Positions 1 through 64,000 of a stretch of DNA of 64,000 nt are shown here, piece by piece (the stretch's first letter is position 1; the number at the start of each line of letters is the position of its first letter). This stretch comes from Methanosarcina acetivorans C2A (GTDB lineage: Archaea > Halobacteriota > Methanosarcinia > Methanosarcinales > Methanosarcinaceae): assembly GCF_000007345.1 (NCBI RefSeq), contig NC_003552.1, forward strand, positions 558,001 to 622,000, given 5' to 3'. Under the pieces are notes generated by a model that did no database searches, was not told the origin of the DNA, and was given only the letters and a program-made list of their open reading frames with translations. Position numbers and translations under genes: made by a program.

Positions 1-233
1 GAAGAATCGCATACGTAGTGTTCGCTTGTGATTGTTTTCTTGGTATGAAGTGTAAATTCTTTGCCATTCCCTGGGGGGCGCTTCATACAAGTCGAGGGGA
101 TTATATCCTTAAAGTTGATAAGGACGCATTCAAAACGGCAGAAGGCCTAGATGAAAATGTGTGGACTTTAAACCATAACGATTTGGTTAAAGTGTATGAA
201 CAGTATAATCTTCATCCTTACTGGGAAATTTAA
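1..233 (+). CDS. PRC-barrel domain protein, C-terminal part (gene enters from the left edge)
   Basis: The frame is open to the left edge of the window, so the gene starts outside it and only about 76 C-terminal codons are present. The visible protein (RIAYVVFACDCFLGMKCKFF, then AIPWGAL, ending HPYWEI) matches the second half of PRC-barrel proteins. Those have a 'GGFLGMGDKLFAVPWSAL' type strand pair, then a 'LDVDKE.L..APGFD' segment, and end in 'Y.RPYW'. The family folds as a small beta-barrel and binds partners in photosynthetic reaction centres and RNA-processing proteins. In archaea most members have no assigned role. The first GTG in the visible frame (18) is probably internal. Two cysteines stand where the family usually has Gly or Ser, so the copy may be diverging. 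Confidence 0.7.
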   Translation, partial: RIAYVVFACDCFLGMKCKFFAIPWGALHTSRGDYILKVDKDAFKTAEGLDENVWTLNHNDLVKVYEQYNLHPYWEI

Positions 234-1390
234 AAGCTCATTTTCCGGCTATGATGTGAAAATTGTTGTTTCCGATCCGATTTTCTTTCCGAAGAATACA
301 GGAAAGATTTGAGGTTCTCGGAAACCTTACTGTTTTTGAGAATGTGCCCATTTCCATTGAATAATTTATTTCAGTTGAATACCTCCGTTGCTTGCAGAGA
401 GGTGAGTTCGCACAACTTTGATTATCTATTATTCAACAAACTCTATTAAAAAAGTGAACTTCATTTCTAAATAGAGATTAAAACTATTCAGGATGATGTC
501 CCAGAAGTCGCATAAACGGTAATCTGAAGGCTTTTTAGCCATATATGGGAACCATAGGACGTTGTTTAAGAATGTAAAAATTAATACAGCATTTTATGCA
601 CACGCTGATCAACAGAATGTATGACTGATGATTTACAGGCAGACCTATAAAAAAAACGAACCGTGTATATTACTATCAGTAATACCACCGTCAGTATTTT
701 ATACTTGAACTTACATATTATATATTGTTCACAAGGAACTAAGCTGTAAAATGAAGAAAATTCAGGACAGAGTAATAATCTGATCCTGTAATAAACTTCA
801 TTGACGCGTAAGCTGTAAAATGGAGCAAATTCAAGACGGCTTGAAAACCGATCTCGAAACCTACTTCATTGACGCATAAGCTATAAAATGAGGTAAATTC
901 AGGACAGGCTGAAAGCAGGCTAAAAGCTGATTCCGTAATAAACTTCATTGACGCGTAGCTATAAGGTGGAGCAAATTCAGGACGGCTTGAAAACCGATCC
1001 CGTAATATACTTCATTTATGGCGTAAACTGCGAGATGAAGCAAATTCAGGACAGACTGAAAGCTGATCCCGTAATATACTTCATTGACGCGTAAGCTTAA
1101 AATGAAGCAAATTCAGGACAGAGTTCTGATCCTGCAATAAATTTCATTGTTGCAGACCAAACCTTGTGGACCTTTTATTCACTCTTTTAATCAACGCTAA
1201 AGTATACAGATATCTTTTTCTCGTCTTTTACTGCTTCTCTTATCTTTTCGTTCCGGGATATTTTCCTCAATACCCAGAATTTAATCGACTTTCCAGCTCG
1301 TCTACTCTGCTTTATTGTTCAGTCCCAACGTGACTGTGCACAAAATCACTTATTTTTTTTATAATAGCTTTCACCTGAGACAATCCAGCT
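234..1390. other. Intergenic region with degenerate repeats and a gene remnant
   Basis: No convincing gene is seen. The block holds the tandem repeat at 740-1150. It also holds a remnant at about 1267-1390 that resembles the 3' end of the small gene at 4005-4271 and its downstream flank (compare 3967-4100). The remnant runs directly into the MITE that begins at 1391. The remaining sequence is A+T-rich and has no recognisable promoter attached to a gene. Confidence 0.6.
740..1150. repeat. Six imperfect tandem copies of a 58-80 bp unit
   Basis: The unit runs roughly AAGCTGTAAAATGAAGCAAA, then TTCAGGACAG, a variable middle, TGATCCCGTAATA and ACTTCATTGACGCGT. Copies begin near 740, 810, 878, 957, 1025 and 1092. 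Unit length varies because the middle part (CTGAAAGC-type) is present, absent or doubled. Both ends of each unit are conserved while length and bases drift, so this is an old direct tandem array. The copies also open short frames on the minus strand, but those frames have no start signals. Confidence 0.8.
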
Positions 1391-1518
1391 GGCAGTGTCG
1401 TGAATTTGCTGTAAATCTTGAATCAAGTTTTTGTATACAATTGGAAATGTTGATCTTCTGATATGGAATTTATGACTCAATCAATTTTTGAAATTACAAT
1501 TTTTATCGGTACACTGCC
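1391..1518. mobile_element. MITE with 8-bp perfect terminal inverted repeats
   Basis: A 128 bp non-coding element starts GGCAGTGTCGTGAATTTGCT and ends ACACTGCC. The two ends are inverted copies and the similarity continues inward imperfectly. The same ends delimit an element at 40569-40709, a related inverted-repeat element sits at 36258-36412, and a solo left end lies at 2516. The family therefore looks like one mobilised in trans by an IS transposase that is not encoded here. Confidence 0.65.
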
Positions 1519-1647
1519 GGTACTGCAGAGTTTGTGATTGAAAAGTTAAAACTGAATAAGTTGATATCGGGAGTTCGAATATGTCTCAAGCTTATCAAGG
1601 TCTGTGTTTCCATCCCTCCCCGACTCAGATGGATGAGCCCATATCTA

Positions 1648-2424
1648 TTATTCGGCTGTGTACCCTCCATCTATGCAATGAACACTGCCCGTTATGAATG
1701 CAGCTCTCTCACTAAGTAAATAGGCGACCAAGTCAGCTACTTCTTCTCTTGTAGCAAGACGTTTCATGGGGTGTGCAGCTGCCATGTAATCCATAGCTTC
1801 CTTTCCAGAATCTATGATTCTGGGAGTTGCAACATAACCCGGGGCAACTGCACATACTCGAATATTGGATTCTGCTAATTCCAAAGCTGCTGAACGGGTT
1901 AACCCGATTACGCCATGTTTTGCTGTTGTATAAGCTGCCATGCCAGCCAAGCCGACAAGTCCATTGGCAGATGACATGTTCACAATAGCGCCAGAGCCAT
2001 TCTTAAGCATTGCTGGTATTTCGTATTTCATGCAATAGAAAACACCAGTTAGATCGGTTTCTATAACATCTCGCCATATTTCGATATCAAGATCTTGAAG
2101 TGGAGTGTTTGCTGGTCCTGTAATTCCGGCATTGTTGACAGCAATATCAATCTTTCCGAATCTTTCGATTATGGAGCTCACTGCTATTTGAACACTGTGT
2201 GGATCTCGAACGTCAACTTCTATGGGAAAAGTGCGTTTTCCTGACGAATCAATTCTATTACATATGTCATCAAGTGGTGCGATATGACGACTAACAAGCG
2301 CAACAGAAGCTCCCCCTGCATAAAGTCTCTCAGCAATAGACTCGCCATTGCCTGTTCCTGCTCCGGTTACAATAGCAACTTTTCCTTCGAATTCGTTTTC
2401 TATTATTTTAAATGCTTGGCTCAT
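1648..2424 (-). CDS. Short-chain dehydrogenase/reductase (SDR)
   Basis: This 258-residue classical SDR is predicted to be a cytosolic NAD(P)-dependent oxidoreductase. It has the Rossmann cofactor motif TGAGTGNG at residues 20-27, the structural NNAG at 97-100, the catalytic Ser152, Tyr165 and Lys169 (YTTAK), and the family's C-terminal 'ITGSVHCIDGGYTAE'. The usual Asn of the catalytic tetrad (NLxGVF) is Asp124 here (TDLTGVF). The start is an ATG with GAGGA eight bases upstream. The closest functional classes would be glucose or 3-oxoacyl-ACP dehydrogenase-like SDRs, but the substrate cannot be read from sequence. It stands alone, between two MITE ends, which suggests an acquired gene. Confidence 0.9.
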   Translation of the reverse strand: MSQAFKIIENEFEGKVAIVTGAGTGNGESIAERLYAGGASVALVSRHIAPLDDICNRIDSSGKRTFPIEVDVRDPHSVQIAVSSIIERFGKIDIAVNNAGITGPANTPLQDLDIEIWRDVIETDLTGVFYCMKYEIPAMLKNGSGAIVNMSSANGLVGLAGMAAYTTAKHGVIGLTRSAALELAESNIRVCAVAPGYVATPRIIDSGKEAMDYMAAAHPMKRLATREEVADLVAYLLSERAAFITGSVHCIDGGYTAE

Positions 2425-2780
2425 GTGATAGTCCTCACTCAGGCTTGCATTTGAAGTAATAAGACTCTAACTCAAGTGGAGTGAAAGTGACAAAACCTTA
2501 TAGTTATTGTACTGTGGCAGTGTCGCGAATTTGCTGTAAATCCTATGTAAAGTTTTTATAGTATCTTCTTCAAATTGAATGGAAAGCTCTGACTTTCAAC
2601 TCAACGAGCTTTTTTCTCTGATGAGTTGAGCCAGAGATGGCATCTCAAATTTGTTGCTGACTTATCACAGATTTACTGATATGCACTTACCCACAGTTTC
2701 TTTGCTGTCTGAACAATCTTCATAAATATATCATATTGCTATATACTTCCCTGCAATCGGCATCTGTCAGCTCGTTCAAA
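2425..2780. other. Intergenic region with a solo MITE end
   Basis: The sequence at 2516-2545 repeats the left terminus of the MITE at 1391 (GGCAGTGTCGCGAATTTGCT). A matching right end is not clearly present before the next gene, so this is probably a decayed or truncated copy. The rest shows no gene. Confidence 0.45.
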
Positions 2781-3176
2781 TTATTCTCTTTGCCCTAAGA
2801 GCAAGTCTATGGTCCCATTTGCTTTTATTCCAAACCTGGAACTTAATTGTTCGGCTATTTCATTGATGATACATTTATAATTCTCTCCCGATTTTTCTTT
2901 CTCCATACAGGCACAGAGAACACTAATTTCTCCTTCATGAAGCCAGGGATAACGTTTCGAAATTCTTGATATACACTGTTCGTCAACATTATGTATAACT
3001 AAAAAATCTTTGCAGGAATTTAATAAATTGAAGGTTTCGGGATTTTTCTCAAGCTCGTCATATACCTTTTCCGTAATTGCCAGATCATATCCATGTTTTT
3101 TGGAAATTCCAAAAGCTCTTGGGAAGTAAGCTTCCCGAAGTAAATAGATGATCGAGGAAGCATCAAAGATTATCAT
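2781..3176 (-). CDS. PIN-like domain protein, probable toxin of a toxin-antitoxin pair
   Basis: The protein has 131 residues from the chosen start. It begins MIIFDASSIIYLLREA, the typical first strand and acidic residue of PIN-domain ribonucleases. Further acidic positions follow (EKVYDELEKNPE, HEGEISVLCACME, NGTIDLLLGQ). This pattern suggests a Mg-dependent RNA-cleaving toxin. An ATG lies upstream at 3200, but the ATG at 3176 is preferred: it has GGAGG about eight bases upstream, and that GGAGG lies inside the last codons of the preceding gene. The upstream start would overlap its own ribosome-binding site. The gene follows the antitoxin-like gene by four bases, so the two are translationally linked. 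Toxicity is inferred, not shown. Confidence 0.75.
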   Translation of the reverse strand: MIIFDASSIIYLLREAYFPRAFGISKKHGYDLAITEKVYDELEKNPETFNLLNSCKDFLVIHNVDEQCISRISKRYPWLHEGEISVLCACMEKEKSGENYKCIINEIAEQLSSRFGIKANGTIDLLLGQRE

Positions 3177-3180
3177 GCCT

Positions 3181-3753
3181 TTACGCCTCCTGTAAATCAA
3201 GAAGAGTTTCGATATTTATACCGGCAAGGAAAGCCGCCTTTTCCAGACTTACGACCCCTTTTTTGTAGATTGAAATCGAGTCTTTAACCCTTGTTCTCAT
3301 AATTGCCCGATATTTGATTGATTCAATGGTAAAGTCCGGATGTGAAGCATAGATAAACAAAAGAATTTCGTCATCGGTGAGATTACTGATAAATTTCTTG
3401 AAGTCAGCAATTGCTTCTTTTTCTTCTGAAGAGAAGAGGTTTTGCTTCAGGTCAAGTGCCTTTATCCCTGAAGGGGTGATTTTATAAGTATAACCCTCTT
3501 CTTTTTCAACAAGGTTCATTGATATCAGATTATCCATGCTGACCTCGGAAATCTCGCTGTACGGCCCGAGGTAATGGGGAACGAATTCTGTCCACTCGTT
3601 CACTTTATCAACGTAATTCGATATCAGAAACATTTCTTTTTGAAAAGCAACCTTTCCTTTTACCGGCTCTTCTTCGTTCATTTTCAATAATTCAAGTATC
3701 GTAATGCTTAAAGGAGAAAGGTCCTCTTCAATATTGTCCGATGAAATTCTCAA
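3181..3753 (-). CDS. Antitoxin-like protein: YwgA/Panacea-like N-terminus with a UPF0175-like C-terminus
   Basis: This 190-residue protein probably neutralises and represses its PIN-domain partner. Residues about 15-100 have a winged-helix-like layout (FQKEMFLISNYVDKV, FVPHYLGPYSEISEVSMDNL, YKITPSGIKAL) that resembles YwgA or Panacea-type proteins. The last 25 residues (GVVSLEKAAFLAGINIETLL) resemble the UPF0175 helix-turn-helix seen in many archaeal antitoxins. The start codon is TTG, supported by GGGGGAG five bases upstream. No other start with a good ribosome site is visible. The stop lies four bases before the PIN gene. The domain assignments come from pattern recognition and need a profile search. 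Confidence 0.65.
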   Translation of the reverse strand: MRISSDNIEEDLSPLSITILELLKMNEEEPVKGKVAFQKEMFLISNYVDKVNEWTEFVPHYLGPYSEISEVSMDNLISMNLVEKEEGYTYKITPSGIKALDLKQNLFSSEEKEAIADFKKFISNLTDDEILLFIYASHPDFTIESIKYRAIMRTRVKDSISIYKKGVVSLEKAAFLAGINIETLLDLQEA

Positions 3754-3879
3754 TCTACTCCCCCTTAGCCTTTAATTCGATGCTCGTTGCTATCTGGAAT
3801 AGTATTCTCTTTTTCAAAGAATATGTGATTATATGTGACTACGTTGTATTATATTTCTCATTAGCATTCCTTAGAGATT

Positions 3880-3966
3880 TGAAGCAAAACCTACAGCTAA
3901 AGAGCCCTGGACAAAAGAAGTGTGTATCTGCGACCACCACACCAATGTGAATCACACCTTGAAGAC
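3880..3966 (+). pseudogene. hsdM fragment 1 (type I restriction-modification methylase)
   Basis: The reading EAKPTAKEPWTKEVCICDHH, then TNVNHTLK, matches the HsdM segment FF(E/D)...KEVWIYDYHTNVNHTLK found in the longer fragment at 6421-6963. The DNA agreement between the two copies is close (both contain AAAGAGCCCTGGACAAAAGA). Only about 29 codons remain. It joins abruptly to the sequence that flanks the small gene at 4005-4271. Confidence 0.6.
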
Positions 3967-4004
3967 CCAAAATTTAATCGCCTTTCCAGCTTGTCTACTT
4001 TGCT

Positions 4005-4271
4005 TCATTGTTCAGTCCCACCGCAACTGTGCACAAAATCACTTATTTTTTCTATCACAGTTTCACTTGAGAGAATCCAGGGTTTCTCTATGACATGTAT
4101 CGTGAGATTTGACGCGCCATCCCAGCTAAAATCAGCCGTAATTCCCAGTCCTTTCATCCGCCCGCAGTTTCCTGGAGGCACAGGAGTGCAGGCATCTGAA
4201 AGTTTCTTTTTTATGCAATCAAATACACTCTGATTAACGTTGTGAAACGTTACCGGATCACATCCACCCAT
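4005..4271 (-). CDS. Small cysteine-containing protein of unknown function
   Basis: Not recognised. The 88-residue product begins MGGCDPVTFHNVNQSVFDCI and ends DFVHSCGGTEQ. It has five cysteines (C4, C19, C27, C35 and one seven residues from the C-terminus), which could bind a metal or form disulfides. No signal peptide or membrane segment is present. The frame is open to 4421, but the start at 4271 is chosen because a full AAGGAGG lies just upstream of it and nothing comparable precedes the longer start. The last third (TIHVIEKPW..ETVIEKISDF) looks like a compact alpha/beta unit. A decayed copy of the 3' end lies at 1267-1390, so the gene has been duplicated. Confidence 0.6.
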   Translation of the reverse strand: MGGCDPVTFHNVNQSVFDCIKKKLSDACTPVPPGNCGRMKGLGITADFSWDGASNLTIHVIEKPWILSSETVIEKISDFVHSCGGTEQ

Positions 4272-4499
4272 AATTTTCCTCCTTATACTGTTAAAATTTT
4301 CATTTTTGGCTGTACATTCGACAGGGTAAACAGTAGGCCGTATGAACAAACTTTGAATCACAGCTAAAAAATAAAGGCCTGTCTTTGAAAAAAGTCCAAA
4401 AAACCAACAGTTATACCCCATAAAAGTACAAAAATTTTCGTATGATCACTCTGTTGGCTTGAAACGGGGTTTAATTTCCTAGATATACGGGCATCATAA

Positions 4500-4898
4500 G
4501 AGCTCCGGACAAAAGAAGTATGGATCTATGATTACCGCACAAACGTGCATCATACATTGAAAAAGAATCCTATGAAATTTTCAGATCTTGAAGACTTTAC
4601 TAAATGCTACAACCCTGAAAATCGCTTCAGTCGCAAAGAGACATGGAGTGAAGAAGCTCCCTAAGACAGGTTCCGAAAATTCGGCTATGATGAAATTATA
4701 TCAAGGGACAAAACGAACCTGTACAGGGACAAAACAAACTTGGACATCTTCTGGCTCAAGGACAAAAGCCTCGCTGACCTGGACAACCTGCCGGATCCTG
4801 ATATTCTTGAAAACGAGATAATTGAGAATATGGAAGCTTCCCTGGCAAGTTTCAAAGAAATTATGGCTACGAGCAACGGAGAAAGTGGAGAGAATTAA
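4500..4898 (+). pseudogene. hsdM fragment 2, C-terminal end, with frameshift
   Basis: The first part reads KEVWIYDYRTNVHHTLKKNP, then FSDLEDFTKCYNPENRF. After a frame change near 4650 it continues KFGYDEIISRDKTNL..LDIFWLKDKSLADLDNLPDP and on to a TAA at 4896-4898. This is the conserved C-terminus of HsdM, the N6-adenine methylase of type I restriction systems. The segment RDKTNL occurs twice in a row (RDKTNLYRDKTNLDIF), a small internal duplication. The N-terminal and catalytic parts are missing, so it is not functional. Confidence 0.7.
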
Positions 4899-5056
4899 AA
4901 AATAAATCCCATATAGGTCTGAAGATTAAAGAATGTGCTGATATCCTTTTTATCATCGCCGAATCCAAAAATTCAGATGTTATTCAATAAAATGTTGTGG
5001 TGGATATCCACCACTTATTACTATTAATCACTTATATTACTTGAGATTTTTTCGGG
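4899..5056. other. Short spacer between hsdM fragment 2 and the beta-propeller gene
   Basis: A+T-rich, with a small inverted repeat (TGGTGGATATCCACCA, around 4996-5011) that could form an 8-bp palindromic hairpin. It lies just beyond the stops of the two convergent reading directions and may act as a bidirectional terminator. No gene is seen. Confidence 0.4.
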
Positions 5057-6046
5057 TTAGGCTGCAAGGTCGTATAAATATATATCATTGCTAGCCATAC
5101 TATCAACATAGTTCTTGTCCATTCCCCATACAACAGTGTTATTGTATACTTCTGGTGTCGTATAAACTTCTTCAGGATATTCATATATTAGGGTGCTTTG
5201 TCCTGTAGATATGTTATATACATATACTCCAGTTTTTCCTTCATAATCATCAACACATTTATTGTATACAATTTTGTCATCTTGTATGGCAATATGTGTC
5301 CCTGTACTGGCGCCGTATTCATTTCCCTCTGGATCGGTGCCAAGTGGTTGTGTAACGTCTATGGTTTTCTTTGTTGATGTATTATACATCTCAATATATC
5401 CCTGATGATTATATACGTCAGACCAGATGACGTTAGTACCCCATATACGCGGTATGTTTGGATCTCCATATGAAGTAACAGTTATTTTTTCCTGCATATC
5501 GATGTCATACATTCTGATAGTTATATCCGCTTCCGGATCTTCCGAATATGAGTAATACACCACTTTTGTGTCATATATGTCGGGATTACTACCGTTTCCT
5601 ATTTTAGTCTGTGTGGATGTAGATATGTCCCAGAGATACACATTATCATCTGCACTCCAGACGATTCTGTTGCCGTAAATAGCAGGTTTGCTAAATTGGT
5701 CTACATTCTGCGTGATGTAACTTTTTGTGGCTGTTGGTATATCGTATACGGCAAGCCTTGGTGTTCCACCGCTTTCATCACGCCACACTAACTTGTTATC
5801 GTAAATATCCGGACTGGAAGCCCCAGCAGAGCTAAAAGTAGTGTCTGTTCCGTTGGTCAGGTCGTATAGATGAATAACAACCCCATTTGTCCATACTACC
5901 TCGTTACCATAAACAGCAGGATCGTATCCGGTGCCAATTTTCGTAACCTGAGCCGTTGAAGCTGCAACTGCAATTAAAATCAACAAAACAAACACTAGGA
6001 ATGCTGAAGCTAAAGCTATTGACCATATCTTTCCCTTATTTTTCAT
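5057..6046 (-). CDS. Secreted TolB-like beta-propeller protein
   Basis: The 329-residue protein has an N-terminal hydrophobic signal or anchor segment (about residues 8-32, ending AASTAQ). About six propeller repeats follow, of the type 'DPAVYGNEVVWTN...IHLYDLTNGT'. Each has a Y(G/D)(N/T)xxVVW core strand and a (I/V)xxYD(I/L) strand followed by a Thr-rich turn. This repeat is common in Methanosarcina surface proteins and is usually annotated as TolB-like or cell-surface protein. Ligand and function are unknown. No C-terminal PGF-type anchor is present, unlike the two related proteins downstream, so it may be held by its N-terminal helix or be released. Upstream flank 6047-6130 contains a repeated TACAGTT(C/T)ATATGATTC motif. 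Confidence 0.85.
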   Translation of the reverse strand: MKNKGKIWSIALASAFLVFVLLILIAVAASTAQVTKIGTGYDPAVYGNEVVWTNGVVIHLYDLTNGTDTTFSSAGASSPDIYDNKLVWRDESGGTPRLAVYDIPTATKSYITQNVDQFSKPAIYGNRIVWSADDNVYLWDISTSTQTKIGNGSNPDIYDTKVVYYSYSEDPEADITIRMYDIDMQEKITVTSYGDPNIPRIWGTNVIWSDVYNHQGYIEMYNTSTKKTIDVTQPLGTDPEGNEYGASTGTHIAIQDDKIVYNKCVDDYEGKTGVYVYNISTGQSTLIYEYPEEVYTTPEVYNNTVVWGMDKNYVDSMASNDIYLYDLAA

Positions 6047-6420
6047 TTATTTCCCCCGGGTAGCTTTATTTTTTGAAGTTAATGTACAGTTTATATGATT
6101 CTGTACAGTTCATATGATTCGGATATTTTTCAGGTTCTGTAATAATATCTGAATCATCTATTACTAACGTCGCATTGATCCAAACCTGGACTATTTGCCC
6201 AGCCAATTATGTGATAAATTAGTAAAGAGACTAAGTAATTATATAATTTTGCGAATAAAATATTTTTCCAACCTTTGTTACATCTCAATTTTTGTTATGA
6301 ATTAAAATTACAGACTTCAATCCAATATCAAAAATTGTTTTAAGACCTGAGGTATATGGAAAAATCAAAAAACAGCAATATCTCAGGGACATAATTGTCA
6401 AGATACACATATCGGGGAAA
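6047..6420. other. Intergenic promoter region
   Basis: There is no gene. It holds the upstream region of the propeller gene at 5057-6046, including two near copies of TACAGTTTATATGATTC (about 6088-6121), spaced 18 bases apart. Each includes a possible TATA-like core. Confidence 0.4.
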
Positions 6421-6963
6421 TTGACGGAGAGCTTATGGTATCCAATTCCGGCTCTACCAGCTTATCCAGGCTACTGTCACGATTCCATTCTTACAAATCT
6501 ACCCTTTGGGAAGAAGAGCAGCATGACCTCCACCAACGAAGAAGGGAGCAGGAAAAATAAGACTTCACTTACAATCGCCAGAGCTTCTGGACAACCACAA
6601 GCAACAAGCAGCTCAACTTTTTCAGCATATTCATACCCTCCTCTGGACTGGAAAGCAGGCAGCAGTGGCACTGTCGGGCAACGTTCTTTTTGAAGGAGGA
6701 GCAGGAGAGACCATCCGCAAAAAACTTCTTGAAATCACCGACCTGCATACGATCCTGCGCCTGCCGACAGGTATCTTCTATGCAAACAGCGTGAAAACAA
6801 ACCTGCTTTTCTTTGAAGCAAAATCCGTAGCTAAAGAGCCCTGGACAAAAGAGGTGTGGATCTACGACTACCACACCAATGTGAATCACACCTTGAAGAA
6901 GAACCCTATGAAATATTCCAATCTGGAAAACTTCATCAATTGCTACAGTCTGGAAAATTCCTA
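6421..6963 (+). pseudogene. hsdM fragment 3, central part, several frameshifts
   Basis: Reading across frames gives DSILTNLPFGKKSSMT, then RQSFWTTTSNKQLNF..HIHTLL, then AALSGNVLFEGGAGETIRKK, LHTILRLPTGIFYANSVKTN and EVWIYDYHTNVNHTLKKNP. This is the central to C-terminal part of HsdM. The catalytic NPPF motif of N6-adenine methylases is NLPF here, a further sign of decay beyond the frameshifts. The last 99 codons (6665-6963) remain open from an internal start, but they lack the whole cofactor-binding core. No hsdS or hsdR is visible. Confidence 0.8.
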
Positions 6964-7013
6964 ACCAAGCAATTATTTTTAATCCAGTTTAAATAGTACA
7001 GAGCCCTTCTTTT

Positions 7014-7790
7014 TTATCCATTTTTATCTTCAAACAATATACAGCGCATGGAAACCGATGCTAGAACTATTTCTTCACAAAAGAAGCTGACACTTTCGTT
7101 TCTATCTGTTGCGCCAAGAGCGTAGATTAAAGGAATATAATGTTCGGCGGAATTGACGGACAATAATGCATCTTCCCCGAGTAATTCGTAGTTGACAAGC
7201 TTCAGGTCGTCTCTGGCTGTAACGTACTTTTTTACTTTTTCATCAAAACTGCTTGCCCACTTATATGGAGTTCCGGACATTCTTGCCAGCATGAGATTAT
7301 GCACGACATTTCCGGTACAGAAGATAAGAATTCCCTCTTCTCTTAATTTATAGAGTTTCCTTGCCAGGTCGTAGTGCTGCTGCATGCTGAGTTTTCGATT
7401 TATGCTCAGTTCGACTACCGGGATATCAGCATTGGGGTACATCTTCGAAAGTACGCACCAGACACCGTGGTCAATGCCCCACCTGCTGTCAAAATCAACC
7501 TCCTGAGCTAGGTCTTTTACTTTGGTAATTAGCTCTTTTGAGCCGGAACAATCGTATTTTTGATCATATAATTCCTTTGGGAACCCGTAAAAATCGTGGA
7601 TTGTCTTCGGCTTCTCGTTTGAAGTAACACTGCTGTCTTCTCTCTCATAGTGTGCGGATATTGCCAGGATTGCTTTCGGCCTGGAAATTTTTTCGGAAAT
7701 CTCTCTCCAGCTTTCTGTAAACTCATTTTCTTCGATAGCATTCATGGGAGAACCATGACCCACAAACAGGACAGGCATCACTTTTTCCAT
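7014..7790 (-). CDS. ygiD: LigB/YgiD-type extradiol dioxygenase family protein
   Basis: The 258-residue protein belongs to the class III extradiol dioxygenase superfamily and is most like the 4,5-DOPA dioxygenase YgiD. It should bind one divalent metal. Candidate ligands are His12 in LFVGHGSPMN, His47 in AISAHYE, the His in WGIDHGVWCVL (about residue 116) and the His in SAEHYIPLIYALG near the C-terminus. Length matches the family (about 260). The true substrate in a methanogen is unknown, since these enzymes use oxygen. The protein may act in oxidative detoxification or have another substrate. The gene stands alone and converges with the hsdM remnant. Confidence 0.88.
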   Translation of the reverse strand: MEKVMPVLFVGHGSPMNAIEENEFTESWREISEKISRPKAILAISAHYEREDSSVTSNEKPKTIHDFYGFPKELYDQKYDCSGSKELITKVKDLAQEVDFDSRWGIDHGVWCVLSKMYPNADIPVVELSINRKLSMQQHYDLARKLYKLREEGILIFCTGNVVHNLMLARMSGTPYKWASSFDEKVKKYVTARDDLKLVNYELLGEDALLSVNSAEHYIPLIYALGATDRNESVSFFCEEIVLASVSMRCILFEDKNG

Positions 7791-8069
7791 GCTTTTGACC
7801 CCGGTTTAATTATTTTTTGCTTATTATAGTATACGCATTTGTGGTATAAAATAAAGTACATCTGATTCGGATATTTTTTGCTTTCAGGGTTAGATACCAT
7901 CAATGGCCGGGAACGTTAATACCATTTTTTTTATTTCAAAAATCTTCGTTCCTCTTCCCGTCCCTTACAAATAGTCCTTATCTGAAGGACTTCCTCAAAA
8001 TCTGGAGCCAAATAAAAACATTTAAAATTACCTGAGGTTCAGATATATAGATTGTTGAGGGAATGGTGA
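7791..8069. promoter_or_regulatory. Divergent promoter region
   Basis: The spacer separates ygiD (minus) and the propeller gene at 8070 (plus). It contains TATA-like stretches, including one at about 8041-8050 (AGATATATAG). That is close to the 8070 start, implying a very short leader for that gene. The region around 7805-7830 is A+T-rich and could serve ygiD. No other element was seen. Confidence 0.4.
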
Positions 8070-9359
8070 ATGGTAAATAGGGAAGATCGGTACTTAGATC
8101 GGCACTTAATACTTTTAGCTTCAACAGCTCTGCTTTTTGTTTTGTTTATCTGCACTTTACCTGTGGTGCTGGCGTTTTCTCTGAACAGTAACCGGCTTAC
8201 CATAAATGAGACTCAGATCACCGCAAATAGTTCGGATGAAGCCTGCCCTTCAATCTACGGGGACAGGGTGGTATGGCAGGACCTGCGCGATGGGAAGAAC
8301 TGGGACATCTACATGTACAATCTTTCTACTCACGAGGAAACCCGGATTATGAATGATAGCTTCGACCACAGGGGGCCTGTTGTCTACGGAGATCGGATTG
8401 TTTGGGAGGACACTTCCAATGGCTATCAAAATGCGGATATTCATCTGTACAATCTGACCACCTCCACCGAAACTCAGATTACAACAAACATGTCGGGTCA
8501 GTATGCCCCTGATATTTACGGGGATCGGATCGTCTGGGAGGATACCCGTAACGGAGGAAGCTGGGACAAAGATGGTAACAGGACCGGAAACTGGGATATC
8601 TACCTTTACGACCTTTCTGCCTCAACCGAATACCGGATCACCGCCAATGAGTCGGTGCAGGAGTACCCTGCTATCTACAGGGACAGGATCGTCTGGCAGG
8701 ATTTCCGCAATGGAAATCTGGATATTTACATGTACGACCTCTCAACTTCCAGGGAAACTCAAATTACCACTGACCCTGCAGCCCAGTACTCTCCTGCCAT
8801 CCACGGGGACAGAATAATCTGGACCGATGCTCGTAATGGAAAATCGGACATCTACATGTACGATATTTCTACTTCTGCCGAATCCCAAATAACCACTAGC
8901 GGGTCAATCGAATCCGGGTCTGCTATCTACGGAAACTGGATAGTGTGGATGGATTATCGCAAAGGGTGGGAAAACCTGGATGTCTACCTTTATGACCTCT
9001 CCACCTCCACTGAAACTCAGATCACGACCAACGAATCAAACCAGTGGGGAGATCTTGATATCTGGAGAAATAGGATCGTCTGGCGGGATCAACGCAATGG
9101 GAACAATGACATCTATATGTGCACGGTCTCAGGAGAGAATAAAGAATCAGAAGTTGAACTCGAAATGAGGTCAGATGTTGAACCGGAACCGGGATCAGAT
9201 GTTGAACCGGAACCGGGATCAGATGTTGAACCGGAACCGGGATCAGATGTTGAACCAGAACCGGAAGAGGAAGAAAGCACAAGCAAAAACACCCCAGGGT
9301 TTGAAACTGTTTATGGTGTTGTCAGTTTGCTTGGTGTGTTCTTGCAGTGGAGAAGATAA
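8070..9359 (+). CDS. Surface TolB-like beta-propeller protein with acidic linker and PGF-CTERM-like tail
   Basis: The 429-residue protein has an N-terminal hydrophobic export segment (about residues 12-32). About seven propeller repeats follow (pattern ACPSIYGDRVVWQDLRDG..WDIYMYNLSTHEETRI). Next comes a linker of four SDVEPEPG units (residues about 368-399). The C-terminal 'TPGFETVYGVVSLLG' hydrophobic stretch ends in WRR. That tail has the layout of the PGF-CTERM signals processed by archaeosortase and lipid-anchored to the outer membrane face. The start ATG at 8070 has GAGGGA upstream. Repeats are more strongly conserved than in the 5057 protein. A related larger protein follows, and both share the same 3' flanking sequence, so one arose by duplication. 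Confidence 0.88.
   Translation: MVNREDRYLDRHLILLASTALLFVLFICTLPVVLAFSLNSNRLTINETQITANSSDEACPSIYGDRVVWQDLRDGKNWDIYMYNLSTHEETRIMNDSFDHRGPVVYGDRIVWEDTSNGYQNADIHLYNLTTSTETQITTNMSGQYAPDIYGDRIVWEDTRNGGSWDKDGNRTGNWDIYLYDLSASTEYRITANESVQEYPAIYRDRIVWQDFRNGNLDIYMYDLSTSRETQITTDPAAQYSPAIHGDRIIWTDARNGKSDIYMYDISTSAESQITTSGSIESGSAIYGNWIVWMDYRKGWENLDVYLYDLSTSTETQITTNESNQWGDLDIWRNRIVWRDQRNGNNDIYMCTVSGENKESEVELEMRSDVEPEPGSDVEPEPGSDVEPEPGSDVEPEPEEEESTSKNTPGFETVYGVVSLLGVFLQWRR
9171..9266 (+). repeat. Four copies of a 24-bp in-frame tandem repeat
   Basis: The unit begins TCAGATGTTGAACCGGAACC and ends GGGA. Copies lie at 9171, 9195, 9219 and 9243. The first three are identical and the last has two changes (CCAGAA, GGAA). 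It encodes SDVEPEPG, a proline- and glutamate-rich linker between propeller and anchor. Copy number is expected to vary between strains by slippage. Confidence 0.9.
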
Positions 9360-9766
9360 AACATGGTGAATTGCAGTCAGGTATCGGAGAGTTATTGATC
9401 CTATTCAGGGATTTTCTCCACTACTATACTTATTTTTAAGAAATCTCACAGCCAACCTTACTTCCTTCAGTATACCATGATTTTTTTTGCTTCTTATCTT
9501 GAGATTTTTAGGTATATTGAGTCAGATCTTACTTTTGCCTCTTGATAACTTCTCAAACTAAAGATTTCTATAGAACTTGTGTCTAAAAGGAAAGTTTTAA
9601 ACATTACTAAAAAGTATATGATGTAATTATATTTGAAATTAATAGTGAACTAGTACCGTGAAAACCCAAATGTTGAACATACATTTTAGTGACTACCATC
9701 AGCTGATATTGTTTTGATCTAAATTGATGATCCATAATTAAGTTTTCATGGTACTAGGGAATACAA
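9360..9766. other. Intergenic region with a duplicated 3' flank
   Basis: The stretch 9364-9445 (ACAGTCAGGTATCGGAGAG type, followed by TTATTGATC) recurs at 12732-12810, after the next propeller gene, so gene and downstream flank were duplicated together. The rest is A+T-rich. A possible Shine-Dalgarno (AGGGA, 9757-9761) precedes the ATG at 9767. Confidence 0.6.
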
Positions 9767-12723
9767 ATGAAAAATAATGAAAAGCCTTTTTTTATAGTTT
9801 TAGCTTCATTTCTAGTTTCATTTTTTTTACTTCCTTTTCATTGGTTGCAATGGCATCTCCCGTACAAAGTACCCAACTTGCTGTAAATGAAACTCAAATA
9901 ACTACCGGTAGGTCATCTCTATATTCCTCTGATATCTATGGTGATAGAGTAGTGTGGATAGATGAACGCAATGGAAGTTGTGACTTTTATATGTACAATC
10001 TCTCTACTTCCAAGGAAATTAAAATAACTACAAACGGATCAAGTAAGGCAAATTCTGCTATCTATGGTAACAGGGTTGTATGGATAGACTATCGAACTGG
10101 AAACTCTGATATCTACATGTATGATATTTCTACCTGTAAGGAAACTCAAATCACTAACAATGTATCAGAAAAAGCAAACCCAACTATCCCAACTATCTAT
10201 GGTAACAGGATTGTATGGCAAGAATTTGGAACCTATGGAAATTCCAATATTTATATGTATGATTTATTCAATAATACGGAAACTCAGATTACTAAATATT
10301 ATTCAAACGCATGGGAGCCGTCCATCTTTGAGGATCGAATAGTATGGAGGGAGTATCGTAGCGGGAAACACGAAATTTATCTGTACAATATTTCTACTTC
10401 GAATGAAACTATAATAACTTCCAATGCGTCAGAAAAGGCAAATCCTACTATTTATGGTGATCGGATTGTATGGGAGGATATGCGTAATGGATTTGAAAAC
10501 TGGGATATTTACATGTACAATCTCTCTACTTTTACGGAAACTCAGATGACAACCGATGAATCAAATCAGTATTCTCCTATTATCTATGATGACATCATTG
10601 TTTGGGAAGATTGGCGCAATGGGTGCAGAGATATCTATCGCTACAATCTTTCCGCTTTCACGGTAGCTCAGGTTACAACTGACGGATCGGATCATTACAA
10701 CCCTGCTATCTATGGGGACTGGCTAGCCTGGTCAGACAATCGCAATGGGGTTTCAAAATTTGATATCTATGCATGTAATCTTATAGACGCTGAGGTCATA
10801 AAAACTATAAATAGTCAGGTAACTCTTGTGGAAACTCAAATAACCACAAATCCATCATCACAGGAAGTGCCGGCTATTTATGGGGATATAATCGTGTGGC
10901 AGGATTGGCGCAATGGTTACTCAAACTCCGATATTTACATGTACAATGTTTCTAGCGACAAGGAAACACAGATCACAACTAATGAATCAAAACAATGTAA
11001 GCCTGTTATCTATAAGGATATAATCGTTTGGGAAGATTGGCGCAATGGTTACTCAAATCCTGATATTTACATGTACAATCTTTCTACCCATACAGAAACG
11101 CAGATCACAAACAATGATTCGTATCAATCGGACCCCGCTATCTATGGTGATATTATTGTATGGATGGATTATCGTAATTTTAACCCTAGAGGCCTAGTCT
11201 CTGAAATTTATGTATACAATCTTTCCACTTGCAAGGAAACTCAGATTACAAGCGATGAATTGGAACAGAGTTTTCCTGTTATCTATGGTGACATTATAAC
11301 ATGGCAAGAATTTGGAGCCTATGGCGACTCCAATGTTTACATGTACGATCTTTCAACTTACAGGAAGACCAAAATCACAACTGATGGCTTGAATCATTTC
11401 TCCCCTGCTATTTGGGAGGATAGGGTAGTGTGGCAAGGGTCTCGAAATAATTATTGGCGCATATTAATGTACAATATTTCTACTTCCAAAAAAACTCTTA
11501 TTACTACCAATAAATCAACACAGGAGTTTCCTTCTATCTATGGTAATACAATCGTATGGACAGATGATCGAAATGGAAATGGATTGCCTGGTAACTCCGA
11601 TATTTATATTTATAATCTTTCCATTGATATGGAAACTCAGGTAACTACCGATAAGTCGGATCAGAAAAATCCTGCGATTTATGGTAACAAGATCGTGTGG
11701 GAGGATTGGCGCAATGGAAATCCTGATATCTACTTATGCATCGTATCAGTGGAGAAAGCAGAACTAAAACCACCAGTTGCAGATTTCAATATCAATGTAA
11801 CCAGTGGTTATTCCCCTCTTTCTGTCCAGTTTACAGACTTATCAAAAAATGCCGTGTCAAGGGTATGGGACTTCAATAATGACGGAGTAACTGATTCTAT
11901 TGATGCTAATGTTGTTTATGTGTATACTGCTCCAGGAACTTATACGGTGAATCTAACAGTTAGCAACGAAAAAAGTGCTGTCTCAAAAACGCGCACGATA
12001 GACGTTCTGAAAAAGAGCAGCAGTGGTGGAAGCAGCGGTGGCGGGGGTGGTTCCCCTGAACCTGCAAAAAACGTTGAAACTAAAGAACTCTCACAGGCTT
12101 ACATAACCAATGGCAAGGCCATAAAGTTTGACTTCGCAAAAAATGCAACCTGTGTTATGTATGTAAGTTTCGATTCAAAAAAGACTGCCGGAAAGACTAC
12201 AACGATTGTTGAGCAGTTGAAAAATAAGTCTGCGCTTGTTTCCGAACTGCCTGAAGGTGAGGTCTACAGGTCCTTTAATGTCTGGGTTGGAAACAACGGG
12301 TTTGCAACTGAAAAGAACATAGAAAATTCTGTCATCGGTTTCAGGGTTGAAAAAGCCTGGATACAGGATGAAAAGATAGATCAGATTTCCATTTTACTCA
12401 ACAGGTACAATGATAAAAAATGGGAACAGCTGCCAGCCAACCTCTCAGGAGAAGATGATACTTATCTGTATTTCACAAGTGAAGTCCCGGGCTTTTCTTC
12501 CTTTGCAATAACAGGAATGGCAAAAGGGCTATCCGAAGAAAATGAAACAGAGTCGGGGTCGAAACAGGAAACTCGACTCGCAGATGAAGGTTTGAAATGT
12601 CTGGAATCAGAAACCGGGCAGACCTCTGAGGAGGGAGAGGGTGCCCAAGCTCCAGGATTTGGGATAGCCAGCGGAGTTTTCTGTCTATTCTGTATGTTTT
12701 TACATAAAGTTGGCAGAAGATAA
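9767..12723 (+). CDS. Large surface protein: TolB-like propeller repeats, PKD, PGF-pre-PGF and PGF-CTERM-like tail (apparent frameshift in signal peptide)
   Basis: The main frame, open from 9841, encodes 960 residues. Twelve or more propeller repeats (about residues 10-635, pattern IYGDIIVWQDWRNG..DIYMYN) precede a PKD domain (about 640-725; FTDLSKNAVSRVWDFNNDG, PGTYTVNLTVSN) and a Gly/Ser linker. Then come a PGF-pre-PGF domain (about 740-890) and a PGF-CTERM-like tail (APGFGIASGVFC...GRR). The only start in the main frame is a TTG at 9841 that leaves no signal peptide. An ATG at 9767 in the next frame, with AGGGA upstream, encodes MKNNEKPFFIVLASFLVSFF, an ideal export signal. Joining them needs a one-base shift near the T8 run at 9821-9828. 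This could be phase variation, inactivation or an assembly error. Coordinates given span both parts. Confidence 0.8.
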
Positions 12724-13166
12724 TTAAATAGAGTGAATTACAGTCAGGTATCGGAGAGTTATTGATCTAATTCGGTAACTACTTCCACTACTATCTTATT
12801 TTTTAGAAAAGAACGGTGAATGATAACTTTTTTATGAAATAATGGTGAATGATAATCTTTTTTGAGCGGTACGCCAGAGAATTCCATTTTATTCATAAAA
12901 CTTTGCCTTCTATCCATACTTTCAAACCTGAACAAAGGCAGTTCCTGTTTTTCAGTATAAATCGAAAACATATACCACTTATTGCAATAACTTCAAACTC
13001 AGTAATTTCCTTACGAACTTAATATGTTCTCTATTATATGAAAATTTATATATAATTACGATGTCAATCGCAAGCAGGTATGATTTCCCTGGGAAACAGA
13101 TGACCGGACATGTCCTATTTGAAGCGAAAAACGAAATGAATTTTCTCCGGTCGGGGAAGGTATGAA
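12724..13166. promoter_or_regulatory. Intergenic region and kinase promoter
   Basis: It begins with the second copy of the flank repeat (12732-12810, see 9364-9445). A strong archaeal TATA box, TTTATATATAA, lies at 13045-13055. This predicts transcription of the kinase gene from about 13080 with a leader of roughly 85-90 bases. A short minus-strand frame at 12759-12971 has no ribosome site and no recognisable motif. Confidence 0.55.
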
Positions 13167-15713
13167 ATGAGGAAAAACCTGCGAAATTCCGGTATAGATA
13201 AAAAGTTAGTGGACGACGTTCTGAACCAGAATGAACAGCGTTTCAGGCTGAAGTTGGAGAAAGGTCTCTCGCCTGCTCGGGCGGTAGAGAACTTGGAGCT
13301 GGCCGAGATTATTGATGTACAGGCTATCCAGCCTCTGCTGGATAATTTCTATAAACTTACTCATATTCCCATAGGCTTAAACGACCTCAAAGGCAATGTT
13401 CTGGCAGGTGCTGGATGGCAGGATATCTGTACCAAATTCCACAGGGTTCATCCCGTAACCTGCAGGCACTGTGTAGAAAGCGATATAAATCTATCCTCAG
13501 GTGTTGCCCCTGGCGAGTTTAAGTTCTACAGGTGCAAGAATAATATGTGGGATGCAGTGACTCCCATCATGGTGGGGGACCATCATGTCGGCTATGTCTT
13601 CGCAGGGCAGTTTTTTTTTGATGACGAGCCTCTGAACTATGAGTTTTTCCGGGCCCAGGCCAGGAAATACGGCTTCAACGAGGAAGAATACATAGCAGCG
13701 CTTGAAAAAGTTCCAAGGTTAAGCAGGGAAGCTGTGGACACGGGTATGGCCTTTTTCATGACATTTGCCAACATGCTCTCACAACTAAGTTACAGTAATA
13801 TCAAGCTGGCTCAGTTGCTGGAGGAACGCGACGTCCTGGTAAATGTGCTGCAGAAGACCAGGGAGGATTTCGACCGCGCCCAGGCAGTGGGAAATATCGG
13901 GAGCTGGCGCCTGGATTTATGTAATAATGTATTGACATGGTCCGATGAAAATCACCGTATTTTTGGCATCCCAAAAGGTACCCATCTGACCTATGAAACT
14001 TTTCTCTCAACGATTCATCCGGATGATAGGGAATATGTCGATGGGGAATGGAAGGAGGGGATGGAGGGCAAACCATACGACATCGAGCACCGCATTATCG
14101 CGGATGATAAGGTAAAGTGGGTACGTGAAAAAGCTTATCTTGAATTTGACAGGGACGGATCGCTGATTGCCGGCTTTGGTATAACACAGGACATCACCGA
14201 GCGCAAAAGAGCAGAAGAAGCTCTCAGATTATCAAATATTTATAATCGCAGTTTGATTGAAGCCAGTCTGGACCCTCTTGTAACCATCGGGTCAGACGGA
14301 AAAATAACCGATGTCAATAATTCCACCGAAATAGCTACCGGCTATTCTCGCGATGAACTTATAGGTACAGATTTCTCAGACTATTTTACTGAGCCTGAAA
14401 AAGCCAAAGAGGGTTATCAGCGTGTTTTCCAGGAAGGATTGGTACGGGATTATCCTCTTGAGATTCAGCATAAAGATGGACATACAACTCCTGTTCTGTA
14501 TAATGCTTCGGTTTATAAGGATGAATCCGGCAAGGTTATCGGGGTCTTTGCTTCTGCGCGTGATATCACAGAACTTAAAAAGGCAGAGAAAGCTCTGAAA
14601 AAAGCACATGATAATTTAGAAAAATTGGTTGAAGAGCGCACAGGACAGCTTGAGAAAGCTTACAACTCATTGAAGGAAAGCGAAAAAAGCCTTTCCGAAG
14701 CTCAAAGAATGGCTCATATTGGAAATTGGGACTGGGATACTTTTACTAACAGGTCTTACTGGTCTGATGAATTGTATCGAATTTTTGGGTTTACACCCCG
14801 AAAATTCGGCTTACCTTACAGTGAAGCTTTGAATTACATACACCCTGACGATCGGGACCATATGAATAATGCCGTTAAAAGAGCTTTTAATGGAGAACCC
14901 TATGAAATTGACTACAGGATAATTTCAGCTGACGGGACAGAACGTGTGGTTCATGCACAGGGTGAAGTCATTTTTAACGAAGAAAATAACCCTATTAAAA
15001 TGAGAGGGACAGTTCAGGATATTACCGAGCGCAAAAAGGCTGAAGAAGCTCTTGAAAAAATCCAGGAAACCCACATAAAAGAAATCCACCACAGGATCAA
15101 GAATAACCTGCAGGTAATCTCATCTCTCCTAAGCCTCGAAGCTGAGAAATTCAGTGATGAAAAAATGCTTGAATCTTTCCGGGAAAGCCAAAATCGTGTA
15201 GCTTCAATGGCCCTGATTCATGAAGAACTCTATAAAGGAAACGAGCTGGATACACTTGATTTTGCAGCTTATCTTCAGAAGCTGACTGCAGATCTTTTCG
15301 ACTCATATAATCTTGGAGATAGTGGTATCAGCCTGAAGCTGGACCTTGAGAAGATTCATCTTGATATGGATATCGCAATACCTCTTGGCATTATTGTAAA
15401 CGAGCTCGTCTCAAATTCCCTGAAGCATGCTTTCTCCGCTGGAAAAGCAGGCGAGATCCATATCAGTTTCTGCAAAAAAGAAAGTTTTGCCGCAAACGAT
15501 GATATTCCCGGTCCGTGTCCTTTCTGTACAGGTAAAAATAACTTGCATTACATACTCACCGTAGCGGATAACGGAAAAGGCATTCCCGAAGAAATAAAGT
15601 TCCCAAATACGGATTCTCTCGGACTCCAGCTTGTAAACCTGCTTGTTGAGCAGATAGATGGTTATATAGAACTCAAAAGTGATTCCGGAACAAAATTCAC
15701 TATCTGGTTCTGA
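13167..15713 (+). CDS. Sensor histidine kinase: PocR domain, three PAS domains, HisKA_2 and HATPase
   Basis: The 848-residue protein has no membrane segment and is predicted to be cytosolic. Residues about 45-210 form a PocR-type sensory domain (LLDNFYKLTHIPIGLNDLKG, CRHCVESD, YVFAGQFFFDDEP), a fold linked to sensing small hydrocarbon derivatives. PAS domains lie at about 241-345, 355-468 and 511-621, each ending in an (I/V)(T)xDITExK motif; a coiled coil separates the second and third. The HisKA_2 phospho-acceptor His is near residue 641 (EIHHRIKNNLQVISSLL). The ATPase domain has NELVSNSLKHAF (about 744) and DNGKGIPEE (about 801). The PocR Cys residues could bind a metal. No response regulator gene lies next to it. 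GGGGAAGG precedes the start. Confidence 0.92.
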   Translation: MRKNLRNSGIDKKLVDDVLNQNEQRFRLKLEKGLSPARAVENLELAEIIDVQAIQPLLDNFYKLTHIPIGLNDLKGNVLAGAGWQDICTKFHRVHPVTCRHCVESDINLSSGVAPGEFKFYRCKNNMWDAVTPIMVGDHHVGYVFAGQFFFDDEPLNYEFFRAQARKYGFNEEEYIAALEKVPRLSREAVDTGMAFFMTFANMLSQLSYSNIKLAQLLEERDVLVNVLQKTREDFDRAQAVGNIGSWRLDLCNNVLTWSDENHRIFGIPKGTHLTYETFLSTIHPDDREYVDGEWKEGMEGKPYDIEHRIIADDKVKWVREKAYLEFDRDGSLIAGFGITQDITERKRAEEALRLSNIYNRSLIEASLDPLVTIGSDGKITDVNNSTEIATGYSRDELIGTDFSDYFTEPEKAKEGYQRVFQEGLVRDYPLEIQHKDGHTTPVLYNASVYKDESGKVIGVFASARDITELKKAEKALKKAHDNLEKLVEERTGQLEKAYNSLKESEKSLSEAQRMAHIGNWDWDTFTNRSYWSDELYRIFGFTPRKFGLPYSEALNYIHPDDRDHMNNAVKRAFNGEPYEIDYRIISADGTERVVHAQGEVIFNEENNPIKMRGTVQDITERKKAEEALEKIQETHIKEIHHRIKNNLQVISSLLSLEAEKFSDEKMLESFRESQNRVASMALIHEELYKGNELDTLDFAAYLQKLTADLFDSYNLGDSGISLKLDLEKIHLDMDIAIPLGIIVNELVSNSLKHAFSAGKAGEIHISFCKKESFAANDDIPGPCPFCTGKNNLHYILTVADNGKGIPEEIKFPNTDSLGLQLVNLLVEQIDGYIELKSDSGTKFTIWF

Positions 15714-15986
15714 ATCCCCTCTTTTCATTCTTTATTTGAGTTCATCGAAGTGTAACTCTAAACGGGTACAAAAAGGTACAAAAAAGTACAGAAAGAAACA
15801 AAAGATTATTATCAAAAAGTACTGAAATGGTTTATCAATAAAATTGCCACTCTGTCTACTGCTTTTCTATTTGTGCCAGGATTGCGAATCTTGAGTGGCC
15901 TTTCCAATATATATTATAATCGATGTATTATAAGTAGGATATTATAATATACGTCCCAATCAGAGTAACTTAGCTTATCACTGACT
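15714..15986. other. Convergent intergenic region
   Basis: The genes on both sides end here. GTACAAAAAGGTACAAAAAA (about 15766-15785) is a direct repeat of GTACAAAAA. TATA-like stretches at 15909-15950 have no gene next to them in a suitable direction. No gene is seen. Confidence 0.4.
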
Positions 15987-18203
15987 TCAGTTGACCCAGT
16001 GCAGAACATTTTGTATTACAGACCACCTTGGTTCGTACCCTTTCTGGCTTTTTCCCAGTATCCAGTAGTCATATTTACTATCAAGTTCCCCGTAATCTCT
16101 TTCTATCTTAATCCAATAGTTTAAAAGCGGGAGGAACGTTTCACTGTTATTCTTTGCTACGGGATAAGCATACAGGACCTCATAAGAACCATGCGGCTCA
16201 AATATTGCCACATCATAGAAGGGGTGGACGAGGGTCATGGTATATCCCTCCTCTGCGGTTGTAAAGAGGACGTCTGCCTGATCTCCATCAAAAAAATCCC
16301 AGATGGAATCTATCTTTACAATCTTTGCCCCTGGAAATAGTTCTGACGCTACGCCTGCAAATGCCGTGTTATTGAGAACTGCAATCCTCAGGTCATCTAT
16401 TTTCCGGACTTCCTCAAGCTTCAGGAATTCTTTTTTTCTCTCGTCCCTTACAACAAAAGCCATGTGAACCGTCATGTATGATTCGGTGAATTTTATTTCG
16501 TCCAGTCTCTCAGGAGTTACGGTTACGGAGGACATGACAATATCACAGACACCACTATTGAGGTCGTCGGGAAGCGAGTCCCCTGTCACTGGAACAAACT
16601 CGATCTTGGAAACGTTGAGCAACTGAGCCAGATCATAGGCCATTTGCACGTCGTACCCGACAAGTGATCCATTTTTGTTAAAATAGACAAAGGGTATACA
16701 GTTGCTGTTGTACCCTACTCGCAGAGTCCCTCTGTTTTTGATGAGTTTTACAGTATCTCCCTCGGGCGGATAGTCTGGTGGGAGAGTAGATAGCGAGTCA
16801 TTTACTGAGAAATAGACCCTGGTGCTAATCAGTTCATCGGGCCTTACTCCCTGTTCATCTTCGGGAAGCTCCATACTGGAGATTATATCCCCTCCGTGGT
16901 AGGTATTTTCAAGAAGCTGGGCAAAGGCAAAATTAAGTCCTGTAATAAGGACAGCCATGACCAGAATGATTAGCGATAAAGAAAATGCCGCTTTTTTCCG
17001 TTGTAGCCTGCAGCGGCCCGAGACCAAAGCGGCGCTGATTGTAGCAAATGAGAAGATCGACATGCACGCCATCGAGGCGGTAAAACTCTGGCGAAGTATG
17101 CTTGTGCTGATGTACAGGTTAAACGCATCAGCAGGAAGGCGCATCAAATTCAGGAGCCACCCCACGGCAATCTTGGCCGGGCCGAAGAAGCTGAGAATTC
17201 CCACTGCTGCAAGCTGCAGCTGTTCGAACAGACTCAGGGGATTTTTATAAAGCCAGGCTATAAAGAGGATGAAGAGAAAAGGAACAAAAGCTCCCATCAA
17301 AGGAAAAGTGTATCCCAGGGGGACCAGAACTCTGGTATAGGACTCTATTTCATTTCCATCCTTAAGTTCTCCATTACATGACGAATCTTCAAAGAGCTTT
17401 TTAACTCCGTCAATGATGAGCGTAAGAGTTATGAACTCCGTACCGCTCGAAAATGCAAGGATAACTGCCTTTGAAGATGTAGAGATGATATCCCGATAAC
17501 TGAAGGTCGTGAAACAGGAGACCAGTAGGGGCAAGATCCCTAAGACCACCAGAGCAGCCAGGAAAGCTAAAGATACCAGAAATACCTGAAGTTCCAGTAA
17601 TCCCTCAAACGTGATGGTGCCCATTATCTGGGCTGTTGTGACGAAAACTACTATGGGAAAAGTTCTGGCAATAATGCCAGTAACCCGGTCAAGAGCTGTC
17701 TGGAGGATTTGCAGTAAATTCATGAGCGGCCTGTTCTCTTCATTTCCCATAAGGGCCAGACCCAGGCATATGCAGAAGATTACAACAGCAGGCAGAAAAC
17801 CCTCTGATAAGGAATGAAAAAGATTGTAAGGGATGAACATTTCTATGAGGTCCAGTTCTTCGGGAGTACTCAAATCCTGAGTGCTGAAAAAAGAAGCTGT
17901 TTTCAGAACCGGAAAGGCGAGCTGAAATGAAAAAAAGAGTGCTATCCCAAGGCCCCAGAACATTAACAAAACCTGCCCTGCCCTGAACATCAGGTCTCTG
18001 GAATTGGAATGGTTCAGGCTGCCTATGCCCAGTATAAGCGATATCATCACTGAAGGAAGAATGGTTACCTGCCAGATCTTGATGAAGGCCTGACTTAAAG
18101 GCATCAAAACCGATAAAAGGTCGCCAAAGAAAAGGCCGGAGAAGACGCCAAAGAAGAAACCCAGGAATATCCAGGCGGTCATGCTAAGTTTTGGCCATCT
18201 CAT
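15987..18203 (-). CDS. Fusion of a dicarboxylate/amino-acid:cation symporter (DAACS) domain with a family 3 solute-binding domain
   Basis: The protein has 738 residues. The first ~430 have the hydrophobic pattern and signatures of the Na/dicarboxylate symporter (GltP/SdcS) family: an N-terminal GFFFGVFSGLFFGD helix, ILPSVMISLILGIGSL and a re-entrant 'AFSSGTEFITLTLI' segment. After a further transmembrane helix, residues about 485-725 are an extracytoplasmic family 3 solute-binding domain (LIKNRGTLRVGYNSNCIPFV, GYDVQMAYDLAQLL, LPDDLNSGVCDIVMSSVTVT). Normally these domains belong to different transporter types, so this looks like a secondary transporter carrying its own substrate receptor. The substrate is probably an amino acid or dicarboxylate. 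AAGGAGA precedes the ATG. Confidence 0.88.
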   Translation of the reverse strand: MRWPKLSMTAWIFLGFFFGVFSGLFFGDLLSVLMPLSQAFIKIWQVTILPSVMISLILGIGSLNHSNSRDLMFRAGQVLLMFWGLGIALFFSFQLAFPVLKTASFFSTQDLSTPEELDLIEMFIPYNLFHSLSEGFLPAVVIFCICLGLALMGNEENRPLMNLLQILQTALDRVTGIIARTFPIVVFVTTAQIMGTITFEGLLELQVFLVSLAFLAALVVLGILPLLVSCFTTFSYRDIISTSSKAVILAFSSGTEFITLTLIIDGVKKLFEDSSCNGELKDGNEIESYTRVLVPLGYTFPLMGAFVPFLFILFIAWLYKNPLSLFEQLQLAAVGILSFFGPAKIAVGWLLNLMRLPADAFNLYISTSILRQSFTASMACMSIFSFATISAALVSGRCRLQRKKAAFSLSLIILVMAVLITGLNFAFAQLLENTYHGGDIISSMELPEDEQGVRPDELISTRVYFSVNDSLSTLPPDYPPEGDTVKLIKNRGTLRVGYNSNCIPFVYFNKNGSLVGYDVQMAYDLAQLLNVSKIEFVPVTGDSLPDDLNSGVCDIVMSSVTVTPERLDEIKFTESYMTVHMAFVVRDERKKEFLKLEEVRKIDDLRIAVLNNTAFAGVASELFPGAKIVKIDSIWDFFDGDQADVLFTTAEEGYTMTLVHPFYDVAIFEPHGSYEVLYAYPVAKNNSETFLPLLNYWIKIERDYGELDSKYDYWILGKSQKGYEPRWSVIQNVLHWVN

Positions 18204-18555
18204 TTAGTTCATCTCCTTTACCTGATTGCAGTATTCATTTCTGAGCCGGGATGAGTATACATTCTGATAAAAGAGTATCTTCAAACAACTTCATTAATTT
18301 TTTTATGGAAACGGTGCTCCTCTAATATTGCGTAGTTTATATATTACACGTTTTATTCAATAATTGGGGTTGAAAGTTTTAAAGATCTTCGTAAATAAAA
18401 AGCAAAATAGTAACCTTATTCCACAAAAACCAAATGCAGAATCGTACCTGAATGTCATGTAAGTCTTAGAATCCGTTGAAACTCCCTGGGATGAAGAAAT
18501 TCAGATCTAATACGGGAGAGATTCTTGCACGAACTTCTTATTACAATACAAGAGA
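18204..18555. promoter_or_regulatory. Promoter region of the transporter fusion gene
   Basis: The AAGGAGA ribosome site lies at 18214-18220. A GTTTATATATTACACG stretch at about 18337 is TATA-like in both directions. If used on the minus strand it would give a leader of roughly 100 bases. No gene is seen. Confidence 0.45.
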
Positions 18556-19233
18556 TTAATCAAAGTTCTCTTTAAGACTGCCTTCTCGGATACGCCCGAA
18601 AACTATCCCCAGCAGTAGAAACACAAAAATAGAGGCCCCGGCGTAGCCCAGGATCCCGATATTTCGGACATTCATGTTTGCAAGTGGCACCCCGATTAAC
18701 CCTGCAAGACTCAGTAAACCACTGACAATCATAAGAACCCGAACAGTTTTCTCAAGTCTCCCCGCCTTGAATACAGGTGCTGCAAAGAGCATCGAGAAGG
18801 CAAAGAAAAAGTCCCATGCGAGTATGTCCATTGTATAAGCTACGGATGGCCATTTGAAGGAAAAGAATAGCGAAGCCCACGGGAATCCTGCAGACTCTAT
18901 CTGCCGACTTACGGTAAGGATAACGAAGTGAACAGTACAGGTAATACTCGCCATAATGATCATAAATGCAAGCGCAGCAAGACTATACATTTTGGTCTCG
19001 GAAAAAGCATAAGCATGAACCGCAATCATGACAATGACCATCAATGGCGCTATCACAACGATAAGCAGCTCTAATATGGAGAAATAAGGATCACCGATTG
19101 GGTCCTGGGGAGACTTGAGTGAGAGAAATCCAAGAACCAGCGTAACCGCGTATGCTATCAAGAGAAAGAACACGGCAAAGGCTGCAGCTCTTCCCAGCAT
19201 TCGATGTTGGCTGGTGAAACCTTCCTGTTCCAT
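18556..19233 (-). CDS. Polytopic membrane protein of unknown function
   Basis: Not recognised. The 225-residue protein has six to seven predicted transmembrane helices (about residues 15-37, 50-72, 80-105, 125-150, 160-182 and 190-214). A conserved-looking central stretch (SFKWPSVAYTMDILAWDFFF) lies between helices. No catalytic motif is visible. A fragment matching its C-terminal LLLGIVFGRIRE coding region occurs on the minus strand at 25338-25390, so a paralogue once existed in the island. Confidence 0.7.
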   Translation of the reverse strand: MEQEGFTSQHRMLGRAAAFAVFFLLIAYAVTLVLGFLSLKSPQDPIGDPYFSILELLIVVIAPLMVIVMIAVHAYAFSETKMYSLAALAFMIIMASITCTVHFVILTVSRQIESAGFPWASLFFSFKWPSVAYTMDILAWDFFFAFSMLFAAPVFKAGRLEKTVRVLMIVSGLLSLAGLIGVPLANMNVRNIGILGYAGASIFVFLLLGIVFGRIREGSLKENFD

Positions 19234-19485
19234 CGTTCAACCCCGTTCATCGCTGTTGTTACTTTCCAGGGCTATCAACCATTGTAAATTAAATAATATT
19301 ATAATATCCTACACTATAATATCCTCACTCTATCAGAATGAAATTGGACTCCGGGATTAAAGCTTAATAAATATTTATAACTAGTATTCGCTTTTTTATA
19401 TGAATTGCGTATTTGAAATGTTTATCAGTTTATTTTTATTCTATTAAAATCATATTCTCGCTACATAAAACCATAATTGGAATCA

Positions 19486-19493
19486 TTTATATA
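19486..19493 (+). promoter_or_regulatory. TATA box of yggS
   Basis: TTTATATA matches the archaeal box A. It lies about 40 bases before the start at 19531, leaving a short leader with AGGGA close to the ATG. Confidence 0.6.
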
Positions 19494-19530
19494 CAACTAC
19501 TTTTGAATAAAAACAGTTTTAGGGACAGCA

Positions 19531-20181
19531 ATGCCAGTCTATGAAAATACAAAGTTGATTCTTGAGGAGATTGGAAGCACAACACTGGTTTGCGTTACCA
19601 AGACGATTGAACCTGAACGGATAAACGAAGCCATTCGGGCCGGAGCTCCTATCATTGGAGAGAACCGGGTTCAGGAGTACGAGGATAAACGTGATGATAT
19701 ACTGCCCTGTGAGACACACCTTATAGGCCATCTACAGACAAATAAAGTCAAAAAAGCCGTACATCTATTTGATGTTATTCAGTCAATTGACTCCATGAAG
19801 ATAATAAGGGATATTGACAGGAGAGCCAGGGATATTGGCAAAGTACAGAAAGTCTATCTTCAGGTTAACATCGGCAACGAGCCACAAAAATACGGATTCG
19901 GACCTGATGAGATAAAAAACGCAATAACAGAGATCCGCTCTTTAAGGAATGTCCGTGTGGAAGGTCTCATGTGCATCCCTCCTTTTGTACCCCCTGAACA
20001 AACCCGTCCCTATTTCAAGAAGATGAAGGCCCTTTTTGATGAAATGAAGCAGGAAAACCGGGACAACATCGATATCAGGACACTATCCATGGGCATGTCC
20101 GGTGACTACAGGATTGCCATCGAGGAAGGAGCCACGATGGTACGTGTGGGTTCTGCCATATTCGGGAAGAGGGAGTACTGA
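19531..20181 (+). CDS. yggS: YggS/PROSC family pyridoxal-phosphate homeostasis protein
   Basis: The 216-residue protein has a fold-type III (alanine racemase-like) PLP-binding barrel. Lys24 in CVTKT is the Schiff-base lysine. Other family signatures are IGENRVQEYEDK, HLIGHLQTNKVKKAV, IQSIDS, QVNIGNEPQKYGF, GLMCIPP and the phosphate-binding end LSMGMSGDYRIAIEEGATMVRVGSAIFG. The family buffers PLP and is found in all domains of life. Length is typical of the short archaeal forms (bacterial proteins are about 230). It is monocistronic with its own TATA box. Confidence 0.95.
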   Translation: MPVYENTKLILEEIGSTTLVCVTKTIEPERINEAIRAGAPIIGENRVQEYEDKRDDILPCETHLIGHLQTNKVKKAVHLFDVIQSIDSMKIIRDIDRRARDIGKVQKVYLQVNIGNEPQKYGFGPDEIKNAITEIRSLRNVRVEGLMCIPPFVPPEQTRPYFKKMKALFDEMKQENRDNIDIRTLSMGMSGDYRIAIEEGATMVRVGSAIFGKREY

Positions 20182-20244
20182 ATTTGTTTCTTTTACATGA
20201 CCATTCCACAGTACCAAAATGGAATATGGACTGGAATTTACTCA

Positions 20245-20720
20245 GCGTTTAATTTTTTTCACATTTTATTCGTAGAATTTTATGTGCGTTTTATTAAAGT
20301 GTAACGCACCGATTATTATGTCCTATTTGCAATGATCTCCTACGTTTTGCATACGTTGCGGAATATTCATCTAAATTCTTTCATATAAATATCTGGACGA
20401 AGTCCTCTTTTAATATATAGGTTGGATTTTGAGCCAAGCTGTATGCTCATATATCTACTTTCTCTCCAAATCATCTATACAATAATTGACTAATAAGTAA
20501 CATCTAAGCTTCAAATTAGTTGAAAAATGAATTGTTAGATGGTTTGGTCATAAAATACTTAAAGAACCAATAAAAAGGAGGTTATGGAGTTCAGAAGTAC
20601 TTTCCAGGTCACCTGAACCCCATAACAGACGCCTAAGAGGCATGGTATGTTAGCTTTGCGTATATTTAAGCTTGCCTGATTCTGCCTCTTGGGTAATATA
20701 CACGCAGGAGAAAGAACATG
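20245..20720 (+). repeat. Copy A of a ~470 bp intergenic block repeated at 31472-31935
   Basis: The block starts with TTTCACATTTTATTCGTAGA and runs through CTACGTTTTGCATACGTTG, CTCTCCAAATC and AATAAAAAGGAGGTTATGG to AAGCTTGCCTGATTCTGCCT. Block A and block B (31472-31935) align along their whole length with substitutions and small indels. A shorter copy C is at 26440-26600. Each copy lies just upstream of a gene for a secreted or membrane protein (20794, 31945, 26615), which suggests a shared leader or promoter cassette. Confidence 0.8.
20581..20626 (+). ncRNA. Conserved hairpin / short ORF in block A
   Basis: GTTATGGAGTTCAG (20581-20594) pairs with CTGAACCCCATAAC (20613-20626), 13 of 14 positions, around the loop AAGTACTTTCCAGGTC. 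Stems at the same place in copies B and C keep pairing although bases differ. An ATG in the 5' arm, preceded by AAAAAGGAGG, opens a 10-codon ORF (MEFRSTFQVT). Related peptides are encoded in the other copies, so this may be a leader peptide whose start is held in a hairpin, or a structured RNA. Which one it is cannot be decided from this sequence. Confidence 0.5.
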
Positions 20721-20793
20721 AGAATTAGTAAAAGATTCCTTAACCTATAACTAATGAAATTTTAACTAGATAGATCTTAATAGAGGAATCAAA

Positions 20794-21201
20794 ATGTCAA
20801 GAAAAAAAATTCAAATCACATTTGTGATCATCTGCCTCCTGTTAGTAAGCATTATTATTTTTACTTCTTTTGTTAAACACTACTCTCTTTTCGACAAAAA
20901 GGAAAGCGGTAATTCGTTTTTTATAATTAATTGGGGTAATAAAAGCCATGAAATTACTGTAGAAGTATTTAACTCAAAAAAAACTTCTATATTTAACGAA
21001 TCGTACATCTCAGATCCTAAAAAAGATATAGAAAGCCAATTTCCATTTAGATTGGAATCGGGGACATACATTGAAGTTACATTAGACAACAATATTACAA
21101 AGACCCAAATTATTTCTGAAGATGCTAGTGATGTAGTATTATATATAGACATAGACAGATATCCTGATGATCTATTGGTCCTAGGCATTGCTATTCCATG
21201 A
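20794..21201 (+). CDS. Small membrane-anchored extracellular protein
   Basis: The 135-residue protein has a single N-terminal transmembrane anchor (about residues 7-27) and an extracellular domain. The domain (SFFIINWGNKSHEITVEVFN through IEVTLDNNITKTQII to YIDIDRYPDDLLVLGIAIP) looks like a beta-sandwich. It is clearly related to the C-terminal domain of the lipoprotein at 25586-26113 (INHEVTVELFDLKNSSIFNK, IEVTLDNNTTENEVV, YIDAHRDDSLDLSIAVP). The two are paralogues with different anchors: a membrane helix here and a lipid there. Function is unknown. It follows block A and may be expressed from it. Confidence 0.75.
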   Translation: MSRKKIQITFVIICLLLVSIIIFTSFVKHYSLFDKKESGNSFFIINWGNKSHEITVEVFNSKKTSIFNESYISDPKKDIESQFPFRLESGTYIEVTLDNNITKTQIISEDASDVVLYIDIDRYPDDLLVLGIAIP

Positions 21202-21358
21202 ACTTAATTACCAAAATTGATATTCCCCAGGATGGTCTATATCGGATTTTCAATTCCGGGCTTACAATGAGGACCTGTAGCCATGACACAGAACACAACC
21301 AGATAATCAATGCGTTCTTATCATCCGAAAAAAAGGAAAACAAGGAAGAAACAGAGAG

Positions 21359-21400
21359 TAGGCCCGCTGAGATTAGAACTCAGGACCTCCGCCGTGTGAA
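21359..21400 (-). repeat. tRNA-Val(CAC) 3' fragment, copy 1 (att-like scar)
   Basis: About 42 bases match the 3' half of the intact tRNA-Val at 44880-44953, from the discriminator position through the T arm to the anticodon loop. There are two changes in the acceptor and T loop. The similarity continues outside the tRNA (CAAGGAAGAAACAGAGAG here, the same motif at 44862-44879). The 5' half of the tRNA is absent. Such fragments are what site-specific integration into a tRNA gene leaves behind. Confidence 0.75.
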
Positions 21401-21514
21401 TGTGTCTTATGATTTTTTATGATTTTGAAACTGAGTTCGTCAACTTATATGTAATTAGTGCCATTTTTCATATGAGCAGTTCTGCTGCTTTAATCAGGTG
21501 GGAGAATTGATAAT

Positions 21515-21841
21515 ATGGATGAGAAAAAACCCATTCTCAGACTGTATTTTGCCAAAATTAAGGAAGAATATTATAACCTATCCGAAGAGGAAAAGCAAGC
21601 TTTCATGGGTAAGGATCGCAAGCAAATGGACGAGCTCGGGATGAAGCTCCTGATGACGATTGACTGCCGCTGGTCCAGCGAAGAGTGGGATTTTATTGGG
21701 ATCGAGGAATGGCCGGATATAGAAGCTCTTGAGAAGCGCGCCAAATTCGAAAAAGAAGAACTGGAAGCATTCAGGTATGTTAAATCGAAGACTTATCTGG
21801 GTACCGGTACTCGTGGAATTGGTGAATACGGTAAAGAATGA
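21515..21841 (+). CDS. Small conserved protein, DUF6616/darcynin-like
   Basis: The 108-residue soluble protein begins MDEKKPILRLYFAKIKEEYY and contains MDELGMKLLMTIDCRWSSEE, WDFIGIEEWPDIEALEKRAK and YVKSKTYLGTG. The layout (a first strand, a helix, a strand with the 'EW..GIE.WPD' motif and a closing helix) resembles ferredoxin-like dimeric alpha/beta-barrel proteins. It matches my memory of a family annotated DUF6616. No function is known. GGTGGGAG lies about 17 bases upstream of the ATG. The gene stands between tRNA fragment 1 and a convergent surface-protein gene. Confidence 0.65.
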   Translation: MDEKKPILRLYFAKIKEEYYNLSEEEKQAFMGKDRKQMDELGMKLLMTIDCRWSSEEWDFIGIEEWPDIEALEKRAKFEKEELEAFRYVKSKTYLGTGTRGIGEYGKE

Positions 21842-21936
21842 AATCTGAGGCAAGGTGGATCTGAACCATTTAGGTATGTCGAAAAAGGACGCAAAAAGTG
21901 AAACGTAGTCCTAACTTCGGAAATAAGGCACAGAGA

Positions 21937-24219
21937 TTAATGCGCTTTACGAGTTTTTGACAATACAAGTCCTGCAATAATTAAGATCAAAACACAGAAA
22001 TAACTCATATAAGTAGACCCTACATCCGGCACATTACTGCCCGGAACCGTTACATTAACAGTTTCATACACAGCACCATAAGTTTGAGACTGCGCACTAA
22101 TTTTGACAGTGTACGTTTTTCCGGAACAGTCAGTGACTATAAAAGAGTCAGTTATCACTCCTACAGGGTTACTTACGTTGTCATTGGTGCCTGAGATTCC
22201 AAGAGGTACAAATGTTTTTCCCTCACTCATAGTACCCAGTACAAAAATTAGGTCGCTGGATTGTGATGACGAATCATAATAGCTTGCATTAATATAAGCG
22301 GCTGTATTGTTTATCGGTTTATATGTACAATTTGTACTGATCACAGTCTGCATTGGAGGTATTGCAGCTGTGTCGCCTGAAGGTATTGTAATAATATGTT
22401 GGCCCAGATTCGGGGTCAATGTGCTGGTGTACTTTTGACCGTCCAGAGTAATTGTTACAATTTTATATGTTACATCCCGAATCAAATGGAAAGTTGCTCT
22501 TCCGTCATTATTTGTCCAGGCACAAAAATTCGGTTTTTCATTAGCCAGGTCGTTATTTGGTGCATAAATCCGAATTTCACATCCGGGAACACTCTTGTTT
22601 GAATCAGTACAAACATATAACTGTACATAGTGTGGTTCTGAATAATCAGGGGTTTTAACCATTTTCAAATTTATTTCTGTGTTTATACCTGTCATATTTA
22701 CCGGTAATTCAGGACTGTTATGATAGCCTGTTGCTGAAGCAGTTAAACAATAAGTGCCTTCTTCATTGTTTACGGTGAACTGGTAAAGCCCGTCAACATC
22801 TGTAATTTGAGTACAATCCTCCTGATCATTTGATAATGTTATTACAGCACTCTGAACAGGTTGACCTGTAGCTGCATCTGTTAAGTATCCGTATACCCCG
22901 GAATAAACTGTAGCCGATTTTTTTCCATTTACGGTGAAGAAACTTACTGGACTGTTATATACCCATGAATTATGAACATCATCATGTGCACCGATTTTTA
23001 TAGCATACGTCCCTGTGGAGCTTATCGGTACATTTGCAGATGTTTGTGAAGTGTTAAGACTGTATATTAAGTGAGAAGAATCGAATTGTGATGCACTGTT
23101 ATATACATTGATAGAATAACTTGTTGCATTTAAATATGACCAGCTTATACTTACGTATCCGTTGACAGTTGAAATCGTACTGTCATCAGCTGGAAAAGTA
23201 ACGGAAGGTATTACAGAACCATTGTAATCAGGCAAATTTCTGGTGCCATTATCTGCAACATACCCGTAATCTTCCGTACCCCTGGAGCATGAATAGGAGC
23301 TGGTTACAATATTGCCAGTTGATACAATATCCAGCCCGCCAATTCCATTATATGACGGACTGTTATAGAATATATTGTTTGAAACGGTACCGCTGCCTGA
23401 ACTGGTTCCATCCGCAAGGTCTTGATAAATTGTATTTAGTCGAAGTGTCGAAAATATGTTATTATGAATATTAAGGCCTGTTACATCCCCTCCCATTACT
23501 TCTACACCAGCATTCCCGGAACCGGTATCAGTGTAGAAAGTATTTTTGTAAATTTGAACGTTTTTCGTATTATGAATTTTAATGCAAGAATTTATAAAAG
23601 TGCCCCAGCAATTATTATATATCGAAATTCCATCCCCGGCTGACCATGCATCAAAACTGTCATGCCCGGGTTTGCATACTGTATTATAAACCTGAACATT
23701 GTTCGTATTTCTACTACAGTAAATAAAGTCTCCCATACTGTATTGCATTTTTAAGTCATGAACAGCTACATTTGAACAGCCACGTAAATAAACTCCTTTT
23801 TCATACTCCCTATACCTGTTGCTTGCGGCATGCATTATGCTTAAAGACTCCCAACCGCCATCAATTAAGAAATTCGAGATTTCAATATCTGAAACACCTT
23901 CGCAATGAATAATATTTTGAGTTGCAAAATTAGAGCTCGGATTGTCGCAATAGATAACGGTTGCCCCAATCCCATTTCCATTAAGGGTTACCCCTGATTT
24001 CATGATTATGGGGGAACTTATGTGAAACGTGGTCGATGCAAGCTGTACAGTGTCACCCGAATTTGCTGATTCTATGGCAGCGTTAATAACCTTCTGGTCG
24101 TCTGAACCTGCAGGGCTAAAGGAAGTTCCCGGACCTACATTGATAACTGAACCTGAACAATTTGTTGAAAAAAAGCAGATAGATATAAGGAAAGAGATAA
24201 AAAGATTTTTAGATTTCAT
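21937..24219 (-). CDS. Secreted right-handed parallel beta-helix protein with a carboxypeptidase-regulatory-like domain
   Basis: The 760-residue protein has a signal peptide (about 1-23). Residues 25-340 are beta-helix coils (NGNGIGATVIYCD, CEGVSDIEISNFLIDGGWES, NTNNVQVYNTVCK, NTKNVQIYKNTFYTDTG), the fold of pectate lyases and related carbohydrate-active proteins. A fibronectin-like part follows (about 345-430), then a carboxypeptidase-regulatory-like domain (YGYLTDAATGQPVQSAVITL), a further beta-rich region and a C-terminal membrane helix with a basic end (about 738-760). It probably sits on the cell surface and binds or modifies polysaccharide, such as methanochondroitin. That role is inferred. 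Start codon context is A+T-rich without a strong ribosome site. Confidence 0.8.
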   Translation of the reverse strand: MKSKNLFISFLISICFFSTNCSGSVINVGPGTSFSPAGSDDQKVINAAIESANSGDTVQLASTTFHISSPIIMKSGVTLNGNGIGATVIYCDNPSSNFATQNIIHCEGVSDIEISNFLIDGGWESLSIMHAASNRYREYEKGVYLRGCSNVAVHDLKMQYSMGDFIYCSRNTNNVQVYNTVCKPGHDSFDAWSAGDGISIYNNCWGTFINSCIKIHNTKNVQIYKNTFYTDTGSGNAGVEVMGGDVTGLNIHNNIFSTLRLNTIYQDLADGTSSGSGTVSNNIFYNSPSYNGIGGLDIVSTGNIVTSSYSCSRGTEDYGYVADNGTRNLPDYNGSVIPSVTFPADDSTISTVNGYVSISWSYLNATSYSINVYNSASQFDSSHLIYSLNTSQTSANVPISSTGTYAIKIGAHDDVHNSWVYNSPVSFFTVNGKKSATVYSGVYGYLTDAATGQPVQSAVITLSNDQEDCTQITDVDGLYQFTVNNEEGTYCLTASATGYHNSPELPVNMTGINTEINLKMVKTPDYSEPHYVQLYVCTDSNKSVPGCEIRIYAPNNDLANEKPNFCAWTNNDGRATFHLIRDVTYKIVTITLDGQKYTSTLTPNLGQHIITIPSGDTAAIPPMQTVISTNCTYKPINNTAAYINASYYDSSSQSSDLIFVLGTMSEGKTFVPLGISGTNDNVSNPVGVITDSFIVTDCSGKTYTVKISAQSQTYGAVYETVNVTVPGSNVPDVGSTYMSYFCVLILIIAGLVLSKTRKAH

Positions 24220-24615
24220 GCTTATTAATAACCTCTCTGATAGGCGAACCCAATTCTATTTTTTATATCTACTTCCTTTTTTATTATCAAAACTAAAGAC
24301 AAATTTCAAAATTAGTTACAATCAAAGAAAATTCATTACTTGATTTGAAGTGCCGTGTCAACATTATTTGTTGTCCCCTTCTTAACTTTCCCCAAATGTT
24401 AATGTACTGTTCTTCTATAAGTATTTGAGCTAGTCTCCTTTGAATAGCCCTAAATCTGAATTTCAATTTTAGAAATGTAAATGGAATATGAGCCTTTGAA
24501 TTCTGTTCAAGGTTGTACAACTCGAAGAAAAATCTGACCTCAAAGCAAGAGTTGAAGCATTTGAAAAAAAGCTCTATAAGCTCTTAGAATCCGAAAAGAA
24601 AGAATATAATAGTAG
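24220..24615. other. Intergenic region with the coding-like flank of tRNA fragment 2
   Basis: At 24530-24600 the plus strand reads like the end of a coiled-coil protein (LKARVEAFEKKLYKLLESEK type). Related sequence lies just before four other tRNA-Val copies (34934, 38867, 39835, 43125). A minus-strand open frame at 24293-24520 has no start signal and was not accepted. TATA-like sequence upstream of the beta-helix gene (about 24257) may be its promoter. Confidence 0.5.
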
Positions 24616-24660
24616 TAGGCTCGCTGAGATCCGAACTCAGGGTCTCCGCCGTGTGAAGGC
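24616..24660 (-). repeat. tRNA-Val(CAC) 3' fragment, copy 2 (att-like scar)
   Basis: This is the 3' half of tRNA-Val with three substitutions, including TCGCTGAG in the acceptor and CCGAACTCAGGG in the T arm. The downstream sequence to 24773 is shared with copy 6 (43171-43282), and so is the GyrI-like gene that follows. That shows a duplication of fragment plus gene. Confidence 0.75.
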
Positions 24661-24773
24661 TGGGGAATGCAAGAGTATGAATTGACAGACCATCTAATTG
24701 AATGGGGCTAAATAATCCTTACCTTTATATCACAGTTTTTCAATCTATTTTCAATAGATAAAGGAGGTTTTTG

Positions 24774-25250
24774 ATGTCCGAGGTTACTATTGTCGAACTT
24801 AGCCCACAGCCTGTGCTTGGCATTCGAAAAACAGGAGCTTACCGGGAAATTCCGGTGATGCTTAATAGAATTTGTGAGTTTGCTTTCAGCAAAAATATTC
24901 AGATTACCGGCTATCCTGTTTTCCTCTGGCATGAGACTACAGTTGAAGAAGCCCAAAAAGCGGAAGTAGATGAAAATGCCGATATCGAAGTTGCATTTCC
25001 CATATCAGAATTTGTTGAAAATACCGGGGATGAGGAAATTAAGGTATATGAGCTTCCGGGAGGGAAAATGGCAAAGGTCGTTCATGAGGGTCCTTATGAA
25101 GAGAGTATTCTCACTTATGAAAAACTGTTTTTCTGGATTACAGAAAATGGAAAAAGAATTGCTGGTCCCGTCCGTGAAGTATATCTGAATGATCCTCAAG
25201 AGGTTAAGCCTGAAGAGATATTGACTGAAATTTATGCTCCTCTGGAATGA
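24774..25250 (+). CDS. GyrI-like small-molecule-binding protein, paralogue 1
   Basis: The 158-residue protein has the GyrI/SOUL-like effector-binding fold alone, without a DNA-binding domain (VTIVELSPQPVLGIRKTGAY, WHETTVEEAQKA, DIEVAFPISEF, ELPGGKMAKVVHEGPYEE, REVYLNDPQEV, EILTEIYAPLE). The conserved Glu in TEIYAPL is the usual ligand-contacting residue of the family. The ATG at 24774 is chosen over a TTG three bases earlier because AAGGAGG lies at the right distance. The copy at 43283-43759 is nearly the same. Ligand and role are unknown; some family members bind drugs or hydrolyse cyclopropanoid toxins. Confidence 0.88.
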   Translation: MSEVTIVELSPQPVLGIRKTGAYREIPVMLNRICEFAFSKNIQITGYPVFLWHETTVEEAQKAEVDENADIEVAFPISEFVENTGDEEIKVYELPGGKMAKVVHEGPYEESILTYEKLFFWITENGKRIAGPVREVYLNDPQEVKPEEILTEIYAPLE

Positions 25251-25337
25251 TTTGGGAAAAAACCGGGTAGTGACCCTGGCGAATCAGACTCCTGATCGAT
25301 AACCGGACTTTACATGGTTGCTTCTGGCAATTGTTTG

Positions 25338-25390
25338 GTACGCCCGAAAACTATTCCCCGCAGTAGAAACACAGCCATAGTTAGCCTCAG
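25338..25390 (-). pseudogene. 3' remnant of a paralogue of the membrane protein at 18556-19233
   Basis: The stretch GTACGCCCGAAAACTATTCC, followed by CCGCAGTAGAAACACA, matches 18590-18630, which encodes the C-terminal LLLGIVFGRIRE of that protein on the minus strand. Only about 15 codons remain. Confidence 0.55.
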
Positions 25391-25585
25391 GGTCTACTTG
25401 TTCTAAAACGTCGTTTTAATAAAGTGGTCTATTCTAATTCACTTAAGGTACAGAGGTCTATTCAAACGCCGGGCTCCAAAATTCTATGCATTTTAACACT
25501 TAAAATGATCCCATTTTGAAAAGAGAAAAAAAGCTTCAGGATGTTCAATGCAAATTTCTAATACTTCTGAGACATTGATATATTT
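25391..25585. other. Spacer upstream of the lipoprotein gene
   Basis: It contains an A+T-rich stretch with ACATTGATATATTT (about 25572-25585) directly before the ATG at 25586. That leaves almost no leader, so the lipoprotein mRNA could be nearly leaderless or start upstream. There is no clear ribosome site. Confidence 0.35.
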
Positions 25586-26113
25586 ATGAAATTTTCACAA
25601 CTGATTGCCACAATCATCTGTCTATCCCTGGCACTTATAGCAGCCGGATGCACAGATTCTGCCGATACTCCTTCAGAGGCAAATCTTACTGAAGAAACAT
25701 CTTCAGCCGAGCAGCCCACAGAACCACAGCCCACAGAACTTCCTGCACCAGTTCCGACAACTGAACAAACAGCTGCTCAAAATGAAAGTAATTTTCCTTC
25801 TGACAAAAAAGAAGGCTATACTCTGTATATCATAAACAATCATGGAAATATAAATCATGAAGTCACTGTAGAATTATTTGACTTAAAAAATTCCTCTATA
25901 TTTAACAAATCATATATTCTAGCTCCTGATGAACAAATAAAAAGCGAATCCTCTGTTGGATTAGCAGATAGGACACGCATTGAAGTTACATTGGATAACA
26001 ATACTACAGAAAATGAAGTCGTTCTCGGAGATTTGAGTGATGTAGCGATCTTATATATCTATATAGATGCACATCGAGATGATTCATTGGATCTAAGCAT
26101 TGCTGTTCCATGA
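25586..26113 (+). CDS. Secreted lipoprotein, paralogue of the 20794 protein
   Basis: The 175-residue protein has a signal peptide ending in the lipobox LIAAGC, with Cys22 as the predicted lipidated residue. A Pro/Glu/Thr-rich linker follows (about 25-75; QPTEPQPTELPAPVPTT). The globular domain (about 80-175) is shared with the protein at 20794-21201. The linker would hold the domain above the S-layer base. Function is unknown. Confidence 0.8.
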   Translation: MKFSQLIATIICLSLALIAAGCTDSADTPSEANLTEETSSAEQPTEPQPTELPAPVPTTEQTAAQNESNFPSDKKEGYTLYIINNHGNINHEVTVELFDLKNSSIFNKSYILAPDEQIKSESSVGLADRTRIEVTLDNNTTENEVVLGDLSDVAILYIYIDAHRDDSLDLSIAVP

Positions 26114-26614
26114 ATTTGATGATATTAACTGAATAAGGTTCTCTTAAATTCACTTTCTTATCAAGATGGAAGAAATGCTGTATTAAATGCTGTATTATTA
26201 CTTGTAAAGGATGAGACTCGGTTAAAATGCTATGTTTCTTTTTGTTAGTCTCTTTTTGTTAATCTCTTTTTGTAAAAATTATACCATGTCTCTTTTTTTA
26301 CTGTTTGCAGGTATCAAGGACGGAGGTGTTCTGGATATTGTTCAGGATATTATTATTTCCAGGGATATGAAGAATACAAAAATAAGTTTCATCCAGGGTC
26401 TTCACAAAACAAAAGTAAAAGAAAAATTACAGACTCAAAATGAGTTGAAATACAGATAGTTAGATGATATGGTCGGAAAATTTATAAGGGGTAACAAGGA
26501 GAAATTTATAGAGTTTAAAAGTACTTTTCGGGTTACTCGAATTTCATAAAATATGCCCTAGGAGACATGAGTTCTGTTAGCTATGTGTATTATCGACACC
26601 TTGGAGCTATACTA
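26114..26614 (+). repeat. Intergenic region with partial copy C of the repeated block
   Basis: From about 26440 to 26600 the sequence follows blocks A and B (GTTAGATGATATGGTC, AACAAGGAGAAATTTATAGA, AAAAGTACTTTTCGGGTTAC, GTTAGCTATGTGTAT). The hairpin arms are TTTATAGAGTT (26505-26515) and AATTTCATAAA (26540-26550), which pair with two G-U pairs and one mismatch. The short ORF starts with ATA instead of ATG here. An open frame at 26232-26459 shows no motif and no ribosome site and is not called. Confidence 0.6.
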
Positions 26615-27280
26615 ATGAATAGAATTTCAATACGTCAGACAAGAGTGTCATTGTTCCTGATATCACTCACTTTTTTAACTATGTGGATCGAATTCATTAT
26701 TTGTAATTTTATTACACTGCATATGCCTTATAGGGAGTTTATAAATCCCCTGATGTTGTACCTCCTTTCACTGTTTCTTCCTGCAGCCGGACTTTTAGTT
26801 TTTATGAAAAATAATAGAAAAATCTCATCCAGATGGTATTTGGGAATTCCATTTCTTCTGGGACTTATTCTAAATACGTTTCTCAGAGACTTCATGTTTA
26901 TGAATCCATTTAGCCCCTATGCCGTTAACCTCTTTTATGGTCAGCCATTCATAGCCACCTTTCCCATCCTTTACAGATGGCATATTTTAGAGTTTCTGTC
27001 TCCGAATGACTCTATAGTGAATTCCACTGTCTTGTTTTTCATTTATATCTTCTTTTCGATTTCCGTTGCACTATTCTGCCTCTCTGTCCCGGAAGAAAAG
27101 AGAAAAAAATTGATGGCTCCTTTTGCACTTTCTCTCATAGCAGCATTTTCGAATTTGGTCCGCTTTATATTGGGATGGATAACAGTAGAAAGTATTGTAG
27201 TCTATCACTCCTTTTTGATATCTTTAATAGCTACTCTTCTTATTGGTTTCTGCTTCATGGTAATAGCTGACAGTTTTTAA
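26615..27280 (+). CDS. Polytopic membrane protein of unknown function
   Basis: Not recognised. The protein has 221 residues from the ATG at 26615, chosen because GGAG lies eight bases upstream; a longer frame reaches back to 26567 into repeat block C. There are six predicted membrane helices (about 10-33, 42-65, 75-92, 135-158, 170-190, 198-218). Between helices 3 and 4 a loop (DFMFMNPFSPYAVNLFYGQP) is rich in aromatic residues. It may be an integral membrane enzyme or permease remnant. It lies downstream of repeat block C, like the other two genes that follow copies of this block. Confidence 0.6.
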   Translation: MNRISIRQTRVSLFLISLTFLTMWIEFIICNFITLHMPYREFINPLMLYLLSLFLPAAGLLVFMKNNRKISSRWYLGIPFLLGLILNTFLRDFMFMNPFSPYAVNLFYGQPFIATFPILYRWHILEFLSPNDSIVNSTVLFFIYIFFSISVALFCLSVPEEKRKKLMAPFALSLIAAFSNLVRFILGWITVESIVVYHSFLISLIATLLIGFCFMVIADSF

Positions 27281-27388
27281 TATGTTCCGGAATCGCAAAA
27301 GTTGACCATTAATTTCACTGGGAATTGACTGCAATAGATTCAAAACCCAGATACTAATAAGAGGACCACGAATACCCCGCCTTCAGGA

Positions 27389-27732
27389 AGCTGTCCGACA
27401 ATAGCCGATAATAACCTTTAGTAATAAAAAAATTCCTTTTTTTGATTTAAAGGTTTTATTTGCTTTTTTAACACTTTTTTATTACTATCAATCCTACATT
27501 CAATCCTACATTCCGCAGTATTTTTTTGAAAATCCCCAAATAATAGAGCCAAACTGAGATTTTGATAAAAATTGAATACTACGTTTTTGGTATCTGAACA
27601 CACTGTATAGCCATTTTTAACTCCTGCACAGAAACCCGATAAATTCACATTAGAAGAAAATCGATAGCAAGAAAAATAATGAATATACGAAAAATACTGC
27701 GGAAAGTGGGATCAATAATTATCGGACAGCCT
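27389..27732. mobile_element. Non-coding element with inverted ends (MITE-like)
   Basis: The left end AGCTGTCCGACAATAGCCG is the imperfect inverse of the right end (AATTATCGGACAGCCTG). A second inverted pair lies inside (CCGCAGTATTTTTTTGAAAA near 27509, GAAAAATACTGCGGAAAG near 27690). No transposase is encoded; the minus-strand open frame at 27418-27648 is just the A+T-rich interior. It is probably a deletion derivative of an IS element. Confidence 0.5.
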
Positions 27733-27764
27733 GTTTAGGGTGGAGTGGTCGCATGTAATTTGAT

Positions 27765-28307
27765 TCAGTTTTCAGTATTTATGTTTTGACTCTCCGTAAT
27801 TTTTAAGCATTGATTGATTTTTTTCCATCGGCGTCTTGATACAAATTTTGCTGCCAGCAACATAATTATTGAGACAGCTATGAATATTATACCAATATCC
27901 AACCCTGATATCTCCAATCCCTTTGTCTTTGGAGACTGCACTTCATTTAAGAAGTATAAAACAATTCCAATGCTTCCAATTATTAGAGAACCGATCCCTG
28001 AAGATAACAATATAAGAACCTGGTATTTGCCGGTAGATATTATCTTCTTGCCTTTAGAGGTAAGTTCGTAATACACCCACTTACGCTCACTGCTTTCTAC
28101 TCTATCAACGAGTCCTGCGCTGGTGAGTTTATCCAGATGTTTATATATTGCATTTTTCTGAACCCCCACATTATTTACCAATTCAGCAACTGTCATGCGC
28201 CTTTTATTTAGATTTTTAAGAATTTTTAACCGTGTGTCTGATAATATTGCTTTGAGAATCTCATTATCATTTGCTTTAAACCTATTTTGATGAAGTTTCT
28301 CAGACAC
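27765..28307 (-). CDS. Membrane-anchored winged-helix (ArsR-like) transcription regulator
   Basis: The 180-residue protein has an N-terminal winged helix (about 15-95: ILKAILSDTRLKILKNLNKR, MTVAELVNNVGVQKNAIYKH, LVDRVESSERKWVYYELTSK). Two transmembrane helices follow (about 97-120 and 137-158), then a basic C-terminal tail. This layout is known among archaeal membrane-bound one-component regulators, which sense envelope or external signals. The gene is divergent from the secreted-protein pair at 28472-30178 with a 164 bp shared promoter region, so it is a likely regulator of that pair. Confidence 0.82.
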   Translation of the reverse strand: MSEKLHQNRFKANDNEILKAILSDTRLKILKNLNKRRMTVAELVNNVGVQKNAIYKHLDKLTSAGLVDRVESSERKWVYYELTSKGKKIISTGKYQVLILLSSGIGSLIIGSIGIVLYFLNEVQSPKTKGLEISGLDIGIIFIAVSIIMLLAAKFVSRRRWKKINQCLKITESQNINTEN

Positions 28308-28471
28308 ATAATATCAGATGTGAATCTCATTTTATAAACTTATGCTTTTGAGTCACCTGGTGGTTACTTAAAAAGGAATATATTAGTATGTTATTTACTA
28401 TTTTTTCTTTGATACTTATTTGGGGGGATAAAAAATTAAGTATATATCTTAATGATGAAGGGTGAATAAAA
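28308..28471. promoter_or_regulatory. Divergent promoter between regulator and DUF6345-like gene
   Basis: The spacer has AAGTATATATCTTAATGATG (28438-28457), a TATA-like element very close to the 28472 start, and GAAGGGTGA as ribosome site. A second A+T-rich stretch at about 28325-28340 could serve the regulator. No clear operator palindrome was found by eye. Confidence 0.4.
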
Positions 28472-29242
28472 ATGAGGAAATTGATACGATCAACATGGTG
28501 TCGTATGACAGCATCGGTTACCTTATCCGTAATATTGATCCTGCTTGCGCCTTCTGTATCGCTTGCAGGTACCGGAGATGATAGTGATGCTTCTTCTCCA
28601 GAGGTAGGTGTAGAATGGGTAAACGATTATACATGGCCATATTCAGATCTGTCATATTGTGATGATTCAGCAAATGGCCTGTACAATAGATTAGGGAATG
28701 AGGGTTGGACAAAGAGTTTCAATAAAGGAAATAGCAATGCAAAAGCAGCTCATTTCGAGCAAGCCAACCAAGATTCACAGTACATTGATGCAGTAGATAT
28801 TGCTCTTTATTCAGGTCATGGTTCTACAGATAAACTGGATGTGTCAACTGTAACTGAAAAGGTATACCATGATGAAGCTGAATGGGGAGATTATGATCTT
28901 GAGTGGATAGGCTTAGATTGTTGTCTGGCCGGGTCAGGAGATTTTTCGTCTTCATTGAATGGGGCGCATCTTATCCTGGGATTTTCAACAAACTGCTATG
29001 ATTCCGATCTGGGACTTCATTGGGCAAATTATCTTGTGGATGACGGTTCAAACGATGTTGCATATACAGTCAAGAATTCATGGTTCTATGGGGCGGATGT
29101 AGATCAACCGAGTGGCGTAACAGCAAAAGTTTTCGGTGAAACCTCAAGTTGTGGAAATGATTATATCTGGGGGCAGGGGAGCGTAATTACTGACCCTCCC
29201 GTGGACAGCTCATACACATATTGGACATATAATATGGGATAA
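28472..29242 (+). CDS. Secreted DUF6345-like protein with caspase-type His/Cys motifs
   Basis: The 256-residue protein has a signal peptide (about 1-32, cleavage near LAG). The mature protein resembles the DUF6345 family. Its motifs VDIALYSGHGS (His116) and EWIGLDCCLAGSG (Cys150, Cys151) have the order and setting of the catalytic dyad of clan CD peptidases (caspase, gingipain, CHAT): a His-Gly at the end of one strand and a Cys at the end of the next. A later segment (LGFSTNCYDSDLGLHWANYL, DVAYTVKNSWFYG) is typical of DUF6345. Peptidase activity is therefore a reasonable inference but unproven. The gene is followed after 12 bases by the next secreted protein, so they form an operon. Confidence 0.75.
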   Translation: MRKLIRSTWCRMTASVTLSVILILLAPSVSLAGTGDDSDASSPEVGVEWVNDYTWPYSDLSYCDDSANGLYNRLGNEGWTKSFNKGNSNAKAAHFEQANQDSQYIDAVDIALYSGHGSTDKLDVSTVTEKVYHDEAEWGDYDLEWIGLDCCLAGSGDFSSSLNGAHLILGFSTNCYDSDLGLHWANYLVDDGSNDVAYTVKNSWFYGADVDQPSGVTAKVFGETSSCGNDYIWGQGSVITDPPVDSSYTYWTYNMG

Positions 29243-29254
29243 AGGTGTGTTGGA

Positions 29255-30178
29255 ATGAGAAAATTGATAATAGTACTCGGAATCGTGGCAATGTTGGCTG
29301 TTTTATCATTTGGTCAGGCTACTAATTTTGGAAGCAATGTAATAAATACAAAAGATGAGGGCAGTGTTCAGTACGAACTTGAAGGCTCTCTCCCGTCTAT
29401 TAATGACACTGTTAAAATCTACACGATACGGAATTCGATTGTGACTACGGAATCTGTTGCAGAAATCGGCAGCAAATTTGGCTTTGTGAATTGCAGTCCC
29501 AGCAATGCCGATCCCGGAACAATAGGGATGTTTGATGGGGAAAAGCATTTGTCTGTCTACGAGAAGTCTGGTGCCATATGGTATGCAATTCCTTCAAAAA
29601 TGGATCCGGTAGTGGATATGCAGCCAAATCTCCCTGATGATGAGACCGCAAAAAAAATAGCAGCCGATTTCCTGGTCTCAACAAACTGCTTGCCTCAAGA
29701 CGCAAAGTTCAATGAGATTGTTGCAGATCGGCAAATAACTGCCGAAAAGGGGACTGACAAAGTTATACAGAGCTATGATACGACTCTGCAGGTGAGATAC
29801 CAGAGGGAGATCGATGGGATTCCGGTGGTAGGCCCTGGAAGCAAACTCAAGGTATTCATAGGTGATAATAACGAAGTCGTGGGGATGTTCAAAGTATGGA
29901 GAGATGTAATGCCAGATATCGACATTAAGATCAAAACTCCTGAAAAGGCATATTCGGATCTGGTCGAAGGTAACGATATCGTATTACCAGTACGTGCAGA
30001 TGGCGATAAAGTTATCATAAAAAATGTAACACTTGGCTACTGGATGGAACCTGCTGATAAAGAACAAACAAATGTACTGCCAGTATATATCTTCAAAGGA
30101 GATGTTATTGACTCAAATGCTGAATATTCGGGACAGTATGAAGGGTATGTATACGCCATCGAAGGAGGATTAACTTAA
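29255..30178 (+). CDS. Secreted propeptide-like (PepSY/FTP-like) protein, partner of the DUF6345-like protein
   Basis: The 307-residue protein has a signal peptide (about 1-20). The first half shows no clear domain. Residues about 175-235 (LQVRYQREIDGIPVVGPGSK, LKVFIGDNNEVVGMFKVW) resemble the FTP/PepSY propeptides of thermolysin-like peptidases: 'GIPV.G..L.V..D..G.V'. A further segment (TPEKAYSDLVEGND) follows. Such propeptides fold or inhibit their peptidase. Here it is encoded separately, directly after the DUF6345-like gene, so the pair may be enzyme and inhibitor or chaperone. The similarity is weak and needs a profile search. Confidence 0.65.
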   Translation: MRKLIIVLGIVAMLAVLSFGQATNFGSNVINTKDEGSVQYELEGSLPSINDTVKIYTIRNSIVTTESVAEIGSKFGFVNCSPSNADPGTIGMFDGEKHLSVYEKSGAIWYAIPSKMDPVVDMQPNLPDDETAKKIAADFLVSTNCLPQDAKFNEIVADRQITAEKGTDKVIQSYDTTLQVRYQREIDGIPVVGPGSKLKVFIGDNNEVVGMFKVWRDVMPDIDIKIKTPEKAYSDLVEGNDIVLPVRADGDKVIIKNVTLGYWMEPADKEQTNVLPVYIFKGDVIDSNAEYSGQYEGYVYAIEGGLT

Positions 30179-30925
30179 TCTCTCTTTATTTTTTAAATTT
30201 TGGGTCCTTTGACTTTTAAATGAATTTTGAAAGTGATATAGATATCATTGTTTATAGGGAAATCAAATCTCGCAAGACTCCAGGCAAAATCAGAGATTTC
30301 ATATACTTTAATACAGCTCCCTAAATCCAAAATACCTCATTCCCATTCTAGTTTATAGTAAAATCATCATCTGCCAGAGTAACATCATGGCTTCTGCTGT
30401 TCTTTTACTGAAATATTCCAAATTTAGCCTGATTACAAATTTAGCCTGGGATTTTTCCTGGCTCAGGTTTGAATCTGAATCGTTTTCTTATACTAATCTC
30501 GTTAGCTTCAGAATATATTGAATTAAATTTATTTCTGTAAACTCCACTGGAAATAATGGGGTTTTGATTTACTCTATATTCTCCTATATATTTTGATTTC
30601 CATTGTCAATGAAACTCCCATAACTTCTATCGTTGTTTCTCGCTCTGGTGTCTTTATAGATTTCTGACCAATGGGTTTGTATTTGCTGTAATGTGGTGAG
30701 AATTCAAAAGGTAGTCGAGTTTAAGGAAAACAGCTAGCTAATTGCTCAGTTAAAAAGTAGTTATACCAAAAAGAGAAACATCAAGCTTGAACGTGATTTT
30801 CAACCATAGGTGCTTCTATATTTTAGATGTGTTACTTCGACATTCAATAGATGAATGTAAGTTACCCACTCGAAATAGCAAAAAGCCGAAAAAATCATAT
30901 AAGTAAGAAACAATACGTCTAAATC
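30179..30925. other. Long intergenic region
   Basis: No gene is seen in about 750 bases. A stretch at 30540-30610 (CTCCACTGGAAATAATGGGG, then TTTTGATTTACTCT) recurs at 44665-44735, downstream of the toxin-antitoxin genes, so a short dispersed repeat is present. Sequence before 30926 is A+T-rich with no clear ribosome site. Confidence 0.5.
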
Positions 30926-31444
30926 GTGGAATACCAGAACGAAGAGTTTGAAGCAGAAACCTTTAAAGATACTGATCTTACAGATGTATCTTTCAAGGAT
31001 TCAAGGTTTATTGATTGTGATTTTGAAAACTGCAACTTATCAAACGTCGATCTGGATAACACAAAATTTCAGAATATAAGATTCAAAAGCTGCAAAATTC
31101 TGGGATTGGATTTTTCAAAATGTAATGACTTTATACTCGCTTTTGGATTTGAAGATTCTTTTCTTTCCCTGTCAGTCTTTTCCAATATGAATTTAGAAAA
31201 TACGGATTTTACCAATTGCCAGATATATGACTGTGATTTTGTGAATACTAATCTTACAAATGCGAATTTTGAAAATTCCGATCTTAAGAACAGTCTCTTT
31301 AAAAAATCGAACCTTAGCTTTACATCGTTCAAGAATGCAAAAAATTATGATATAAATCCAAATGAAAATTTTCTAAAAAAGACAGTATTTTCTATTCCTG
31401 AAGTTATTTCCCTTTTGGACATTTATGACATTGTACTGGGATAA
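30926..31444 (+). CDS. Pentapeptide-repeat protein
   Basis: The 172-residue protein starts at a GTG. About 20 pentapeptide units of the A(D/N)LXX type run from residue 10 to 145 (FKDTDLTDVSFKDSRFIDCD, NLENTDFTNCQIYDCDFVNT, NLTNANFENSDLKNSLFKKS). They should form a right-handed quadrilateral beta-helix. A short helical tail (VISLLDIYDIVLG) closes it. It has no signal peptide and is cytosolic. Some family members mimic DNA and protect gyrase, but most have no known role. Repeats continue nearly without a break, except in a central stretch (LAFGFEDSFLSLSVF). Confidence 0.88.
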   Translation: MEYQNEEFEAETFKDTDLTDVSFKDSRFIDCDFENCNLSNVDLDNTKFQNIRFKSCKILGLDFSKCNDFILAFGFEDSFLSLSVFSNMNLENTDFTNCQIYDCDFVNTNLTNANFENSDLKNSLFKKSNLSFTSFKNAKNYDINPNENFLKKTVFSIPEVISLLDIYDIVLG

Positions 31445-31471
31445 ACCACTGTTTTAGCATCTCCTGGTGAA

Positions 31472-31935
31472 GAATTTTTTCACATTTTATTCGTAGAATT
31501 TTATGTGTGTTTTCTTGAAGGATAACGCCCCGATTATTTGTCCTATTTGTAATGATCTTCTACGTTCTGCATACGTCGAGGAATATTAATATGAATTTTC
31601 TCCCACTAATATTCAGGATAATTTCTCTTTTTAGTAAGACGATTGGATTTTGAGTCAAGGCGGTATGCTCATATTTATATCTTCTCTCCAAATCCTCTAA
31701 CAATCAAAGACTTAAAAGTAACATATATGCTCCAAATTAGTTAGAGAGTCGAATTGTTAAACGAGTTGGCCATAAAACTTTTAATGAACTAATAAAAAGG
31801 AGTTATGGAGTTCAAAAGTATTTTCCAGGTTCATACGAACTCCATAAAATACACCCTAAAAGGCAGTGATTATGTTAGCTTTGTCTGTATTTAAGCTTGC
31901 CTGATCCTGCCTCCTAAAGGAAAAACAACTTAGGA
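31472..31935 (+). repeat. Copy B of the ~470 bp intergenic block, with hairpin/short ORF
   Basis: It is homologous to 20245-20720. The hairpin arms TTATGGAGTTC (31803-31813) and GAACTCCATAA (31837-31847) pair perfectly around a 23-base loop. The ORF opened by the ATG in the arm is longer here (29 codons, starting MEFKSIFQV and ending VSFVCI), because indels differ from copy A. AAAAAGGAG precedes the ATG. The block ends just before the C39-like peptidase pseudogene. Confidence 0.7.
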
Positions 31936-31944
31936 GTTAGACGA

Positions 31945-33188
31945 ATGATTAAGAACAAAATTACGATAAGCATACTTCTTTTGGCAATGCTGGTTTGTAT
32001 GGCGTTAACCCCGGCAGTAAGTGCACAGAAAGAGTAAAATTATAGTGTAACTGCTGAGGAAGCTTTTAAGCATGCCAATGCGAACATGATAAGTTTCATA
32101 GCAGCCGATGCACCAGGCTTTGAAAACTGGACAGGGGCATCTGTTGATCCCAAATCGGTTAAGCTTTATGACATAAATGGTCAGAAATTATTTTATCAAT
32201 TCTAAGTATACAAAGAAAAAAATAGATAGGTGTAATTGACATCTGTGCCGATAAAACATTGGGACCTTCACTCTATGATATTGTATTTGATCCTGAACCT
32301 TATAAAGCGGCTGAAGCTATGAAAAAATCAATAGAAATAGCCAAAAGTGAATATTCAGATGGGAAAATCAAATCAACCAATTTGGTTGTATACAACTATC
32401 CAAGTGTAGGGGCGATGACTGTAGTAAAAGACAAGACCACTGGAGTTGAACACCGGATATTTGTAGATGCGTACTCCCTTAATGAGGTTGAAGATAAAAC
32501 CGCAACTGAAACCGAACCCGGAATATGGTCACTATATGACAAGATTTTGACTTATGGAAAGGAAAACAATTTAAAAGAATGGCAAAAAAGTGATGAAATT
32601 ACCAAATCTATAGAACAAGCAGCAGCTAATAAAGGAGTTAATATTAATGCTGCAGTCACTGAAGAAAATATTACAAAGATCAGTGATGATGTAGTAGTGA
32701 GAAGTTCATTTACAGGTAAAATACTTGATATTAACGGTATTGGACAAGAACGAAGTGTTTTTTGTGGTCCAGCATGTATCCGAATGCTTTGTGTGTACTA
32801 TCACAATCCTGACCCCGCCCCTTCACAGGAAACCATCTATATGGGGGAAGGACTGTGGACTTGGGATCCTGATTCCACCCCATATTCATCTGGGCTCACA
32901 TCTAATGATATTGTAGAATGGGCTGAAGAGAAATGGGGTAAAACGGGAACCATAACTAATAGGCTTTTTAATAGTGACGCTATATCAGAAATTGAAAATG
33001 AAAGACCATTTTTCAGTATGACTACAAATCCAAATCATTTTCGAATTTGTAAAGGATACATAACTCAAAATGGGTATACATATTTGCGTCTTAATGATCC
33101 AGAACCTGTTGGTTCGACGTATGGTACTCCAGGATTACTTGAACGCACATATGGTAGCTCAGAATCTGTGCGTATATATATAAGTTAA
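31945..33188 (+). pseudogene. Secreted C39-like (papain-fold) peptidase, broken by two stops and a frameshift
   Basis: Reading from the ATG at 31945 gives a good signal peptide (MIKNKITISILLLAMLVCMA). TAA codons follow in frame at 32035-32037 and 32203-32205, although the flanking codons still read as protein (NYSVTAEEAFKHANANMISF). A shift into the next frame near 32215-32228 restores the rest (IGVIDICADKTLGPSLYDIV). The intact 3' part (from 32259) includes a C39-like peptidase domain: Gln and Cys of GQERSVFCGPACIRML, His of NPNHFRICKGY and Asp of LNDPEP. With a signal peptide and a catalytic set present but three lesions, it is most likely inactive. Sequencing error is unlikely to explain all three. 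Confidence 0.8.
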
Positions 33189-33261
33189 AAATCCCTCAGA
33201 GGAGTTCGATAAACTTCTCGTTTCAACGGTTGTTTATGAACCTATAACAACCAGCCAAAGA

Positions 33262-33290
33262 TTGAGGTTTATCGAAACCTCTTTGTTTAT
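33262..33290 (+). terminator. Terminator-like hairpin
   Basis: GAGGTTT (33264-33270) and AAACCTC (33275-33281) pair around ATCG and are followed by TTTGTTTAT. It lies just after the C39-like pseudogene. A weaker related inverted repeat (GAGTTCGATAAACTTCTC) precedes it. Confidence 0.55.
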
Positions 33291-33370
33291 AAAGTGCTGA
33301 TATGAACAAAATATAAGGGGGAGTCGCTGATGTCGTTACTTTTTCATAAGTTCATAAGTTGGGGTTTAAA

Positions 33371-34807
33371 ATGGAAGAAATAATATGTAATAAAACATAT
33401 CAAGAGCATACTCTCATAAAAGTTTTGGGAATTACTTCACTTACGATTTTAATATTCGCTGGTGTAGCAGGTGCGGCTTCATTTGCATATGTGACAAATC
33501 TGAGAGATTATGATCAGGGAGGTTATTATTACGATATGAATTATAATGGTACTGTTCCTACTCCTTATGTCGCTGTAATTGACACAGCAACTAACAATAT
33601 TACAGCCAGAGTGCCTCTCGGTGGAGGATGGCCTGTAGGAGTTGCAGTCAACCCTAGAGGAACAAAGGTATATGTAGCGTCCGCAACTATAGACAACGTC
33701 TGCATTGTTTATGTAATCGACACAGCCGCAAATACTGTCAATGCCAAAGTGAATATAGAAAGTAGTTATCCTTCGGGAATTACATTTAACCCTGCAGGAA
33801 CAAGAGTTTATGTGACGAAGCAGCGTGACAACACCGATATCTCTGTAATTAATACAGCGACAAACACTTTAATGGCACCGATTATTGTGGAACCGAGTAC
33901 TTATAGTATTGCATTTACACCGGATGAAAAAAAAATCTACGCTACAAACACTTTCAACAACACTATTTATGCAATTGATGCAGCTACAAACAAAGTTACA
34001 GCCAATATATCTGTAGGAGACAGTCCTTATGAAGGTGTAGTCACACCGGACGGAAAAAAGGTATACGTACCTAACTATGACAGCAACACTGTCTCTGTAA
34101 TTAACACAGACATGGATAATGTAATAGCCACTGTGCCTGTAGGAAACTCGCCCAATCTTGTTGCAGTCACTTCTGATGGAAATAAAGTATATGTAGCTAA
34201 CAATAACACTGTTTCCGTAATTGACACAGCTACGGATAATGTAATATCCACCGTACCTGTAGGAACTTATTCTAGTAAAATTGTAGTCAGTCCAGATGGA
34301 AATAAGTTCTATTTAGGAAACTTCTACAATAAAAGCGTCACTGTAATTAATACAGAAACAAACACTGTAACAGCTACAGTGCCAGTCGGAGAATGGCCCA
34401 TGGGAATTGCAATCACACCGGATGGAAAGAAAGTATATGTGGCAAACGCTGAAAGCGATAATGTCTCAGTGATTGACACAGCCACAGACACTGTTACGGC
34501 TACGGTGAATGCAGGAGTCTACCCTACTAATGTTGTAATTGTACCTCTTACAGATTCTGATATGACTGCCCAAAGCACAGGGACAAACTCCAACGTAACT
34601 GAAGATGTCGGAACTGAAAAAACTAATTTATCATCTGAAGGACAAAATGCTGTCGACTTCAACAATTCAAAAAATAATAATTCCGAATCTGATAACGGTA
34701 GTAGCTCAGGTAAAAATGAATCGAGCAAAAATAACTCTACTCCGGGTTTTGGATTATTGGGAAGCCTGGCCTGTCTATATGGAACGTGGAGGCTCAGAAC
34801 AAAGTGA
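33371..34807 (+). CDS. YVTN-repeat beta-propeller surface protein, paralogue 1
   Basis: The protein has 478 residues from the ATG at 33371; the frame extends to a TTG four codons earlier, but GGGG lies at a normal distance from the ATG. An N-terminal membrane/export segment (about 20-40) precedes about seven to eight YVTN repeats (pattern NVSVIDTATDTVTATV.VG..P.GIAITPDGKKVYVAN), the 42-residue blade of Methanosarcina surface propellers. A Ser/Asn-rich linker follows (about 420-455). The tail STPGFGLLGSLACLYGTWRL ends in a basic residue and looks like a PGF-CTERM-type anchor. The gene end is followed at 127 bases by tRNA fragment 3. The paralogue at 37359 has the same arrangement with fragment 4. 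Confidence 0.9.
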   Translation: MEEIICNKTYQEHTLIKVLGITSLTILIFAGVAGAASFAYVTNLRDYDQGGYYYDMNYNGTVPTPYVAVIDTATNNITARVPLGGGWPVGVAVNPRGTKVYVASATIDNVCIVYVIDTAANTVNAKVNIESSYPSGITFNPAGTRVYVTKQRDNTDISVINTATNTLMAPIIVEPSTYSIAFTPDEKKIYATNTFNNTIYAIDAATNKVTANISVGDSPYEGVVTPDGKKVYVPNYDSNTVSVINTDMDNVIATVPVGNSPNLVAVTSDGNKVYVANNNTVSVIDTATDNVISTVPVGTYSSKIVVSPDGNKFYLGNFYNKSVTVINTETNTVTATVPVGEWPMGIAITPDGKKVYVANAESDNVSVIDTATDTVTATVNAGVYPTNVVIVPLTDSDMTAQSTGTNSNVTEDVGTEKTNLSSEGQNAVDFNNSKNNNSESDNGSSSGKNESSKNNSTPGFGLLGSLACLYGTWRLRTK

Positions 34808-34842
34808 TAGGATTTGGTGGATAAGTTAGAATTGTGCAACCA

Positions 34843-35195
34843 GACGCAAAATCCTACCTAAAAGCAAGAATCGAAGCATTAGAAAAAAAAGTCTATAAAA
34901 CTTCTAAATCAGAAAAGAAATAAGATGAAAAAGTGGGCCCGCTGAGGTTCGAACTCAGGACCTCCGCTGTGTGAAGACCGGCGAATAAGCGACTCAAGCA
35001 CCGTGTTTGACGAGCAAAAGCATATTAGGTCTTTCTCGTTCATTGAATGAAAAAAACCGAACAGTAGAATACTGATAAAAAATGTTATGTTGGAGATCGG
35101 ATTAAGAATATGTGGAATCGATGAGCTGTACAATCTAATCTACAGCTAGCCTCAAGGATCATATCTTATCTCATGAGGATCAGGCAGGCATGATG
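34843..35195. repeat. Long direct repeat L1 (copy at 39739-40095) including tRNA-Val fragment 3
   Basis: The repeat runs from the coiled-coil-like flank through the tRNA 3' fragment and about 220 bases further. Matching stretches include CGGCGAATAAGCGAC, GAGCAAAAGCATATTA, TCTTTCTCGTTCATTGAATG, ACCGAACAGTAG, ATGTGGAATCGATGAGCTGT and GAGGATCAGGCAGGCAT. L1 and L2 are direct repeats enclosing 4.6 kb. This is more than an att core, so the two junctions derive from one ancestral sequence. Confidence 0.75.
34934..34977 (-). repeat. tRNA-Val(CAC) 3' fragment, copy 3 (att-like scar)
   Basis: GTGGGCCCGCTGAG is identical to the intact tRNA, and GTTCGAACTCAGGACCTCCG differs by one base. It includes the discriminator base, T arm and anticodon loop, then diverges. 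It lies inside direct repeat L1. Confidence 0.8.
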
Positions 35196-35229
35196 TTATT
35201 TCTATTTAAGAAAACAGGGCCGGGGTAAA

Positions 35230-36093
35230 GTGAGAGAAAGAAATTTTCTGTTCATTTTTATATTTTTCATTCTCTTAACTGTGGGCACCTTTGTCCATGG
35301 CATTTACAGGGACCAAGTCGATTGGAGAAATGATGTTCAAAGATACCACTGTTTTTATCATGTTAGAGTTACAGGTCTTTCCGGGAGAGAAGTAGAGGGC
35401 ACGACTGTGATAATGGTTCCCATACCCGCATCAAAGGAAGGTAAATTTTTTACTCCTTCTCCTCAGAAAGATATTTATTTTAGCCAGAAGCTGACACATA
35501 TAGTCTTTGATTGGAATGATAAAAGTGGTAAGACGCCCTATTTTGAAAATATGACTGAAAAGTTTGATAACAAAGTGCTATGTAATCATTGGACGTCTTT
35601 CATTGTAGAATCAGATAAAGGCTATATGCTTGAGTTCAGAACAAACGATACTCGGCTTGAGGATATTCATTGTGGCGTGAGTTTAATTGGAGACTATTTC
35701 GATATTTTTGATCCTATTAATAATGGAAGTCCTATGTTGTTTCTTGTAGAAAATTTATCAAATATTTCTTCTGTCCCTTATGGAGACTACACTAAATATA
35801 CCTCATATCCGACTTATGATACCTACGTATACTTAAGCAATAATCTAAACGGAGGAGAAAATGTATCTTTTAAGATTATGTTGACTACAAATAATGACCC
35901 TACTGAGTGGCCTCAAAAATATGTAGGTAAGTACAGCACTATATTATTCGCAAATGTTAATGATACGGGTTATGTAAAAGTCAGTGCTATTCTAGGACAG
36001 GAAGTGCCTATAAGGAACAAAAGTCTTAGCGTGTTGGGCAGTCAATATGCCAGAGATTTCTATGATAACAAAGCGTCTCACGTTGTTAAATGA
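35230..36093 (+). CDS. Secreted or membrane-anchored protein of unknown function
   Basis: Not recognised. The 287-residue protein starts at a GTG with a G-rich stretch (GGGCCGGGG) upstream. An N-terminal hydrophobic helix (about 6-24) is an uncleaved anchor or signal peptide. The remainder is extracellular, rich in aromatic residues and potential N-glycosylation sites (NMT, NDT, NLS, NIS, NVS, NDT, NKS). It shows strand-like alternation (YHVRVTGLSGREVEGTTVIM, MLFLVENLSNISSV) but no motif I can name. The GC content and codon use resemble the neighbouring accessory genes. Confidence 0.65.
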   Translation: MRERNFLFIFIFFILLTVGTFVHGIYRDQVDWRNDVQRYHCFYHVRVTGLSGREVEGTTVIMVPIPASKEGKFFTPSPQKDIYFSQKLTHIVFDWNDKSGKTPYFENMTEKFDNKVLCNHWTSFIVESDKGYMLEFRTNDTRLEDIHCGVSLIGDYFDIFDPINNGSPMLFLVENLSNISSVPYGDYTKYTSYPTYDTYVYLSNNLNGGENVSFKIMLTTNNDPTEWPQKYVGKYSTILFANVNDTGYVKVSAILGQEVPIRNKSLSVLGSQYARDFYDNKASHVVK

Positions 36094-36608
36094 AACTCCC
36101 AGATACACAGAAGTTGCATGAAGTCCTTAAATTTGACATTATGAAAAATTTGACATTATGAAATTACATTAATGGATTGAATTTTAATATGGGGATAGAT
36201 TGTCCCGCGATATTAGCAACAAAAAAATCTGTGTACATACTACATGAAGCAGTATATATTGGACAGTTAGTTGCGTACCGAAAGTTCTGTAAAATTACAA
36301 ATTTTAAGAGGTTTTTGAGTCAAAAATTCGAGATAATTAGATTAGTTTTACATACAATTTCCAAAAAATTGACTTTAAGTTTACAGAACTTTCGCTACAC
36401 TGCCCAATTTCAAAAAGTTGAATATATTCTGAACTAAAGCATGATCTCGATCTCATGTAAAAATATCAATAATGAAGGGAGATATCAGGTACAAAATCTA
36501 TAGTTTTAGGCAAAAAATTTCTTAACCGATGATCAAGGAAGGTTGCTTGTTATACAAATAACTGGTCTATAATGTTTATCGAACTTTCTTCATTTCTGAG
36601 GTGTTGAC
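36094..36608. mobile_element. Intergenic region with a MITE-like inverted-repeat element (about 36258-36412)
   Basis: The left end GGACAGTTAGTTGCGTACCG continues AAAGTTCTGTAAA. The right end TTTACAGAACTTTCGCTACA continues CTGCCC. They are inverted copies over about 35 bases with indels. The terminal motif GGCAGTGT(A/C)GCGAA resembles the MITEs at 1391 and 40569. The plus-strand open frame 36177-36437 lies over this element and is not a gene. A small direct repeat, AATTTGACATTATGAAA, occurs at 36130-36163. Confidence 0.55.
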
Positions 36609-37223
36609 ATGAGCAAAATTAACAAGGAAATTGCGATTTTTATTGTTTTTCTAATTCTTGTAGCGCTTTGGGGGTTATTTGTAAAAGTACCAGTAGAGGA
36701 GACAAAAACACCAGATCCTGAATCTCAAGTAAGTGGTATGACTATTCAATTTAAAGATGGAATTTCGGAGTCAGAGGTAAGAACCATTCTTCAAAACTGC
36801 AATATGACTCGGAACTATAGAATGACATATGATAATTCTTCAGAAGACTATTACATAATGGCGGACAAAGATAATTGGAGTGACATCAGACGCGAACTTG
36901 TAGACGAAATGAAAGAAACCAATAAAAAAAATTGGACTGTATCCACTCCTGCTCACGTTATCAGAAAAGAAGATTATTACGTTCTTCCGATCTCTGGACA
37001 AGCGATTAAGGACGAAAAATTTCTTGCAATACTGGACAAATATGATATTGGGGTAGAAAAGTTTCTCTGGTGCGATATTAGTTTTCTTTATAGTGATGGA
37101 CCTCTGACGTACTGGATTCCGAAAGAAGATGCAATACGGATAAAAAATGAGTTAGAACAAAATGATAATATTTTTTCTGTACAGTTTGATTACCTTTTTC
37201 CTCCATTTGATCCCACAACGTAA
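36609..37223 (+). CDS. UPF0228 family protein
   Basis: The 204-residue protein has one N-terminal membrane anchor (about 8-26). Two repeated modules follow: [28 protein letters not shown]...[10 protein letters not shown] and [39 protein letters not shown]. This is the layout of UPF0228, a family I know from Methanosarcina genomes, where it is expanded. The modules look like ferredoxin-like or inhibitor_I9-type alpha/beta folds facing the cell exterior. Function is unknown. GAGGTG precedes the ATG. Confidence 0.85.
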
Positions 37224-37358
37224 GAGCCTGCCTGAAAATTAGATTTAACTATTTCACCTGAAATTATTCTTCTTGTAACTCGTTTATTTTATCTTGAAAT
37301 TAACTTAAATTAATGAAGATTTTATAAAAAGATCCCAAGTCCACATTTTTGATAAGGT

Positions 37359-38744
37359 ATGAGCATGAAAGATAAACACTGCCTGGGGAAAATGAAAAGT
37401 AAAATTCTATCTACAATAAATATTGCCATTTTTTCGAGTCTACTCTCATCTGTAGCTACATCCAATAAGGTACACAAACAGCTTAAAATCATGAAAGTTT
37501 CAGGAATAACCTCACTTGCGATTTTAATATTGATGGGAGTAGCAGGTGCAACTCCTTTTGCATACGTTACTAACTCCGACAGCAATAATATCTCTGTAAT
37601 TGACACAGCCACAAACAGGGTTACAGCCACGGTAGGTGTAGGAGAACATCCTGCCGGAGTTACAGTCAGTCCGGATGGAAAAAAGGTATACGTGGTTAAC
37701 TCATATGACGATACGGTTTCCATAATTAACACTACCACAAAAAATAAAGTTATAACCACAGTGAAAGTAGGAACTTATCCTCAAGAAATTGCAGTCAGTC
37801 CGGACGGGACAAAGGCATATGTGACGAGTTTCAGCAACAATATTGTTTCTGTAATTGACACGACCACAAACAAGGTCACAGCCACAGTGAAAGTAGGAAA
37901 CTTTCCTCTTGGAATTGCAGTCAGCCCGGATGGAAAAAAGGTATATGTGGCGAATTCCGGTGGTGACTCAACGAACTTTACAGGCACAGTCTCTGTAATT
38001 GACACAACCACGAACACTGTTGCAGCCACTATACCTACAGGAAACAACTCTCTTAGGGTTGCAGTCAGTCCGGACGGGACAAAGGCATATGTGATGAACT
38101 CCAATATTTATCGTGACTCTACAGCTGCAATTTATGTAATTGACATAAGTACAAACGAAGTTACAGACGTGGTGAACATAGGAGACATTCCTTGTGGAGT
38201 TGCAGTCAGCCCGGATGGGAAAAAGGTATATGTATCTATACAGTATCTCAGCAATTCGCTTACAGGTGCTGTTAATATAATTGATACAGCCACAAACAAG
38301 GTTAAAGCCACAGTGTCTGTAGGAAAGGCACCCAGTGGGATTATAGTCACTCCAGATGGAACAAAGGTATACGTGGTTAACTGTGCAAGCCACACTGTTT
38401 CCGTAATTGACACCGCTACAAGCAGAGTTACAGACACAGTGAAAGTAGGAATCTATCCTGCTAGAGTTGCCATTGGGCACTTTATGGATTCTGATGTGAC
38501 TGATTCAAGTATAACAACAAATTCCACTGTAACTGAAGATATGGAAGTTGGGGAAACAGTAAACCTATCATCTGAAGAAATAAATGCTATTGAACTCAAT
38601 AATTCAAACAATAATAATTCTGAATCTGATATTGATAGTAGCTCAAAAGAAAATGGACCGAGTAAGAAAAACTCTACTTCAGGAGTTGGATTATTAGGAA
38701 GTTTGACGTGTCTGTATGCAGGATGGAAACTCAGAACAAAGTAA
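37359..38744 (+). CDS. YVTN-repeat beta-propeller surface protein, paralogue 2
   Basis: The 461-residue protein has an internal hydrophobic export segment at about 48-66 (SGITSLAILILMGVAGATPF). It is preceded by a long, charged N-terminal stretch that the first paralogue lacks in this form. About seven YVTN blades follow (NNISVIDTATNRVTATVGVG, AVSPDGKKVYVANS), then a Ser/Asn-rich linker and the tail TSGVGLLGSLTCLYAGWKLR, where the usual PGF is SGV, so the anchor signal has drifted. AAGG precedes the ATG at 37359; an ATG two codons later is also possible. The 3' flank up to tRNA fragment 4 is shared with the 33371 gene and fragment 3. Confidence 0.88.
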   Translation: MSMKDKHCLGKMKSKILSTINIAIFSSLLSSVATSNKVHKQLKIMKVSGITSLAILILMGVAGATPFAYVTNSDSNNISVIDTATNRVTATVGVGEHPAGVTVSPDGKKVYVVNSYDDTVSIINTTTKNKVITTVKVGTYPQEIAVSPDGTKAYVTSFSNNIVSVIDTTTNKVTATVKVGNFPLGIAVSPDGKKVYVANSGGDSTNFTGTVSVIDTTTNTVAATIPTGNNSLRVAVSPDGTKAYVMNSNIYRDSTAAIYVIDISTNEVTDVVNIGDIPCGVAVSPDGKKVYVSIQYLSNSLTGAVNIIDTATNKVKATVSVGKAPSGIIVTPDGTKVYVVNCASHTVSVIDTATSRVTDTVKVGIYPARVAIGHFMDSDVTDSSITTNSTVTEDMEVGETVNLSSEEINAIELNNSNNNNSESDIDSSSKENGPSKKNSTSGVGLLGSLTCLYAGWKLRTK

Positions 38745-38866
38745 TAAGATTTGATGGATAAGTTAGAGTTATGCAGTCAGAAGTAAAATTCAACCTCAAA
38801 GCAAGTTGAAGCATTAGAAAAGAAGTTCTACAAATACTTAGAATCCGGAAATAAAGATAAAAAAAG
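38745..38866. repeat. Shared flank between YVTN gene and tRNA fragment 4
   Basis: It is similar along its length to 34808-34933, including AAGATTTGATGGATAAGTTA and GAAGCATTAGAAAAGAAGTT. Both flanks follow YVTN genes and both lead into a tRNA-Val 3' fragment. The plus strand reads as a coiled-coil C-terminus with small indels. Confidence 0.65.
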
Positions 38867-38910
38867 TGAGCTCGCTGATATTCAAACTCAGGACCTCCTT
38901 CGTGTAAAGG
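38867..38910 (-). repeat. tRNA-Val(CAC) 3' fragment, copy 4 (att-like scar, most degraded)
   Basis: GTGAGCTCGCTGATATTCAA, then ACTCAGGACCTCC and TTCGTGT, show four to six changes against the intact gene, including the invariant T-loop bases. This is the oldest-looking copy. It forms the left border of a 0.97 kb segment with one gene. Confidence 0.65.
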
Positions 38911-39067
38911 TGGTATAGAAGGAGTAAAGGAAAGCACTCTGTTATTTCCATTGATTAGATTTTTTTTCTTTGATAATAGCCTGGATTATCGTAGTTGAAT
39001 TGAGACTGTGATGCACATATTTTTGATCTGCGTTTAAATTCGAGAGCCAGATCCACAAAAACAAGGA
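38911..39067. other. Spacer upstream of the acetyltransferase 3' end
   Basis: No gene is seen. A+T-rich with no clear terminator. Confidence 0.35.
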
Positions 39068-39652
39068 TTAAAATTTCTTATCTTCATCGCTTATCTCACG
39101 AATAACCCTGCAAGGATTCCCAGCAGCAACAACGCCAGACGGAATGTCTTTTGTCACAACACTTCCAGCGCCGATGACAGTACTATCTCCAATAGTTATC
39201 CCGGGCAGTACAACAACATTGCCGCCTATCCATACATTGCCCCCGACTTTTATCGGATAAGCATACTCCAGTCCCGCGTTACGACGTTCTGCATCAAGAG
39301 GATGTCCAGCTGTATAGAAGCCACAGTTTGGAGCGATCATCACGTTATCGCCAAAAACAACCTTTGCTTCGTCGAGGATGATACAGTTGTGATTTGCATA
39401 GAAATTGCTGCCTATTTCTATGTTGTAACCGTAGTCGCATATAAATGGCGGCTCAATAAGAAAAGAACCCCCAGTTTTGCCAAAGAGTTTCTGAATTAAA
39501 GCTGTCCTTTCCACGATTTTCGCTGGATGAAGCTGATTATATTCATAGCAAAGTGCTTTACAATAAGCTCGTTCATCTATCAGCTCTTTATCATAGCTTG
39601 CATTGTATAATAAACCCCGGGCTGCTTTTTCTTTCTCAGTCATTTCATCCAT
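39068..39652 (-). CDS. Maltose/galactoside O-acetyltransferase-like enzyme
   Basis: The 194-residue protein has the Maa/LacA N-terminal helical domain (MTEKEKAARGLLYNASYDKE) followed by left-handed beta-helix hexapeptide repeats (VGGNVWIGGNVVVLPGITIG, DSTVIGAGSVVTKDIPSGVV). The catalytic His is in GFYTAGHPLD. It transfers acetyl from acetyl-CoA to a sugar hydroxyl. The start at 39652 is preferred over an ATG 15 bases upstream because GAGGA then lies eight bases before it. The gene is the only one between tRNA fragments 4 and 5 and may have been carried in as a single-gene cassette. Bacterial homologues are common, which fits transfer. Confidence 0.9.
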   Translation of the reverse strand: MDEMTEKEKAARGLLYNASYDKELIDERAYCKALCYEYNQLHPAKIVERTALIQKLFGKTGGSFLIEPPFICDYGYNIEIGSNFYANHNCIILDEAKVVFGDNVMIAPNCGFYTAGHPLDAERRNAGLEYAYPIKVGGNVWIGGNVVVLPGITIGDSTVIGAGSVVTKDIPSGVVAAGNPCRVIREISDEDKKF

Positions 39653-39738
39653 TGTTGTTTTCCTCATTAGTAAAATGGTAATCTTGTTTTATTTAATTGC
39701 TCTTGATCATGAATTAACTGGAAACTCAAAGTTCTACG

Positions 39739-40095
39739 CCCAGAAATGAAATCTGATCTTTAAGCAAGAATTTAAGCACTAGAAAAAAGCTAAATACGTT
39801 CTTAGAATCCGAAAATAAGAATAATAACAACAAGTGGGCCCGCTGAGATTCGAACTCAGGATCTCCGCCGTGTGAAGGCCGGCGAATAAGCGACGCAAGC
39901 GCCTTGTTTGACGAGCAAAAGCATATTATGTCTTTCTCGTTCATTGAATGAAAAAAACCGAACAGTAGGATACTGATAAAAAAATGTTAAGTTGAAGATC
40001 AGATAAAGGATATGTGGAATCGATGAGCTGTACGATCTAATCTCCAGCGTAGCTTCAAAGATATACTTTATTCCATGAGGATCAGGCAGGCATTT
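39739..40095. repeat. Long direct repeat L2 (copy of 34843-35195)
   Basis: This is the second copy of the junction repeat described at L1. It includes tRNA fragment 5 and the downstream CGGCGAATAAGCGAC and GAGGATCAGGCAGGCAT motifs. By eye agreement is roughly 85-90%. Direct orientation of L1 and L2 would allow excision of the segment between them by recombination. Confidence 0.75.
39835..39880 (-). repeat. tRNA-Val(CAC) 3' fragment, copy 5 (att-like scar)
   Basis: GTGGGCCCGCTGAGATTCGA and ACTCAGGATCTCCGCCGTGT have a single change relative to the intact tRNA over about 42 bases. It then runs into GAAGGCCGGCG. It is the best preserved fragment together with copy 6. Confidence 0.8.
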
Positions 40096-40295
40096 CCTTG
40101 TTCTGGATATAGCCATTCATGCGGCAACTGTCACCCAAAAAGCTGCTGGTGCCCCAATGAAACCTAAGTCTATATATCTTTTTACTGAGTTTTCTTCTCC
40201 TTAATATTTTTTTAATTAAATCGTTTTTATTGTTTCATCCGCGATCTCACTCTCAACCCACCTGATAGAGAGTTTTTTTGCGTAGAAGCGTGTAT
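40096..40295. other. Spacer after direct repeat L2
   Basis: No gene is seen. A+T-rich, with no repeat recognised. Confidence 0.35.
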
Positions 40296-40568
40296 TTACA
40301 TTATTTTTTCAAAGATCATTGAGAATAGGATAATCAGCAAGTAAGCTATTGGCAATAATACTAAGATCATGTACAGGAGATATCCAAGAGAGCCCAGACC
40401 TCTCATTATCCGGACTTCAATGCTGTTTCCCCCACGAATTACAGCACCATCATAGCCTATTACGCTGTCAAACAGCCTGAAATATGTCTCATCCTTTTTC
40501 ATATATTTCACCTGCAGTTTTTCTTCCCCACTGTAAAGTTCTTTTTTACTTGTACTTAGATTACAAAA
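40296..40568 (-). pseudogene. Truncated membrane-protein gene cut by a MITE
   Basis: The readable part (STSKKELYSGEEKLQVKYMK, then FRLFDSVIGYDGAVIRGGNS, then a hydrophobic helix LGYLLYMILVLLPIAYLLII) ends in a normal stop. The upstream frame runs into the MITE at 40569-40709 and only appears open because the element has no stop in that frame. Only about 90 residues of the original remain. An ATG at MKKDETYF could still be used. Confidence 0.55.
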
Positions 40569-40709
40569 GGCAGTGTCGCGAATTTGCTGTAAATTCCAAG
40601 TCAATTTTTTGTGTACTGTGTGTAATTTTGTTCTTCCGATGTGGAATTTTCTACCTTGTAACTTCTTGTGATTTGCGGTTTTACAGAAAATTTTAGGTAC
40701 ACTGATATA
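40569..40709. mobile_element. MITE related to the element at 1391-1518
   Basis: The left end GGCAGTGTCGCGAATTTGCT, then GTAAATTCCAAGTCAATTTTT, matches the left end of the 1391 element. The right end (TTTTACAGAAAATTTTAGGT, then ACACTG) is its imperfect inverse. About 140 bases, non-coding. Its insertion cut the gene at 40296-40568. Confidence 0.65.
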
Positions 40710-41026
40710 CAAAAACTTTCTATAAATAGTTATCTTATTAAACTAATATTATTTTGATAGTATCTCAGAGATACTGGTAGTATCATATTAGTTGGATGGG
40801 TATAATAAAACCTGGAAATTAGAAACATAAAAGCTCTTTTGTAGAGTAGTTTTTCTCTCTTTATTTCAATTTCTACTAAGAAATTTTCATAAATTTTTCT
40901 CAAAGTTTGGCCAAATAATTACTATCAGTATTTTCTTTCAGCTTCATCCTTGGCGAGACTATCTCCATCAAGCTAAAGTCAAAGAGAAAGAGCATATTAG
41001 TCTTGTTTGTCTGAATTCTCTAAGAG
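40710..41026. other. Intergenic, nothing recognised
   Basis: A+T-rich, with a short direct repeat (GTATCTCAGAGATACTGGTA, which is also a hairpin, about 40760-40779). No gene on either strand. Confidence 0.4.
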
Positions 41027-41508
41027 CATGTCTTAAAATTCAATTTGATTATACAATTGGGATAGGACTCCTGTATTTGGACTGAAAACGGTAGAATTGA
41101 ACCGTTAAATGTCTAAAGTTTAAATTTTAACCATGATGTCTAATGCATTTGATATTATGCATCGAGCGAATATGTCAGACATAATTAATTTACTGAGTGA
41201 ACTTGAGATCAACAATGCGTACTATCCAAATATAGAAATGATTTGAATTTTAAGACAGCCTCTGAAAGCGTGTCTTAAAATTCAATTTGATTATACAATT
41301 GGGATAGGACTCATGTATTTGGATTGAAAAACGGTATAATTGAACCGTTAAATGTCTAAAGTTTAAATATTAACCATGATGTCTAATGCATTTGATATTA
41401 TGTATCGAGCGAATAAGTAAGATCTAATTAATTTACGGAGTAAACTTAAGATCAACAATGCGTACTACCCAAATGTAGAAATGATTTGAATTTTAAGACA
41501 GCCTCTGA
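41027..41508. mobile_element. Two tandem copies of a ~240 bp MITE-like element
   Basis: Copy 1 (41027-41262) and copy 2 (41270-41508) are near identical. Each starts with TGTCTTAAAATTCAATTTGA and ends with ATTTGAATTTTAAGACAGCC. Those ends are inverted repeats of at least 13 bases. They share an interior with ATGATGTCTAATGCATTTGA and no coding potential. Head-to-tail duplication of a MITE is unusual. The few differences show the copying was fairly recent. Confidence 0.75.
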
Positions 41509-41611
41509 GGGGTAATAGTAATAACCAAAAAACGCAACGGTTTTATTCATTGTTTCACTTCCTCCTTCCACGATCAAATTATTCAACGTAAGGTCCCCGT
41601 CCCTTTTTCGT

Positions 41612-42484
41612 TTATGCCGACTCTTCCTGGGCCATCTCCGGCCACATCAAATAAGCGCCGACAAAAAAGCAAACTGCTCCGATCAGGGTGAAAGCAGTGG
41701 CCCACAGCGCGAGATTGTTAAATATGGGGGCAGGTCTGATAAAAGCCAGAAATGCCGAAATTAAGAATGCAACACATCCCATAAAGTTAATAATCGTAAT
41801 CCACCAGTCAATGTTGCGACTGCTCCAGCACCACCAGCGATGACAAATTTCAAATACCGCAAGCGTACCGGAGATCTGGAAGAAAATAGAGCCAACCATG
41901 TCCGGTACCCAGATCAACAGGTCTTGCCCTACCCAACCCAGATTGAGAAAAGCATCAAACGTGTTGAAGTTGAACATAATTGTTCCCAGAAATTGACTAA
42001 ATGTAACCCAAAAATCAATTCGAATAGGCTGCCAGGCCAACCATTTGCGTTTAGCGTTTTGGACATCACCGTCAACGGTAGTCTCGGCGTTGATAGACTG
42101 ATGATATTGGGAATAACCGGCAGAGGTAAAGAAGATCGAACCGATGAAAAAAATCAGGTTGAGAATGAGATATCTTTTGAACCCGGCCAGAAATAAGATG
42201 CTGCCCAGTGCAAAGTGGCTGGCGCCAATCATGAACAAAACGGCGATCCACCAGTTTAATGAGCGGGGGCGCCAAAGCAGGTATTTGGGTTGTTTTTTTT
42301 CCGCCGCTTCAGGGCCTGGTTCCGGACCGAACTGCTTGCGATGTCGCCGGGAGGTTCTGACATCCACAGTGCCATCAGGCCGGCGGTGGACAATGCGGGT
42401 AACAAAGGGACCCATATACTGTGACTCGATATGTTCCCACGTATCCGGAAAATAGATGTAGCCTCGTTTAATTGAAGTTGACAT
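41612..42484 (-). CDS. YrhK-like multipass membrane protein
   Basis: The 290-residue protein has a soluble N-terminus (about 1-68, ESQYMGPFVTRIVHRRPDGT) and seven or so membrane helices. Three are repeats of the type 'SLNWWIAVLFMIGASHFALG', 'RIDFWVTFSQFLGTIMFNFN' and 'NIDWWITIINFMGCVAFLIS': an aromatic pair W(W/V) followed by a Gly-containing helix, as in YrhK domains. Function is unknown. Base composition is visibly richer in G+C than the neighbouring genes, and codon use differs (many GCC/CCG/CGC). This points to recent transfer, probably from a bacterium or a distant archaeon. Confidence 0.72.
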   Translation of the reverse strand: MSTSIKRGYIYFPDTWEHIESQYMGPFVTRIVHRRPDGTVDVRTSRRHRKQFGPEPGPEAAEKKQPKYLLWRPRSLNWWIAVLFMIGASHFALGSILFLAGFKRYLILNLIFFIGSIFFTSAGYSQYHQSINAETTVDGDVQNAKRKWLAWQPIRIDFWVTFSQFLGTIMFNFNTFDAFLNLGWVGQDLLIWVPDMVGSIFFQISGTLAVFEICHRWWCWSSRNIDWWITIINFMGCVAFLISAFLAFIRPAPIFNNLALWATAFTLIGAVCFFVGAYLMWPEMAQEESA

Positions 42485-43124
42485 AAGCGTTTATCTCTCC
42501 GATTTAGCTGTCAACCAGCCAGGCATGGTCAGATTCCAGTGGATAGTATTATGCCCTGGTCCTTTGGGTGTTTGAGTCCCACTCTTTTCACATCTCCATA
42601 AAACCGTTGGTGATAGTATTGTCAGCTGAGGTTATCATCACGCAAAAGAGATGAAGACAGTTTCCCCATAAGCTCATCTATTGAAGCCTCGGCGCCAGAT
42701 CCTCCCTTTATTCACTTTTCCCCATCATGACCTTTAATGCTTATGCTCCAGGTATCATCTGCCATCAGAATAACACTACAATCATGAGATAATTACCAGC
42801 ACACAACTACAAATAAAGTTTTTACTCCTGGACTATATACCTTTAGGAATTAAAATTTCGAAACATTTCATTTCCGGTTGTTATTGCCTATCCTGTGAAT
42901 GTTTCTTCCTGTAGATTGCCTCCACTACAAAGGAAGAAACAAAAATGCTACCAATTGAGGAAATTATAATGGTAAGCCAATATATGTGATATCATTGGAT
43001 GATGAGTTCGATGGTGATGTACAAGTTATAAAACCGAAGGATCAATCCAACCTTGAGGCAAGAGTAGAATCACTAGAAAAACAGCTCTTACTCTAATCAG
43101 CATCAAAAGAACCAGATATAAGTG
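42485..43124. other. Intergenic region with a gene remnant before tRNA fragment 6
   Basis: At about 42960-43096 the plus strand reads PIYVISLDDEFDGDVQVIKP, then KDQSNLEARVESLEKQLLL and a stop. A possible ATG start (42943) lies out of frame. The last part (LEARVESLEKQL) is the coiled-coil flank found before other tRNA fragments. The rest shows no gene. The original protein is unknown. Confidence 0.45.
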
Positions 43125-43170
43125 GTGGGCCCGCTGAGATTCGAACTCAGGACCTCCACCGTGTGAAGGC
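43125..43170 (-). repeat. tRNA-Val(CAC) 3' fragment, copy 6 (att-like scar)
   Basis: GTGGGCCCGCTGAGATTCGA and ACTCAGGACCTCCACCGTGT differ from the intact tRNA at only one position, in the anticodon stem. Sequence after it up to the GyrI-like gene matches that after copy 2 (24661-24773). Confidence 0.8.
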
Positions 43171-43282
43171 TAAGGAATGTGAAAGTGTGAATTAACAGAC
43201 CATCTAATTGAATGAGGATCAATAATCCTTAACTTTATAATACAGTCTTTCCATACATTTTCAATAGTAAAGGAGGTTTTTG

Positions 43283-43759
43283 ATGTCCGAGGTTACTATT
43301 GTCGAACTTAGTCCCCAACTCGTACTTGGCATTCGCAAAACAGGAGCTTATCGGGAAATTCCGGTAATGCTTCATAGAATTTGTGAGTTTGCTGTCAGGA
43401 AAAATATTCCGATTACCGCCTATCCTGTTTTCCTCTGGCATGAAACTACAGTTGAAGAAGCTCAAAAAGCCGATGAAGAAGAAAATGCCGACATCGAAGT
43501 TGCATTTCCCATATCAGATTTTGTTGAAATGACCGGGAACGAGGAAATTCGGGCATATGAACTCCCGGGGGGAAAAATGGCAAAGATTGTTCATAAGGGT
43601 CCTTATGAAGAGAGTATTCTCACTTATGAAAAACTATTTTCCTGGATTACAGAGAATGGAAAAAGAATTACTGGTCCTGTCCGTGAAGTATATCTGAATG
43701 ATCCTCGAGAAGTTCAGCCTGAAGAGATATTGACTGAAATTTATGCTTCTCTGGAATGA
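43283..43759 (+). CDS. GyrI-like small-molecule-binding protein, paralogue 2
   Basis: The 158-residue protein is almost the same as the one at 24774-25250 (differences are scattered, such as LVLGIRKTGAYREIPVMLHR and ADEEENADIEV). The same AAAGGAGG ribosome site lies before the ATG at 43283, and the same upstream flank runs back to a tRNA-Val fragment. Both copies keep full length and the ligand-contacting Glu, so both are probably functional. It is a single-domain GyrI-like protein; the ligand is unknown. Confidence 0.88.
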   Translation: MSEVTIVELSPQLVLGIRKTGAYREIPVMLHRICEFAVRKNIPITAYPVFLWHETTVEEAQKADEEENADIEVAFPISDFVEMTGNEEIRAYELPGGKMAKIVHKGPYEESILTYEKLFSWITENGKRITGPVREVYLNDPREVQPEEILTEIYASLE

Positions 43760-43896
43760 TACGGTGAAGAATCTTACTCCGGAAAACATAAGTATTTGTA
43801 AATATCAGTTAGTTATTAGTTAATAACCTTTTATTACATAGTCATCATTAAAAGCAAAATCCTAAAAGCTGTTACAAACCTACTGGAGACAAAGAA

Positions 43897-44175
43897 ATGG
43901 CAGAAGCATTAAACTCCGATAAAGCAAAACCCTCTCCAACTCTTAACACTATTCTTATGGTAGAAGACACTCTGCAAAACAGCCCTGACAGTGTTGTGAC
44001 AGTTGCCGAACTCAAAAAAATGCTGCCAAGACAGGTAAACCATAACACACTGATGGTTATTCTGGACTATCTGGAGCAGAGCAATAAGATTGCTGTCGGA
44101 CTTAGGGGAATAACCTGGATTCACAGCAGGAATGAAAACCTGAGAAAGGCAGTGGTTCAGGGACTTGAATTATGA
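43897..44175 (+). CDS. Small winged-helix protein, probable antitoxin
   Basis: The 92-residue protein is predicted to be helical and winged-helix-like (LNTILMVEDTLQNSPDSVVT, VAELKKMLPRQVNHNTLMVI, LDYLEQSNKIAVGLRGITWI). The 'GITWIH' strand pair forms the wing. It overlaps the following RelE-like gene by four bases (ATGA), the common arrangement of type II antitoxin and toxin. A GGAGACAAAGAA stretch lies just before the ATG. Confidence 0.78.
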   Translation: MAEALNSDKAKPSPTLNTILMVEDTLQNSPDSVVTVAELKKMLPRQVNHNTLMVILDYLEQSNKIAVGLRGITWIHSRNENLRKAVVQGLEL

Positions 44176-44522
44176 AATATGTTCGAGTAATCCTGACCCC
44201 GGAAGCCGCAGATGCATATAATTCTCTCATGAGTAAAGCACCCGAATCAAAGCAGGAAGAGATAATCCTTAATGCTTTCCTTCAGAAAGTGGAACTTCTA
44301 AAGGAGAATGTCCATTATGGTCAACCCATTGCCAAAAAACTAATTCCTGCGGAATATAAAACCAGGTATGGAATAACTAATCTGTTTAGAGTTGAACTTC
44401 CTAATTTCTGGAGGATGCTTTATACGCTTACAGCGGGAAGTTCAGGCATTGAAATTATCGTATTGGTGCTTGACATAATTGACCATAAAAAGTACGATAA
44501 AAAATTCGGTTATAGTAAGTGA
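44172..44522 (+). CDS. RelE/ParE-like toxin
   Basis: The 116-residue protein has the RelE/ParE layout: an N-terminal strand (YVRVILTPEAADAYNSL), two helices, then a C-terminal beta-sheet with basic residues (YGITNLFRVELPNFWRMLYT, IIVLVLDIIDHKKYDKKFGY). The 'DH..YDKKFGY' ending is typical. It probably acts as an mRNA interferase or gyrase poison when free. It is translationally coupled to the antitoxin. The pair lies next to the intact tRNA-Val, where stabilising toxin-antitoxin genes are common in integrated elements. Confidence 0.82.
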   Translation: MKYVRVILTPEAADAYNSLMSKAPESKQEEIILNAFLQKVELLKENVHYGQPIAKKLIPAEYKTRYGITNLFRVELPNFWRMLYTLTAGSSGIEIIVLVLDIIDHKKYDKKFGYSK

Positions 44523-44879
44523 GTTTTGGTCAATTGATAACGATTCACAACTTAATAGCCTGTTATTCTCCTGAATCTAAGTTTGAACCTCAACTGCATG
44601 CTTATGCCTATTTTTCATTTACTTTATATCTGTATATATATTGAAATGAAATGTTATACTCAATCTCCACTGGAAATAAAGGGGTTTTAGATTAACTCTC
44701 TATCTTCTACGTACTTTTGATTTTCTATATTGTTATGTATTGATATATAATCTGGTTCCAAAATCAATTTTTTTGAGTTATAGAAGCAATTTTGAGCTTT
44801 GGGATCAGCTCATTAATAAAGTATTAGATAAGAAGTTCTATACGCTCTTGGAATCCGAAAACAAGGAAGAAACAAAGAG
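44523..44879. other. Intergenic region beyond the tRNA-Val 3' end
   Basis: It contains the second copy of the 30540-30610 dispersed repeat (44665-44735) and, at 44830-44879, the flank that also precedes the tRNA fragments (CTCTTGGAATCCGAAAACAA, GGAAGAAACAAAGAG). That flank lies next to the intact tRNA, so it belongs to the original attachment region. No gene is seen. Confidence 0.5.
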
Positions 44880-44953
44880 TGGGCCCGCTGAGATTCGAAC
44901 TCAGGACCTCCGCCGTGTGAAGGCGACGTCATAACCGTCTAGACCACGAGCCC
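44880..44953 (-). tRNA. tRNA-Val (anticodon CAC)
   Basis: Acceptor GGGCTCG pairs with CGGGCCC (seven pairs including one G-U), and the discriminator is A. The anticodon stem TCGCC/GGCGG encloses the loop TTCACAC, which gives anticodon CAC. The T arm is CTGAG-TTCGAAT-CTCAG. The 3' CCA is not encoded. It reads GTG valine codons. It is the only complete copy among seven related sequences in the window. Confidence 0.95.
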
Positions 44954-45201
44954 ATGAAATGAAATTGAAAACTAATAAGGGTTAAGCAACCATAAAATAG
45001 AACTTCTTATGTATAAGCTTATCGCTTGCAGGCTGTTTTTGGGCTTGCCCGGACCTGTTATGGGAGTACTTTTTTATCTTTTTGGCAAGGGGGTTTCGGT
45101 TTCTTTGTATATTTTAAGGGTTTTAAGTCCGGCGATAAAGTAAAGAAGTAAATAAGTAATAATGTTAATAACTATAGAAATTATTTAATTGTCTGGTTTG
45201 T

Positions 45202-45966
45202 ATGATAGAAATCCTGAAAATCCTCTTTACCATGCCGTTTTTGCTCTATGCGTGCTACACTGACCTGAAGGCACGCAGAGTTTCAAATAAGGTGTGGAAG
45301 TACATGCTTGCATCGGGGTCGGTATTTATAATCTATGAAGTTTTTACAGGAGGTGTTCCCTGCCTTAAGGCTCTTATTTTTTCTGGAGTTATTGTTTTCC
45401 TTTCGGTTTACATCCTTTTCCAGCTCGGAGCTTTCGGGGGCGGAGATGCAAAGGGGTTGATAGTGCTTTCTATCTTATTTCCGCTCTATCCGGTTTTCCA
45501 GTTCTCGGGAAAAGTCTATCCCCTGCTCGGGCTGCCTCCTATAGGGCTTTTTGCCTTCACGGTGCTGGAAAATGCTCTCCTGGTAACCGTTCTCGTGCCG
45601 CTCGGGATGTTCTGCTACAACCTCCTGCATTTCTCGTCCGGAATGCTCAAAAAACCCTTTTACATGTTTCTCGGATACAGGACTGATGTGTCCTCTCTGA
45701 AAAACAAGGAACATCTGGGTTTGCTTGAAAAGTTCGAGCTTGATGAAAACGGGGCTATCATCAGGAAGTTTGCACGGACAGGGCTCGATTTTGATGCAAA
45801 CCGGAAGCCTGAGCTCGAGGAATACGCAAAAAAAGGGCTTATCGAGAAAGAAGTCTGGGTTACTCCGGGCCTGCCTTTCATGCTCTCAATAACGGCAGGC
45901 TTTATAACCGCAGTCGTTTTCGGGGATTTAATCTTTTACGCCGTCGTCAGCTTTCTTGTGATCTGA
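45202..45966 (+). CDS. Archaeal type IV prepilin/preflagellin peptidase (A24 family)
   Basis: The 254-residue membrane aspartyl protease has Asp21 in YTDLKARRVSN and Asp82 in FGGGDAKGL, the two catalytic aspartates of the FlaK/PibD/TadV family. Six membrane helices are predicted (about 1-15, 33-50, 57-76, 86-105, 117-140, 225-252). A cytosolic loop of about 70 residues (FLGYRTDVSSLKNKEHLGLL to EKEVWVTPGLPF) separates helices five and six. The enzyme cuts class III signal peptides of pilins and archaellins. The gene begins the conserved genomic backbone to the right of the island. Confidence 0.9.
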   Translation: MIEILKILFTMPFLLYACYTDLKARRVSNKVWKYMLASGSVFIIYEVFTGGVPCLKALIFSGVIVFLSVYILFQLGAFGGGDAKGLIVLSILFPLYPVFQFSGKVYPLLGLPPIGLFAFTVLENALLVTVLVPLGMFCYNLLHFSSGMLKKPFYMFLGYRTDVSSLKNKEHLGLLEKFELDENGAIIRKFARTGLDFDANRKPELEEYAKKGLIEKEVWVTPGLPFMLSITAGFITAVVFGDLIFYAVVSFLVI

Positions 45967-46060
45967 ACAGGGATTTTCTTTTCTTTTTCCTGTCTCTCTT
46001 CTCTTCTTTACTTTTTCTATCTTCTTTCTTTTCTTTACTCTACTTTTTCGCCTTCTTTTT

Positions 46061-46648
46061 TCATCTTTTCTGCACGACAAGCAGCCCGTAGAGGATAGTT
46101 TCGGCAATCGGGGGTTTGTCAGGAGTGCCTTTTGCGATCCTTTCTTCGGGGTAACCGAGGTTTTCACAGGTATAGAGCTCGGCATCTATCTCAAGTTCTT
46201 TAAGAATTTCTGCAACCTCACGGGGGCCGAATGCCTCTTCCGGCAGCAGGAAAATGTTTCTTCCGTTCTTCAATTCCCGGATCAGTTCGGCTTTTGCAGG
46301 CTCAAAGTCCCTTCCGTGGGCTGTTATTGCACAGATGTTGGTCAGGTTCACTTTTGTTCGGGCACAGGCTGCCTGCATTGAAGAGATTCCGGGAATTACG
46401 GTATCTTTTTCCCCTGCAAATTTTCCAAGCCCGGAAAACATGGGGTCCCCTGTTGACAGGACAACTGAATCTGCAGGCAGGAGGTGGAGTGACTTATAGT
46501 CTTTAATCGTCTTTGCTTCGCAGGTGATATATTCCTGTGCGATTTCAAGGGCTCTTTTTGCCCCGTAAACCACCGATGCCTTCCTAATCGCCCTTATTCC
46601 TTCTTCCGTGAGCATACCGGGTCCGACTCCGACTCCTACCACAATCAT
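46061..46648 (-). CDS. cbiE: Cobalt-precorrin-7 (C5)-methyltransferase
   Basis: The 195-residue protein is an SAM-dependent tetrapyrrole methylase with the N-terminal IVVGVGVGPGMLTEEGIRAI, the STGDPMFSGLG segment and the central VIPGISSMQAACARTKVNLT. It methylates C5 in the anaerobic cobamide pathway. Only the CbiE half is present; in many bacteria it is fused to CbiT (CobL). It is downstream of cbiD in the same direction with a 132-base gap. Corrinoid proteins encoded at 57.7-60.6 kb need its product. Confidence 0.92.
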   Translation of the reverse strand: MIVVGVGVGPGMLTEEGIRAIRKASVVYGAKRALEIAQEYITCEAKTIKDYKSLHLLPADSVVLSTGDPMFSGLGKFAGEKDTVIPGISSMQAACARTKVNLTNICAITAHGRDFEPAKAELIRELKNGRNIFLLPEEAFGPREVAEILKELEIDAELYTCENLGYPEERIAKGTPDKPPIAETILYGLLVVQKR

Positions 46649-46780
46649 AGTTTTTCTTCCCCTCTGTCCGGTTCGAATTTCCGAGATCTTAGTCTCTGGA
46701 TTTTACTTTTAATTCAATTTATGGATTTAATTTCAATTCAAAGTCTCAATTTAGTTTTAATTCAATTTCCGAATTCGTTT

Positions 46781-47800
46781 TTATTTTCCGCTTTTGCTGT
46801 CCATAAGGACAGACCCGTCCCTGTCAATCACAACGATTCTTGCACCTTTGCCTTTCTCAACCGCCATTTCAAAAGCTTCTTTCAGGCGCTCGTGTTCCGG
46901 GGCTTTTTCAAGCATCTCAACAACGGTTGCATAGCCGCTGCCTTCCAGCATCTTTGGGTTTCCCCATTTCAGGACAAGGCCCGGAAGCCCGCAGATAATG
47001 ATGTCGCCTGAAGCGTTATCAAGCCCTTCCGAAATCCTGCTCCCGACCATAACAACAGTGTAATCGGGAAAGAGCATGTGAGAATACTTCATTCCTATCC
47101 GGCCCGTGGTCAGGACCACTTTATCCGTGCAGCGGATCAGGTCTCCTCTCATCTCTCCAAGGTGGTCGTTCCAGGGCTCGACAAAGCCTGTGCTCCCGAG
47201 GACCGAAATCCCGCCTTCGACTCCTATCCTGCTGTTCAAAGTCTCTTTTCCTATCCTTTCTCCCTCAGGGATCAAAATCGTGACCTCGGCACCCTTCAGG
47301 CCCAGCTCTTCGACGGCTTCCTGTACCGCAGCCCGGATCTGCTCCATGGGTTTCGGATTGATGGCCGGCTTTCCTTTTGGGACCTGAAGTCCGTCCCTTT
47401 TTACAATCCCTATGCCTTTTCCGCCCAGGATGCTGATCCCCTCGGCTTCTCTGGCTTCCCCTACAAATTCAAGCCCCCGGGTAACATCGGATTCATGGTC
47501 GTTAGGAATCTTCTTTACAACTGCACGCCCGGGAGAGGATTTGCTGACTTCAAGGTAAGCTCTCAGCCCTACCGGGGTGGGCACGGACACGCTGTCAACT
47601 GTTTTTTTAAGGGAGAGTACAGCTGCTTTTGCAGCGGCACTGGCTGTGGTTCCTGTTGTATATCCTCTCTTGAGCACGGACCCGTCACTCAGAATCACAA
47701 TCATCCCGGATGCTACGTTTTTTTCAAGTTCTTCCCTGGGCAGCCCACTACGGGCAATCCATTCTTCAGGGATCTTGAAATTGTTAACCGGATCTATCAT
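46781..47800 (-). CDS. cbiD: Cobalt-precorrin-5B (C1)-methyltransferase
   Basis: The 339-residue protein matches CbiD, starting with the conserved [20 protein letters not shown]. Other family segments are [40 protein letters not shown] and [20 protein letters not shown]. It methylates C1 in cobamide synthesis, immediately before ring contraction products are further methylated. A long spacer with an unusual G-run/hairpin element lies upstream (47801-48445). Confidence 0.95.
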
Positions 47801-47954
47801 GGAAGAATACTCGGAGGTTTTTTATTATAAATGTATTGACCTGAAGCCTGGAAAAGAGCCCGAAGAGCCTCAATAAAACAAAACTGATACTTATGAAATC
47901 CCAGCAGGCTTTCTATGCAAACCCTGAAAAAAAGCCTGGGTCCGGATAAGGGTC

Positions 47955-48014
47955 AGTTCTTGAAAAAACAATTCTTGAAAAAACGATTCTTGAAAAAACG
48001 ATTCTTGAAAAATA
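47955..48014. repeat. Four tandem copies of a 15-bp unit
   Basis: The unit is (A/G)(A/G)TTCTTGAAAAAAC, with the last copy ending AAAAT. The array lies in the spacer upstream of cbiD. Confidence 0.8.
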
Positions 48015-48067
48015 CCATAAAAGACCATAAAACAGTGTAAACATCACAGGATAATATAGAAAAAAGT

Positions 48068-48233
48068 GGCATCATTCCAGAGGTGGGGATTTGTTCGTTT
48101 TTCCGGAAGTTGGGGTATTTCTCTTGGGGTTCGAATGGGGGGTACCATTCTGTTGGGGTGTTTGGGGGGTTGGTGTGTAAAAAATAGTCTTACGGAATGA
48201 TGCCTTTCAGATGTCAGGTGGGTACTGACATCT
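48068..48233. other. G-run element closed by an 11-bp inverted repeat, plus a second hairpin
   Basis: GGCATCATTCC (48068-48078) and GGAATGATGCC (48194-48204) are perfect inverted copies. Between them the plus strand has six runs of four to six G at 48085, 48112, 48126, 48137, 48155 and 48164. A second hairpin AGATGTCA/TGACATCT (48209-48216, 48226-48233) follows. The minus strand, which is the transcribed sense for cbiD, is correspondingly C-rich. It may form a quadruplex in DNA, be a mobile non-coding element, or act in mutL termination or cbiD regulation. Confidence 0.55.
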
Positions 48234-48445
48234 ACCTCTAAATTTCCAGTTATATTATATAAATCTATAGGAAAAAAATGGTAGGTTTCCAGTGGAAATC
48301 CCTTCGAACCTCTTCATAGGTAATTTTCAGTATTCTTCCCACTCACTCCATCGAAAGATTACGTTTGGTGTGGACAGTACTTTCCTCTGGGCAGTTATTT
48401 TTCCCGGGTATTTTTTACTTTTTACTTTTTTCCGGGGGAGGTTGT

Positions 48446-50416
48446 TTACTGGGTTCTTGCAAACATGCGGTCCAGTTCACCTTTCGTAAAGGTTATCACT
48501 GTTGGTCTCCCGTGCGGGCAGGAGTAGGGACTTTCAGCGGCTTTGAGCTGTTCTATCAACTCTTCCATCTGCCTTGTGTTGCAGGCTGCCCCTCCTTTGA
48601 TTGCTGCTCTGCAGGCAAGGGTCTTGCTAACTTTTTCTGAGATCCCGGTGTCTTTTTTGACCTTCCCTTCAGCCAGCAGATCCGATATCACGTCATGGAT
48701 TACGCCTGTGTCCTCAAGCCTTCCGAAAACCTCGGGGACAAAGGTCACGACATAAGTATTGTCCCCAAATTCCGAGATCCCGAAACCGTATTCCTCCAGG
48801 TGGGGGATGTATTCCTCCATCAACACCCTTTCTTTGGGGGTAAGTTCGATCATCACAGGAGTGATCAGTTCCTGCACCCTGGCTTTTTTCGTCCTCAGGA
48901 CCTGCTCGTAAAGGACTCTTTCATGGGCCGCATGCTGGTCGATTATCACAAGGTCTTCCCCTTTTTCGGCAAGGATATACATTTTGGAGACCTGACCTAT
49001 GATCCGCAGGTCTTCGAGAAGGTCAGTGTTTGCTTTCGGTTTCAGCTTCTGACTTTGCTTCTCCTCTGCCTTTATTCTTTCATTTACCTTCTCCTCTTCT
49101 TTTTTACTTGCCGGCTCTACTTTCTTCAAGCCATCCTGAATTCCTGCCTTTCCGTCAGAATCAAGCAGGCGTTCGGATTTCTTCAGCCTTCTCTCCGTAT
49201 CCTTTATCGGATAAGTGTAAGCTTCGGATTTTTCTTTCAGGAGCCTGCTGTTCTCAGATACCTTTGCTTCCTCTCGAACCCCGATTTCCTTTCCAGCTGC
49301 CTTCTCCGGCAGGGTTGCAGGGGTTTCTTGAGGCTGAATTTTTTCTGATAATCCGGGGTCTTCAAAGGTTTTCTGAAGCCTTTTTCCTTCCTTTTCCCTG
49401 ACCTCGGGGGCAAGCCCGTGTTCCGAAAGGACCTTTTCAACTGCGCGGATAACTGCATCCCCTACTTCTTTTTCCCGGCTGAACCGGACTTCGGCTTTGC
49501 GGGGATGTACGTTTACGTCTACTTCTTCAGGGTTAAGGGTCAGAGCAAGCACTGCCACAGGATAGCGGCCTTTAGGAATCTTTGTGTAGTATCCTTCGCG
49601 GACAGCCATGTTAATAGCTCTGGAAGTTACAGGGCGCGTGTTTACGAAAACATAAAGCTGATCACTTCCACCCCTGTTGGTTTCAGGTTTTGAGACATAT
49701 CCCCGGATTTCAAAGTCTTCTGTCCTGTACTCAAGGGGCAGCATTGAGCGGGCAGTATCAGGCCCGAGAAGGTTTACCAGGCTTTTGAAAAGGTCACTTG
49801 AGCCCGTACTTCTTATTACCGGCTTTCCTTCGCTTAACAGGGTAAAGGAAATTCCGGGATTTGCAAGGGCAAGCCTTGTTACGGTATCCGTGATGTGGGC
49901 AAGCTCGGTCCGGTCGCTTTTCAGGTACTTTCGCCTTGCAGGGGTGTTGTAGAAGAGCTCTTTTACGTATACCGAGGTTCCGGGAGCCGTGCCCGCATCC
50001 GATGTTTCCTGAACCTTCCCTCCGTGGATGACCAGTTTTGTGCCGGTAAGCTCTTCAGGGGGACGGGTAAGGATTTCTACCTTTGCAATGGCGGTAATCG
50101 AAGCAAGGGCTTCTCCCCTGAATCCCATTGTTGAGACCGTATCTAGGTCTTCGATCCTCGTGAGTTTGCTTGTTGCGTGTTTTTCATACGAGAGTAGAGC
50201 ATCGGCTTTGCTCATCCCGCATCCGTTGTCCCGGATAAGGATGGAATGTTTTCCTCCCTTCTCAACTTCGATGCGAATTTCCGTGGCTCCTGCGTCTATT
50301 GAGTTGTCCACTAGCTCTTTTACTACAGATGCCGGGCGTTCTATTACCTCACCGGCTGCGATTTTATTTATCGTGTCCCTGTCAAGAATCCGGATTTTAT
50401 TTCCCTGCTCTTCCAT
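48446..50416 (-). CDS. mutL: DNA mismatch repair protein MutL
   Basis: The 656-residue protein has the GHKL ATPase domain (about 1-330; IAAGEVIERPASVVKELVDN, DNGCGMSKADALLSYEKHAT, GFRGEALASI). A charged linker (about 335-460, rich in Glu and Lys) precedes the dimerisation/endonuclease domain. That domain contains DQHAAHERVLYE, the DQHA(X)2E(X)4E metal site, plus ACRAAIKGG and CPHGRPT. It is therefore the nicking type of MutL found in organisms without MutH. It lies downstream of mutS in the same direction. The pair is bacterial-like and thought to have been acquired by an ancestor of Methanosarcina. Confidence 0.97.
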   Translation of the reverse strand: MEEQGNKIRILDRDTINKIAAGEVIERPASVVKELVDNSIDAGATEIRIEVEKGGKHSILIRDNGCGMSKADALLSYEKHATSKLTRIEDLDTVSTMGFRGEALASITAIAKVEILTRPPEELTGTKLVIHGGKVQETSDAGTAPGTSVYVKELFYNTPARRKYLKSDRTELAHITDTVTRLALANPGISFTLLSEGKPVIRSTGSSDLFKSLVNLLGPDTARSMLPLEYRTEDFEIRGYVSKPETNRGGSDQLYVFVNTRPVTSRAINMAVREGYYTKIPKGRYPVAVLALTLNPEEVDVNVHPRKAEVRFSREKEVGDAVIRAVEKVLSEHGLAPEVREKEGKRLQKTFEDPGLSEKIQPQETPATLPEKAAGKEIGVREEAKVSENSRLLKEKSEAYTYPIKDTERRLKKSERLLDSDGKAGIQDGLKKVEPASKKEEEKVNERIKAEEKQSQKLKPKANTDLLEDLRIIGQVSKMYILAEKGEDLVIIDQHAAHERVLYEQVLRTKKARVQELITPVMIELTPKERVLMEEYIPHLEEYGFGISEFGDNTYVVTFVPEVFGRLEDTGVIHDVISDLLAEGKVKKDTGISEKVSKTLACRAAIKGGAACNTRQMEELIEQLKAAESPYSCPHGRPTVITFTKGELDRMFARTQ

Positions 50417-50615
50417 CTTTTCTTCAACCTGCTCTTCAGCTTACTTTCCGGTTTGCCCTTCCGTCATTTCTTCAATCTGCTCTCTCATCCGTTCTTCAAT
50501 CTTCTATTCTATCTGCTCTTCTGCCTGCTTCCCATCTGTTTTTCCACCTGACTTTAAATCTGTTCCTCTATTCCTTTTTCTAACCTATTCCATTCCTTTT
50601 TTTAACCTGTTTCTT

Positions 50616-53318
50616 TTAGCCGAGCAGCTTTTTCAGCTCATGAAGTTTGTTCAGGGCTTCTATTGGCGTCATCTCATCCGGGTTAACCTTTTTCAGGGCA
50701 GCTTCCACAGGGCTCAGCCCCTTCGCCTTCTCTGAACTTCTGCTTCCGCTGCCTGGGTCGAAAAGCAGCATCTGGGTATAGCGAGCTGTTGCCTTGCTTT
50801 TCTTCTTTTTCCCGTTTTCGCCGTCCTCGGCTTCTTCAAGCACGTTTTCCCTTTCAAGTTCCTTCAGGATCTCATTTGCCCTTTCGATAACCTTTTCCGG
50901 GACTCCGGCAAGCCTTGCAACGTGGATTCCGTAACTCCGGTCTGTTGCTCCGGGAACGATTTTCCGCAGGAAAACCAGCTCATGCCCGTCTTCTTTTACT
51001 GCAATATGATAATTTTTGACCCGCTTCAATTTCTCTTCAAGAGCTGTGAGCTGGTGATAGTGGGTTGCAAAAAGAGCCCTTATTCCAACCTTTCCCCTGT
51101 TGTGCAGGAACTCAACAACGGCTTTTGCGATGCTGTATCCGTCGTATGTGCTCGTCCCCCTGCCGATTTCGTCAAGCAGTACAAGGCTTTTCGGGCTTGC
51201 ATTATTCAGGATATTTGCAAGCTCCACCATTTCGACCATAAAAGTGCTCTGCCCGCTTGCAAGGTCATCAAAAGCTCCTATCCTTGTAAAGACCTGGTCT
51301 ATTATGCCTACGGAAGCGTAAGAAGCCGGGACAAAGGAGCCCACCTGGGCCATAATTGCAATAAGAGCTGTCTGGCGCATATAGGTGGACTTTCCTGCCA
51401 TGTTCGGGCCGGTAACAAGCAAAAACTGGTTTTCCTTGCAGTCCATTTCGGTATCATTAGGCACAAAGCCTCCCGATACGGTACTTTCGACTACCGGATG
51501 CCTTCCGTCTCTTATGAGAATCTTGCAGTCTTCGGTAAGCTGCGGGCGTGTATAGTTGTTGTTTTCCGTAGCCTCGGCAAGGCTTGCAAGGACATCCAGG
51601 GTTCCTATTCTTTCCGCGGTTTCCTGGAGTTCCCTTGAACGGGCTGAAAGGGTTCGTGTGATTTCGGCAAAGATTTCGTATTCCAGAGCCACTGCTTTTT
51701 CGTTTGCTGTCAGGATAAGGCTTTCTTTTTCTTTAAGCTCGGGGGTAAAGAAACGCTCGGCATTGGCCATTGTCTGCTTTCTTATGTAATCTTCAGGCAC
51801 CTGGCTGCTGTTTGCATGGGTAACCTCGATATAATACCCAAAGACTTTATTGTATCCGACTTTCAGGGACTTGATCCCGCTTCGTTCTCTTTCTTTTTGC
51901 TGGAAAGCCGCAATCCACTGTTTGCTGTTGCTTGAAATATCCCGGAGTTCGTCGAGTTCCGGGCTGTATCCGGATTTTATCATTCCTCCTTCCCGGACGG
52001 ATACAGGGGGTTCATCCATGATTGCTATTTCGATCATCTCAGCCAGTTCTTCCAGTTCGGAAAAGGATGCAAGCCCTTCTGCAATCTCTTTTAACATTTC
52101 GAACCTGGCTTTTTCCAGCAGGGAGTCCCGGAGGGAGGGAACAACGCCCAGAGATTTCTTCAGGGCTACGAGGTCTCGAGCACTGGCGTTTCCGTATACT
52201 ATCCTCCCTACCAGGCGTTCGATATCCCTTACATCTGAGAGCCAGTCCCTTATATCGTAGCGGAGCAGCGAGTCTTCTGCGAGTTCTTCTATCGCATCCA
52301 GCCTGGGGTTGATTTTTTCCACGGAAAGAAGGGGCTTTAAAAGCCATTTTTTCAGTGTGCGGTTCCCCATAGGAGTTCTTGTGCAGTTCAGGGTCCTGTA
52401 AAGGGAATTTTCGTCTCCTTCATCTCTCACGTTTTTTACGATTTCGAGGTTGCGCAGGGTAATCGAGTCAAGGATCATGAACTCGGTGTTTGAGTAGGTC
52501 CTGAGGGTGTTGATATGGGTAAGATCCCTCATCTGTGTGGTTTTTGCATACTCAAGGGCGGCCCAGGCCGAGTAAACTGCAAACTCCAGTTTTTGACAGC
52601 CCATGCCCTCGAGGGTTGCAACCCCGAAATGGGTTTTTAATTTTTCTCCGGCTTCCTCGGTTCCGAAAACCTCGGGAGCAAATTCCTGCACAATTGTATG
52701 CTCCCTTAACTTGCCTGTAAGCTCCGAATTCCCGTACAGGGAAGGAGGCAGGATACATTCTGCAGGATGCATGCGGGCAAGTTCGCTGAGGAGTTTGTCA
52801 AAGTTTTCCGAGTCCGTAAACTGGGTTGTAAGGAACTCCCCTGTCGAGATGTCGAGGAAGGAGATTCCGAATTCCATTTCTTTTTCTCCGTTCTTTCCGG
52901 ATTTTCCGCCTTCTCTTCCTGCAACTGCCATGAGGTAATTGTTTGAGGCATCCGAAAACATGGAAGAATCTATTGCCGTCCCCGGTGTTACAACCCTGAC
53001 AACCCCCCGCTTCACAACGCCTTTTGCCTTTTTCGGGTCTTCGAGTTGTTCACAGATGGCTACCTTGTACCCCTTATTTATCAGCCTGGGCAGGTAGGTG
53101 TCAATGGCATGGTAGGGAATCCCTGCAAGCGGCATTCTCTCCCCTGTTCTGTCCTTTCCCCGAGCTGTCAGGGTAATTTCAAGTTCCTTTGCAATGGTTT
53201 TTGCGTCCTCCCCAAAAGATTCGTAGAAATCTCCCATCCTGAAGAAGATAAGGGTATCAGGGTATGCCTGCTTGGCTTCGTAGTACTGGCGCATTGCAGG
53301 GGTCATTATTTCTGTCAT
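50616..53318 (-). CDS. mutS: DNA mismatch repair protein MutS
   Basis: The 900-residue MutS1 protein has the N-terminal mismatch-binding domain with the Phe-x-Glu motif (IFFRMGDFYESFGEDA). Connector, core and clamp domains follow. The ATPase domain has Walker A GPNMAGKSTYMRQ near residue 638, Walker B (LVLLDEIGRGTSTYDG) and the signature SGQSTFMVEM. A C-terminal helix (TPIEALNKLHELKKLL) may allow tetramer formation. mutL follows with a 199-base gap. It recognises mispaired bases and recruits MutL. Confidence 0.97.
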   Translation of the reverse strand: MTEIMTPAMRQYYEAKQAYPDTLIFFRMGDFYESFGEDAKTIAKELEITLTARGKDRTGERMPLAGIPYHAIDTYLPRLINKGYKVAICEQLEDPKKAKGVVKRGVVRVVTPGTAIDSSMFSDASNNYLMAVAGREGGKSGKNGEKEMEFGISFLDISTGEFLTTQFTDSENFDKLLSELARMHPAECILPPSLYGNSELTGKLREHTIVQEFAPEVFGTEEAGEKLKTHFGVATLEGMGCQKLEFAVYSAWAALEYAKTTQMRDLTHINTLRTYSNTEFMILDSITLRNLEIVKNVRDEGDENSLYRTLNCTRTPMGNRTLKKWLLKPLLSVEKINPRLDAIEELAEDSLLRYDIRDWLSDVRDIERLVGRIVYGNASARDLVALKKSLGVVPSLRDSLLEKARFEMLKEIAEGLASFSELEELAEMIEIAIMDEPPVSVREGGMIKSGYSPELDELRDISSNSKQWIAAFQQKERERSGIKSLKVGYNKVFGYYIEVTHANSSQVPEDYIRKQTMANAERFFTPELKEKESLILTANEKAVALEYEIFAEITRTLSARSRELQETAERIGTLDVLASLAEATENNNYTRPQLTEDCKILIRDGRHPVVESTVSGGFVPNDTEMDCKENQFLLVTGPNMAGKSTYMRQTALIAIMAQVGSFVPASYASVGIIDQVFTRIGAFDDLASGQSTFMVEMVELANILNNASPKSLVLLDEIGRGTSTYDGYSIAKAVVEFLHNRGKVGIRALFATHYHQLTALEEKLKRVKNYHIAVKEDGHELVFLRKIVPGATDRSYGIHVARLAGVPEKVIERANEILKELERENVLEEAEDGENGKKKKSKATARYTQMLLFDPGSGSRSSEKAKGLSPVEAALKKVNPDEMTPIEALNKLHELKKLLG

Positions 53319-53640
53319 TTTTCAACTCACTGTAAGCCTTGAATCTTTAATATCCGCAATTAGATCTATATCCACAATTAGATCCACAGTTAAATTTCTT
53401 AGTATATAATTCTCCAAATCAGGAACAATACCTGAATCTGGAGCAGGAACCTTGAATAAACGGTTGGTTATTTTAGTGGTTGGATATTTTAGTTAAGCAG
53501 CATGCTTCCTTCCAGCATACGAGTTTGAGCATTAGCTCGGACCTAATTTGAGTATTAGTTTGAACCTCAGTTTGAGTACCAGCCTGAACATCATTTCGAA
53601 GATCAGTTTAAAATACTATGTCTTTATCTTGAATCATGCT
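53319..53640. promoter_or_regulatory. Divergent intergenic region upstream of mutS
   Basis: No gene is seen. The stretch 53510-53620 has repeated GAGTATTAG/GAGCATTAG and AGTTTGA(A/G)C(C/A)T motifs, a short degenerate repeat. A TATA-like element for mutS was not clear. Confidence 0.4.
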
Positions 53641-53651
53641 TCTTATATATA
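53641..53651 (+). promoter_or_regulatory. TATA box of the zinc-ribbon gene
   Basis: TCTTATATATA matches the archaeal box A. It predicts transcription from about 53670 and a leader of roughly 25 bases that ends with AAAGGAGGG. Confidence 0.6.
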
Positions 53652-53695
53652 ATTAACAATTCGGGATTGTAAGCCTTATCAAAGGAGGGATTGCT

Positions 53696-54079
53696 CTGAG
53701 CCGGGAAAAATTAGTTGAAGTCTGTCCAGTCTGCGGAAACGCCGATATTTACTATGAGGTTGGAGGATATGTAGGTTCAGTATACCACTGCAAGGAGTGC
53801 GGATATGTCGGAGCTTTTGTTGTTGAGGCTAATGAGGAAATGATTGAGAAAATAAAAGAAACGTATAAGCGGGAAAAGAGAAAGGAAAAGAAAGAGGAAG
53901 AGGAAAAGGAAGAGGAAAAGGATAAGGAAGAGGGAGAGGAAGAGGAAAAGGATAAGGAAGAGGGAGAGGAAGAGGAAAAGGATAAGGAAGAGGGAGAGGA
54001 AGAGGAAAAGGATAAGGAAGAGGAAGAGGAAAAGGAAACCGAAGATAAAATGGAAGAGGGGGAAGAGGAAAAGGAATAA
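53696..54079 (+). CDS. Zinc-ribbon protein with acidic repeat tail, probable CTG start
   Basis: The 127-residue protein reads SREKLVEVCPVCGNADIYYE, VGGYVGSVYHCKECGYVGAF, VVEANEEM and then a Lys/Glu tail. Two CxxC pairs (CPVC, CKEC) form a zinc ribbon. The tail carries four decapeptide repeats (EEEEKDKEEG). No ATG, GTG or TTG lies in frame before the zinc ribbon. AAAGGAGGG (53681-53689) places a CTG at 53696 at the ideal distance, so CTG is the likely start; an ATT at 53690 is too close. The next ATG, at 53840, would remove the whole zinc ribbon. Function is unknown. The minus-strand open frames here are only antisense to the repeats. Confidence 0.75.
   Translation: MSREKLVEVCPVCGNADIYYEVGGYVGSVYHCKECGYVGAFVVEANEEMIEKIKETYKREKRKEKKEEEEKEEEKDKEEGEEEEKDKEEGEEEEKDKEEGEEEEKDKEEEEEKETEDKMEEGEEEKE
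53911..54030 (+). repeat. Four copies of a 30-bp in-frame tandem repeat
   Basis: The unit is AGAGGAAAAGGATAAGGAAG, then AGGGAGAGGA. Copies start at 53911, 53941, 53971 and 54001. The first three are identical and the last has one change. It encodes an EEEEKDKEEG-type peptide, a highly charged helix. Confidence 0.9.
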
Positions 54080-54471
54080 ATTCCAACTATCTCTTTACTT
54101 CTTTTATATTTCTCTGACACTTTAAAATCTGCTAAAAAAGCTCCTGCCTGATTCCTTGAAATAATTCTTTGTTATGCAGTAGCCGATAACGAGTGAAAGA
54201 AACTAAAAGTATCTGTTTTTGTAATTTCATCTCATTGACCTTAGGTTTTTCATAGTATCTGGCTTTCGTGGATTCTTTTCTCTCTTTTGGAAAAGGCCGA
54301 ATGCTTCGCAGTCGGTGAGTTCCCCGGGTTCAAAAACAAATTTAAAAATCCGGGAACGAGTTCCGGAATAAGCTCAAAAAAGAGAAAAAGGCTTGAAAAT
54401 GAACTATGCAGCAAAATAGGGTTCTAAAAACGCAGCAAAATGTGTAAAAATGTCAAAAACTTGAATGAATC
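54080..54471. other. Intergenic region, nothing recognised
   Basis: About 390 bases without a gene. A region around 54385-54440 has short repeats of GCAGCAAAAT. No promoter was assigned. Confidence 0.45.
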
Positions 54472-54549
54472 TGGTGGGGCCGCTGAGATTCGAACTCAAG
54501 TCGCAAGACCCCCAGCCTTGCAGGATGGACCAAGCTACCCTACGGCCCC
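54472..54549 (-). tRNA. tRNA-Pro (anticodon GGG), CCA encoded
   Basis: Acceptor GGGGCCG pairs perfectly with CGGCCCC, followed by discriminator A and an encoded CCA. The anticodon stem CAAGG/TCTTG encloses CTGGGGG, giving anticodon GGG. The T arm TTGAG-TTCGAAT-CTCAG is regular. It reads CCC proline codons. The encoded CCA contrasts with the tRNA-Val gene. Confidence 0.95.
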
Positions 54550-54726
54550 GCAGAGTAGATTATATTTTTTGATGATAACGGATTACTTTATTTGCCATCA
54601 ACCAACTACTGTAATTAAACATGTAGTATAAATGAGTATCGGTAGGGAAAAATCAGCTCCCTATCTTTGTTATTTTTTTGAGTGTTGATCTGCGTTTTTT
54701 GCGTGGATTTTTTCCAGGAATTCGGC

Positions 54727-55311
54727 TTACGGTTTCTGGCTTTCGGGTTCCGATGGACTGCTCAGTATGCTTTTTGCCCTCAGCACTCTCTGGATCATGG
54801 TGATGTGGGAAAATACGGCTATCAGCACAAGAGCCCAGCCAAGGAAACCTGAGAGGGCACCAAGGGCCAGGATGACCATTCTTTCGGTTCTTTCAGCAAT
54901 TCCTACTGATAGTTTCCTGCAACCTGCGGACTCGGCACGGGCGCGGGTGTAGCTTACCAGGAAAGAGCCGATCAGTGCGAAGCCTGCCCAGAGCCAGCCT
55001 TCCACCCCGAGGAAGGGGGCAAAGCTGAGCCGGCCATAAATTGCTCCGGCCATGATTCCAAGGAACATCAGGCCGTCGGAATAGCGGTCGCAAACCGAGT
55101 CGAGGACACCTCCGAAGGGAGTGATCCTTCCTTTTGCTCTTGCGACCCCTCCGTCAAGGATATCAAAAACTCCGCTGAAGAGGATCAGGAACCCTCCTTC
55201 AAAAGGTTTTCCCAGCGCGAATGCAACTCCGGCAGCCACGCTTACCGCAAAACCCAGCAGGGTTAGAGTGTTTGGAGAGAGGGGCACTGAGCGGGCAAAC
55301 GGAATTACCAT
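54727..55311 (-). CDS. CDP-alcohol phosphatidyltransferase (archaetidylinositol phosphate synthase-like)
   Basis: The 194-residue membrane enzyme has the signature Dxx-DGxxAR-x8-GxxxDxxxD (DILDGGVARAKGR..GGVLDSVCDRYSD), here binding two metal ions. About six helices are predicted. It attaches a polar head group to a CDP-activated archaeal lipid. The motif spacing and length resemble archaetidylinositol phosphate synthase, but other head groups are possible. The ATG at 55311 may not be the true start: in-frame codons upstream (EIFEDLKNSARK) look like the family's amphipathic N-terminus, but only ATT or CTG could start there. Confidence 0.85.
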   Translation of the reverse strand: MVIPFARSVPLSPNTLTLLGFAVSVAAGVAFALGKPFEGGFLILFSGVFDILDGGVARAKGRITPFGGVLDSVCDRYSDGLMFLGIMAGAIYGRLSFAPFLGVEGWLWAGFALIGSFLVSYTRARAESAGCRKLSVGIAERTERMVILALGALSGFLGWALVLIAVFSHITMIQRVLRAKSILSSPSEPESQKP

Positions 55312-55652
55312 CTTTCTTGCGCTGTTTTTCAGGTCTTCGAATATTTCAATCCCATCCTTTTATCTGGCTACTCTTCCTTTTTATCGAGCTAATATTCTTA
55401 TTTATTTGACTATTTTTTTATCTGGCTATTTTATCTGGTTATTGATACCGCATATCCGGATATAGTCTTATCTTTTTTCTAAAGATTTTGGGTTTCGGGG
55501 TTCCGCACAGTTCTTTGAAAGAGTCCTTTAAAAACTTGAAGGGCAACTTTCCTGATTGAATGGTCTGCAGGAATGGAATTCTCCAGAAAAGGGTTTTAAG
55601 GATCGTTATATGAATAAAGTCACATGAGTTTAAAATGATATGGAGTTAAAAT
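55312..55652. promoter_or_regulatory. Divergent intergenic region
   Basis: The 55330-55480 part is A+T-rich and contains repeated TTTATCTGGCTA motifs (about 55362 and 55419). The 55312-55347 part may code for the N-terminus of the phosphatidyltransferase. No ribosome site stronger than GGAG (55639-55642) precedes the HdrD-like gene. Confidence 0.4.
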
Positions 55653-56801
55653 ATGAATATTGTGGAAGAACACAGGGAAAAATGCACGCAATGCGGACAG
55701 TGCCTTTCAGTCTGCCCCCGGTACGATGATCTCGGTTTGCTTGACCTGCTTTACGGGTATCTGGAAGGGACTTCAGAAATTGAGCCTGACTCCCTGCTGA
55801 GCTGCCTGACCTGCGGGCTTTGTGCCGATGCCTGTCCCGAAGCCCTGGGAATAAAGATGCTTATATCTCCTGCCCGGCAGAAATGGGTAAGTGAACACGG
55901 GCTTACAGACAGGCAGACTATGGCAGACCCTGATGCTGAAAATAATCTTTTCAAGAAGGTTGCTGAAATGGATGAAGTTCCCGACTACAAAGACGGCCCC
56001 GGCTCTGTCGTGTATTTTCCGGGCTGCGCGGGCACCTATATTAACAAGAATATGGCGCAGGCAACCGTTGCCCTGCTGGAAAATGCAGGAGTCGATTATA
56101 CGGTCCTGAGCGGGCTTGAATACTGCTGCGGAGCAGTTTCTGCAGGGGCGGGAAATCCGGCTCCGATTCTGCGGAACGGACAGCGAAATATCGAAGAGGT
56201 CCGGAAGAGGGGTGCCAAAATCCTGCTTACAGCCTGTCCCGGCTGCTTTAAAGCTTTTAAGGAAATCTATCCCAAAATGTTCGGAGAACTGGACTTTGAG
56301 GTGCTGCAGGTCTCACAGTACCTGGAACGCCTGCTTGGGGAGGGCAAATTTTCTCCCGGTGCTGCTCTTAAACACAGGGTTTTTTACCATGATCCCTGCC
56401 ATCTTACCCGGGGCATGGGTGTCTACAGGGAAGCAAGAAACGTGCTCGAAAATATTCCCGGCACCGAGCTTGCAAACAAAACCCCCGAAAATTCAGCTTG
56501 CTGCGGGTTCGGAGGCGGGGTAAGAGTTAACTACCCTTCCGAATCCCTTTCAGTTGCTTCTGACCGCTACGAAGCTGCCGGAAAACTGGGCTGTGATGTG
56601 ATTATAACCAACTGTGGCGGCTGTATGCAAAACCTTCTTGAAGCCGGTAGAGACGAACAGATAAAGGTCTTTGACCTCGCTGAATACCTTTGCCTTGCTT
56701 GCGGATTAAATATAGAGCGGGAAGATGAGAAAATGCTTGAACTTGTAAACAGGGCTTACAGGTTCTGTATTTCAGGATATCAGGAGCCCGATTTGCCATA
56801 A
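55653..56801 (+). CDS. HdrD-like iron-sulfur protein (two 4Fe-4S sites, two CCG domains)
   Basis: The 382-residue protein has two N-terminal 4Fe-4S motifs (CTQCGQCLSVCPR at about 11-23, CLTCGLCADACPE at about 51-63). Two CCG domains follow: a PGCAG..EYCCGAVS..CPGC unit and an HDPCHLTRG..ACCGFGGG..CGGC unit. This is the layout of the heterodisulfide reductase catalytic subunit HdrD and of related proteins with unknown partners. It is encoded just before the methylamine cluster and may reduce a disulfide or carry electrons in methylotrophic metabolism. Membrane partner HdrE is not encoded here, so it is probably a soluble HdrD paralogue. Confidence 0.9.
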   Translation: MNIVEEHREKCTQCGQCLSVCPRYDDLGLLDLLYGYLEGTSEIEPDSLLSCLTCGLCADACPEALGIKMLISPARQKWVSEHGLTDRQTMADPDAENNLFKKVAEMDEVPDYKDGPGSVVYFPGCAGTYINKNMAQATVALLENAGVDYTVLSGLEYCCGAVSAGAGNPAPILRNGQRNIEEVRKRGAKILLTACPGCFKAFKEIYPKMFGELDFEVLQVSQYLERLLGEGKFSPGAALKHRVFYHDPCHLTRGMGVYREARNVLENIPGTELANKTPENSACCGFGGGVRVNYPSESLSVASDRYEAAGKLGCDVIITNCGGCMQNLLEAGRDEQIKVFDLAEYLCLACGLNIEREDEKMLELVNRAYRFCISGYQEPDLP

Positions 56802-57410
56802 ATTTTCCCCGGAATTTTTTCTTCATGATTCTTTTTCCTGGGATTCTTTCTCTTGAAATTCTTTTTTCTGGAATTTTTTTCCTGGAATTCTTTCTCTTTG
56901 GAATTCTACTTCTTTCTGATTCCCTCGACTCTCTTTTTCTCTTTTTCCGTTTTCCCTTACTTTTTATCCTTTTACTGGGGCACAAAATCGTAGCAAAAAT
57001 CTAACCCAGCAATATTTCTTATATATAATGTTTTCTCTTTTTTCCGTTTTTCCAACCTGAATTCTGTTCAAATCCCGGGAGAGAACAAAAGTCTTGCTCA
57101 AAAAAGGAATTTCTTATCGTCCATCAAATTATATGGCTCAAAATTCGGATAAAAAACAGCTTCAATAGCCATTGCATATCATTGCGCCCTTAATAATGAA
57201 ATGTTCTACTTTTTTAATATTTTATCCGAAATTTCTACCGTTAACTTTATTTTCCTGCTCTTATATGCCTTCAAAAGTCCATCTTTAATATTTTATATTT
57301 ATATTTTTCGTTATGTCCTCTCTTTCCCTCTCCTGAGCACTCCCTTCAAAATATTTTAACCAAAAAGTATTTATGCAACCCCTGGTTTTGCCATACACCT
57401 TCTGACAAAA
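56802..57410. other. Long upstream region of the methylamine cluster
   Basis: No gene is seen. 56802-56960 is a T-rich run after the HdrD-like gene, with repeated GGAATTCTTT/CTGGAATT motifs. TTCTTATATATAATG at about 57013-57027 is a good TATA box with no gene immediately downstream, so it may start a longer leader RNA or a small RNA in this gap. Confidence 0.5.
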
Positions 57411-57418
57411 TATTTATA
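57411..57418 (+). promoter_or_regulatory. Probable TATA box of the mtt operon
   Basis: TATTTATA sits about 310 bases upstream of mttC. With the usual archaeal spacing it predicts transcription from about 57437-57442. That is where the 5' arm of the long-range stem begins, so the leader would be about 290 bases. Confidence 0.5.
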
Positions 57419-57440
57419 TCAGTAAATCGAACTTTAACTT

Positions 57441-57728
57441 GGAGACATCTGAAATGATGAGTAAAACAGACGGGATTTAAAATGGCACCAAAAACACTCC
57501 CTCTGCTAAAGTACTCATGAACCCCGATCAGGAAAATAAAAAATTTTGCCTGATTTCTCAGTTTCGCCTGTAGTAATCATGATTCCCTACCTGTGGTTAT
57601 CGTGAATTACTTCTTGTGCACTCATGACTCGTAGAGTATGAGCTGGCAACCCAATAGTTCATGATTATTCATGGTAATTGTGGGTCGAGACGTCTCCATA
57701 GTTGAAAAACTAAAACGGAGGATGCAAT
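57441..57728 (+). promoter_or_regulatory. Structured 5' leader of mttC with two mini-ORFs
   Basis: GGAGACATCT (57441-57450) can pair with AGACGTCTCC (57688-57697) with one G-U or A-C position, closing a domain of about 240 bases. Within it lie two mini-ORFs: 57454-57480 (MMSKTDGI) and 57482-57520 (MAPKTLPLLKYS). It also has four TCATGA palindromes at 57515, 57577, 57622 and 57659. The leader ends just before the GGAGGA of mttC. Long leaders are known for Methanosarcina methyltransferase operons; the exact structure here is inferred. Confidence 0.5.
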
Positions 57729-58370
57729 ATTAGCAAAGAAGAATTGCTTCAGGAACTTGCAGGCGCTGTAATCACCTGTAAGAAGGATGCGGTACTCGCT
57801 GCCGTTGAAAAGGCAAAAGGAGAACTGGATCCCTCCGAAATCATTGAAAAAGGGCTTGCAGCAGGCATGAACGAAGTGGGTGTCCTCTTTGAAAGGGGCA
57901 AACTTTTCTTACCCCATGTGATGATGGCTGCTGACGCAATGACTGCCGGAGTTGAAGCCTTAAAGGACCTTATGCCTGAAGGCTCTGCCAGCTCGAAAAT
58001 GGGCGTTATTGTGAATGGTACTGTGGAAGGCGATGTCCATGACATCGGGAAATCCATCGTATCCACCATGCTCCAGTCCGCTGGTTTTGAAGTGCACGAC
58101 ATCGGCCGTGATGTTCCGATCAAGAACTTTGTCGAAAAAGCAAAGGAAGTCAATGCTGACATGATCGGACTTTCCGCTCTTATGACCACCACCCTCCCGG
58201 GCCAGAGAGATGTTATCGAGCTCCTCAAAGAAGAAGGTCTCAGGGAAAATGTAAAGGTCATGATCGGAGGCGCTCCGGCTACCCAGGCCTGGGCTGACAA
58301 GATCGGTGCAGATTGTTATGCTGAAAACGCAAGCGAGGCTGTTGCCAAGGCAAAAGAACTGCTGGCATAA
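57729..58370 (+). CDS. mttC: Trimethylamine corrinoid protein
   Basis: The 213-residue protein begins (M)[16 protein letters not shown]. An N-terminal helical cap (about 1-85) precedes the B12-binding Rossmann domain, where EGDVHDIGK carries the DxHxxG motif with the cobalt-coordinating His. Further signatures are [26 protein letters not shown] and [20 protein letters not shown]. It accepts a methyl group from MttB. The start codon by position is ATT at 57729, with GGAGGA six bases upstream. No ATG, GTG or TTG is in frame before it, and the next candidate (TTG at 57744) has no ribosome site. mttB follows after 26 bases. Confidence 0.93.
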
Positions 58371-58396
58371 ATCATTCTTATTCGGAGGTTACAAAA

Positions 58397-59884
58397 ATGG
58401 CAAAAAATAATGCAGTTGCAGGATTCAATGCACTTAACGGTGTAGAATTAAACCTTTTTACTACTGACGAACTCAAAGCAATCCACTACGCTACCATGGA
58501 TGTTCTGATGAACCCCGGTGTACAGGTCTCTGACCCCGAGGCAAGGCAGATCTTCAAGGAAAATGGCTGCGAAGTAGACGAAAAGACAAATGTTGTAAAG
58601 ATCCCTGAATACCTTGTAAGAAGAGCCCTTCAGCTTGCTCCCTCCAGGTTTGTCCTCTGGGGCCGCGACAAGAAGTTCAACACCGTCCAGGAATGCGGCG
58701 GTAAAGTGCACTGGACCTGTTTCGGTACAGGCGTTAAGATGTGCAAGTACCAGGACGGCAAGTACGTAACCGTTGACTCCGTGGAACAGGACATCGCAGA
58801 CATCGCAAAGCTCTGTGACTGGGCTGAAAACATCGACTATTTCTCCCTCCCTGTCTCCGCAAGAGACATTGCAGGTCAGGGTGCCCAGGACGTCCACGAA
58901 ACCCTCACTCCTATCGCAAACACCGCAAAGCACTACCACCACATCGACCCCGTCGGCGAAAATGTCGAATACTACCGGGACATCGTAACAGCCTACTACG
59001 GTGGCGATGAAGAAGAAGCCAGGAAAAAACCTATTTTCTCCATGCTCCTCTGCCCGACCAGCCCTCTTGAGCTCAGTGTCAATGCCTGTCAGGTCATCAT
59101 TAAGGGTGCACGTTTCGGAATGCCTGTAAACGTCCTGAGTATGGCAATGTCCGGTGGGTCTTCACCTGTCTACCTTGCTGGAACTCTTGTAACCCACAAC
59201 GCAGAAGTTCTCGCAGGTATCACCCTTGCCCAGCTTACAGTCCCCGGGACTAAGGTCTGGTACGGAAGCTCTACCACAACATTTGACCTGAAGAAGGGCA
59301 CTGCTCCCGTTGGATCTCCCGAACTCGGCCTGATCAGCGCATCTGTCGCAAAGCTCGCCCAGTTCTATGGCCTCCCCGCATTCGTGGCAGGCACCTAGTC
59401 TGATGCAAAGATCCCGGACAACCAGGCAGGGCACGAAAAAACAATGACCTGTCTCCTGCCAGCCCTTGCAGGCGCAAACACTCTGTACGGCGCCGGGATG
59501 CTTGAGCTCGGTATGACCTTCTCTATGGAACAGCTCGTTATTGACAACGACATCATCAAGATGACAAAGAAAGCTCTTCAGGGAGTTCCTGTAAATGAGG
59601 AAACTCTTGCTGTCGAATCCATCCAGAAGGTAGGTATCGGAAACAACTTCCTTGCCCTCAAACAGACCAGACAACTTGTGAACTACCCATCTGACCCCAT
59701 GCTTATTGATAGGCGCATGTTCGGAGACTGGGCAGCAGCCGGATCAAAGGACCTCGCATCCGCTGCACATGACAAGGTCGTAGATGTTCTCAAAAACCAC
59801 GTCGTCAAACCAATCGATGCAGACATTCTTAAGGATATGCAGGCTGTCGTGGACAGAGCTGACAAAGCCTTCAGAGGCATGTAA
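58397..59884 (+). CDS. mttB: Trimethylamine methyltransferase, contains pyrrolysine
   Basis: The protein has 495 residues when the amber codon at 59396-59398 is read as pyrrolysine (residue 334, in [14 protein letters not shown]). The frame continues without interruption to TAA at 59882-59884 and the length equals known MttB proteins. It transfers a methyl group from trimethylamine to the Co(I) corrinoid of MttC. The pyrrolysine is held in the active site of a TIM barrel. GGAGG precedes the ATG. Standard gene finders would split it into two ORFs. Confidence 0.97.
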
Positions 59885-59912
59885 TTATACCAGATATTCA
59901 GGAGATCTAAAA

Positions 59913-60563
59913 ATGGCAAGCAAAGAAGAAATCATTGCAAAAGCAAAAGATGCAATCACCGATTTTGATGAGGAACTCGCAGCAGAAGTTGCAGAAGAAG
60001 CCCTCGCTGCAGGTATTGACCCTGTAGAGCTCATTGAGAAAGGATTTACCGCAGGCATGCAAGAAGTAGGTGAACAGTTCGAACAGGGTTCCCTTTTCCT
60101 CCCCCATGTGCTTGCAGCTGCCGAAGCAATGAACACAGGCATGGAAGTTATTAAGCCGGAAATGGAAAAACGCAAGTCTGAGACCAAGAGCCTTGGAACC
60201 GTTGTCATCGGGACCATCGAAGGCGACATCCACTCCATCGGAAAGGACATCGTTGCCTCCATGCTCAACATTGCAGGCTTTAAAGTAGTGGACCTCGGAA
60301 GAGACGTCCCGATAAAGACCTTTGTCGAAAAGGCAAAGGAAGTCAAACCACAGATCATCGCATCCTCCGCCCTTATGACCACTACCATGGTCAACCAGAT
60401 CCAGATCGAGGAACAGCTGAAAGAAGCAGGTATCCGCGACCAGGTTAAGACCATGGTCGGAGGCGCACCCGTTACCCAGGACTGGGCTGACAAGATCGGC
60501 GCAGACCTCTACGGAGAAAGTGCCACCGATGTAGTCAGCAAGGTAAGAGCAGTCTTACTCTAA
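59913..60563 (+). CDS. mtbC: Dimethylamine corrinoid protein
   Basis: The 216-residue protein begins MASKEEIIAKAKDAITDFDE. A helical cap and B12-binding domain follow, with EGDIHSIGKDIVASML (DxHxxG), [20 protein letters not shown] and [20 protein letters not shown]. It is related to MttC and accepts the methyl group from dimethylamine through MtbB. The ATG at 59913 is chosen for the CAGGAG just upstream; the frame is open much further left, inside mttB. It sits 28 bases after mttB. Confidence 0.95.
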   Translation: MASKEEIIAKAKDAITDFDEELAAEVAEEALAAGIDPVELIEKGFTAGMQEVGEQFEQGSLFLPHVLAAAEAMNTGMEVIKPEMEKRKSETKSLGTVVIGTIEGDIHSIGKDIVASMLNIAGFKVVDLGRDVPIKTFVEKAKEVKPQIIASSALMTTTMVNQIQIEEQLKEAGIRDQVKTMVGGAPVTQDWADKIGADLYGESATDVVSKVRAVLL

Positions 60564-60577
60564 AAAAGGTTCAGTAA

Positions 60578-60616
60578 GCAGTAAACGCAGGTGACCTGAT
60601 CAAATGCGTTTTCTGC
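60578..60616 (+). terminator. Hairpin after mtbC
   Basis: GCAG-T-AAACGCA (60578-60589) pairs with TGCGTTT-T-CTGC (60605-60616), 11 base pairs with one mismatch. No strong T run follows. It may end or process the mttC-mttB-mtbC transcript, or protect its 3' end. Confidence 0.5.
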
Positions 60617-61049
60617 CCAACTTTATTTTGTGTGGTTTTTGCGAAACCGATAGCTAAGGGTATACAAAAAAGTTCTTGCATATTCGGTCATACTCACGGG
60701 AAAATCCAGTAATCATAGAAAAGGCAGTGCAGCAGTTTTGCTCTATATTCTCCTCTGGCATATTCAGGGAAAATATGGCAGTAAACTGCAAAGCTGCTGA
60801 TTCCTGGTCTGCTGATTTCTGGTTAAATACAGGAATTAAAACTAGCTATATAATTGTAGTTCAATAAAATCAGATGACCAAAAAAACGGTATTGTAGAAA
60901 TTCAACTTTAATGTCAATCTGGTTCCCTGAGATGCAAATGCCCATAGAGACGGTTCGCAAGCTGTACTTTCAGGCTGTGGAATAGGGCTGAGACGGACTC
61001 ATGCCCTGAGGGAATTCCATAGCGCATCTGAAAAATGGAGGGATTTTCC
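60617..61049 (+). promoter_or_regulatory. mttP promoter and leader
   Basis: A TATA-like element TATATAAT lies at 60848-60855, within CTAGCTATATAATTGTAG, and predicts a leader of about 170 bases. A weak inverted repeat, CAGCAGTTTTGCT (about 60728) and AGCAAAGCTGCTG type (about 60790), lies upstream of it. No gene is seen. Confidence 0.5.
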
Positions 61050-62096
61050 GTGGATTTAAAAGCCTTAAAAAAACAGGAAAGTAAACGAAAGATCAGTAAA
61101 GGGTATATGTGGGCCCTTTTCTGTGCTGTATTCTGGGGTATCTGGTATCTTCCAGGGACCGTTGTGTGGGTGCTTAACCCTTTTGATGAGATGTATGGGG
61201 CTATTGCCGAAACCGGTGGAGACGGCACAGCTCTGATCATAACTGCTGTTCTTATTACGGCCTTCAATGCGCTTACGGTAATGCTTGCGCTTATGCTCTG
61301 GAACGGGGTTCTCGGTAAATTCGGAGAACTTGTCCGGACAATGAAAGAATTCCATCCGTGCTCCAAATGGTTCTTCCTTGCTTCAATTTTCGGAGGTCCG
61401 ATGGCAATTCTCGGTTCGTTCATTGCAATGGGCTTCATTGGCGGAGCATTCGCAGCTGTTGCAGCTCTTCTTTACCCTGTGGTGGGTTCGATTCTTGCCT
61501 ACTACTGGTACGGGGAAAAGATCTCCAAAAGAGCGGCAATCGGTATTGCTGTCATCATTGTAGGAGGCGTTACGATCTTCGGAGGCGGGCTTCTGACCGA
61601 GCTTTCCTCAGGCAATGTCCAGTGGATCGGATACCTCGGAGGTTTGATGGCTGCTGCCGGCTGGGGAATTGAAGGTGCAATCGCAGGAAAAGGTCTCGAC
61701 ATTTCCGAACCCGATGTGGGGCTGACCCTCAGGTTCGTCGGAGAAAATCTGATCTGGTGGGTCATTATCGTTCCGATACTCGCAATTGTCGGTTACCCGA
61801 TGTATTCCTTTGCATTCCAGGCTTTCGAACCTCTGACTTTGCTGGTTCTGATCTTCGCAGGAATTACCTTTGGTTTCTGTTATGTCTGCTGGTACAAGTC
61901 CTTCCCGCTTATCGGGGTAGGGAGAGGCCAGGGTATAGGAAACCTCTACGGGTTGTTTGCTATTATCTTCATTTTCCTCTTCTTCGGAGATGTCCCGCAG
62001 TGGACCATCCTTGTCGGAGGCACTCTCTGTGTTATTGGTAGTTTCGTTATGTTTACGGAAGACACAAGTGAACTTGAAACTTTGAGAGGTGAGTGA
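61050..62096 (+). CDS. mttP: Methylamine permease
   Basis: The 348-residue protein has ten predicted membrane helices (EamA/DMT-like arrangement), with helices rich in Gly and Trp (MWALFCAVFWGIWYLPGTVV, LGSFIAMGFIGGAFAAVAAL, VGRGQGIGNLYGLF). By position and sequence it is MttP, the putative trimethylamine transporter found only in methylamine clusters. The start is taken at the GTG (61050), with GGAGGG six bases before; an ATG at 61035 would place that ribosome site inside the gene. The 3' end overlaps or abuts the next gene. Confidence 0.88.
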   Translation: MDLKALKKQESKRKISKGYMWALFCAVFWGIWYLPGTVVWVLNPFDEMYGAIAETGGDGTALIITAVLITAFNALTVMLALMLWNGVLGKFGELVRTMKEFHPCSKWFFLASIFGGPMAILGSFIAMGFIGGAFAAVAALLYPVVGSILAYYWYGEKISKRAAIGIAVIIVGGVTIFGGGLLTELSSGNVQWIGYLGGLMAAAGWGIEGAIAGKGLDISEPDVGLTLRFVGENLIWWVIIVPILAIVGYPMYSFAFQAFEPLTLLVLIFAGITFGFCYVCWYKSFPLIGVGRGQGIGNLYGLFAIIFIFLFFGDVPQWTILVGGTLCVIGSFVMFTEDTSELETLRGE

Positions 62097-62097
62097 A

Positions 62098-62394
62098 GTG
62101 AGCGGAAACCGCCCGATTAAATTCAGGATTCTGGAATTCTTGCTGGATGAAAAGGAACGCTGGAACTATGAGATTGTTTCAAAGATCCAGGAAGAGTACA
62201 ACATGCATGGGAATTACAACCGGGACAGCATCAACTTCGATATCATCGAACTGGCGTCCGGAGGGATGCTGAAGGACGTGGAGCAGAAAGTCGATGAGGA
62301 CGGGATCTACAAAAAAGGTTTCCTCCTGCACAAATACGTGATCACCGACTTCGGAAAGGCCCGTGGCTCAGATGCCTGTCTGAGATATGTATAA
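62098..62394 (+). CDS. Small winged-helix protein
   Basis: The 98-residue cytosolic protein (SGNRPIKFRILEFLLDEKER, WNYEIVSKIQEEYNMHGNYN, DSINFDIIELASGGMLKDVE, QKVDEDGIYKKGFLLHKYVI) has helices and a terminal beta wing like small winged-helix regulators. It could regulate transport or methyltransferase genes, though a helper role for MttP is also possible. Start GTG at 62098 follows GAGGTGA of the preceding gene; a GTG at 62089 is in frame but overlaps mttP. Its exact name is not known to me. Confidence 0.72.
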   Translation: MSGNRPIKFRILEFLLDEKERWNYEIVSKIQEEYNMHGNYNRDSINFDIIELASGGMLKDVEQKVDEDGIYKKGFLLHKYVITDFGKARGSDACLRYV

Positions 62395-62412
62395 TCTTAT
62401 CGGAGGTTAAAC

Positions 62413-62562
62413 ATGGTACAAACAGCAGCTGCAATGGAAGCTTACAATGCCTACTGGGCAAACTCCTTCATCCCTGCCGGGGACATTATGTGGATGGTTC
62501 TCATCCTGGTCCTGGCGGTAATCGCCCTCTGGCAGGCAAGGACTTTCGTGTCCAAGTTCTGA
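62413..62562 (+). CDS. 49-residue single-helix membrane protein
   Basis: The gene is too short for standard gene callers but has a perfect CGGAGG seven bases before the ATG. The product (MVQTAAAMEAYNAYWANSFI, then PAGDIMWMVLILVLAVIALW, then QARTFVSKF) has one membrane helix (about 24-41) and a short basic tail. It lies between the winged-helix gene and mtbB, in the same direction, 18 bases downstream of the former. It may be a small subunit of the permease MttP or of a membrane assembly in this pathway. That is inferred from position only. Confidence 0.75.
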   Translation: MVQTAAAMEAYNAYWANSFIPAGDIMWMVLILVLAVIALWQARTFVSKF

Positions 62563-62622
62563 ACCCGAGTGAATACAGTTTTCCAAACCTAATGTCCAAT
62601 AATCAACATAAATGGTGAAAAA

Positions 62623-64000
62623 ATGGCAACTGAATATGCTTTAAGGATGGGAGACGGGAAGAGGGTCTTCCTCACAAAAGAGAAAATCCTGGAGGAACTT
62701 GAGGCAGGTATGGCGAATGCCTCAGACCTCGGGGAAATCCCTGATCTCAGTGCCGATGAGATTGACAAGCTTGCAGAAATCCTTATGATGCCCGGGAAAG
62801 CCGTGAGTGTCGAACAGGGCATGGAAGTCCCTGTCACCCACGACATCGGTACAATCCGGCTTGACGGAGATCAGGGCAACAGCGGAGTTGGAATTCCTTC
62901 CAGCCGGCTTGTAGGTTGTATGACGCATGAACGTGCTTTTGGCGCCGATACAATGGAACTCGGGCACATCGACTACAGTTTCAAGCCGGTAAAACCCGTG
63001 GTCTCAAACGAGTGCCAGGCAATGGAAGTCTGCCAGCAGAACATGATTATTCCGCTCTTCTACGGCGCAATGCCCAACATGGGGCTTTACTACACCCCTG
63101 ACGGACCTTTCGAAAATCCCGGTGACCTCATGAAAGCTTTCAAGATTCAGGAAGCCTGGGAGTCCATGGAACATGCCGCAGAGCACCTGACCAGGGACAC
63201 TGTCTGGGTCATGCAGAAGCTCTTTGCCTCCGGGACGGACGGTGTCAACTTTGATACAACTGCAGCAGCAGGCGATGCTGACATGTACGGGACTCTGCAC
63301 GCAATCGAGGCCCTCAGGAAGGAATTCCCTGACATGTACATCGAAGCCGGCATGGCTGGAGAATGTGTTCTCGGTATGCACGGGAACCTGCAGTACGACG
63401 GCGTGACCCTTGCCGGGCTCTGGCCGCACCAGCAGGCTCCTCTTGTCGCAAAAGCCGGAGCAAACGTTTTCGGACCTGTGTGCAACACCAACACCAGCAA
63501 GACCTCAGCCTGGAACCTTGCCCGCGCAGTCAACTTCATGAAGGCAGCTGTTCAGGCTTCTCCTATTCCCTGTCATGTTGACATGGGGATGGGTGTGGGC
63601 GGAATTCCCATGCTTGAAACTCCACCTGTGGATGCTGTTACAAGGGCCAGCAAGGCAATGGTCGAAGTTGCCGGTGTCGACGGCATATAGATCGGGGTCG
63701 GCGACCCTCTGGGTATGCCGATTTCCCACATAATGGCTTCAGGTATGACCGGGATCAGAGCAGCAGGCGACCTTGTTGCAAGGATGCAGTTCTCAAAGAA
63801 CATGCGCATCGGAGAGGCAAAAGAGTACGTGGCAAAGAAACTCAATGTGGACGTAATGGACCTCGCAGACGAGCACGTTATGCGCGAACTCCGTGAAGAG
63901 CTCGATATCGGAGTGATCACCTCAGTCCCGGGTGCTGCAAAAGGCATTGCTGCGAAAATGAATATCGAGAAGCTGCTTGACATCAAGATAAACTCCTGCA
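62623..64000 (+). CDS. mtbB: Dimethylamine methyltransferase, contains pyrrolysine (C-terminus beyond window)
   Basis: The protein starts [20 protein letters not shown]. The in-frame amber codon at 63688-63690 is residue 356, the known pyrrolysine position of MtbB ([17 protein letters not shown]). The frame continues to the right edge. About 459 of the usual 467 codons are present, so only some eight C-terminal residues and the stop are missing. It transfers a methyl group from dimethylamine to MtbC. A GC-rich hairpin, GGGTC-GGC-GACCC, lies just after the amber codon. Only A-rich sequence lies directly upstream of the ATG; translation may depend on coupling or the local leader. Confidence 0.96.
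63695..63707 (+). promoter_or_regulatory. Hairpin directly after the mtbB amber codon
   Basis: GGGTC (63695-63699), loop GGC, then GACCC (63703-63707). It begins four bases after the TAG. Such structures (PYLIS-type) were proposed to favour pyrrolysine insertion, but experiments suggest they are not strictly needed. It may simply reflect coding sequence. Confidence 0.3.

What the first reader, a model, noticed from the sequence alone, without database searches (positions are those of the whole stretch)
27765..30178. Possible secreted caspase-like peptidase with separately encoded propeptide and a membrane-bound regulator
The DUF6345-like protein has His116 in SGHGS and Cys150/151 in LDCCLAG, in the order and spacing of clan CD peptidases, after a signal peptide. 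Twelve bases later comes a secreted protein with a PepSY/FTP-like segment, a type known to inhibit or fold peptidases. A winged-helix regulator with two membrane helices is transcribed divergently. Together they may be an extracellular protease system with control by a surface sensor. The motifs are visible; the roles are inferred.
Basis: partly seen in the sequence, partly recalled or inferred. Interest (0 to 1): 0.7.

Follow-up and report, generated by a model that had tools for sequence, protein, structure and literature searches.

The report
Archaeal secreted caspase-fold peptidase with partner
A pair of exported proteins in a methane-making archaeon looks like a caspase-type protein-cutting enzyme together with its own dedicated binding partner, probably its inhibitor or folding helper, and this pairing recurs in dozens of archaea and a few bacteria under a family name that still reads 'unknown function'.

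Summary
The window is from the Methanosarcina acetivorans chromosome. ORF 28472-29242 is a DUF6345 protein (Pfam 3.6e-39) with a signal peptide. Across 68 diverse homologues only two of 224 positions never vary: His116 and Cys151. Cys150 is not conserved. AlphaFold2 gives a confident model (pLDDT 92.9, pTM 0.90), and every listed Foldseek PDB match is clan CD: CHAT, caspases, gingipain R, legumain, MALT1. Sequence searches do not show this link. The partner, 12 nt downstream, has the two-domain YycI/YycH fold and is a distant relative of FTP/PepSY propeptides. It lies directly behind or is fused to about 71-74 of 77 DUF6345 domains. Up to five tandem copies occur, and one plasmid protein carries it as an N-terminal prodomain. 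A read-through of both genes folds as one unit (536 aa, pTM 0.89), suggesting a complex; no decoy control was possible. The winged-helix/two-TM regulator recurs in a third of loci, in variable orientation. The partner often survives where the peptidase is lost, hardly ever the reverse, which favours an inhibitor or immunity-like role over a pure folding helper. Catalysis, complex formation and regulation remain unshown experimentally.

The parts
28472..29242 (+). DUF6345 protein (256 aa): signal peptide plus caspase/haemoglobinase-fold domain, predicted secreted cysteine peptidase
   Evidence: Pfam PF19872 3.6e-39; AF2 pLDDT 92.9, pTM 0.90; Foldseek PDB hits all clan CD
28472..28567 (+). predicted signal peptide, residues 1-32 (hydrophobic core 14-32, VSLA|GTG)
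   Evidence: hydropathy; sequence
28817..28819 (+). codon of His116 (SGHGS), predicted catalytic histidine
   Evidence: invariant in 68 of 68 homologues; 61/61
28922..28924 (+). codon of Cys151 (second Cys of LDCCLAG), predicted catalytic cysteine
   Evidence: invariant in 68 of 68 homologues; Cys150 varies
29255..30178 (+). partner protein (307 aa), exported, YycI/FTP-like two-domain fold; predicted binding partner (inhibitor/chaperone) of the peptidase
   Evidence: family matches YycI, YcdB and FTP; fold matches YycI/YycH; adjacency in about 71 of 77 loci
29264..29320 (+). hydrophobic N-terminus of the partner (residues 4-22): signal peptide or membrane anchor
   Evidence: hydropathy
27765..28307 (-). 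membrane-bound winged-helix (ArsR-like) one-component regulator, 180 aa, two C-terminal membrane helices
   Evidence: HTH_5 1e-10; hydropathy; homologues near 25 DUF6345 genes
28308..28471 (.). divergent intergenic region; imperfect inverted repeat 28412-28421/28434-28443 is a possible operator (not tested against chance or conservation)

Best explanation
The locus encodes an exported peptidase module. The DUF6345 protein is a cysteine peptidase of the caspase/haemoglobinase fold (clan CD) with a His116/Cys151 dyad. The protein next to it is a dedicated partner with the YycI/FTP-type two-domain fold. It is exported too (cleaved or N-terminally anchored) and binds the peptidase outside the cell, most probably covering its active site as a trans-acting propeptide: it inhibits it, and perhaps helps it fold, until it is displaced or cleaved. 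The winged-helix/two-TM protein is probably a one-component regulator of the module. Shown computationally: fold, invariant dyad, near-obligatory gene pairing, natural fusions, confident co-fold. Inferred: catalysis, direction of the effect (inhibition rather than activation), and regulation.
For: Fold: AF2 pLDDT 92.9, pTM 0.90. The Foldseek PDB list is entirely clan CD: SAVED-CHAT 2e-6, caspase-11 6e-4, gingipain R 7e-4, caspase-6, legumain, MALT1. Only H116 and C151 are invariant in 68 homologues down to 16% identity, with GHG in 62 of 68 rows and mostly [HD][SA]C at the Cys. A Gly next to the catalytic His and a dyad at the ends of neighbouring strands are clan CD hallmarks (PMC4357240). 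Pairing: 71 of 77 domains have the partner fused or within 300 nt, 63 of 66 measured gaps being 20 nt or less. Natural fusions exist in both orders. Distance-matrix correlation of 64 pairs is r=0.67, shuffled maximum 0.13. Co-fold of the read-through: pTM 0.89 over 536 aa with essentially only the linker disordered. Partner fold: YycI, YycH. PepSY propeptides are known intramolecular inhibitors and YycI is counted among PepSY proteins (PMC4282423). Partner genes persist without the peptidase but hardly ever the reverse.
Against: No activity, cleavage site or complex has been measured. TM-scores to known clan CD enzymes are modest (0.4-0.5), as may be expected for a divergent family. The co-fold used a covalent linker (stop read as Gln plus the signal peptide), no coordinates or interface scores could be read out, and no decoy control could be run. 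The r=0.67 is partly shared species history. Partner genes without a peptidase also fit an independent function for the partner. The regulator is absent or unseen in about two thirds of loci.
Confidence: 0.62

Rival explanations
1. Effector plus immunity: the secreted peptidase acts on competing cells or on surface proteins of kin, and the partner is an immunity protein that protects the producer. Tandem partner copies and orphan partners would be protection against peptidases of relatives.
For: Arrays of 2-5 partner copies behind one peptidase; intact partners next to peptidase remnants (L125, L128, L140, L142); 73 of 393 genomes have the partner and 47 the peptidase; peptidase fused to PKD, kelch or NHL surface modules; patchy distribution.
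Against: The partner is also found fused to the peptidase in one chain (L046, L083, L115, L095), which suits a built-in propeptide more than an immunity protein. No delivery system or hypervariable recognition surface was seen; tandem copies are 63-84% identical without an obvious hot spot.
Confidence: 0.15
2. Surface signalling circuit: as YycI and YycH act on the WalK kinase, the membrane-anchored partner senses the peptidase or its substrate and passes the state to the two-TM winged-helix regulator through membrane contacts; cleavage of the partner by the peptidase would be the signal.
For: Partner fold matches YycI/YycH, which are accessory regulators of a membrane sensor (cited in PMC4282423); 128 of 137 partners have an N-terminal hydrophobic segment; wHTH-2TM genes lie near 25 peptidase genes.
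Against: The regulator follows the peptidase, not the partner (2 of 35 loci without peptidase have one), and is missing from most loci. Its orientation varies. No contact was tested.
Confidence: 0.13
3. Partner is purely a folding helper: it is needed for secretion or folding and has no inhibitory role.
For: Near-obligatory adjacency and fusion as an N-terminal domain fit an intramolecular-chaperone role.
Against: Intact partners outlive lost peptidases, not expected of a dedicated foldase.
Confidence: 0.07
4. The DUF6345 domain is a clan CD-fold protein that is not a peptidase (for example a transpeptidase or ligase, or a binding domain).
For: Fold and dyad alone do not fix the reaction (one search gives fold only); some clan CD enzymes ligate peptides (general knowledge).
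Against: Absolute conservation of His and Cys argues for catalysis; the partner type is one known from peptidases.
Confidence: 0.03

Closest known systems
Clan CD cysteine peptidases (caspase/haemoglobinase fold), especially secreted gingipain R (C25), legumain (C13) and CHAT
   Same: Predicted fold, order and placement of His-Gly and Cys at the ends of core strands; exported, and in gingipain also held by an N-terminal prodomain.
   Different: No detectable sequence similarity; small single domain of about 220 aa; partner protein encoded separately and with a YycI-type fold.
YycI/YycH (accessory regulators of the WalK kinase) and FTP/PepSY, YcdB (DUF4901) domains
   Same: Two-domain fold (YycI 2o3o 2e-6, YycH 2e-7); weak family-level matches to YycI, DUF4901 and FTP; N-terminal hydrophobic anchor or signal.
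   Different: Linked to a caspase-fold peptidase rather than to a histidine kinase or a metallopeptidase.
SleB-YpeB, staphopain-staphostatin and streptopain-Spi gene pairs (recalled, not searched here)
   Same: Exported hydrolase with a cognate regulator or inhibitor gene next to it; YpeB contains PepSY domains.
   Different: Different enzyme folds; staphostatins are cytoplasmic; no caspase fold.
Pfam DUF6345 (PF19872)
   Same: The protein is a member well above cut-off.
   Different: The family has no assigned function; no paper in the held library names it.

Membership tests
DUF6345 (PF19872) | score above Pfam gathering cut-off over the domain | tested here: met
   134.9 bits vs 26.9, profile 1-219 of 221
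Clan CD cysteine peptidases | caspase/haemoglobinase fold | tested here: met
   AF2 pTM 0.90; Foldseek PDB hits all clan CD, probability 1.00 for the best
Clan CD cysteine peptidases | His with adjacent Gly after one core strand, Cys after a later core strand, invariant in the family | tested here: met
   H116/C151 invariant in 68 of 68; His after strand 78-82 and Cys after strand 113-117 of the mature chain; GHG in 62 of 68; criterion from PMC4357240
Clan CD cysteine peptidases | sequence match to an already described clan CD family | tested here: not met
   no Pfam peptidase match in 68 members, no PDB sequence match; it would be a new family of the clan, membership resting on fold and dyad
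Clan CD cysteine peptidases | Cys-dependent peptide-bond hydrolysis | not testable with these tools
   needs protein and assay
YycI/YycH/FTP-PepSY superfamily (partner) | two-domain YycI-type fold | tested here: met
   Foldseek: YycI 2o3o chains 2e-6, YycH 2e-7, probability 1.00; 16 of 54 homologues match Pfam YycI
FTP (PF07504) | score above gathering cut-off in the window protein | tested here: not met
   13.3 vs 21 bits
YycI accessory regulator of WalK | encoded with and acting on a WalK-type kinase | tested here: not met
   recurrent neighbours are the peptidase and a winged-helix regulator, not a kinase
Propeptide/inhibitor of the neighbouring peptidase | physical complex with the peptidase | tested here: inconclusive
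   linked co-fold pTM 0.89; no decoy, no interface scores
ArsR-like winged-helix regulators (membrane-bound form) | HTH_5 domain plus membrane helices | tested here: met
   HTH_5 41.7 vs 22 bits; two hydrophobic segments

The most novel reading that the evidence does not exclude
DUF6345 is a new clan CD peptidase family, mainly of archaea, that works as a surface conflict or signalling module: one exported caspase-fold enzyme neutralised by YycI-fold partners that occur in arrays and are kept as orphans for protection or sensing, under a membrane-bound one-component regulator.
Probability: 0.2. Interest if true: 0.8.

Novelty: new variant of a known kind. Interest (0 to 1): 0.6.

Why it matters
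It gives a testable function to a Pfam family of unknown function: an exported caspase-fold peptidase family in methanogens and other archaea, with both catalytic residues predicted. It also pairs this fold with a YycI/FTP-type partner, a combination I found no report of in the held library. That links two groups so far discussed apart (PepSY/YycI regulators and clan CD enzymes) and offers a simple two-protein system for zymogen control in trans in a genetically tractable archaeon.

Tried and rejected
Sequence routes to clan CD (Pfam, NCBIfam, PHROGs, PDB by phmmer and by profile) gave nothing, so the claim rests on fold plus the invariant dyad. The first profile (A1) was too diverse for a collection scan. 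Phage records have no homologue. The apparent catalytic deletions in L070 are masked stretches, not real losses, and were discounted; the L112, L137 and L143 remnants are weak or possibly assembly errors. A caspase-family (PF00656) search of the genome found nothing. Literature searches for DUF6345 and for caspase-like archaeal systems gave no prior description. Whether DUF6345 already sits in a Pfam peptidase clan could not be checked.

Full report
Where it is. The genome holding the window has 5,751,492 bases in one contig and the window is 558001-622000 of it. The control listing names Methanosarcina acetivorans as the one well-known genome with this family, and from the genome size I take the window to be that species.

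The peptidase. DUF6345 is a Pfam family of unknown function. I collected homologues from 393 genomes of the phylum (47 positive), from the wider genome collection and from a Deinococcus plasmid. In an alignment of 68 diverse members only two of 224 positions are invariant: His84 and Cys119 of the mature chain, i.e. His116 and Cys151. The neighbouring Cys150 is usually Ser or Ala. The His sits in GHG in 62 of 68 rows, the Cys is preceded mostly by [HD][SA], and the spacing is mostly 34-52 residues. AlphaFold2 on this alignment gave pLDDT 92.9 and pTM 0.90, with the His after strand 78-82 and the Cys after strand 113-117. Foldseek against the PDB returned only clan CD proteins in its list of 50: the CHAT caspase of a SAVED-CHAT filament (2e-6), caspase-11, gingipain R (7e-4), caspase-6, legumain, MALT1 and other caspases. 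TM-scores are moderate (mostly 0.4-0.5). Sequence methods see nothing of this. The clan CD criteria (caspase/haemoglobinase fold, His/Cys dyad, Gly beside the His) are taken from PMC4357240. I put about 0.95 on the fold and about 0.8 on peptidase activity.

The partner. In the window its FTP match is below cut-off, but homologues match Pfam YycI (16 of 54, best 2e-8), DUF4901/YcdB (12) and FTP (12, best 1.5e-5). The best matches of the two-protein model are YycI of Bacillus subtilis (2o3o, 2e-6), YycH (2e-7) and an uncharacterised Eubacterium protein 5coz (3e-9), followed by caspases for the other half. PepSY propeptides inhibit their peptidases and YycI is counted as a PepSY protein; a common fold acting by binding a partner domain in the same or another protein has been proposed (text of PMC4282423).

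The pairing. In 77 distinct full-length DUF6345 domains, 71 have a partner fused or within 300 nt downstream; 63 of 66 measured gaps are 20 nt or less, median -2, so overlapping genes are common. Of the six exceptions, L108 and L116 do carry partner sequence just outside the script's limits, L114 ends inside it at the contig end, L080 has it on the other strand, and L053 and L058 form a divergent subgroup without one. Fusions exist in both orders: peptidase-partner in L046, L083 and L115, and partner first, like a classical prodomain, in the Deinococcus protein (partner domain at residues 143-227, DUF6345 at 407-621). One peptidase gene can be followed by two to five partner copies (L059, L068, L078, L111). 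The two distance matrices correlate (r=0.67, shuffled maximum 0.13, 64 pairs), partly through shared ancestry.

Complex. The two window genes are in the same frame, so I folded the read-through (stop read as Gln, signal peptide as linker) together with rows that hold both domains and rows that hold one. The result has pLDDT 89 and pTM 0.89 over 536 residues, with only the N-terminus and the linker (227-254) below 50. If the two domains were placed at random relative to each other, pTM should be near 0.5-0.6 (my estimate from domain sizes), so the model places them confidently. No coordinates, interface scores or decoys were available, so I call this suggestive, and I cannot say whether the active site is covered.

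Asymmetry. In the phylum sample 73 genomes have the partner and 47 the Pfam-detected peptidase. Some of the partner-only genomes carry a peptidase that Pfam missed (L131, L132, L164), but in others an intact partner sits behind a peptidase remnant (L125, L128, L140, L142) or with no trace of one (26 partner genes). Those loci were chosen for lacking a peptidase, so these are not rates. The reverse, peptidase without partner, is limited to L053/L058. This favours a partner useful without its enzyme: inhibitor, immunity or sensor, rather than a mere folding helper.

Regulator. Winged-helix/two-TM homologues lie near 25 DUF6345 genes, at 23-179 nt in nine cases and mostly about 1-1.5 kb otherwise, in both orientations; 24 of 72 peptidase loci against 2 of 35 loci without peptidase. 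In M. acetivorans the next-best match to the regulator is only 24.8 bits against 370 for itself, so such proteins are not abundant there. Divergent transcription is thus a local arrangement. A 10-nt imperfect inverted repeat lies in the intergenic region, untested. A further small membrane-anchored protein often lies between partner and regulator elsewhere and, by reading the sequences, appears fused to the partner in L100, but is absent here.

Surface context. Relatives of both proteins carry PKD domains, and peptidases carry kelch or NHL propellers, which fits a cell-surface role. The distribution is patchy: 8 of 112 genomes of the family.

Verdict. A probable new family of clan CD peptidases with a dedicated YycI/FTP-type partner; new variant of a known kind. 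Fold, dyad and pairing are well supported; enzymology, mode of action of the partner and regulation are inference.

Noticed in passing
L079:6249-6941: A second, unrelated-looking small secreted protein with NGHG and LACHS motifs (clan CD-like dyad order) and no Pfam match, close to a DUF6345-partner pair.
   Followed up: partly
L052:6649-7137, L067:3621-4091, L106:7444-7914, L071:6692-7255, L102-L104; fused in L100:1690-3270: A third recurrent membrane-anchored protein of about 160-200 aa between partner and regulator, apparently fused to the N-terminus of the partner in L100; absent from the window.
   Followed up: partly
window 25586-26113: Lipoprotein that by eye resembles secreted proteins found near other DUF6345 loci (L041, L042, L053, L066, L069, L075).
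   Followed up: partly
L124:5645-5908 (G000:C1:1301650-1301829, - strand): Orphan C-terminal fragment of the partner family elsewhere in the M. acetivorans chromosome, without a peptidase nearby.
   Followed up: yes
window 32259-33188; L008:193-1302: Other cysteine peptidases near such loci: a C39-like protein 2 kb downstream in the window, and a papain-family protein directly upstream of DUF6345 in L008.
   Followed up: no
L059:5569-10501; L068:1112-5035; L111:6564-11433: Arrays of four or five tandem partner genes (63-84% identical) behind one peptidase gene.
   Followed up: partly
L100: The Cloacimonadota MAG contig carries a locus very like archaeal ones; possible mis-binning or recent transfer.
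   Followed up: no
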